Source of the DNA: Nannochloropsis salina CCMP1776
Taxonomy: Eukaryota; Sar; Eustigmatophyceae; Eustigmatales; Monodopsidaceae
Direction of reading: 5' to 3'
NCBI GenBank assembly: GCA_004565275.1
Contig: SDOX01000006.1
Span: 62,001 to 126,000, forward strand
DNA: 64,000 bases
The position numbers and the translations under genes were made by a program. Under the pieces are notes generated by a model. The model searched no databases, was not told the DNA's origin, and saw only the letters and a program-made list of their open reading frames with translations. Below, in pieces: positions 1 to 64,000 of the stretch (position 1 is the first letter of the stretch; each line of letters begins with the position of its first letter).

Positions 1-2025
1 CTTCCTCCTCCTCTTCCTCTTCACTCCCTCCATCCTCCTTCCCCCTTCTAAGCCCCAGCCATGCCATCAACCACGTCATACCGCCAGAAGTCCCGCTCCC
101 TTCCTCACTCCTCCTCTCCTTCCTCTTCCCACGACGCGCACCCCACATCCTCCTCCTGCTCTCCTCTTCCTCTGCCGCGGCCTCCTCGTCCCTTTCAAGC
201 AAATCTCCTCCCTCCTCCTCCTCCGGAAGGGGACCGGATGGTAGGTGTGTCAGTCCAGAGGGAGATTGACGGGGAGACGCGACAGAAATGGAGAGGGAGG
301 AGCTCTCCGCGGCAGGGAGTGAGGGTGGGGGGGAAGGGAGGGAGGTAGGCGAGGCTTTCTTGTCTGTGTCCTCGACGAGTTGGACGCGGGTAAAGCCACT
401 ACCCACGTCCATGCCTGGATCAGGGGAGAGCGAGGGGCAAAGATGGAGGGGTGGGGTATTCAGGATTTAGAGGAGCAGAAAAGGAGAAAAAAGCGAGGTG
501 AAGAGAGAGGCGGAGTGGAAGAAGGAAGGGTCACCACATGGGTTGAGAAAGAAAAAGCGAGGGGCCGAGGAGACACATGCGGTCGGGAAGAAGGGGGCGA
601 GGGAGGGAGGGAGGGAGGAAAGGGGAAGGGGAGAAGGGCACAGGGGGTCCAGAGGAGACGGACCATGGAGTAAGGCCAGGTATGCCGTGGCGGCACCGGT
701 CATGGCGCTGAAGATACCGTAGGTGAAGGAGTCATAGACCATGCGATGCGCAACCACTGCAGACGATTGTCAGGAAAGGGGGAGAAAAAAAAGAGGCGAT
801 GAGGCCCGGAATGGGTGGGGCAAGAGAGGGAGGGGCAGGGACCAGACCGCTGTTCCATCCACTGTAGGTGGTAATGCTCCCGCACATCCAGGTGGTAATG
901 GCCACGTAGAGGGAGGAAGCGTCGGGCATGCTGGGGAAGGAGAGGATGCCGTGCAGATGCCTCTCCAGGAAACCCTGCGGGCGCGAGGGAGGGGGACAGG
1001 GGGGGCCACTTTGGAACAAATGCAGTCAAGACACCTTTCGCCTTCCTCTTCCCACCAAGGGCACTATTTTGGCGCGAGAAGAAATGAGCATGTCCCAGGA
1101 GAAGAGGGATGTTGCGCCGGACAGAACCTGAGGACGCAATGGCAGAGACGTGAAGAGGAAGATAGGCTTACCCTGCATTCGTAGAGGAGACCCATGATAA
1201 AACAGCCAAGGAGATTCGCTAGGATGGAGGGATACATGGAGCTTTTGATATTCCCTTGCCTCGCCTAGAAATACAGGAGGTATGTGCACGGAGATCAGTC
1301 GACGGGGGGGTACGCCTTGGGAACTTCCTTGGCCCGAGTCCGGTTCCTCCACTGCCTGGTCCGATGGCTGGACAGGACATCCTCCGTGATTTTGGAGGTC
1401 TACGACAGTCGTACATCCAGCCCGCCAGTATTGGAAGTTACGGTCTTCTTCTTCCGGTACTTACATCGAGCTGGATGATGTATCTTTCTAGTTCGATCCG
1501 TATTATGTTCCCGATCATCGAAAACATTATGATGCCCGAGACAACACGAACAGTAACCCAAGAACGGTGAGTCTGAGAGGAGGATAAAGAAGTGAAAGAG
1601 TCCTGCGATAAGGATTACTTGTCGTCCTTTTAAAGACGCCGTCAACAAGCTTTGAAATTGATAACGGATTTATGTGATATACGTATTAGAGCGGAACGAG
1701 GTGAGCGGCAACAAACGAAAAACATGGAAACAAAAATACCTACCCGTGGAATACGCTGCGGCGAGGCTGCTGCCGGTGTAACAGGAGGCATACCTGACGC
1801 TGTGAATGCTTTGCCAGCGTTGTCGCAGCTGTTGGTTCGCGTGGGACGAGCCGCGGGTAAGTCACGAATAGAAGGTTGCCAAGACAGTTCCTTGCTGTGG
1901 AGATCGGCGCGCGGCGAGGAAATAGCCACCGCCCCGTAGGATTTCCCGTCTTTTTCCTGTTGGTCGAGCAACTGTGCACTCATTCTTCCACAAAGTTGTG
2001 AGTGACGGCGCGAGGAATGTGTCAA
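1..2025 (-). CDS. FEX: Fluoride export protein, CrcB/FEX family (5' part, runs off left edge)
   Basis: This is a membrane channel of the CrcB/FEX family, which exports fluoride across the plasma membrane. Six exons join in phase by GT-AG rules: 2025-1744, 1572-1465, 1264-1172, 974-848, 756-664 and 414 to beyond 1. Exon 1 is a polar N-terminal tail starting MTHSSRR. Exons 2-5 form the first CrcB domain. It has the GNIIR motif at the first helix, SILANLLGCFIMGLLYE for the N-x2-G helix, and the family signature in TTWMCGSITTYSGWN, followed by a last helix (FSAMTGAATAYLAL). Exon 6 opens an acidic Glu-rich linker and stays open to base 1. Eukaryotic FEX proteins are two CrcB domains joined by a linker, so the second domain should lie to the left of the window. 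The family call is firm; the exact start is less sure because a second ATG (MSAQLL) lies close by. Confidence 0.85.
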
Positions 2026-2507
2026 TGGTGGCTAAACACCAAAAGCGTGTTGCTGCCTCGCTGAATCTGAGGCCGGTGTCACAAAACACTGTGGCACGTC
2101 CGACCGCTCTGTGTCCGCATAAGGGCAGTGATTCAATAGTTTTACGCAACGGGACACATGGATGAAATCATATCGATGCTTTGAGTGCGACGCGTGGAAT
2201 AAAGGTCGGTAATTTCGCAAATGTGTTCGGAGAGTGTGGGTGCCATGATTATCCAGTAAATGGAGATCCGATTCCGCATGCCAGAGGTCTGAAATGAGCT
2301 ATCGGGGGCCTCATTCAACATAAGTCATTGGAGGACTTTCCGGAGAATTTTAGGGGGCAATATTCATAAAGCACGTCTGGATGGAACTAAAAGAAGGTAG
2401 CAGGACATTTTGGAGGAAATCATGGAATTGTGGCCTGACCCGACGTTAATTTAGCTACGTTCGCATCCATTGTTGTCCGAATGCGCGTCTCTTCATAACA
2501 CAGTACA
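2026..2507. promoter_or_regulatory. Divergent intergenic promoter region
   Basis: These 482 bases lie between the FEX start (-) and the hydrolase start (+), so they must hold both 5' regions if the two start calls are right. No clear TATA box or repeated motif was found. No convincing reading frame is present. Confidence 0.4.
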
Positions 2508-3923
2508 ATGAGACGACCTCGATCAAGACGAAAGAATCGGTTCCACCGTATTTTAGGACTGAGCATTTTCCCTGTCATTCTTTTCTATTATCCATCAACT
2601 TCGACTTGTGCGTGGAGGATACCTCCTGCCTCGCTTTTGACCCGTGGCAAAGCCGTCACCAACCTTTTCACCGCATGCAGCACGAGTTTTGGACTTCTTC
2701 TTCCCCGTTCTTTACCTTTGGACATTAAAATAGCTCCAGATGTCTCTTCTACAAACGAAGCTGTGGATATTTCGTCAGCCATCAGCGTCCTAGGCGGCTA
2801 CAGGATCCCCGCCAACCAGTACAGCACCTATCAACGTGATCTCCTCACCTTAATTCCTTCCCTCAGGAAAGAAAACGTCAAAATCTTTGCAGATCGTGCA
2901 GGAGATGATGGAGAGATTGAAGCCATTATGCGTCAGCTCTCCAATGTGACACCAGCACACTCACCCAGAAAAATTATTCTCGTAGCGCATTCACGAGGGG
3001 CGGCGGTGGCTGTCCGCGTCGCCGCCCGCCTAGCATCTTCACCGTGGACTTATGAAGTGCGAGGTCTTCTTTTGATTGATCCTGTTGATGAGCAGGAAAC
3101 AAATGACGCGGGAGGTAGTACAGCCCGCCTCAACGACATGGTTGCAAGCAACAGCTGCGACAGAAACACCCTCCAGCCCTTTATCTCCTCCACCTTAAGC
3201 TCTTCATGTCAAGCAGCCTTCTCTTCGTCCTTTCATGGGCCCACTTCCTCATGTCTTCCCCTTCTCCGGTGCCTCCCCCCACGCCTACCGGTAGTCATCG
3301 TCTCCCTGCCTTTCACTGGCCTTAACTCCTATTACAGAAGCCCTAACCGCAATATCTGTGCCCCCCCCGGGCGCGATGCCCGGGCGTTTTTCAAAGCCAG
3401 CTCTCATGCTGCAGCTGCTTCTGTGGACGACCACACTGCTTCCACCGCTGGCAGCCGCGGGGCGGGCAGTGACGTCGGGAGACTTGCGATCGTCAGGACT
3501 TCTCCCACGGCCGGTTCCGATCCGTTTCCCGCGTCCTCTGGGCAATCGCCTCCGTCATCCGTGATCTCCTACCCCCTTCTGTTGACGCTTCCCTTCGCAG
3601 GCCACCTCCAGCTCCTCGATGACCGACTCGCCTTGCCCTTCGCCGAGGTCTGTGGCGTTAGCAAGTCAATTCCTGACAAAGAGGTTCAAGCTGTGATCTC
3701 CGCTGTCATCGTTGCCTGTTGTGAGCATTGGCTGAAGGAGGGGGGGGGTCAGGATATTGAACCAACACGGGTGGAAGCTTTGCGACAAGTGATGGACCTG
3801 AGCGCAAGGACTAGGGGTGTCAGGCAAGAGCTCTGGAATTCGATCACTTGGGGGGGGGGAGGGGCCAGAGGCAAGGAAGTGAAAGAAGAGGGCGAGAAAA
3901 TAGGTGGGAATGTACCTGACTAA
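2508..3923 (+). CDS. Chlorophyllase-like alpha/beta hydrolase
   Basis: The protein has 471 residues in one exon. Residues about 10-45 contain a hydrophobic stretch after a basic N terminus, which fits a signal or plastid-targeting sequence. The hydrolase core is seen in IILVAHSRGAAVAVRVA (about residues 155-171), a nucleophile elbow with Ser in A-H-S-R-G, followed by GLLLIDPVDE. The pairing of an H-S-R-G elbow with DPVD is typical of chlorophyllases, which hydrolyse the phytol ester of chlorophyll. A late TLPFAGHLQLLDD segment could carry the catalytic His. Known chlorophyllases have G-H-S-R-G-G; here both flanking Gly are Ala (AHSRGA). A long Ser/Pro-rich insert separates the DPVD motif from the C-terminal part. 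Substrate is inferred from family resemblance only; another esterase activity is possible. Confidence 0.7.
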   Translation: MRRPRSRRKNRFHRILGLSIFPVILFYYPSTSTCAWRIPPASLLTRGKAVTNLFTACSTSFGLLLPRSLPLDIKIAPDVSSTNEAVDISSAISVLGGYRIPANQYSTYQRDLLTLIPSLRKENVKIFADRAGDDGEIEAIMRQLSNVTPAHSPRKIILVAHSRGAAVAVRVAARLASSPWTYEVRGLLLIDPVDEQETNDAGGSTARLNDMVASNSCDRNTLQPFISSTLSSSCQAAFSSSFHGPTSSCLPLLRCLPPRLPVVIVSLPFTGLNSYYRSPNRNICAPPGRDARAFFKASSHAAAASVDDHTASTAGSRGAGSDVGRLAIVRTSPTAGSDPFPASSGQSPPSSVISYPLLLTLPFAGHLQLLDDRLALPFAEVCGVSKSIPDKEVQAVISAVIVACCEHWLKEGGGQDIEPTRVEALRQVMDLSARTRGVRQELWNSITWGGGGARGKEVKEEGEKIGGNVPD

Positions 3924-4226
3924 GGGCAGAAAGAGGTCTGGAGATGGTAGAGCTGTAAAAGCGAAGAAGCGACGCATCGACAAAGTGTGGGGAGCCCCCC
4001 CCCCATGCACATAGCTAAACGGGACAAAGGAAGCATGGATAGTGTAAGGACATCTTTTGATGCTCCAAGACTCAGCGAAGACCTCCAGTTTTGCTACTGG
4101 CGCCATTTCTGGCTAGCAGATGTTGAAATCTTTTTTTTTCTTTTTCTATGTTCAGAAGAAAAGCCTTTTGGCCCCGCTAATATACACAAACCACAAAAGC
4201 TTCCAATCACATGCTTCGAGCATCAT
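3924..4226. other. Short convergent 3' intergenic region
   Basis: This lies between two convergent stop codons. It has a C homopolymer near 3997-4004 and a T-rich stretch near 4131-4146. No gene was seen here. Confidence 0.5.
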
Positions 4227-5486
4227 TCATATCAAGTCAGACAATTCTTGCAAGCAAAATCGTTCAAAGGCCCTGGCGGCGCCATCCTCGTCGTTCGAGC
4301 GAGTGCTATGACCCGCAACTGCCTTCACGTGCCTCGGCGCGTTCCCCATGGCTACCGCCGTCCCCGCCATCTTCAGCATCTCTAAATCGTTCTCCTGGTC
4401 TCCTATGGCAAGAATTCTGGATGTTGGCACGTCTAAAGCTTCCAGCAGCTTCCTCAGTCCCAATCCCTTCGAACCGCCGCACGGAAGGACTTCTAGCATG
4501 TCGTCTTGGGCCTTGGTGATGCTTGCCCTTGGCCCCAGAAAGCTTTCGAGGGCAGGCCGAAGGGATGCCATGAGGGGAGGAGGGCCAAGAAGAATAAGCT
4601 TATGTATGCTGGTGCTTTCTGTGCTGTTGGATGGTGAGGGCGCCGGGGCCTGCGGCGAATGTGGGGTTCGTGAGGATGCATACACTGCAGTAGCCGCCAC
4701 GGGAGGGGGCGGTTGTACAGAAGAGGCCGTAGATGCAGGAGAGGAAGTCGACGTAGTTACAGGTACTTTGACTGACGGAGTTGAAGAGGAAGATGAGGCT
4801 GAAGCCGAACCGAGGGAGAGGCACGAAGCTAACAAAAACGCTTCGAGGGAGACAACCACCGGCATGGGCTCGTGTTGTTGTGTAACGCTCGCAATGGTCG
4901 CATCCATCTTCTCACATAGAATCCGATCTCCATTGAAGGCGATGAGGGACACGTTCCTATCTCGTGCGAATCTCATCACGTCTAGCGCGACTTGGGGATC
5001 TAGCATTCGTTCATAAATGACGTCTCCACCTTTGTACACCATCAAACCTTGGAGATAGACCCCGCCTGTAGCCATACTTGAGGTGAGCTCCTCACCCAAC
5101 GCGCCTAGCGCATTTCGAACCCCGCCACGGGATTTTCCTGTAGCAGGCACGAAGAGAATTCCCTTCTTTCGGAGGGCGCGGATGGAAGCAATTGTACGAG
5201 GAGAAATTGTGTGCGAGCTACCAAGGAGGGTGCCATCCACGTCGGAGGCAACCAATACGATGGGCGACGTAGATGAATGGGAAGCAGAGGAAAAGGGAGA
5301 TGGTGCCGCGGACGAAATAGATGATGATTTAAGACGATCTGTAGGGCGCATTGAAGATGGACGATGCGCAAGCCAAGCTGTCGATCTTACGACATGCACA
5401 TGTAAATTTGTACGAGCAACAGCCCGGAAAGAAGAGTTTGCCATCATAACCATTAGGAAAATATTAATAGATTTGTATCCATGCAT
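4227..5486 (-). CDS. Cof-type HAD-IIB phosphatase
   Basis: The protein is 419 residues in one exon when started at the ATG at 5486. Codons further upstream have no ATG. It belongs to the haloacid dehalogenase superfamily, Cof subfamily, which dephosphorylates small phosphometabolites. Motif I is VASDVDGTLLG, with both nucleophile Asp residues. Motif III Lys lies in CGGSKGLGLRKLLEAL. Motif IV is AIGDQENDLEMLKMAGTAVA. About the first 75 residues are Ser/Ala/Arg-rich and look like an organelle transit peptide. The cap region carries a low-complexity Ser/Thr/Pro insert of about 70 residues (roughly 230-300) that bacterial Cof proteins lack. The substrate cannot be told from sequence. The catalytic residues look complete. 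Confidence 0.85.
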   Translation of the reverse strand: MHGYKSINIFLMVMMANSSFRAVARTNLHVHVVRSTAWLAHRPSSMRPTDRLKSSSISSAAPSPFSSASHSSTSPIVLVASDVDGTLLGSSHTISPRTIASIRALRKKGILFVPATGKSRGGVRNALGALGEELTSSMATGGVYLQGLMVYKGGDVIYERMLDPQVALDVMRFARDRNVSLIAFNGDRILCEKMDATIASVTQQHEPMPVVVSLEAFLLASCLSLGSASASSSSSTPSVKVPVTTSTSSPASTASSVQPPPPVAATAVYASSRTPHSPQAPAPSPSNSTESTSIHKLILLGPPPLMASLRPALESFLGPRASITKAQDDMLEVLPCGGSKGLGLRKLLEALDVPTSRILAIGDQENDLEMLKMAGTAVAMGNAPRHVKAVAGHSTRSNDEDGAARAFERFCLQELSDLI

Positions 5487-6770
5487 CAGGTTCAAGAAGA
5501 AGAGGAGGAGGTCTTCTAAGCGGCTTGATTAGGGTGTTTACAGGCAGGTGACCTGATATGTAATAAGTACATCATCGTTAGAAAGTGGAGGGAGTGCCAG
5601 ATTGTCATATAAGACGCTGTTGCAGCGAAATTTTGCACATGTTCACGGCACTTCACTTTTTGCTATAATTTTTTTTACCTACTTCGGTTCATAAGGTGCG
5701 CACCAGTTAAAACTATTACAACTCCATTCATGCCAACTTGATCTCTGACGGCGAGTTTTATCGAGCGAAGGGGGAGTGAATCGCGCTAAATTCCACTGAT
5801 AGTTGTACTCTTGGGCAAGCTTCGAACACAACTTTCAGATACAGCGTATGTGACGTGGAAATTCCTGATCGGCATTTTTTTCATTTATACGCGTTCTAGA
5901 GGATGCAATTGGGCATTATAAATCAGTTTTGCCTCAAATCGGGAGGGGAAAGACGGATGCACAAAATTGCGCGAGACGACACATGCTTGAAAGGAGACTA
6001 AAAGTCAACATTTAAAGGGCAGCAAACTTCTCGCATAAGGTGCAAAATAGTGCGAGATATTGTTATGGCGCGACAGTCGTTGAATGTCTTGATATGTCCT
6101 GACAGCAAGTCTCATTTCGTGCGTGCTTGATAACAAGATGATGACATAGCCCTGCCGGGCATATCGGTCTCTGCCAAGCTTTCAAACCCTCGCTTGTTTG
6201 CGGCCCGGGAGTGTCCTACAGCAACTTACTACACCCTGATCTGATTCGTTTCACACGATACTCTTGGCGTTTGATCCATCCATTGTTTGGCATCAAGTTA
6301 ATCAAAAGAATGAGTCTGCTTGTTTTGAATAATATTTAATGGGTAATTTCTCAAATGTTTATGGAAACCATGAGATAGATTGCCTATCTCTCTTGTGTTG
6401 TGCTTTAGCAGCTTTTGCAAGGATGTCGTGAGGTCAAAACGGTACACGTTCACAAATCCTGATCAAAACTTAAGCTTGGTACAAGGCGTACGGAATTTCT
6501 CCGCTTTGTATTTGATGCCGGCATGTTACGCTCGACAAGTGGATGCTTCAAAATTTACGTCGTTTTACTATGTCTGTAGCAAAGATATCTTGTCACATGA
6601 TTCGTGTCAGGTAATCATAATGCCATAGTGGTTAGCAATTTTGCCTTGTGGTCAGTTTGGAGACCATAAATATCCACTCATTTAGCCCTTCCTTGACTTT
6701 CGTCATCCCTTCTTCTCATACCAATGATTTTATGTATCAGCCTTTCTTATTTATCAAAGCCGCTTCAAAG
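5487..6770. other. Intergenic region without a clear gene
   Basis: This is about 1.3 kb of more AT-rich sequence upstream of the HAD gene and the small secreted-protein gene. Only short open frames with no recognisable content occur. It presumably holds both promoters. No tRNA or transposon signature was seen. Confidence 0.5.
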
Positions 6771-7792
6771 ATGCGTACATTTTCTCTCATCACATCTGCC
6801 ACCGTTCTGCTCTGCGCGAGCGCCGCAACTGAGGTACGTGTTCCAAGGTCAGCGTGCAGATCAGGCCTGGCATCTGTAGGGTTTGGCAGCCCTGATCTCT
6901 ACCTCCCCATTTTTTGGAGGCTTTTTAATCAGGGTTCATAGATGGATCGTTCCTTCACTCTCCCAAAGACGCTGAGCATCCTGGAGCCAGCTCCAATAAA
7001 TAGATTGTTCTCTCACTCTCTCTAAAATCCTGAGAATGTAGAAGTTGGCAATCAACACAATATTCAATACTGTTGTCCCTACGTCTTCGCTCTCTAGCTG
7101 CACGCAAGTGGTACCTCCTCGCATATACATCTAACCGCACCTTTTTTCCCCGTGACGGCATGCACAGAATCTCCGCGGTACGGAACGATCCCTTTATGTC
7201 GCCACTTATGGAGGCAATGCTTTCATGGGTAACTACCCCATTGACGCTTGTTTTCACTTCGAGCGGTACCCTGAAGCTAAATTCTGGTGAGCCACGAGCG
7301 TGGACGAAGAGGGAGAGGAAGAGGAATGAATTCACAGCCTGATAAAAATTCTTAAAGATCTGGAATTGAAGCGTGAGCCTGCATTGACCGTCCCATCTTT
7401 CTCTCTCCACAACCACTTTCAATAAAAATTGATATCCGTCCAGGGATTGCGATGGGAAAGCCGCCGCTGATTTCTTCTGCCACAAGGAGGGTTATGCGCG
7501 CTCCGTCGGATTCGATCTGACCGATTTCCGGGGCCTGAAACTCGCTTGTAAGTTCTTTTTCTGCCCATTATCCGTATCCTTACTCGTCCACGTCCCATTG
7601 AATAAATTGGTCCTAAATCTCGGCTTTTTATTGATTCCACCATATATACATGTAAGTTTTGTTATCCTTCTGACTTTTGTATCCTCTTCATTTATAGCCT
7701 CCCTTGTTGTTGGCTCGGATAAGGTCGTGGAGGCGGCGCTTCACGAGCCTGAGCAGAAGGTCATCACCAACGTGCAATGCGCCCAAGAGTAA
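6771..7792 (+). CDS. Small secreted Cys-containing protein, four exons
   Basis: Four exons join in phase: 6771-6833, 7098-7228, 7444-7547 and 7698-7792, giving 130 residues. Exon 1 alone encodes a classic signal peptide (MRTFSLITSATVLLCASAA), so the product probably enters the secretory pathway. Exon 3 encodes DCDGKAAADFFCHKEGYARS, which resembles a Cys-containing pattern (D-C-x-G-x-A-A, then F-C and G-Y/F) that I associate with uncharacterised secreted proteins, but I cannot name a family. Exon 4 ends VQCAQE-stop. Cys pairs are consistent with disulfides. Exon 2 is the weakest: it was chosen because it has a GT-AG frame and restores phase on both sides. No function is proposed. Confidence 0.5.
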
Positions 7793-8812
7793 ACGAAGCC
7801 CCGCTGGTAAGACGGCGGCTACGAGCAGGAGAACACGGGGAAAGGAGAATTTAATGTTAGGTGTGCAGGACGACTCTTTAAATGGGTATAAAGGATAGAG
7901 GGGATAAAAATACGTAAATGAAGCGTGCTGTGAAAGCGGGCGTTTCGAGAGTGGTAAGCAAATGGTGTGGGCGACGCACGTAGAGCTGTGCTCCGTTTGG
8001 AGAACGTTCATTTTCGGAAAAGGGTGTGTTTATGGGTCTGTATATGGGGGTTCACATTTGTGTGACTAAAATTAAGGCCGAGCATGACAGACCTTTGGCT
8101 CAGCTGATTGAGAGGCAAAGGAGGCAAGCTCTGTCGCCTCAATAGTACCCCTACTCGGTGACGCACGCACTGGAGAAGTGGCAGAGATTCCATCAGTGAT
8201 AACTGGTGCCCTCTGCCATCTTTATAGCATGGTGACACCATCTTATTGAAATTGGGGTGGCAACATGGCGTTTCAGACTATTGCGGCAGTGGAAAGAACC
8301 CAACAAATCAAGTGTGCGAAAAAGTATCTTGCAGAGTGTGGGGAGGATGGATCTGAGGAATTTTTCAAATCTTGCATTTTTCAGACTCGACACAACCCGT
8401 TAGAAGACGGGCTGCATGTCAGGGGGTTACTGAAGGGTTCATCAAAATTATAATCGTTTTCGGGTATAAATTGTTACCGGTGCCGGCCCGATTGCTTTAT
8501 GCCAATATGTCGCTCGAAAAAAGTCTGACTTTTCTTCCTGCCTGCATTTTCTTGGCTTTCCCTTTGATGTCTCTCGCGTTCACATTGTGGTGGTCCTGGA
8601 AGTTTACATGAGGCTAGTAAACGTACGGGGTACTGTATTCGCTTCATTTCATTCTTTCATTAACGTCCGAAGGGGTCCTCCTTGCCCCCTCAAACGAACA
8701 GCCTTATGTCCGTACTTTATTCCTAACCGCTCGCTTCCACCACTTATGCTTTGTTCGTTCCCTTTCAATACTTACTCTCCAAGCTTCCCTGTATCCTCAT
8801 ATCTTTGTGGGT
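7793..8812. other. Intergenic region with one doubtful short frame
   Basis: This is about 1 kb between two convergent 3' ends. A 62-codon plus-strand frame at 8265-8453 starts with ATG (MAFQTIAAVERTQQ) and has three Cys, but it does not match the twin CX9C spacing and I recognise no family. It could be a very small gene or chance. Confidence 0.35.
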
Positions 8813-10402
8813 TTATGGACTCACAAGGAAAGGCCCCGCCGCTTGTCCGGACGCCGAGCGCATGATCCGGTCTATTAGGGCCACTGCGAACTCGGCGTCC
8901 TCCCCCTCAGCCGTTCTGCCTTGCCCTTCTCTTCTGTTCCCCTCCCTTCCCAAATCGACGATCAACACAAGCAAATCTTCCTCCAACTCGAGTTTTCCCT
9001 TCCCTCCATCCACACTTTCCGCCCATCGCAATGCTTGAAAGAGTCCCGCCGCTGCCTCTCTCACATCTCCTGTTTCACTCAAATCCATATAATGGGCTGC
9101 AAGTCCTTTTAATCTCTGCAAACGGCCCCCCATGTCCAAAATTACGGCTCGGCTTGCCAGTAGATCAACCCAGCTCTCTGTCGCTTGCAAAGCCGATAGA
9201 AGGTACGTGGGCCGATCAGGCGCGTAGTGTTTGAGACATTGACCAGGCGCGATCTGAGGCTTGTTTTCATCGTTTGTCAGGTCCTCTGTCCTGAGTTCCT
9301 TCGGCATGACGTCTCCCCCAGCTTCCCCGTGCGCCTTCGCCTTGGGCTGCTCCTCCTGCTGCCGTGCGTGGCCCTTGACGACTACCTCTACACCTTTTCC
9401 TCGTAAGGCCGACTCCAACTGCGAGCATGTGACCGCCCCAGCCCTCAAAATCGTCACGCGTCCTTCTCGTGCGTCGACCTTCGCCACTGTTGACTCAATC
9501 CCAATTTCGCAAGCTCCCTGCCCTGCACGATGTTCTTCCTTCTCTTTTAAAATGAGCAAGGAGTGCCCCCCTAGATCTGCCTGTACATGGGCTGCACTTG
9601 TGGGACTGACATGTCCGAAACGATTCGCGGAAGGGGCCACTACAGGGACCGCCGCCGCCCGAAGCAGAGCGCGGGCCAAGGAGTGCGAGGGGACTCGCAC
9701 CCCCACCCACCCTGTCTCGGCGGTGACAGCCGAGGGAATGGCAGCCGCTGCAGGTGCGACCAGCGTGAGAGGTCCAGGCCAGAAGGCGTGGGCAAGTGTG
9801 GACAGCAGGTCTTTCTCTTTTTTTTCCTCTTCGGCCGCCCTGACCTCGGCGTGTGGGACGCTGTTGCTGCTGGCCGCATGATGGTAAGTGGTGTTCCCGC
9901 CGCAGGCGAATACCGACCAAGCCTCCTCAATCTGCGCCACATGAACGATGAGAGGGTCTGTTAGAGGCCGTCCTTTCACCTCAAAAATGCGCCGGACGCT
10001 TTTCTCCAGGTATGCGTTAGCGCCCAGTCCGTAGACTGTTTCGGTAGGAAAGGCCACCAAACCACCCGCGCGCAAATAATCACCGGCGCGATCCACATCA
10101 CTGGTTAGCTCTGCTTCCATTGTAGGAGGGAAAGAGGACGTGGAAGCGGAGATGGACACTGTCATTTTATCCGAAGCGAGCAGGGAAAGAGGAAGAGGGG
10201 GTTTCACGCGAATGGGTGTGGCAGTTCTTCGAGTCGGTGAAGAAGCGAGGAAGGCTGCGACAAATACGGAATGGCGACGATAGAGATAAGATGAATGGTT
10301 AACAGACGATACAGTGAAAGCTAATCCAGCACTTCTTCTGAAGAAGGAACTGTCGCGCCAGCTACTGATGCGCAGGCTGCTGTGCAAAAGACGGTGGTTC
10401 AC
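8813..10402 (-). CDS. SUA5: Threonylcarbamoyl-AMP synthase, Sua5/YrdC family
   Basis: This enzyme makes threonylcarbamoyl-AMP from Thr, bicarbonate and ATP, the first step to t6A37 in ANN-decoding tRNAs. The YrdC core shows FPTETVYGLGANA, KGRPLTDPLIVHV, FWPGPLTLV, GVRVPSH, APSANRFGHVSPT and IGIESTVAKV. The C-terminal Sua5 domain follows, beginning near PGQCLKHYAPDRPTYLL, so this is the long eukaryotic/archaeal form and not the short TsaC form. The frame is open from 10402, but the first in-frame ATG is at 10165 (MTVSISAS, giving 450 residues). The 79 codons before it are Arg/Ser/hydrophobic and look like an organelle presequence. They probably belong to a transcript with a further upstream exon; an AG followed by TG near 10402 could be its acceptor. 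Confidence 0.9.
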   Translation of the reverse strand: MNHRLLHSSLRISSWRDSSFFRRSAGLAFTVSSVNHSSYLYRRHSVFVAAFLASSPTRRTATPIRVKPPLPLSLLASDKMTVSISASTSSFPPTMEAELTSDVDRAGDYLRAGGLVAFPTETVYGLGANAYLEKSVRRIFEVKGRPLTDPLIVHVAQIEEAWSVFACGGNTTYHHAASSNSVPHAEVRAAEEEKKEKDLLSTLAHAFWPGPLTLVAPAAAAIPSAVTAETGWVGVRVPSHSLARALLRAAAVPVVAPSANRFGHVSPTSAAHVQADLGGHSLLILKEKEEHRAGQGACEIGIESTVAKVDAREGRVTILRAGAVTCSQLESALRGKGVEVVVKGHARQQEEQPKAKAHGEAGGDVMPKELRTEDLTNDENKPQIAPGQCLKHYAPDRPTYLLSALQATESWVDLLASRAVILDMGGRLQRLKGLAAHYMDLSETGDVREAAAGLFQALRWAESVDGGKGKLELEEDLLVLIVDLGREGNRREGQGRTAEGEDAEFAVALIDRIMRSASGQAAGPFLVSP

Positions 10403-10914
10403 TGTATTACAGATGATGGGAACCGCTTTTGCGCAAGGCGATCCTATTCAGGGGATAACGAAGGACAAATGTAAAGTGGGGTGCAGGACTTAACGAGGCT
10501 TTCTTCATAGTAGTAAAACATATGAACAGGAAAAATAGCGTGACATGAAGGGGAATCGGAGGAGATGTAAATATTTGCAACTTACGAGCCAGAAAACAAC
10601 AGATACTGTAGGTGAGGACGTTGAATCTAGTACAGGCCAGCAACCCTAAGCGCATAGACAGAATTCACAAGCTCAGGGAGGAAGCTTCAAAAAGTTGCAA
10701 GCAATTAAACTCCCTCAAATGAAAGGTACGGCTTTCCGTCGAGCTGCTTGTCTAGAAGTACTTCCAAGTAGCGCTTCAGAAAACTCGACAAGTGTACCTT
10801 GCCAAGTCCTCTGGACCTATATTTGACGGTTGTGCATGAAATGAGCGAATACTGATAATTTGTCCCCGCGTGCTATTCTGTAACTTAAGCTCATCGGTCC
10901 CGGAGTAAAGATAG
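10403..10914. other. Intergenic region, 5' side of SUA5
   Basis: About 500 bases with no convincing gene. It may contain the missing first exon of the Sua5 gene and its promoter. Confidence 0.4.
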
Positions 10915-12413
10915 CTAATGGTTACGATGGCGTCATCGTGTTCCACGGCATCTCGGCAACCTCCTACCACCTTCCGAACTTGTACGCCTACTTTTTCTTG
11001 GACGCCATGATTTCTGGAACCTTTGCAACACAACATGTACGCTTATAGATCAATGCCTTAGTAAAATATTGTTGTGGACGTGGTAAATTTCTTTCGGAAA
11101 GGTAGGCAGGACTGCAGAAATGTATGTTTGCTGTCCATACTTTCGAACAAATACAAGGTCGCATTTATTGCACGCATTTTACAAAAGCAGCAGCATGGTT
11201 GTGCTTTCAATAAAGTTTCCGCTGAATTTAGAGTGACATTTAGGTCGACGCGATTATTTCATCCCTGCGCTAAAAAGGCACTATCCATAGTAAATTCGGA
11301 CATGGAAAATAAAGCACTGCGAATCTCCGATAATTACAAATCCCACTTCAATTCACACACAGCCTCAACACACGCTTATATATATCTTAAGCTCATCAAA
11401 TTTTGTTTTTGGCGTCGGCCCTTCACATATGTTCCTTGTACAACCATGCGACTTCAAGGGTTCAAGCGTGCATTCAACTTTTCATTTATGTCATAATCTC
11501 GATTTACGAAAGGCATGCTTATTGATACAAACCGTTGCATCGTCTTAAGTTGGGAAATGTAAAATCTGAATGCAACTAGAATTTGAGCTGAACACGACTT
11601 TGGTTATAGATTTTCAGGGCTCTGGATACATCTAGTGGAGGCCATTCTCGGATGCTCAGACGGTGCATCGAACATCGTAGGCATGGAGCCCAAAATCGCA
11701 CCTGTAAATAATTTATATGCTTTTCTCGGCACGGTTGGACAATTTTGTCAGCAAATCGAAGCTTTTCGCTGGGTCTTCCTAAGAGCCTACCCTCGACGTT
11801 GCCAGTAAGCATTGTTGCTGACTGCACCTTCGTGAAATTATCATGAAAACACCGTACAGATTTATATACTATACGACTAGTGATCAAAAATGTCGTCTCC
11901 TTTCCTTATAAAACGAGCAGCTCAACTTGGAGATCCTTATTGTATTTCTCATTGTCGTACATGGGAGGGATATGTAACCCCCCTCTCCCACTCGCTAGCC
12001 CCGTTGGCATCGCCGGCAGCGGCACGCTAGCGTGGAAATAGATCGAAACCACGACCCCTGTCGTCCTCGCAGGCTTGCCTCTTGAGACCTGTGGATGTCT
12101 TTAAGACCGCTTCATTACGGTGTCTTTGGATTTTACAAAGGGCCTCCATGGGTGGGGGGGGAAGGAGTATCTTCCTAATGTCCCCCCGGGTTCTCTTGTT
12201 GCCATGGTGGTGGCAGCTACCACGCACACGTACGCAAGTCCCTCACGCCCACGTACTGTGGCCCTACGCTCTATTCACCTTTCCAACAGGAAAGATAGAA
12301 GTTGCTTTATTCGTAAGAAAGACCCTCGGTTCCGCTGCAGCTCTGGCCCTGCCTTGTTAAATCGGTTGGGTCCTCGTCAACTCAGGCACCGAGCACTTTC
12401 GCAGAGAGCGTAA
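10915..12413 (+). other. Unrecognised exon island, possible multi-exon gene
   Basis: Several short plus-strand segments look coding but lie in an otherwise AT-rich, stop-filled stretch. One at about 10917-11035 encodes NGYDGVIVFHGISATSYHLP with strong C/G third positions and ends at a GTACGC donor. Others are at about 11605-11700 (LWIHLVEAILG) and 11754-11810 (QIEAFRWVFLRAYP), the latter ending at GTAAGC. A final pair is at about 12120-12233 (YLPNVPPGSLVAMVVAATTH) and 12292-12413. These last two join in phase and end in TAA just 28 bases before the transporter start. I could not link all segments in one phase, so this may be a gene with missed exons or a decaying one. I do not recognise the protein. 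Confidence 0.3.
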
Positions 12414-12441
12414 CCTCGGGCTTTAAGAATTTGCATTTCCG

Positions 12442-23883
<11,442 letters not shown>

Positions 23884-24539
23884 GAAGACCGAGAGGGGCC
23901 TCATCTTCGCAAAAATAGAGAGCTCGTAGAAAATAAGCGTCGGATATAAAAGGGGCGATTGAGCACGGGGTACGACATGCTCGACATCCGAGTCTTGGGC
24001 TGCACTTGTTGCTTTTCAGTTAAATAAAGCCGTATTAGGGTGAAGGGTCAATCCCATACGTGTTGCTTTCCCCAATACTAAAGAAGTAATTATGTACGTC
24101 TAAGTGCTCATCTAAGCCCGACAAACGCGAAGGTGCCTGTGAAAATGCGTGACTGAGCAGGGGATTGCCGCGGGGAAAGTAACGAATCCGGCGGGACGAG
24201 CGAGCTGTGCTACCGGCCCGTCCACAAGTACCAGCCCCAGCACCCGTCAAATCAAACCATTCTACCATTCACGCGAGAAGGTGCCCCCCTTCTTGGTCTT
24301 GGCATGAAAATTAGGCACGCCACGCGCGAGAATAGTTTACTCTGCAAGGCAATCGATGCGTTGGCATTGCCACTAATAAGATTAACCACGTAGTATCATT
24401 ACCATCCCAAAATCACTTATTCAGAAAGGCGCATCTGCTGAGCTAATCACCACGCATTTTCAACAAAGTTGCACTGGCGCCCGTGTGAGGCTGGTAATAT
24501 CGTCCGTGGTGGCCAAGCTACAAAAAAGCGCCGGTTCCC
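23884..24539. other. Intergenic region
   Basis: About 650 bases between the transporter stop and the ankyrin gene start, on the same strand. It holds a likely 3' end signal (AATAAA near 24022) and presumably the next promoter. No gene was seen. Confidence 0.5.
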
Positions 24540-25900
24540 ATGTCAGGCAAAAACAAGAAACAGGGCCTATTTCTCTCCTTCCTGTCCCGCAAGCCAAGCC
24601 GGGAGGAGCTAGTCCGAAAAGGGGACCTTCCCGCCCTCACCAAGCTTTTGCGGAAGCAAGGTGTTGATAAGACACTGAATGCTCCGCTGGATCATGAAGG
24701 CAACACTCCTCTCATCTTGGCGGCCCGTAAGGGGTCATTTAAAGTAGTGCAGTGGCTGTTAGCACAGGAGGGGTTGAATATGAACGCTCGTAATAGGTAT
24801 GTGAACGTCTATCGCATGGCGAATACGAAGCGATGAACAGCTGCTTTCTCTTGCTGACGCTTTCGTCGGGAGTGGGAAGACAACAAAAGCTTCCCTGTGC
24901 GGGCACCCCTTTAATCCACGCGCTCCCCTTCTTTCTCATTCCCAGGTTTGGCTGGACAGCCCTGTATGAAGCGGCAGGTACGGGGCATCGCCATATCCTC
25001 GATCGCCTAGTGCAGGCCGGGGCGGACCCTACGATTCCAGCCACGTCTTGGCCGCGGCACACTCCTTCCCAAATGGCCCGGCAAATGGGGTGGAACGCCT
25101 GTGTGGACGTGCTGGTCAAGGCGGAGAAAATGTGGGCGGAGCGGAAGAGGGAAGACAGGGAGACAGACCGGGAGGAAACGAAGGAGGAGGAAGTCATGGG
25201 TTTGTCGGAGCACCCCGCGCTTTCCGGGACGGTGGGAGGGGACGAGAAGACCACGGCGGAGCTCTCTTCTTCGACGGGCACCAAACCAGCCGCTCCAGGA
25301 ACAAGAAAGGAAAAGGAGGTTGCAGCCCGATCTCTTCCTTCCTCCACGACCAGACCAGTCTCCGAATCCGGAGGAAGCACCGAAAAATTCGATTCAAGCA
25401 CTGCGGGCCCCTCCTCCCCCCCGTCCTCCCCGTCTTCCTTTACGTTTTCCTCCTCGTCTTCATCCCCTCTCTCCTCCGGTGCCGCCCGGCTGGCGGGCCC
25501 GACTGGCGTTGCCTCATCCAAAACCTCTTCGAACCATGTGGAAGCTACACAGACCGTCTCTCCTGCGCCTCCGACCACGCCGTCGAAGAAAACGGATCTC
25601 CCGGCCTGCCTCCGGTGGCAGGTGGAAGAGGGAGTGGGAGAGGGCGGGCACGAAGGTCGATGGGGGGCCTGGGAGGAAGCGGAGGAAGATTGGTTGGAAG
25701 TGCATCCGGCAGTGTTCTCGAAACGAGGGCCACGGGTGGGACGTCGGCGCCGAGAAGGGGGAGGGGCGGGGTCTTGGGTCCTCGGGTGCTTGAGGAGAAA
25801 CAAGACGTTGATGAATCTAGCGACAGGAAGGACGGGCGAGAGGATAAAGGCTCGTGCCGGGTCAAGGCGGAACCCGCGATGGGTAGTGCAGAAAGAGTGA
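24540..25900 (+). CDS. Ankyrin-repeat protein with disordered tail
   Basis: Two exons, 24540-24796 and 24946-25900, join in phase (AAT-AG plus G) to give 403 residues. Ankyrin repeats are visible in GNTPLILAARKGSFKVVQWL (about residues 58-77) and in the second exon as FGWTALYEAAGTGHRHILDR with VQAGADPTIP, then a degenerate third repeat ending NACVDVLVKAEKMW. Ankyrin repeats bind partner proteins; no catalytic domain is attached. The rest, from about residue 155, is Glu/Lys-rich and then Ser/Thr/Pro-rich low complexity, likely disordered. The intron is 149 bases. The tail overlaps long open frames on other strands because of its composition. The role is unknown. Confidence 0.8.
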
Positions 25901-26837
25901 GGAGGAAATGCAGGATACGAGCGGTACAGAAGCGGTGAGACAATGTCGGGGACGATAGTGTGGAATCACCAGAATGCAAGAATTGTAGCGAGTATTAGCG
26001 AGAGTTCGATTCTGGGAAGTCGTTCAAATGTTCGAGACTGGCCTAGCAAATATTATAAGATCCGAGGAAAACCCAGCTTGCTGTCTGTACACGGCGGCAC
26101 ACGTTGGGAGGCTTTGTGCATGCGGCCTCTTCAATATTCTTGCTATGTACATGAAGAATATATAGAGGTTGATGCATCGACACAACGCAAAATGGAGAGG
26201 AAAGTAAATTATTATAAAAAGAGAATAAACGAGATACAGAATGTGTGTTGTGCTCGAAAACAAACGACCATTTCACCTTCCTTTTCGTTTGTCGATCCCA
26301 GAATTTGCCTGTTTCACTCTGCCATGAATGTGCATCTAAAGAAATGCTCCTACACATCCTTACCAATCGTTTTCTATAGCGTCGTTATGCATATATATTT
26401 GCAAAAGCATGACTGGGAGGAGGTCAACATCCCATCCCTCCGGCCGGATTGGAGCTCAACGGCGAACGATGATGGCCCATATGGAGGCAGAGCCAAAACT
26501 CGTTTTTTTCGCACCTACAGCCCTACGTATATACCGCCACCGTGACACCGCGCACGGACGCTTGGATCTGTTCGTTAGTTCATATGGATTTTTGATTCCT
26601 GAACTGACTTACGTACGACATTTTGGTAACCTTCTTCCTTACTTTGAAAATTCCTGTCATGGAACAAATTTGGCTCCGCGTAAAAAAGTAAATGCCACAA
26701 CAGATTTCAGTTTACTCCATCGCAACGACCACTATCAATATTCAAAAAAAGATTAATTATTGAAAAACCATTCTTCCCTTACGTTGTTTCCCAGGAAAAA
26801 AAAACATAAAACGGTCGGCAGGGGTCGACATTGTCTA
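25901..26837. other. Intergenic region, AT-rich
   Basis: About 940 bases. A 200-codon ATG frame (25943-26545) exists, but its codon use is unlike the real genes here and it shows no recognisable domain, so it is treated as chance. The region probably includes the promoter or 5' UTR of the downstream gene; a pyrimidine tract ending in CAG near 26794 could be a 5' UTR splice acceptor. Confidence 0.4.
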
Positions 26838-29516
26838 ATGGAGGCCAGCGATCCCATGGCTCTTTTAGAGACTTTTAAAAAGTGCCGTCGCAGAGCAGAC
26901 GGCACAGTGGACACTGCTACTCTAGTTCATTGGTTACGTCTAGAGGTTGGAGCGTCGCAATTTGTGCAGATACTTGAAGGTCTAGGCAAAACAAGCTACA
27001 CCCAAGACGAATTCGAGCGCCTCGTAACGCGTGAAATTATGAAAGCTGAGAGCGATCACAAGGCTGCAGCGATCCATAAATGGCAAAGTGAGAAGCAGAC
27101 GAGACAGATGTCGTCCGAAGTACCCAAGGGAAAGGCGTATAGGGCTCACAAGTCACCACTATGCCAGTCTCCTCCACGGGAGAACTTGATAGAGGAGGAA
27201 CCCGCTGTGACACATCATGACAGTAATATTACCGGCAACAAGGATGAGGAGTGGGAGGATGTGGCGGCAGCTACTCGTGTCCACCAACATCACCATTATC
27301 CATTTAACAGCGGCGACGTAGAAGCAGACGAGAGGAAGGAGAGTGAAACACGTTCGCGCCATCGAACCATCAATTCGAGCCCACGACGTAGCAATAGCCC
27401 GCGTGAGGGGCGAAACCTTTCCCCCCATTCATCATATACCCATCACATAAATACCCACGTTGACTGCTTTAAGACTGGCGCTTATCGACACAAGACAAAA
27501 GGCGCGGATGAAGCAAATCGCTTCGCGCACGCGGACGTGCCCCGGGCAGACAAAAGGGTGGCGTATGACTGTAGCAGCTGCAGCAATGGTCAGTGGGAGT
27601 CCTGCAGTAGCAGTAGCGATGACGAGAGGGACAGGGCATATGCCTACAGACGACACCGAAATCGCAATTACCATAATTACCCTCACGGGTCGCACTCCAA
27701 GCGTCGAGATCATTATCAGGGCCGCAGCCCTCCCCCTTCTAACTCTGACCACCCTTTCGTAAGCCCACAGCTTACACAAAGCATCCGGGATTTCTTTCGC
27801 TTGGGAGGTACAAATACCTCGAGAGCAGCGAGTAAAAATTATCGACGGAGCAATGCACCTGCACATTCAGTCCTTGACAATAGGAGAGGACGGTCTAGCC
27901 GGAAAAGCATCCGATGGGGCCGAGAACAGGAGAAAATGGAGGAAGAAGAGGATGACGATGAAGAGGAGGAGGGGGAACATACGACAATCATCAGCAAACG
28001 AGGCCATGAGACTTGGGCGGAGGCCTTGGCAAAGTCGCGGCTAGAAGTGGACGGTCTCCCGGACGACAGAACATTCTACCGAGGGAATCAAGGGTCAGCA
28101 TCTCCCTTGCGTTCCCCGGCGCGGAAGCATCGACCTGCACGAGACGCAGTATATTTTCCACCCTACACCAAGAGCAACGTCTCCAGGCAGGACCTGGAAG
28201 TCGAGCGTCGACGGGCTGCTGACTCCTCCCCACGTCGAAAGGGACGTGGAAGCTTTTCATGGAACCGTAATTACTCTCTTTCCAAGCGGCATGGAAGCCG
28301 CTCCAAGCAACACTGCTCTTTACAAGCCAACCAAGATGAAGGAACGCCAGAAGACACACATAGGGAAACCTGCGCTAGCTCAAACATTCTTCGGAAGGAA
28401 GCTCGGACGGGTCATTTTGAGGAGAGCCTGTCATGGGGAGGAATGCTCGTACCTCCAGCCAGCAATTCTCCATCCCTCCCCACGGGTCACACCTACTGGC
28501 GCAAAGGAACAATAGGGGAAACAAATAAAGACACATCACGTCCCGTAGACCCCGCGTTGCGAAGCGTCATGGAGGGACTCAACCAGCTTTCCGGCACGGC
28601 GCGCCCTCATTTGCAAAGCCTCCTCCAGATGGCTCAAGACCAGGCGATGAGCGCATTGGCCAACAACAACAGGGCGCAAAATCGAGTCTTGCTCGAGGGA
28701 AACATGGAGCTGTGGTCACCGTCTCGCTCCTTAGGGGGGCTACTCATGTCCTGGGTCCCATTTCATCTAGTGCTCTACGCAGGCTCTCAGGAGATACGCT
28801 TTTATCAAAGCTCCATCCCTGCAGCATGGGGCTGTATACCTTTACATGAGAAAGGTGCATTGGAGTTGCGCTTGCTAGAGAAAATTGAATGCCCTAGCGA
28901 TGCCCAGTGGGCTGGTCGACGCTTTGACCTTATCGTAAGGGCCTCCTCTGGTGCCGCGCTAGATGCCAAATATCCTGGCTTGAGCGTCTTTCCTGGGGAT
29001 GAGGATCGAGCCACGTACACGGCACGGTATAATTTCCGCGCACCCACCGCACAAAGCCGTTTGCTGTGGGTGTCACTGATTACTGCGCTACTAGATTCAT
29101 GTACTGCTGCTTCTTCTGCCCAGTCCTCGCAGGCGACCGAGAACAGAATTTCTGCGCCTGCGTCCGCTTCAGCACCCCGAAACCCTGCGACCCATCTTTT
29201 GCCGTTCTCAGAGACGCGGAAATGTACTACAAATACTCAATCGCACTCATTTCACACCCCGGCAGAGCCCGCCGCGGCCATGTCCGCTACATCTTCGGCT
29301 GTACTAGCCAACGGTACTCATATGAGCAACGAAGGTGAACTTCTTTGTGAAGGACAGAGAACAATTCCTGTAAGGCCCTGGACTCAGTCAAATCCCGTGA
29401 GTAAATCCCAGAGTAGACTGGGCGGTAATATAAGGACTCGAAGCACACGACAGATGTCCACCTCTTTCCTTGCCACCCCGCCCCCAGAAGCCAAGCCACC
29501 TGTGGGAGGTCGATGA
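26838..29516 (+). CDS. Large Arg/Ser-rich protein with EF-hand-like N terminus and PH-like C-terminal domain
   Basis: The first ATG (MEASDPMALL) at 26838 gives 892 residues in one exon, which is unusual beside the intron-rich neighbours. Residues about 1-65 contain two helix-loop-helix-like segments (FKKCRRRADGTVDTATLVHW and a following DEFERLV) that resemble degenerate EF hands. The middle 450 residues are low-complexity, rich in Arg, Ser, His and acidic runs, and likely disordered. About residues 625-770 have the look of a pleckstrin-homology fold: a run of beta-like segments starting MELWSPSRSLGG, then FHLVLYAGSQEIRFYQSS, and a closing helix with a conserved-type Trp (LLWVSLITALLD). That would suggest lipid or protein binding at membranes. 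The domain calls are by pattern only. No known orthologue is recognised. An AATAAA near 29560 may end the transcript. Confidence 0.65.
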   Translation: MEASDPMALLETFKKCRRRADGTVDTATLVHWLRLEVGASQFVQILEGLGKTSYTQDEFERLVTREIMKAESDHKAAAIHKWQSEKQTRQMSSEVPKGKAYRAHKSPLCQSPPRENLIEEEPAVTHHDSNITGNKDEEWEDVAAATRVHQHHHYPFNSGDVEADERKESETRSRHRTINSSPRRSNSPREGRNLSPHSSYTHHINTHVDCFKTGAYRHKTKGADEANRFAHADVPRADKRVAYDCSSCSNGQWESCSSSSDDERDRAYAYRRHRNRNYHNYPHGSHSKRRDHYQGRSPPPSNSDHPFVSPQLTQSIRDFFRLGGTNTSRAASKNYRRSNAPAHSVLDNRRGRSSRKSIRWGREQEKMEEEEDDDEEEEGEHTTIISKRGHETWAEALAKSRLEVDGLPDDRTFYRGNQGSASPLRSPARKHRPARDAVYFPPYTKSNVSRQDLEVERRRAADSSPRRKGRGSFSWNRNYSLSKRHGSRSKQHCSLQANQDEGTPEDTHRETCASSNILRKEARTGHFEESLSWGGMLVPPASNSPSLPTGHTYWRKGTIGETNKDTSRPVDPALRSVMEGLNQLSGTARPHLQSLLQMAQDQAMSALANNNRAQNRVLLEGNMELWSPSRSLGGLLMSWVPFHLVLYAGSQEIRFYQSSIPAAWGCIPLHEKGALELRLLEKIECPSDAQWAGRRFDLIVRASSGAALDAKYPGLSVFPGDEDRATYTARYNFRAPTAQSRLLWVSLITALLDSCTAASSAQSSQATENRISAPASASAPRNPATHLLPFSETRKCTTNTQSHSFHTPAEPAAAMSATSSAVLANGTHMSNEGELLCEGQRTIPVRPWTQSNPVSKSQSRLGGNIRTRSTRQMSTSFLATPPPEAKPPVGGR

Positions 29517-29988
29517 GGGCGAGTGAACGTAAATAACTAAGGGAAAAAGAAAACCACGAATAAAGTAATTGATGTATCCGGTTGCATGAGCACCGTGATG
29601 CTCCTTCTGCTTTCAGCCGTTCGATTTCTTAGGAATGGAAAGTTAGAAGCTTAGGAGAGAGGAGGTTAAAGACTTTTCATATGGGCCCATTCGGCATGAG
29701 AATTTGTGTGGAGCTTGCACAAACAAACATGAATAGCCGTGTCAAAGTTGTCAATGTCTTGTTAGTAATCCATTTTTTTGTACACAAGCCATGACATACT
29801 TAGTAGGGAGAAAGAAATGAAGGAATTCTGCAAAACCTTTGTCGCCCTCTGGGACCAACGCCAAATGTTCACGGAACAAATCTTGGAGGCTTTTTTCCCC
29901 ATTTTTTTTTGATAATTTTGTCCTCTTCTCAACACCAACAGGCTTTGCGCGACACAACACAATATAAATCACTTCTTTTATCAGCCAT
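29517..29988. other. Intergenic region
   Basis: About 470 bases between two same-strand genes. It has a polyadenylation-like AATAAA near 29560 and a run of T/A near 29895-29912. No gene was seen. Confidence 0.5.
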
Positions 29989-30939
29989 ATGGTGGTACTT
30001 CATGTCAAACGGTCAGATGGAGACGAGTTTTTGTACGAGACTACATGTGAAACAAAAAATGAAGACCTAATCCAGGACTTGGTATGGGTGTGGAACACCC
30101 GCCTACTCTTGCAGCGTCTCGTCAATAAGGTGCAAAGTAGGTCTCAAGAGCCTGATGAGCTTGGCGTGCGAAATAACAGTAGCGAGGAAATCACACCTAG
30201 AAAGGACGTGCTACTTCGGGTGGCGTTTGATGCGGAAGCGTACTTAGGCAGTAATAGCACAAGTCAGGAGGAGAAATGGACTGGAGATAATGAAACTTTA
30301 CAGGTAAATAAACCCAAAAAACCACAACACGCTATGTCCCGCACTCTGCTTCAAGAAAAACTGGACAACTTCCATGGCGCTATCGAGTCAGTCTCTCCTT
30401 CGGTCTCGTCTCCCCTGGCGACGTCTTCCAACCAAAACATGAAACAAAGCGATGGCACCAAAGACGTGGTATTGACCGAATTGTCACATGTAATTAGAAG
30501 TGGAAGGTCTCCAACCCTACTCCAGGCTCCTTCTTCATGTGAGGCGAACAAGGCAAATAGTGCTGACAATCCTGAGCAGGATGGGAGCCCCTCGGATCTT
30601 GACCCCACAACCGCACGACTGTGGGCCATGGGGAAAGAATTTATGCGTGAGAAAACAGTTGGAGAACAATTGGGTGGCTGTCGCAATGAGAAGACCAAGA
30701 TTGTTGTCAAGCTAGCAGGACCTGGCCAAGGTCCTCCAGTGCGTGAGCCCGTAGTCAGGGAGGAAGAGAGACTGGCAATGTTGGCGCACTACTTCAAAAG
30801 GCAAGAGGAGCTGAAAAGACTAGCTGAGGCTGAGGATGACGAGTACCTGCATGCTGAATGGGCGGATGGAAAACAATTGCAGCGGGGTCTGCGGGGTGTA
30901 GGAGACGTCAGAGCGCCAGGCATTGGAGGCGTTCAGTAA
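29989..30939 (+). CDS. CFAP298: CFAP298 (C21orf59/Kurly) ciliary dynein-assembly protein
   Basis: The protein is 316 residues in one exon; the human protein is 290. The N terminus MVVLHVKRSDGDEFLYE and the C-terminal block match the CFAP298 family closely. In that block are RLWAMGKEFMREK, NEKTKIVVKLAGPGQGPP, REPVVREEERLAML, RRQEELKRL-type helix, AEDDEYLHAEWADGKQLQR and a final GVGDVR. In animals and algae this cytosolic factor is needed for outer dynein arm assembly and planar orientation of motile cilia. The middle section (about 100-190) is poorly conserved and Ser-rich. The frame is intact and the start is a plain ATG. Presence of this gene suggests the organism has, or its recent ancestors had, motile flagella. 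Confidence 0.9.
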   Translation: MVVLHVKRSDGDEFLYETTCETKNEDLIQDLVWVWNTRLLLQRLVNKVQSRSQEPDELGVRNNSSEEITPRKDVLLRVAFDAEAYLGSNSTSQEEKWTGDNETLQVNKPKKPQHAMSRTLLQEKLDNFHGAIESVSPSVSSPLATSSNQNMKQSDGTKDVVLTELSHVIRSGRSPTLLQAPSSCEANKANSADNPEQDGSPSDLDPTTARLWAMGKEFMREKTVGEQLGGCRNEKTKIVVKLAGPGQGPPVREPVVREEERLAMLAHYFKRQEELKRLAEAEDDEYLHAEWADGKQLQRGLRGVGDVRAPGIGGVQ

Positions 30940-32040
30940 GATGATTAGCGCTTGATGACAACGTATAGAGATACTAAAAAGCTCTCATATAAGTAGATCT
31001 CGAAGCCGGAAAATTAAAGATTCTTCAACGGAGAAGGAATCAATCTTTTTGAGACCTTTCTAATTGTGGAGTAACTGGACCAAATGGAGATGTCCAATAT
31101 GTATGGCAATATATCCATTCAAGTTTTTTTCCATTTAAAATTTCTCCAATCCATCACGTATAACACGGCAGACACTACCTATCATCTTTCTAGTATGCTA
31201 CCCGTGGTGCCACGGGTGATGAATGCTTATCTTTTTCTGTGCCCATCGATTGTGTTCAAAATGATAGTTTATTTGCTTCGTCGATAAATCTTGTGTATCT
31301 AGAGGAACATCGCTCGTGCGGAAACAAAACATAACCAAATTGGAGGTATCCAAGACAAAACGTCTTGCAGACCGAAGAAATGTGTGGCTTTACACTGCGC
31401 CCAAATGATATCCTAGAAAGGCTTCAGCTATAGACATATTAAGCCAGGTAAAAAGTCGTTTATGGCAAAAGTTCTGACGGTATCGGCCGGAAAAATAGTA
31501 GGGAAAGTGCGACGCGCCAAACCGTTGCGCCTCATGAAGTGCATCGCGCATGCTCACTCGATATTTAATTCCAAGAAAGAACCCGAAACATCATTGTCCT
31601 GATGTACACTTGGCTTTTATCGCTACTTAAGCTTATTTTCCATCTTGTTTTCCGCCCTCCATGTCCTGCCCATCCGCTTTCGGGAACCGGTCGCAAGGGC
31701 GCCAGGCTGGGGCAGCGAATGGTAGGGCAACTTGAAGGAATTTGAAAAATTTCCACCAATCAAACGCCACGAATCGGGTGAGAGTTGCCGGCTGCTGCTT
31801 CAAAGCAAAAGGCAAGGAGGCCTGCTGCTTGAGGCGCTTATGTTCGGCCTACCCATCGTATCGGCCCCGGAAATTTATCTCCTTGAGGTTTCCAGGCCTG
31901 GAAGGTTGAGGTCTCGATGGACAAGCGTCGCTCATTGACTGTGGCGCCGCTTGCAGTCACATGTACTAGTTTTCACCCCTGTTATCTCTTGCAATGGAAT
32001 TATACGTCGAACCGACCCGTGGGGTTGACCTTTCCAGCAT
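30940..32040. other. Intergenic region
   Basis: About 1.1 kb downstream of CFAP298 and upstream of the RING-H2/ARM gene. Only short frames occur; one at 31732-31938 has no recognisable content. The 5' end of the next gene may reach into the right part. Confidence 0.4.
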
Positions 32041-34921
32041 TATCTACAAAGGATGTGGGAAGATTTGACACGCGTACACGAAGTACGTTCTTACACCGGC
32101 AACTTGTCTCCGGACGGTACCTTCTCATATTACGATGGCAAGCATCACACTTCACACAATCTCACTTCGCTTTTATTACCTTATTTATCTTTTTGGCTGT
32201 CAAATCATAGTCTTTGGCGCAGCGGAAAGGCCTTTTGGCCTTCGAAGGCCACACAGCTTCACTCGCGATTTGACCTGAATTCACTGCATCGTCTTGGACT
32301 GGACTACCGCGAGCAGACGCGAAACGATTACACCACCGGAACAAGTACAACATATATTCTGTTTTTTGTTTCACGTCTGTGACACATTTGCCTGCGCCCG
32401 CTTTAGGACAAAGGAAAAAGGCAGCACAGCGGAAGAGCAAAAAAGCCGTCCGTTGTAATTCTCGACTTGCCTGGTTCACAGTGGCATCTGCATGCAAAGA
32501 AGCTAAGCTGCACGTGCTTTGACAAGATGCAAATGGACTGCCAAATGGGCGAGGGCCCCGTTCGGACATGTGAGCGGGGACCATACGTCTACCATTTTGA
32601 CTGTACGTCAAGATCCGGACGGGGAAGATGGAGGGAATCAGGGTGTGACAGGGAGCCTTCCCGTTGTTTCGGTGGCGGTTGTCGGGACGTCGATACTGGT
32701 ACTGGTGGGCTTTGCGACGGAACCCAATGTCCGTTTTTTTGCCGTGTGCTCAATCTTATCTTTCCCTGTTCCGTCCCTTACACTGTACAGCCTTCTTCAA
32801 GGGGCCGTCCGTGCCAAGATTGAACCCGTGCGTGATCTGTTTGGAACCGATCGAAGAAGGCGCAGATTTAACGTCATTATTGGGGTGCGAAGATCGTCAT
32901 CACTTTCATGTAAGTGCAAGGAGGGGGGGGGGGGTGTAAAAGCAATGTAGAAGGCATGGTGTGTCAAATCGGTGGAAGTCGGAAGGGCCAGACGACGAAT
33001 TCTGAGCGTGTGTTCGGGATGCAGGGATAGTGTGCAGGATGTCGGGGTTGGGATGCCACAAGCCGCTTTACGAAGGGGAGGCATTGGGGTCTGGCCCCGG
33101 CGACAGGCAGATCGGAAACTAATGCATAATCCAATGTGTTCCCCTCCATATACCTCCTAGGCCAATTGCATCAATTCCTGGTTGGAACGGAATGCTACCT
33201 GTCCCACATGCCGGTAAGAGCACATCATCAGAGACAGGGTGGGAGGGAGGATTAGACACGCGGGGAAGGAAATGCATGAGCAATAAGGGACATAGAGGAC
33301 AAGGGGAAAATAGTCATCAAGCGGAGGGATCCTTTGGTTTGTTGGAAAGTGTGTTGGTGTGGAGAAGGACGACGATTGGCATGAAAGGACATTATGATGT
33401 GCCGGACCGCATTAATCACCGCTTTCTTCCTCATTCTCGGCGCTTTCCTGTTTCCATGTGCCTTCCTCCTTCCCACAGGAAAGGGGCCACCCGATTTCCT
33501 TTTCTGCGACGCATGGCAGAGTCTCCCTTGGACCCGTCGGTCCAGTACCAGGGGCTCCTCGCCATCGTCAAGACCGCTTCCGTCGAAGGACCACCACAGG
33601 TACCCCCCCCCCCCGCCCCCTCTGTCTCCTACCCTCCCTTACTTTTCCCTCCCTTCCTCTACCACGTATTCCACTTAAGCTGTGTCACGACTTTCTTGAA
33701 TAATTGGTGTTGATGTATGTTGATACTCATATGCGACCGTGGGTCTTGGTTCCTTTCTTCCGCCCTCCCAGTATTCGATCCAAAACGTCACTCGTCTCGG
33801 CGAGCTGGGGGCCTGTCGTCTCATCGTGACGGCAATGCGGACATTCAGCGGGGATCGCTGCATCCAATTAATGGGTTTGGAAGCGATCGAAGCCCTGGCT
33901 GCCAAAAGCGAAGGGGCAAGGGCGAACTTCCAACAGGTATTCCATCCCTCCCTCCCTCCCTCCCACTCTATTTCGCTCCCTGCGTTTCATTCTTTTCCCC
34001 GACGTTTTACCTCTATTAGCTAATACGTAACCAAACCCCTGCTATTTGTAAACGTTAATTGTGGAATCCTGTGCTAATATCGCATCCCTTGGCGCTTCTC
34101 GTTCCCTTATCCCTGTCCCTTCCACGATAGGAGTCAGCTGAAGAGCTCTTCACGCGCATTTTTGAGATGCATACCGACGACAAGGACTTGCAAACCGCCG
34201 CTTGCCAGGTACGTTGGGGAAAGGAAGAAAGGGAAAGGAAGTTGTGCGAGGATGGCAAAGGGAGCTGCATGACACTACAGGATTATCGGCGCAGGAACCG
34301 AGTCCAACGACCCGGATCGCCTTTTTCCAATGCGGTTATCCCCCCCCCCCCCGCCCCCCGGCCTTCTTTCTTGTCCTTCAGGCACTCGTGGGTCTAGCCA
34401 CCGGCCATCCTGAATGGCAGAACCGTCTGGGCCTCGCAGGTCTGTGCTCTCGCGTCACTGAAAGCCTCCGTCAATGGCCCGATGACTATGGGATCCAGCT
34501 CTCAGGTACGCACTCCTCTTCCTTGATCTTGGTCCCATTTTTCTTTCTCAATCCTAAACCACATTTATTCTAGTCTGTCAACCAGATCACTGTGTGCTTT
34601 TGGCCCTCCCTCATTCCTCTCTTTTCCTCCCTTCCTCCCTCCCTCCCTCCCTCCCTGCCTCCCTCGCTGCTCCCGTCCCCCCCTCTTCGACAGGCCTTTA
34701 CGCTATAAATGCCCTTCTCTCCCGGCACGAGGCCAACACCCAGAGGGTTTTCGAAGCAGGCGCCAGCGCCATTCTGGTCTACATGATGAAGACCTTTTGG
34801 AGGGATTTGGACGTGCTAGACGGGGCTATCACGGCCATCTACAGGTATGTTCCGAGGCAGCGTCTTTTTCTTTCTCATGCGCATGCATGCATGACGGAGG
34901 CATGATGCATTATGTATTATG

Positions 34922-34952
<31 letters not shown>

Positions 34953-37900
34953 GTGCGAGATATACATCATAGCGGCAAAATCGTTTTTCGGTAGTTGAAC
35001 ATGATTGCGTCAGTCCGTTTTCCCTGTGGGCATTCTAATCCAAGCATTGCCCCCTCCTTCCCCCCTCCCTCCAGCCTATCCTCTCGCGGGGCCGTCGAAC
35101 GAAGCTGTCTGGGGCAGCTGGATTGTTGCCGCGTTCTATTGGCGGTCATGGCCGCTCATCCTGACGCGAGAGACCTGCAGGTAGAGCGGGAGGGAGGAAA
35201 AGTGGAGAGCGGACTGGTTATTCAGGGATTCGCGTGCCAAAACATCGTGAATTAGACGGCATTATTTTGAAAGGAGTGAGCAATTTCGATAAAAAAATCA
35301 ATTCTGGCCAAAGGTGCTCACACATAGCCGGTTTCCCTTCTTCCCTCGACGTCTTGCCCCCGCGTCTGTATCAGGTCAAATGCTGCTTCGCCATCGCCAA
35401 ACTTGCCTGGCAGCACGCGGAGAATCGGCATCGATTGGTGGCCCTCAAGGCGGCGTTGGTTGTGACACAAATCTTCAACAAGCACCCGTTCGATGTGGCG
35501 GTACGAGGCGGGGGTAGACGGGACGTGAGAAAACCACGGGGCGAGAAATGGCCGAGGGCCTGACTTGGCGGACGGCGGGGAAGGGAGCCCGACGACGCAC
35601 TTGAGCCCACCCTATTTATCCGCTACTCACATGTTCCGACAGATCCACGTGGCGGGTTCAGCGGCCATGGTTGCGCTCTACATGCCTTTGGCCCTGGCAC
35701 AGCGTTTGGCAGAAAAAGGTGCGTCCCTCTCCGTTCCCCTTGGATTCCGTTTCTTCTACCTTCCTCCTTTCCACAGTGTATTCTTGATTTTTCTGTTAAA
35801 ATTCCTATGCACACAGTTGTTTGGTTTCCTCTCGTTTTCTTCAATTTCTCTGCGTACAGCGTGGAATACCGTTACGTCTCCTCACCATCTTCCTCCCCTC
35901 TTTTCCTCCCTCCATTCCACCCTCCTCTCACCGACAGCCACCACCATTCTTTTGAACAAGACTGCCTTCCTTCTCACTTCCCCCTCGGCTCAGCACAAGT
36001 TCCACCATCACCTTCCCTCCGTCCTGGCAAACGGTTCGGAATCTCCGCCCCTCCAGCAGGCGGCGGGGTGGAACAGAGAAAATCCGGCCAAGGAGAGGCC
36101 GACAGAGATGAATGGGCCGACGGGGGATGGAGACGGGAGGGCTGAAGCACAGGCCTTCCAGGTAAGAAGCAGGAAAGATGAAAGACAGGGAGGGGAAAAG
36201 CGAGAGGGAGAAAAGGGAATGAGGGAGGAAGTGAGCCTTTCAATTCTTTGGTAGCTGACTGCAGCGCATATTCATCCTGCTCTGTTTTTGATGCACATGT
36301 TTTTTTTCGCTTTCTTCCCCAAGGCTTTGGTGCGTGCACTGGCCACCATCCCGGCCGAGTCAGAACTGGAAATTTCTGCCTCGCCCGCCCTTCTCTTCTT
36401 ACTGGAAGTAGTCAATGGCCGCCACCAACTACTTGATGACCAGCCCACGGCATCCAAGTGAGTCCTCCCATCCCTACTTTTTTTAGCATTTTGATGCCAG
36501 TATCTTTCCTTCCTTCCTCCCTTCTTTTTTCCTCTTCATAAATGTCCACCAACACCAGAGTGTACTCGTTGCTTAAATACTCATCTCTTTACTCTTGTCG
36601 ATTCTTTCCCTTCGTCCTTTTGTTTCCCGATCTTCCCCAGTTTTGTTGCCGCGATGGAGAACTATGCGCGCGACGAAGACTCGCAAGACATTTATCTCGA
36701 AGTAGCGATTCTAATTACAGACGCGAGTCCCACGGCTAGAGAGATGCTTTTGCAGGTAAAAAGGGAGGAATCGTGGAAGGATGAAATGGCAAGAGAAGTG
36801 CTTTTCAACGGTAGAAAATACGAGGGCCGATTGATCGGGAAATCAGTTTAGTGAGGGAAAGAGGACATGGAATCAGAATGTATCCAATTTTGACGCCATT
36901 TCCTTCATGCCCGTCCTCTCTCTCGTTCTTTTCCACGTCCTCGTCATTTTTCCAGTCCGGAATCACCCGCTGCGTGCTCGACTTGATGAAACGATACCTG
37001 TCCGTGGCGTCTCTGCAAGAAAAATGCTGCATGGTCCTCGCGACTTTGACGGAGGAAAGTCCTGAGACAGTGGAACGTGTCTGGAACGAGCAGGTGAGGT
37101 AACCCCTTCCGAGATGAGACAGAAAGGAAAGGGTGTTTTATGAAGTCGTCAAGCCGGGTGGGGGGATAACCACACTGCTCCTCTGGATAGTCCCAAGGCG
37201 ATTGCTCACGCACGTACATCTTCCCTCCTCTTGCTCTCCTCGACCGCAGATGATGGCGGCCTTGGTGGACGTGGTAAAGGCGCACCCCAGCCAGCCTGTT
37301 CTGCAACACTTTGCACTCTCTTGCCTTCAGGTACGAACCAGTCTTCCACTTTCCTGTTTCACTCCTTGGATGATGCTCAGCCAACGCTCGGGCGCTTCTC
37401 CCGTCGTTACTCATTACCCCAACCCCCATATATCTCTCCATTCTCCTTAAAGAATCTCGCGGAAGACGGAAGCCCTTTACAACGTTCCTCCTTGATCACT
37501 CCCAGCGTCCTCTCTCTGGCAGCACTCTCCCTTGCCCTGCACCCCACGGACGAGGACATTGGCAGTGCGGCCTTGGGCTTGATCGTCTCCCTAGCAGCTC
37601 AGGTAAGGCGCGAAACAGGAAGGGGGAGAGAAGGGAGCACCGAAAGCTTTTGCTCCCCCGCAAAAGTGATCTTCTCACTGTCCCTATCTTTCCCTCCCTT
37701 CTCTTCGTGGTTCTACAGGAAATGGATTCGCCGGGCCAGATCCGCACCTGCCAGCACGCATCCAATCTCCACACGAACGGAAATGGCAACGGCTCCCACG
37801 ATCAGGCCAATGGCCACGCGGAGGTCAAAGCGGATTGTAATGGTGACAACGCGGCCAGCACCCTAGCTGTTCCCTCGGGCCCGTCCTACGTGCGTGCAGT

Positions 37901-38700
37901 GCTCTCTATTCTCAGGGCGGTGTGGAAGCAGATCCACTCCTCTTCCTCCGTCGCTTCCTTCCACTCCTCCTACTCCTCAAACGTATTGGACGAGAAGGAA
38001 ATTAAGCGCCTCTCGGCTCTAGGAATCTTGAGATGGCTGACTTTGGTGGCAAGGGACTGTGCCCCCGGTGAGTGTCGAACAAGAAATGAGCAAAAGCATG
38101 TCTCACTTATCAATATGCCCTGGCCGAAACTTCCAATAGAGTAAGACTCATGCCTTCCCTTCAAAATCCTGTTTATGCACAGACGAAGTTGCCATAATGA
38201 GCGACGACGCGTCGGTACACACCATGTTTGAGGAGGTTGCGGGGGGCCTGGCAATCAGCCACCCTCGTTCCCACTCCCACGCCCCTTCGACACTCATGCT
38301 CCCACCTCCCCCCGCCCCGCCTTCCCTGCTGTCCCAGAAACGGTCCCGTCTGAGTTCTTTCCCGAATACCGCCGCCGCGTCCTCCTCTCTTATAGACACC
38401 GCGGAAATGCACGGGAAACGCTTGTGCTTGGACTTGGTAGCTTCCCTCCCCCAGAGGGACTTGGAGACTTCCTGGCCTCGTGCTTGCGGGGCGGTAGTGG
38501 GAGGACTGCAGGAAGGGAAAGGGAGAGGAGCGGTCACCCTCAGCGCCTTGGCGGGGGTGGTGGCACTTGCGGAAGGGAACGAGCAAAACAAGAGCGTCCT
38601 TCAGGGACTGGGAGCAGGAAAGGGATTGAGTGCTGTGGCCGCAGTGGTCGAGACGAGGGAGAGGGAGCTGTTGACTAAGGCACAAGAAGCGTTGAGGTAG
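32041..38700 (+). CDS. RING-H2 finger / armadillo-repeat protein, probable E3 ubiquitin ligase (5' end unresolved)
   Basis: The RING-H2 finger is split over exons 32791-32909 (CVICLEPIEEGADLTSLLGC, then DRHHFH) and 33161-33213 (ANCINSWLERNATCPTCR). The next exon, 33479-33599, continues in phase (KGATRFPFLRRMAE), so the finger and the repeats are one gene. Then about 14 further exons encode helical repeats of armadillo type, for example GELGACRLIVTAMRTFSGD, CFAIAKLAWQHAENRHRLVA, ILVYMMKTFW and CMVLATLTEE. The protein ends at a TAG at 38698-38700. RING-H2 domains recruit E2 enzymes; ARM repeats would bind substrate. Upstream, a probable transmembrane helix (VVSVAVVGTSILVLVGF, about 32665-32715) and a Cys-rich coding-like segment (about 32490-32610) suggest a membrane-anchored ligase, but those exons could not be joined in one phase and the start codon is unknown. 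Confidence 0.7.
34919..34950. repeat. TA microsatellite
   Basis: A short run of TA dinucleotides with interruptions lies in an intron of the RING-H2/ARM gene. It is likely length-variable. Confidence 0.8.
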
Positions 38701-39785
38701 CAGGGTAATGTGTAGTAAGTGAAGGAGTGTTTCCTGGGTAGGGTGTACATAGTAAGCCAACAGATCGGAGGTAGAGAACGTTCAGGGCGGGGCCGAACGG
38801 GACAAGGAACCCGCGCTCGCGTTGACCAGCAAGTGAGATGTTGGTAGACTTTAGAAGGCAGTTTCTATAGCGAGGATGTGGGACAAAGACGGGAGGAAAG
38901 GCTAATGCAGCAATCCTCCAATATGCCTTGGAAGAGAGCGCCTAGGGTTGCAAAGTCCTGTGGCGCCTGTCGATCATTGATACATGTGTTATCTTTTTTG
39001 CAGTCTGAGGATGTACCGACCATAACTTTGTTTTATGCCGACGAGGGAGAATGAAAGGGCCATGCTGGGTGTCTGTATTTATTAGGGAAGCGACTTCTTG
39101 GCGTATCTGTGAGCGTGCAGCCGCCTTACTTGCGTAGTTGGTGCCTTGAATGATGCACTGGTATATGGTGGCTCAGACAAAATTATGATGATGACGACCT
39201 TTTGTTTTGATTGATAATGCTATGTCCCTGCGTCTGGGGTCACCATTGGAAGACAAAGAAAAGAAACAATTTGCGGCGCTATGATTAGCTTAAGCTCTTA
39301 CGAGAATTTAATGAGTATGCCAAACATGCGTGTACATTCCAAATTTGAATGATTTGTTTTGCAGGTGTTGGAAAGCCGTACTAGTGGCACAGCCGTCTTG
39401 TCGAGACATCCTGCAGGAGTTCTTTTCCATGCCCCCTTCCTCGTAAGCAAATTGCACCAGACTATGGGTCATTTATTCTTTTTTCGATTTAAGGCTGGTG
39501 TCATGACTGCCGGTAGAGATTGATATATATTCCGTTACATGTACACAGTTGTCCAGGACGACTTCGGAAATCGCTTTAATGCAACACGTCACTTACAAAT
39601 TTCATTTCAACGTCAGAAGCTACAAATTACATGTTACCTGACTCTCAGATACTCTGTGTGAGAATTTTCTACCCTTGATGCAAAAATCCTGCCGCGTGGC
39701 AACCTCTTCGTCCTGGTGCGGTCGCGCTCTCTTCCGTCAAGGCCCCCTTCCGTCTCATTCAAGGACACACCTGACAACCATGGCC
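38701..39785. other. Convergent intergenic region
   Basis: About 1.1 kb between the stop codons of the RING-H2/ARM gene and the Dug fusion gene. It is AT-richer than the flanks and has no convincing frame. It holds the 3' UTRs of both genes. Confidence 0.5.
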
Positions 39786-42700
39786 TTACAACATCCATCC
39801 CTTTTTGCTTCCGTTCCCTGCATTCGGGGTGTTTCCTCCATTCCCTTGCCCCATCGTGGTGACGGTAGGCGACGCCGGCTGGCTTCTCAACCCCCCCATC
39901 CTCCCCCCGCTTCCTCCTGCCCCCCCCCCTGTCCCTGCATTGCTGTGGGCATGACATGAAGCTGAGGTGCAGGACGAGGGCGGGGTGGGCGTACCACTCC
40001 TAGCGATGGTAGGACGCGTCACCAAAGGCTCGGTTTGCAGAGGGGTCAGATGCGCGTGAGTACCCGAGACGGAAGCAGGAAGGAGAGAAAGGGGAACAGA
40101 GACCGCCCGACGGGCCTGTGGGACGGGCAAGGCCATCGGCTCCTCTCCCATTTTCTCCGTGTGGAGGGAGCTATGCGCTTCTCCATGCCCGTTCCCTTGA
40201 ATTTGACCTTCCTTGAGGACCGAGGACCCTCCATTTCCCACTCGCGCTCGGCCGGACTCCCCGACCTGCCGCAGAATGCTCTTGATGATCTTTTTCCCGT
40301 TCGTCAAATTCAGATAGCGGATCCGCTCGTTGGGCAGGTGTGCATTGTCTGTGGATTGACCCAAAGGCAGGTGCAATGCCGGCGCTTTCAACAGGTCCTC
40401 CAAGAAGGCTGTAATGGGCATGGTGCCGCCCTCTCTGACGTAAAGGGGAGGCTGATGCCAGACTTCCTCAATCGCCTTCTCCGCCATTTCGAACGCATGC
40501 GCCCCTCGGTCGCCGTACCACCAGTCCCCGATTTTCTTCACCTCCACAAAAAGGTCGTTGGGGCTCCGACGTTTCCCAAACTCGTGCTTTAAATGCGCCC
40601 GGATGAGGTCCACCAGTCGGGAAGGATTTTGGCGGGGCACGGTCCTCACACTGATTTTGGCCATGGCTGCCTTAGGGAGGATGGAGTAGGAGTCTGTGGG
40701 ATTGGAGGAGGCCACTTGGTTGATGCTGAGGGTGGGCTGCCGCCATCGCCCGGCGAGGACCTCCCTGCCCGAATTGCAGGTTAGCCCCCTGACGCCTGGA
40801 ACAAAATGGAGGGAGAGAGAAGAGGGGGGAAGATGATTGCTTGCCCTGAATAAAACAGCCTTCCTTGTGAAATGCTTCGTCCCTCCGTCAAGCCCTTGGC
40901 CTCCTACCGACTGACAGCAAAACTCCTCTAGCGGAGCCTCTCCCACCCCTCTTGACTCCCCTCATCCCTTTCCTCCCTCTTCCTTGCTTACCCAAGGAGG
41001 CTTTATATGCGTCAATGTTCAAATTCATCGCGTCGAAGAGCTCGAGTTCTTCTTGTGACACCTCCTGTCGAGCGCAAAAGAGGAAGCCCAAAGACCCCAA
41101 GATGTATTTTACGACAACACAGCCATGAGAGGAATAAGCTTCAATCCTTGCCGCATCTCTTAAGCGTTCCAACCATGTCGTCATCAGCCGACGCTCAAAC
41201 AGACTTCCGTATACTCTATCCCTGAAACCTACCTCCACTTCGGCATAAAAATCTGGCACCAGGACCATTCCGCGCGCGTCCACCAATGTCGCTAGAATAC
41301 CCACTAGAATTGGTTCGTCGAGAACATGAGTGCACAAAATGATTTCCACAAAACGCCAGCATAGGGTGGACACAAAAACAAATCCAGAAAAGGATGAGAA
41401 AACTCTTCATATACCGAGAAATACACCAAAAATGGTTGGTGTAGCAGGAAAACGTGACGCGCCATGAGAGAAAGAAAATCGGGGGACTAGAATGAAGGAA
41501 AGACAAGATTGGCCGTGGCTCAAATCGCCTACCTAAATCGTTTAAAGGCTCCACAACTGCCCCGCCATCGATGCCACTGTGCAAGTTCCTGCAGAGATGA
41601 AAGCGAAACCCGTCAATCACATGTTAGCATTTTGGACCCTTCCTATCTATCGATCATTCTCCTTTTTTTTTTCCTCTTCTCTCCCTCCATTTTTCACTTT
41701 CTTCCGTGCCCTCTCCCTCCTCCCCCCTTTACCTTTTAGGCCCATGCACTCGCACCTCCAGATGGATCGTGCCTCGCATCCCATACGTCAGGCAAGGACG
41801 ATCGTCCGCGATCTGTTGGTACATGTCATTGCGATATTGCATCAGGCGCGCCATACCCTGCCCCTTATCACCCCTCTTTCCCCTTCACTTTCCTCCCGTC
41901 CTTCGTAAGGTGGGCCAAAATAAAGCCCAAGGATTCGTTCAACCCACCCCTCCTCCCTTTCCCCAACTCTTCCTACCCAGGTACTGTTTGCTTGCAAGAT
42001 AAGGCCCGTGCCCCTAAACCAATGCAAATTTTGTAGGACCGCCTCACGGAACCCCTCCGAAGACGTCTCTTCTTCCCCCTCCAGCAAAAGAACTGCATTC
42101 ATATCTGGTAATGGGAGAGACAACAAAAATGCGAAGCCAGTCGTGGGGTGTGTGGACAAGGGATGGCCTCCAGAGACTTGTCGGCAGATGCCCGTCACAA
42201 GCCGATCCACCGCCTCGGTAAATGCTCGGCGCAAGGAGACGATCAAAAAGCGGTCCACACGTTGCCCACAAACCGCCAGACCTGCCCCTCTCATCGTCCT
42301 GACCATAACCAAGAGCATATTATTGTCGACGCCCCTTCTCCCTCCTTGCCGCCCGCGCCCTACCTTTCAAGATTCCCTGCTCCTTCATCTCCTTCAGCGC
42401 GAAGATCATCGCCATGATGGGCCCTTTGTTGTCCGTGACCCCGCGTCCATAGAGGTACCCGTTTAAGGCCATCATGACGAAAGGATCCTGGATAATGACG
42501 ACCAGTAATAAGAAAAGAGTTATGGCAGGAAGAGGCGTTAAAGTCACCTCATGCTCATCCATTTCTCCTTGGGCCCCCCTCCCCCCTCCCCCTCCCCCCC
42601 CCCATTTCGCACCGTCTTCCAGGTCCTCTCCGAAGCCGGCACTACGTCGTAATGCCCGTACAACGTGACCGTGGGCTTATCTGGTTGGTTCCCAAACCGC

Positions 42701-45264
42701 GCAAGAACGACAGGGCTTTTCCCCTCCACCAAGGAAACCATCTTCACGCTGGCCCCCAAACGTTCCAACAGCGAGGTCAAAAATTTCGCACACCGCCAGC
42801 ATTCCTCCTTGTGGAAATCTTCTTCAGACACCGACACGCTTTGGTAACTGACAAATTCGCTCAGGCACTCCTCCATGCGAACCAATTCAGGCCCGCCCAC
42901 TCCCTCATCCTCCCCATCCCCCCGCCGCTCTCCCTCCCTCCCTCCCTCCTTCCGGGCACCCTTCCCACCGTTCTTCGAAGCCTCCTGCGGCATGTCCCAA
43001 GCAAGCACCGTGCCCCCTTGCAGGCCCGAAAAGAGCAAATGTTGCCCTTCCTGAGTGGCCACCAAACTCTGAACCCCCTGCTCCACCTGCTGAAACGCTT
43101 GGTAAAACGTCAGGCTGTCCACCCGCCAGACGAGGATTCCCCCGTCGGCGGCGCCAGAGAACAGGAAGCCCTCCCAGATTGCCAGGCTCAACACGTCGTC
43201 GTTGTGGCCCCGGAGAGTGCGGCGGCAGGAGAAGGACTCCATGTCCCACACTTTAATCGTCCCGTCCCTCGAACCGCTGATCACCACCCCCTCCTCCCTC
43301 CCCGCCAGCAGGGTCAAGACGGAGCCGTGGTGACCCTGCAGGGTTCGGACGCAGGAGCGGGAAGCCGGGCTCCAGACCTTGACGAAGCCATCGCCCGCAC
43401 CGGAGACCACGTAGGGAGGATAGACGGTCAGGGCCGTGACGGGCCCGCAATGGTGCGACTCGAAATGGTTCATCCCCAGGCGTTCGGGGTGGTAGGAAAG
43501 GGAGACGGCAGTCGGGGAAAAGGCGGATTCGAAGGTGAGGGAAGGAGGGGTGGAGGAAGGGGGGGCAGCGGGGAGGGAGAGAGGGAGGGTCGGCGTGACC
43601 GTAGGGGGAAATCGAACCGCGGACCCTTGCAAGCGCCTGACTGACGTGTCTTGAAACCCTAGGTATATGACCTCGCCACCGTCTTCCTCCCCGCCCTCCC
43701 CGTCCGCCCGCGTCCCGGCGGCCACCGCCAATGAAATGGGGTGGCCCATGCCCTCGATAAACACCACGCCCAACAAAAGGATGCAGCCCCCCCCGACCCC
43801 GACCCCGTTCCCTCCCTCCTCCCCTGCCTCCTGTCCCCCCCTCCCCGCCAAGCCCCAGGCCCGCAATTTGTTGTCGCTACTCGTCGTGTACAAAACCTGC
43901 CCGTGCACCACCAAGGCCAAGACCGCATGGCCCTCGTCCGCGCAGGGCACCACCGCGTCGAGGGAGAAAGTCTCGATGTTCCATACGCGGATGCACCCGT
44001 CCAAGGACCCGCTGAACAACAGGTTGCCTGACACGGCTAATGCCAAGGCGGATTCACTGTGGCCCAAGATCATGTGCCGCGCCCGCTGGAAGATCCCCAC
44101 ACCTTCCTCCCCCCCTTCCTCCCCCCCTTCCTCCCCCGGTTCCAGCCTTTTACGCGGGGACAAGGACGCAGGGCGTGCCGTTTCTGCCCGGGGCTCGCCT
44201 CCTTCCCTCCCCAAGACCGCTCGAGATGCCACCGGGCCCAGCGTATCCTGGAGTTCGTTGGGCAGAAGCCGTCGTTCCATCGACATGATGTTCTCCAAGG
44301 CAAAGCCCATCGCGTCGGAGGCCCCCAGAGGGGCCAGGAGCAGGTGGAGGTCGGGCGTGACGATGAGCATGTTGTTGGGAGGGACCACCACCCAGTCCGT
44401 GTGGTTGTCCGAGAGGGGTTCCGAGGTGGCGATCACGACTTTGATCCGCCGGTCAGTGTGGGTCATGCCGTACTCTCCTCCCGTCCCGGCCACCACTGCT
44501 CCCCCCGGACCAGCCGTGGTGGTCGTCTTGCGTTCGTACGCCGTGCCCGCGCCGAAATAGAGCGAGGCTGGCGAGGAGTCGGGGGATTTCGGGTCGTGGA
44601 CAAAACGGGTGGCCAGGAGCATGAGGCCGTCCGAGATGACAAAGTTCAACAAGGAAGCTTCCTCCACCCCGCATTCTTGGCAGGTCCGAACGATCAGGGC
44701 CACGACACCCTCCATGTTCTGCCGGAGCACGTCAGGAGAGACCACGGCCATGTGGTCGGGGAGGGCGTTCAAAAACAGGGCAAAACACACGACTGTGTCG
44801 CTCGCCCCGTTCGCCACCGCGAATTCGAAGCAGGCGTCGTTGAGTCGATCCATCAGACGTCGACGGACGCGGTCGAAGCCACCTACATTGCCGTTGTGCA
44901 TGAACAGGTAGCGTCCGCACCGGAAAGGGTGACAGAGGCGTTCGGCTACCACCGAGCCAGGGGTCGCGGCCCGCACGTGGGCGAAGAGGAGATGGGAACG
45001 AATTTTTTCTGACAGTTGCATCAAATTTTCGTCGTTCCACGCCGGTCGGGTGCTGCGGTAGATGCAAGGTTCGGGGTCTTCCGACATGTCAGAGGAGTAC
45101 CACCCGATCCCGAAGCCATCCCCGTTGATGCAGGGCGGTGTGTAGTGCGTCTCACACAGGCGCTCGCGTGCGGCGAAAGATTGCGTGATGATAGAGTGAT
45201 TGGGGCGAGTCACGAGATCGGCAGCTACGATGGGCGTGCCAATGTACGCTGTGAGACGACACAT
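39786..45264 (-). CDS. Dug3-Dug2 fusion: glutamine amidotransferase II + WD40 propeller + M20 peptidase (glutathione degradation)
   Basis: Eight exons join in phase to give 1,397 residues: 45264-42613, 42487-42364, 42104-41977, 41812-41733, 41588-41533, 41303-41233, 41064-40992 and 40795-39786. Residues 1-300 are a class II amidotransferase like yeast Dug3. Cys2 follows the initiator Met (MCRLTAYIG), with NGDGFGIGWY, FAHVRAATPGS and HNGNV. About residues 400-770 hold seven WD-like blades (SGSLDGCIRVW, SGAGDGFVKVW, SGSRDGTIKVWD, SGAADGGILVW and others). An M20 metallopeptidase as in Dug2 follows, with zinc-site motifs YGHYDVVPA, GRGVTDNKGP, LLEGEEETSS, NLHSGIDGG and a late His near NAHLPNERI. 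In yeast, separate Dug2 and Dug3 form a complex that cleaves the gamma-glutamyl bond of glutathione in the cytosol. Here both are one chain. All visible catalytic residues are present. The last 135 or so residues are a low-complexity tail. Confidence 0.92.
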
Positions 45265-46437
45265 CCTGGAGTGATGTCGGCTATGTTGGAGATATAAGGA
45301 GAGGAATCAATCGTGGGATACAAAACGAAGCTAATAGTTGGAATAAGTGCGGAGGACGTATGGGGATGGTGGATCACGGCGAAAGCGGGGTTTTGAGGGG
45401 TACTTGCCCTATCCCTAATCCTGGCAGGAGGATTAGAAGGACTCGCGGACTTGAAAGAGAGTTCCAAGAAAGAAAAGAACCAAAAACCCGACACTCGCAC
45501 CACGGACCTCCTGGTATAAGTACACGGGTTGCAATTTTTTTAAGAAACGCAGAAATGATTTTTGGGGAGTGCTTGGTCTTACCTTTGTGAGGTAGGGGAC
45601 TGGAAAACCAATGCACCAAGGGGCAGGGCAAGGGAGGAGCACCAGGAAGGTATTTAGGACCCAAAAATCAGGGAAGCAGGCTCACAATCTCCTCTTATAC
45701 CCCTTCCACAGCCTAGGAATAATGTCCTGTAACCTGTTGTGTGGATTTTCGCCACCAGAAAAGGGTTGCACTTGTTGAAATTGAAGGCCTGAAAGCCGCA
45801 AGCATCGTATCGTGACGGCCAGGTCGGCTTGATTTGAGGACGTGTTCACTCGTACCACCATTACCGGGCAGTCTTGTGACAAATCAACACCAAGAAACTC
45901 GGATCGGGGCATATCAATTGAAATGTGCCCGTCACAGTCGTCCTGGCATTAGTTAGGATGGCCAAGGAAGTAAATGGACAAGGTGGCTGGCGTGCGCGTG
46001 ACTCCCCTCTGACTCCAGTGGTCTAAGCCGGCTTGAAGGAAAGCGCATCAACCCGCCATGGGTCTTCCTCCTTCCTCCCAATAGTCAGTACCGAGCGTGG
46101 TTGTGATGGCATACACGGTATTTTGCAGGCATGGAATGAACAGCGTGGCACCTGAAAACTTCAACTGTCTTTTGAGTGCTTTGACCTTTTTTTTCTTACT
46201 AGATTATGTTGGCCCATATTACGCCCTACCCCCCCGTCCTCCTAGTACATTCATTACATTAACGTCTTGGACCTTTGATACCGAGGCCACTGTCGACGCA
46301 TCTTTTCCCCATGAAACATAATTAATATAGGGTACCGCCAATTGTCTTTACAGTTTCCCTTCTTTTTGATTGTCTATCAACGAAATAATTCTGGCTCCCT
46401 CCTTCACTTGCTTCGTCCTCTCTTCCCTTTCAGAGTC
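45265..46437. other. Divergent intergenic region
   Basis: About 1.2 kb between the divergent starts of the Dug fusion and the esterase, so it should hold both promoters. A 76-codon minus-strand ATG frame at 45682-45912 (MPRSEFLGVDLSQDCPV) looks somewhat protein-like, but no family is recognised and no neighbouring exon was found. An upstream intron of the esterase may end at the CAG near 46433. Confidence 0.4.
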
Positions 46438-47652
46438 ATGGGTCGTTTGTACGTTCTGATTGCCGGCAGCTTTCTTGCGGGATTTCTTGTGGCTTGCACA
46501 TCGAGCACGCCTACATCTCCTCCACCTCACCGGTTGCGTCGTGCCTTGGAAGCGTTCAGTCTAATTCCGGACGCAGAGGTCCGTATGGGTGAGCTTGAAA
46601 CGCCTTTCGCGGCAAAAGAGCATGATGCAGGATCAGAGGGGGAAATCAAGAATACTGTGAATGGGCACTTCAGTCCTGCAGGTGGGCGTGGTGCAGCAGC
46701 CTCGGAGACAACGGAGGAAGAGTACAAAGTGACGACAGAAAACAGTGAGCGTACGATAGAGCACGTGAGGCTCGTCCCAAGGTACATAACATTATCGGAG
46801 GAGTCAGAGAGACCGGCTCGCGTGGTTCTACCCAATAACTATCCCGCCGATCAATCGGAAGATGGAAGTGAGGACCAAGCAGGAGCGAAACTTTGGCCCT
46901 TGATCATGATGCTTCACGGCTACGGCTCTGATGCCTCCTATCACGACCATTTTTTGGGGCTCAGCGCGCGAATCAACCAACATGGTGGCTTTCTGGCTCT
47001 CTTGCCGAATGGGACCGTGAACAGCGAAGGCAAGCATTTCTGGAACGGGATTCGCTGTTGCGATTTCGATCATCAGGGCCCCGACGACGTGACGTACCTG
47101 ACGAGTTTGGTGAAAGAGGCCATCCGCACTCTCGACGTGGACCCTCGTCGGGTCTACATGCTGGGGCACTCGAACGGCGGGGCCATGACGCAGATCTTGG
47201 CCTGTGAGCACGGGGAACTCTTCGCAGCCATCGCCAGCGTCACCCCGGGCGAAATCCCCAGTGTGTGCGCACCCTCCCACCCCATCTCTGTGCTGGAAAT
47301 ATGCGCCTCTGAGGACGTGATTGTGAAGGCGGATTTGTGTGCAAGTGTCGTAGGGAACTGGACAACCGTGGATGGTTGCCCCGCCGCCCCTAATTTGGAG
47401 ACGAGCAGGGACTATGACTGTGACCCCTCGAGACCTTACGACGATAACGAGGGCTATGATCAATGGAGAGACCACAATTGCAAACTGGAGGGAAGGGAAA
47501 CGGAAGTGACAGGATGGGTCTGCAAGGGCGGGAGCCAGGTAGAGTTTTGGTGGATGCGCGGGGCCGCCCACAATCCGGCGCTTTCTCCGCAATGGTCCGA
47601 TGATGTCGTCGCGTGGTTATTGTCAAAGGAGTATGTGGCTGCCGACGCTTGA
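46438..47652 (+). CDS. Secreted PHB-depolymerase/LpqC-like esterase
   Basis: The ATG at 46438 gives 404 residues; the frame is open further upstream but has no earlier ATG. The N terminus MGRLYVLIAGSFLAGFLVAC is a signal peptide or anchor. The catalytic domain (about 145-400) is an alpha/beta hydrolase of the polyhydroxybutyrate depolymerase/feruloyl esterase group (COG3509-like). It has LIMMLHGYGSDAS for the oxyanion region, GHSNGGAM with the nucleophile Ser, ICASEDVIV as the likely acid region, and RGAAHNPALSP with the His. FWNGIRCCDF with paired Cys and a Cys-rich stretch near 325-380 fit disulfides in an extracellular enzyme. About residues 30-140 are an acidic, poorly ordered linker. A cell-wall or polymer ester substrate is likely; the exact one is unknown. 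Confidence 0.8.
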   Translation: MGRLYVLIAGSFLAGFLVACTSSTPTSPPPHRLRRALEAFSLIPDAEVRMGELETPFAAKEHDAGSEGEIKNTVNGHFSPAGGRGAAASETTEEEYKVTTENSERTIEHVRLVPRYITLSEESERPARVVLPNNYPADQSEDGSEDQAGAKLWPLIMMLHGYGSDASYHDHFLGLSARINQHGGFLALLPNGTVNSEGKHFWNGIRCCDFDHQGPDDVTYLTSLVKEAIRTLDVDPRRVYMLGHSNGGAMTQILACEHGELFAAIASVTPGEIPSVCAPSHPISVLEICASEDVIVKADLCASVVGNWTTVDGCPAAPNLETSRDYDCDPSRPYDDNEGYDQWRDHNCKLEGRETEVTGWVCKGGSQVEFWWMRGAAHNPALSPQWSDDVVAWLLSKEYVAADA

Positions 47653-48721
47653 GGCATTCGGTACGCGGCGCTGAGTACAAAAACAGACAGGTCGCATTTG
47701 TTGCATGGTTTGGTGAAAGACAGAAACATGGCAGCAAATAGCCCTTTGATAATGACGACTTCGACCAGAAGAGTATACTAAACTCTCGGAATAGTCACTG
47801 ATACGGAAAGGTGGATTTACGGCAAAGTAATTAAACAAAGAGCGGTTTTATGAAGGTGCCACAGTCACGTGCGTGCTCTCCGTTACAAACCCAGCGACCT
47901 TGTTCTACTTAACAAGGTTTGCACACTAAAAATGGCACGCCACTCTGTATGTTACACGGAAATTAAGAAGTTCCGTTCAAATTGAATTGCAGTGCACTTT
48001 GATGCTTACATGTTCAGGTTCCGAGAAAGGGACGGTCCAATCATGGGACGACGGGCGAGGCAGGGGGGAGGAAAGACAAGGCGGCATCTACCTACTTCTA
48101 CAATACGAGCTCACTAATGTATCTTCCCTCAATTTTGTTGATTTATTTGGGACGCATACCATTAATTGACAGGACTGCTTGTACGTGTCGGGATAGTCTA
48201 GCGTCAAAATCGGCACCCCAGGCTCGCAAGGACATGTGCGTGACGTTACGTGCCGCACGGGATCTTCGCGCAGTTTTTACCCATTCCACATACGCCAGCC
48301 CGCAAAGACACGCATTTGCGTGAAAACTACCCAAAAATTTGTACACGCATGCTTTAGAATTTGAGCTATGTTTTCGGATGCAATGAAGACGGGATGCCGG
48401 AGAACTCCCATCGCAAGCTCTTTCAGCAAGACCATGGGTCTGCCGTTGGAAGCACGACAGTACCAACATCCTCGCAACCGAACATTGCGAGAAAAATTTC
48501 TTGAGGGACGTACCCATAGTTATTTCGTGAGGAAGGCCATGTCTCTTACCTGTTTTCTAACCAACACATCAGTAACGCGTAATACTTGATTCTCTAACGA
48601 ACGTTTTTTGGGTCACAACACATTTGACACCAGCCACTAAACAGAAACCGAAGCCGCTGAAAGACGCTTTCTGAGGAGCTGGTCAAGTTAAAAAACACCC
48701 CTCGTTGGCCCCGACGCCGGG
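47653..48721. other. Intergenic region
   Basis: About 1.1 kb between the esterase and the sugar porter. A 124-codon minus-strand ATG frame (48143-48517) shows no recognisable domain and is considered doubtful. No RNA gene was seen. Confidence 0.4.
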
Positions 48722-50968
48722 ATGCCTCAAGGCACGAGTGAAAATGTGGCTGTATACGTGCATACTTCGTCAGTAAACCCATCAGACGGAGATACTGTTG
48801 TACATGTTGCCGATACAAAACCTTCCGCCAACGTGCCACCAGAGGGAGAGGCTTCGTCCCCCGAAATTCCACCGACATCTCTACAAGACGCCCGAGGCTC
48901 CAGTCTTTCATCATCAATATCACGCATTGAATCGACGTTGAGCGACAATGTCTTCACTCATCCGCCTCCTTCCAAATATTCATACTTCGTGGCGGCCATG
49001 GCCTGCTTAAACAGCTGCAATTTAGGCTACGATGTTGGTTCTGTCGGAGGCGCGGCACTCTTGATGCAGGAAGAATTCGAGTGGTCATCCTGGGACCTAA
49101 GCTTCTATGTTGGTACGTTCGGACCGCTCAACATCTTATGAGGATTGTGTGGTCCGAGGGGCATGCTATCTGGAAGAGGAACGTGGGATCGGTTTTCCTC
49201 ACTCGTTTTTTTTCCTTCCTCAAACGCAAAGAAGCTACCTTTTATGCGGTGTTGTCACCCCTGAATTTCATTTCTCACGAATGGACAACTACCCGGCAGG
49301 TTCCATGAATTTCTTTTGCATTTTTGGGGCTTTGAACGCGGGATACATTTGTGACATGGTTGGCCGTCGGCGCACTTTCTCGATATCCTGCGTTATTTTC
49401 ATCACGGGCATCCTGATTCAGGTGAGGGTGAGGAGTATCTCTTATCTTTTAATATTGACGGGTGGGTACCCATGAAGCATGCGTGCACGACTGCATGCTG
49501 AAATCAGGCTGTGTGACGGAGAGGCGGGTACAGCTTTGTCCCTGCAGTATACGCTCAAAAAACATTCCTCCGATGGTTTGCCCGCATTCGACCCCCTGAC
49601 AAGCTTGCTTCTGTCCCTCCTCTTTTTCACTTCCATCGACCTTCCTGCCTTGCAGGTGCTAGCACGGGCTTTCCCCCTCGTCATGTTTGGCCGTTTTCTC
49701 ATTGGCATTGGGGTGGGCCTCGGGCTGGCCATTGACGCACTCTACATTGGCGAAATCGCCCCTCCCAGCCACCGTGGGCACCTGGTGTCCTTCTCGGAGG
49801 TGGCGCTGAATTTCGGGATCATGTTGGGTTTCGTCGCGGACTACGCACTCCTAGATGTGGGGCCTGGACTGGATTGGCGCTTGATGCTGGGCTTAGGGAT
49901 GGTGATGCCCTCCATCCTCATCGTCCTCTCCTTCACGGTCATGCCGGAATCTCCCCGCTGGCTTTTGATGCGGGGTCGGCGGGAGGAAGCCGTAGCAGTA
50001 GTGCGGAAAGTTTACATGCCAGGGAGCAATGTGGACGGTGTGGTTGCTCAGATAGAACATCATATACAAGCTGATTTCGCCGCGGATAAACACAGCAGTT
50101 GGCACGCCATTTTTTGTCCGACTCCGCCCGTGCGGCTGATGCTTTTGGCAGGGATTGGGCTTGCGGCTTGCCAGCAATTGAGCGGGTGTGAAAGTTTGAT
50201 ATATTTCTCTCCAGAATTCATGAGAGACGCCGGCTTTGTCACGAAAAACGCGGCATTTGGGATGACCATCCTTGTAGGGGCGAGCAAAACGCTTTTCACC
50301 ATCATAGCCGCCCTTTACGTGGACCAAATGGGTCGTCGGCCCTTGCTTTTCATCTCCATCGGAGGACTCTTTGTCTTCCTGATCGTGATGGGCCTGGCCT
50401 TTGAACGAGAGAGTCTGGCCTGGTTGATGGTGGTAGGTATGTGCCTCTATGTCGCTTTTTTCTCCTTGGGAGTTGGTCCATTAACGTGGGTAGGGACCAC
50501 TGAGGTATTCAGCACGCGCATCCGTGCCAAGGCCATGTCACTGGCAACGTCCTCCAACCGTCTTATCGCTGGAATCGTTGCGAGTACAACGCTCCCCCTG
50601 GTCCAGGTAGGATACCCGGAAGAGATGGGTTTCAATATGCGATTGTATAAGAAGCTTTCCTGTGTATGTATCACCAGTTTCAATTTATTTGATTTATGTT
50701 TCTCACCTAGGCGCTGACACCCATGGGGTTCTTCTTCTTCTACGCCTGTATGACTATGGGCACTGGGGCCTACGTGTATGTCTTCTTTCCCGAAACGAAA
50801 GGAAAGTCCCTTGAAGAGGTGGAAGAGTATTTTGAACGGGTTGCAGCACAGGAGGATGCCCGGAGAAATAGGAAGAAGGGAGGTAACCGGGAGGGTGAGC
50901 AGATATACACGGCCCACACCGACGGATCGAATGAAAGTGAGGAACGCCACGTTGAAATGATCAGCTGA
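48722..50968 (+). CDS. MFS sugar porter family transporter
   Basis: Four exons join in phase (48722-49112, 49300-49421, 49656-50606 and 50711-50968) for 573 residues. The protein has the 12-helix sugar porter pattern. GYDVGSVGGA lies in helix 1, DMVGRRRTFS in the loop between helices 2 and 3, and GRFLIGIGVGLG in helix 4. PESPRWLLMRGRREEA follows helix 6. QQLSGCESLIYFSP is in helix 7, DQMGRRPLL is the mirrored loop, and FFPETKGKSLEEVEEYF follows helix 12. These are diagnostic of proton-sugar or facilitative hexose carriers of the plasma or vacuolar membrane. About the first 80 residues are a Ser/Pro-rich cytosolic tail. Helix 7 has QQLSGCES where many hexose carriers have QQ-x-S/T-G-x-N; Cys-Glu in that place may alter specificity. 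The substrate is not determined. Confidence 0.9.
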
Positions 50969-51853
50969 AAATTGTATAGGGTGCAGTTGCGGTACATTTA
51001 AAACTTGAAAATAAAATCCTAAATACTCGAAAATGATGGGATGGCTGATTGTCTTCAGAATCAGGCCCGAGGTTTAGGAAATGTCTGAGTCGGGATCTTA
51101 CCTCTTGTGAGCCTCTTTGATGCAAAAAAGAGATCTGTCAGCTGCTGTTTCTGGTAATGTAGCGTTACAGTTGCCTTTGTTGATACATTTATTCTACTTC
51201 TTGTGTCAAGTAACTCGGAAAGGAAATCATTTTCAGGCAATTTTTAGTGTCAGTGGTGTCGTAGGCAAGCCGAAGGGCAAAAAAAGCGACAGCTGACGGC
51301 CGGAGGCGCGAGGACCATGGAAGTCTTGCAATGCCTCGAGCGCTTTATCTTTATGTACAAGTGCGCAGCCATACAAGCCTTTAGTTGCTACATTCACGTG
51401 TGTATTTGTAGATTATATCGTGCTTGTACGTATGAGAGGTTGGTGAAGTTGTATTGACGATGGTGTGCAGGCCTTAAAAAACAAGAAATAGGTTTGGAAG
51501 CCACTGTCAAAGCAGACTTGTGTCGGTGTCAATGGCTTTGACTCTGCTGCACCAATTTGCAGATGCTGTGGGCACAATATCATTGTAAAAGATCCTCGAT
51601 GGTAGAAGACAGGGCATATTTTCACGGACCACATTCGCGCCTCCCTCTACAAGGCAAGACGACCATTGCCTCGTTCGTATGGAAGTCTTCCTGTGTCTGT
51701 ACTTGTCGATGTACATCAAAGTTATGTACAAAGGCGATCTGCAAGCTCGTTGGTATTCTCAGCTCTGGCTCCTCTTTCGCAGATCTGCGCCTCGTTGATC
51801 GCCTTGACACCTTTCTCTCACCTCCACACCGATCATCCCCCTCCAGTCGCATC
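50969..51853. other. Intergenic region
   Basis: About 880 bases between two same-strand genes. An AATAAA near 51010 fits the sugar porter 3' end. The SRP72 frame is open leftward to 51557, but the sequence there does not resemble the family and is probably 5' UTR. Confidence 0.5.
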
Positions 51854-53968
51854 ATGGCACAAGCCCCTGTGGCCCGGTCGGCGGAGCTTCAAGATCTCTA
51901 CGCGACGCTCTACCATGCACTGGAAGAGGAAGATTTTGAAGAGGCGCTGTCTGCCGCTGACGCAGTTTTGAAAAGCGCGCCCGACGAGCTGGAAGCCCGG
52001 GCAGCAAAGGCAGCAGCAGCCCTGCACACAGGGGACTATGCTCTTGCCTTAACCACGGCACTTCCAGCTCAGGATTTCGAACGAGCCTATGCATTGTACA
52101 GACTGGGAGGAGGTTCTGAGGCCTTGGCTGTCTTGGACGGAAGTCCCGAGCAGAATGAAATATCCTTTCGGCATTTGCGGGGCCAAGTGTTATTCAAAGA
52201 AGGCCGATATGATGAGGCCATCGAGGTGTTCTCGGCTCTGGTTGAGGAGGGTCGCAAGGCGGGAGACGAGGAGGATGCCGAGCTGCTGACCAATCTGTAC
52301 GCGGCTTTCGTGGCAGCCCGTCGCGGCCAGGAGGCTTTATCTCGTTTTCCCCTGGAGGCAGAGCTGCGAGAGACCTCCTACGAGTTGGCTTTCAATTCCG
52401 GTGCCGCCCTCGTCGACACGGGCAACCTGAGTGCCGCCGAAGCGCGTCTGCGGGAAGCCTTGAATGTCTGCGAGCGACTGGGATTGGAAGAGGAGATGTC
52501 GCCTGTGGCCATCCTGAACGAAGGGGGCGGGATTCGACAAGAGCTGGCTTACGTCTTGGCCGCCCAGGGACGACGCCGGGAGGGCCTGGAGATGGTGTCG
52601 ACGCTGACAAAGAAAGCGAACAAGCTCTCAGACCCTGTGGTCCGCGCCTCTGCGATGATCACCGCGGCAGCTTTGAAGGGCGGTAGAGGCCAGACCAAGG
52701 CGCAAGGCGGTTTGAACAAGTTGCAGGCAGCCTTAGAGGAGGCCGGGCCCAAAATGATACCCGGACAGAGCATTTTGCTCCGAGTGAACGAGGCGCTGAT
52801 GCTGGTGCATTCTGGCAGGCTGGACGACGCCGAAAAGGCGGTGGCCGCGCTCAAGAAGGAGGCAGCTTCGGCGACGGCAAAGGGGGGAGGACAGGCCCCA
52901 GGGAGCTGGCGTGTGGCCCTGGTCGAGGTCGCGATCAAGATGCAAGGGGCCGCGACCGACCCCGCGGGAGACCTCCAAACCCTGTTCCAGACCGTGCAAG
53001 CCATGGCGCGTGGCTCCTCGTCGCAGGACAGCGTCGACGCCGAGCAACAAGTGGGCACGGCCTGGGCCCAGTGCCTAGTCGATCAGGGAAAATTGCGCGA
53101 AGCCGCCCAAGTGCTGGAATCCATACCGTCCCTGCAAGGATACCCGGCTGTGGTCGCCACCGTGGCTTCCCTTTACGCCAAACTCGGTTTGGAGGAGGAA
53201 GTGTTGGCCACGTTCGACCGTGCCGTCTCCTCCTTCCCGCCCTCCCTCCCTCCCTCCTTCCTTGCCAAGCTCTTGCGGGGAACCGCGGCCCTCCGCCGGG
53301 CCAAAGGGGATCAAGCAGGGGCCGCGACGGCTTTGCGCACGCTTTTGGACTCGGACACGCTCAAGGGAGAGCTGGACAGCGACGTGAGGCTCCGCACGCT
53401 GGCAGACTTGGTCATGGCAATGTCGTGGGTGGACGGAGAAGAAGCAGGGAAAATCGCAGAGGCGGAGCTTCCGGCGGTGGAAGGGGAAGGAGGGAAGGAG
53501 GACGAGGAGGTGGACGCCAACATTCTAGAGGAGGCCGGGCTCCCCCGACGGCAGGGTGGAGGAGAACGGCGAACACTGCCGCCCGGCGCGGCCCCTGGGG
53601 GCCAGAAGGAAAAAGAGGAGGAAGAGCAAGCCAAAGCAGCGAAAAAAGCCGAAGTCCGGAGGCGGCAACGGGCCCGAGCCCGAACCGTTTATTTGGCGAA
53701 ACTAACGGCTGAGGGGAAATACGACGCCAGTCGTCCCGGCCCTCCACCAGACCCGGAGCGATGGATTGCCAAGAACCAACGCTCGTACAACAAGCGTGGC
53801 AAGAAAGGGAAAGCCAAATTTGTGGGTGCTCAAGGTTCAGGGAACGGGGCAGCCAAGGACGCGGCCATGCTGGATGTGGCAAGCCGGGTAGAAGCGGAGA
53901 GGAAGAAAGGGGACGAGGAAGGCAGGGGTGGCGTGAAAATGGGGGGTGGAAGAAGGCGGAGGAAGTGA
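51854..53968 (+). CDS. SRP72: Signal recognition particle subunit SRP72
   Basis: The ATG at 51854 (MAQAPVARSAELQDLY) gives 704 residues, close to human SRP72 (671). SRP72 binds the 7SL RNA S domain together with SRP68 and is needed for co-translational targeting to the endoplasmic reticulum. The N-terminal two thirds are TPR helical repeats, such as LYHALEEEDFEEALSAADAV, RHLRGQVLFKEGRYDEAIEV and FNSGAALVDTGNLSAAEARL. The C-terminal region is basic and holds the SRP72 RNA-binding motif DPERWIAKNQRSYNKRGKK, preceded by a Lys/Arg/Glu-rich stretch. The gene is a single exon. A homopolymeric Pro/Ser run (FPPSLPPSF) near residue 460 comes from a CCCT repeat within the coding sequence and looks like a lineage-specific insert. 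An earlier in-frame start exists, but its 99 codons do not resemble SRP72. Confidence 0.92.
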   Translation: MAQAPVARSAELQDLYATLYHALEEEDFEEALSAADAVLKSAPDELEARAAKAAAALHTGDYALALTTALPAQDFERAYALYRLGGGSEALAVLDGSPEQNEISFRHLRGQVLFKEGRYDEAIEVFSALVEEGRKAGDEEDAELLTNLYAAFVAARRGQEALSRFPLEAELRETSYELAFNSGAALVDTGNLSAAEARLREALNVCERLGLEEEMSPVAILNEGGGIRQELAYVLAAQGRRREGLEMVSTLTKKANKLSDPVVRASAMITAAALKGGRGQTKAQGGLNKLQAALEEAGPKMIPGQSILLRVNEALMLVHSGRLDDAEKAVAALKKEAASATAKGGGQAPGSWRVALVEVAIKMQGAATDPAGDLQTLFQTVQAMARGSSSQDSVDAEQQVGTAWAQCLVDQGKLREAAQVLESIPSLQGYPAVVATVASLYAKLGLEEEVLATFDRAVSSFPPSLPPSFLAKLLRGTAALRRAKGDQAGAATALRTLLDSDTLKGELDSDVRLRTLADLVMAMSWVDGEEAGKIAEAELPAVEGEGGKEDEEVDANILEEAGLPRRQGGGERRTLPPGAAPGGQKEKEEEEQAKAAKKAEVRRRQRARARTVYLAKLTAEGKYDASRPGPPPDPERWIAKNQRSYNKRGKKGKAKFVGAQGSGNGAAKDAAMLDVASRVEAERKKGDEEGRGGVKMGGGRRRRK

Positions 53969-54273
53969 CGGAAAGATTCCTGCCTAGGACGACGGGTAAA
54001 TGCGTTGAAGCGATACGGGGGGTGGGGAGGGAGAGATGAGAAGTTACGGGGGCCCTCCCACCGGGCCTGAAATACTGAAATCTTTTCAATGCGTGGGGGC
54101 TACGATGGCACGAAACCGTTTTTCCACCGAGAGTTGTTTTTCTGGTTTTGCCATTATCTTTCATCAGCCTCCCGACTCCGACACCTGCGTCTCGCCCCCT
54201 TCCCATGCCTACTTCTGGCCTTCTCTTTCCCGTTCCTTGTCACAGGGACTCGCACAAAAATAACATTCTTTGC
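53969..54273. other. Convergent intergenic region
   Basis: About 300 bases between the stop codons of SRP72 and NDUFA2. Nothing gene-like was found. Confidence 0.5.
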
Positions 54274-54645
54274 TCAGTAGAATACGTCCCGTGGCAAAGC
54301 GTCCACGATGGCGTCCGGCGTACCCCTCAGCGGCGGATGTGTGTATTTCGGAAGGCTTTTCCCCTCCTCGACTAAGCCTTTTAACAAGGCATCGATGCCC
54401 TTCTCGTCCAAGCCGCCCATGGTTTTTATCACTTCCTTTCCCCAGTCATATGTGGCAACCATGTAAGGATCTTTTCCTGGCCAGCCATCGCGTACGAGGA
54501 AAGGGGTAGTGGGGTTCAGCATTTTCAGCTCGTCATAGTTGTGCCTGATGTAAGAGCGCGCGGCGGCGCTGCTTTCCTCAGAAGCGCTTATGAGGAAACG
54601 GAGCTCACGAACGTGCTTGGAGATAGAAGCACGCCATGCGGCCAT
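54274..54645 (-). CDS. NDUFA2: NDUFA2-like subunit of mitochondrial complex I
   Basis: The ATG at 54645 (MAAWRASISKHVRELRF) gives 123 residues in one exon. It has the thioredoxin-like L51/S25/CI-B8 fold of NDUFA2, an accessory subunit of NADH:ubiquinone oxidoreductase at the matrix side. Family marks are HVRELRF at the first strand, the helix ending ARSYIRHNYDELKMLNP, the strand TPFLVRDG, and YMVATYDWGKE. The C-terminal 45 residues (GLDEKGIDALLKGLVEEGK and on) are longer than in human NDUFA2 (99 residues). An upstream ATG in frame at 54720 would add 25 residues without resemblance to the family. NDUFA2 usually enters mitochondria without a cleaved presequence, which fits the chosen start. Confidence 0.85.
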   Translation of the reverse strand: MAAWRASISKHVRELRFLISASEESSAAARSYIRHNYDELKMLNPTTPFLVRDGWPGKDPYMVATYDWGKEVIKTMGGLDEKGIDALLKGLVEEGKSLPKYTHPPLRGTPDAIVDALPRDVFY

Positions 54646-55511
54646 GACTTTTCTTGAATGTACTGTTGGTGGGAGCAAAGTTTTGACAGGATGAGCACAG
54701 GAGTGGAATACATGATGCATTTTTTGGACTGAAGTCGCTATCCTTTACCAGTCTAATACTAAAAAAGAACCCACGCCCATCTCGTACACAGCCAAATTCA
54801 CATGTTATCATATTTTGGGTGTCTAGCAACCTCGAAGTCACTGTTGAAAAGACAGATGCAACGAGAGATGGTTGCGTGAAAGAGGGGCTTCCAAGCTCTT
54901 TCCAGCCGCAGCCGGCGGCGGCGTCTGATTGCTCTCGGTCACACAAGCCGTCAGAAAGGAAAAAAACATCTCCCAATGCCACGCGAGACGAAGGACGTAG
55001 AAGGAACGAATGTGGCTGATTTTTTTGGTTGACAATCTTATTAAACGTGCTGGGAAGGCGATGGTATTTTCCCCCTAAAGATGTCTACAGCTTGTAGGGC
55101 ATTGCATGGCAGTAGCAGGAGGTCTGAGTAGGCGACAATGAAATGGGGGCAACTGAATGCTTTGCCATCACGTTTTTAAAGTATGCTTTCTTGATTCTTC
55201 TTGTAGGATCGCAACGGAATCCCAGACAATTTCATCTGCCGCTTTGATCCGACAGGTCAATCGGTGCAGGTAAACTTGAGTTTCGGAGAAGCAGGCGCGG
55301 CAGATCATGCCATGTACATAAGGCAGTCCCAAAACCAAACCGCGTATTTTGTAATGCAATGAGGTGCTTTGGTCTCATTTTCCGAAGAAGCGGTATCAAA
55401 TCATCGTACGTTCTCCCTAGGCTCCGGGAAAGACTGATGTCCGACGTCCACGTCCCGACCCTGGGGTGGATCCTGAAAACATTTTTATTTTTGTTATTCC
55501 TGGTTTTCGTT
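54646..55511. other. Intergenic region
   Basis: About 870 bases between NDUFA2 start and the ISWI gene 3' end, both on the minus strand. It should hold the NDUFA2 promoter and the ISWI 3' UTR. No gene was seen. Confidence 0.5.

Positions 55512-64000
<8,489 letters not shown>

Follow-up and report, generated by a model that had tools for sequence, protein, structure and literature searches.

One gene in the window, by which we mean the whole stretch of 64,000 nucleotides of Nannochloropsis salina CCMP1776 DNA analysed here, probably encodes a Dug3-type class II amidotransferase (GATase) fused to a Dug2-type WD40-M20 scaffold, that is, a one-chain glutathione hydrolase in which the M20 domain is not a peptidase. 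In the genome sequence itself the fusion of the Dug3-like and Dug2-like parts is real, and their predicted membership in the Dug2 and Dug3 families rests on the architecture of the protein. In yeast the two parts are separate, the class II GATase being Dug3 and the protein with WD40 and M20 domains Dug2. The accessible parts of three papers describe the Dug2p/3p family as confined to fungi (PMC7340319) or the Dug2/Dug3 route as fungal-specific (PMC6508711) and fungus-specific (PMC9012958). A fused Dug2/Dug3 in a photosynthetic alga without a detected gamma-glutamyl transpeptidase would extend the range of this route beyond fungi. Furthermore, a one-chain version would suit structural studies of GATase activation by WD40 and M20, and would offer a test of M20 as a mere scaffold.

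A gene with Dug3-like and Dug2-like parts

The gene lies on the minus strand and was rebuilt from the raw sequence as follows.

39786..45264, minus strand: whole gene from start to stop codon, 8 exons, 1,397 aa
42613..45264, minus strand: exon 1, 884 codons in a single open frame, with the GATase, the linker, the WD40 domain and the first 88 residues of M20
42364..42487, minus strand: exon 2, M20
41977..42104, minus strand: exon 3, M20, carrying Asn965
41733..41812, minus strand: exon 4, M20, acceptor picked by homology
41533..41588, minus strand: exon 5, M20, with the LHSG motif
41233..41303, minus strand: exon 6, M20
40992..41064, minus strand: exon 7, M20
39786..40795, minus strand: exon 8, the end of M20 (to about 40257) and then a low-complexity C-terminal tail

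Spliced together, the eight exons encode 1,397 residues and zero internal stops, the same protein that the original prediction had placed at these positions. GT-AG borders were found at all seven introns of a 1,412-aa model, and the altered intron 3 keeps the same donor and ends in AG at its 3' side. In that longer model the acceptor of exon 4 was at 41857, which was rejected; it inserts 15 residues missing from the solved homologues. Exon 4 starting at 41812 is preferred because the 15 surplus residues vanish and the best PDB score for M20 (4ruh) climbs from 236 to 256 bits.

Since everything from the GATase to the start of M20 lies in one uninterrupted exon, the fusion is independent of splice prediction. 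In 2,000 single-base shuffles of exon 1, in-frame open runs reached 329 codons at most, against the 884 of the real sequence. In 50-codon blocks all along the exon, linker included, third-position GC never leaves the range of 0.68 to 0.90, which is coding-like and without a break at the linker. The DNA of exon 1 is single-copy, with four matches of 39 to 66 query bases besides itself in the whole genome, and an intron-blind search with PF13230 found one place in the genome, which is the fusion gene. A scan of the linker for promoters and terminators found nothing; it used bacterial-type models, unsuited to a eukaryote, and carries no weight.

About 1.2 kb from the start codon of the fusion there is a divergent frame (46435-47652, plus strand) similar to esterases and prolyl oligopeptidases, with PF00326 and PF10503 barely above their cut-offs. 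Four other neighbouring frames were scanned and gave no Pfam family.

Domains and active sites

The domains and the one codon on which much of the interpretation turns are located as follows.

44320..45264, minus strand: class II GATase domain, residues 1-315, with Cys2 at 45261-45259 (Pfam, PDB 3mdn, AlphaFold, Foldseek)
44053..44319, minus strand: linker, residues 316-404, nearly all with pLDDT <50, codon-position GC coding-like
42994..44079, minus strand: WD40 propeller, residues 396-757, of which 474-605 form an insertion of low confidence (Pfam, AlphaFold, Foldseek)
41986..41988, minus strand: codon AAC of Asn965, at the position of CNDP2 Asp195 (alignment)

A Pfam scan, for which the 1,412-aa model was the input, bore out both the predicted order of GATase II, WD40 and M20 and the reading of the architecture as Dug3-like plus Dug2-like. 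Every family was above its cut-off: GATase_4 at 40.2 bits (cut-off 23) and GATase_6 at 35.7 (27), then WD40 (PF00400) at 89.6 (27), then Peptidase_M20 (PF01546) at 79.3 (24.6) together with its dimerisation domain M20_dimer (PF07687) at 31.0 (21). The last three reproduce the layout of Dug2, in which WD40 is N-terminal to an M20 with dimerisation domain. The seven WD-like blades of the original prediction are plausible, not proven: a W-type dipeptide closes six repeats, and at about residues 520-555 there is a degenerate seventh, in a stretch with pLDDT <50. After M20 the protein ends in a low-complexity tail some 155 residues long (1242-1397; 39789-40256, minus strand), and none of the 25 Pfam rows listed for the 1,412-aa model has its best stretch there.

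Residues 1-808 were modelled with AlphaFold on an alignment of 49 of the 80 bacterial GATases described below (mean pLDDT 65.4, pTM 0.51). Residues 1-315 were mostly confident, with a weaker part at about 31-50, the propeller was moderate, and residues 316-404 and 474-605 were low. With a pTM of 0.51 the model gives nothing safe on the relative placement of the domains. Foldseek matched it to beta-propellers, designed and natural, and the best fold match of the GATase part was an EgtC target (TM 0.85-0.89), with 3mdn at 0.82-0.85.

The 80 bacterial loci kept as relatives of the GATase have best-segment identities of 31-45 percent. C2, R3, D49, G50, R98, N124, G125 and D156 are identical in 80/80, so that the nucleophile Cys2 is conserved as predicted. 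Thus the residues expected of a Dug3 (an N-terminal Met-Cys and the conserved Ntn/GATase residues) are present, with a deviation at residue 158 (44791-44793, minus strand), which is Val here; in the 80 relatives it belongs to a TDSE-like motif and is Glu 75 times and Gln 5 times. Among PDB sequences the GATase matched 3mdn with 132 bits and EgtC with 56-63 bits, and none of its four matches at E 0.1 was named Dug3. EgtC and the bacterial class II GATases (PDB 4zfj, 3mdn) share the fold and the catalytic residues with the fusion, but they are stand-alone proteins whereas here the domain is fused. No M20 or WD40 was found beside the bacterial relatives at any of the 80 loci at E 1e-4 in the fetched flanks, some of which were ended by contig ends, and ten frames flanking two of these loci contained no GATase, M20 or WD40 family. 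EgtC, an enzyme of ergothioneine synthesis, was rejected as the main reading given that its equivalog model TIGR03442 scored 174.9 bits, under the cut-off of 218.65, and that EgtD had no match in an intron-blind search of the genome. In viral contigs, single-protein queries with M20 and GATase found no relative; an alignment query picked up a distant class II GATase in the contig IMGVR_UViG_3300050821_005171 (L144:5001-5774), with 30 percent best-segment identity.

The best PDB matches of the M20 domain were CNDP1, CNDP2 and DUG1, with 252-256 bits. We compared the active-site positions H99, D101, D132, E166, E167, D195, H228 and H445 (CNDP2 numbering), of which Asp195 belongs to the five metal ligands of M20. 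Seven of the eight are kept and D195 is replaced by Asn965. This position is Asp in CNDP1, CNDP2, DUG1 and all 30 bacterial M20 homologues, which are loci from 39 genomes searched (35 with a match) that were reached through 40 of the 80 GATase loci; in Sso-CP2 it is a Gly adjoining a Glu. The CNDP2/DUG1 dipeptidases are 31-34 percent identical to this M20 domain and have most active-site residues in common with it. They keep the metal-ligand Asp, in contrast to the Asn found here in an M20 fused behind GATase and WD40, which therefore does not have the full set of metal ligands of these dipeptidases. The best NCBIfam dipeptidase model gave 256 bits, its cut-off being 441. In the original prediction both active sites look intact; this holds for the catalytic residues of the GATase, in spite of Val158, and fails for M20, where Asn takes the place of a ligand Asp. 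Judging from these residues, the M20 domain has probably lost an enzyme activity of its own. Yeast Dug2p is reportedly without peptidase activity, its WD40 domain binding Dug3p and its M20 domain dimerising, and Asn965 fits a non-peptidase, dimerising scaffold of this type.

Glutathione genes elsewhere in the genome

The genome searched comprises 26.5 Mb in 103 contigs and the profile searches were intron-blind. In such searches of the genome no match was found for gamma-glutamyl transpeptidase (PF01019; control matches in 8 of 14 genomes) or for EgtD (PF10017; control matches in 2 of 14). One ChaC, two places with Hydantoinase_B (5-oxoprolinase-type) and four match pieces of M17 aminopeptidase, two of them long, were found in the same way. 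With PF01546, six contigs carried eight match pieces in all, including one inside the fusion gene. Six regions around the other matches (five M20 and one ChaC) had short weak or no likeness to CNDP1/2, DUG1, Sso-CP2 and the M20 of the fusion, the best reaching 53 bits on contig C98. A CNDP2 query for a separate CNDP2/DUG1-like peptidase gave three matches in the genome, two being the fusion gene itself and one a 62-residue piece on C98. This search missed exons 2-7 of the fusion gene, so that it could also overlook a Dug1 whose coding sequence is broken into short exons, and the result weakly suggests that a separate Dug1 may be absent from the genome.

In addition, 34 match pieces of light-harvesting proteins were found in the genome. 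One frame matched VCPI-2 (PDB 8zo9) across the full 223 residues with 455 bits, and another was closest to fucoxanthin chlorophyll proteins. These proteins mark the genome as that of an alga of the red lineage. RuBisCO had no match in the assembly, as would be expected if the plastid genome lies outside it.

Proposed mechanism and alternative readings

The best reading of these data is a predicted cytosolic one-chain hydrolase that would be equivalent to half of the yeast (Dug2-Dug3)2 complex and would hand Cys-Gly to another peptidase. Removal of Met1 would make Cys2 the N-terminal nucleophile, which would attack the gamma-glutamyl bond of glutathione to give glutamate and Cys-Gly. The position of the GATase at the N-terminus, and with it the domain order, is explained by the need for the catalytic Cys to become residue 1. 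The WD40 domain, which in yeast binds Dug3, would hold the GATase, with a flexible linker some 80-90 residues long as the tether between them, and M20 would pair two chains as a dimer with no peptidase role. A different enzyme, such as an M17 aminopeptidase, would afterwards split Cys-Gly. The yeast proteins work as a (Dug2p-Dug3p)2 complex. In S. cerevisiae this complex brings together a class II GATase, WD40 and M20 as one functional unit, as the fusion does, and the same products, glutamate and Cys-Gly, are expected from both; the difference is that there it consists of two proteins in a fungus and here of one polypeptide in a photosynthetic alga. The claim that the fusion supports the two proteins acting as one enzyme thus agrees with the yeast complex, but it adds no new proof to what that complex had already shown (PMC6508711). 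Counting against the proposed hydrolase are Val158, in place of a Glu or Gln kept in all 80 bacterial relatives, and the fact that relatives of the GATase use other gamma-glutamyl compounds, EgtC being the best fold match.

The latter leads to the alternative that the main substrate of the GATase in the fusion is a gamma-glutamyl compound other than glutathione itself, be it a gamma-Glu dipeptide, a glutathione conjugate or the substrate of an EgtC-like step towards ergothioneine. Besides the fold match and the TIGR03442 score, it has in its favour that yeast Dug2/3 also takes gamma-Glu-Met (PMC7617739, accessible part), but we find it unlikely with that score under the cut-off, no EgtD match in the intron-blind search of the genome, and WD40-M20 partner domains that are Dug2-like. 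About as unlikely is an M20 that remains a Cys-Gly peptidase despite its changed metal site, so that the work of Dug1, Dug2 and Dug3 falls to a single polypeptide. The substitution of the metal ligand Asp195 by Asn, the reported lack of peptidase activity in yeast Dug2p and the M17 aminopeptidases at hand as alternatives all speak against such an enzyme, even if seven of the eight active-site positions checked are kept and the intron-blind search of the genome turned up no further peptidase of the CNDP2/DUG1 type. Its broader form, a complete cytosolic degradosome in a single polypeptide, in an alga without gamma-glutamyl transpeptidase or a separate Dug1 and with an M20 that still processes or channels Cys-Gly, we regard as improbable. 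Finally, a G-rich, repeat-like stretch of the linker near 44100-44140 might hide an assembly join, or two transcripts might come from separate Dug3 and Dug2 genes read here as one. This is very improbable, given an unbroken frame of 884 codons that needs no intron, a codon-position GC unchanged in the linker and an exon 1 present once in the assembly.

Among the matches listed in the openly licensed literature, no title or beginning of an abstract reports a natural Dug2-Dug3 fusion. The part of PMC6351624 available mentions Euglena orthologues of "GSH degradosome proteins" under a single contig accession (GDJR01091960.1), which suggests that the fusion in this alga may not be the sole non-fungal case. 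Yeast Dug2 is listed among the proteins forming foci in stationary phase in the accessible text of PMC6874960.
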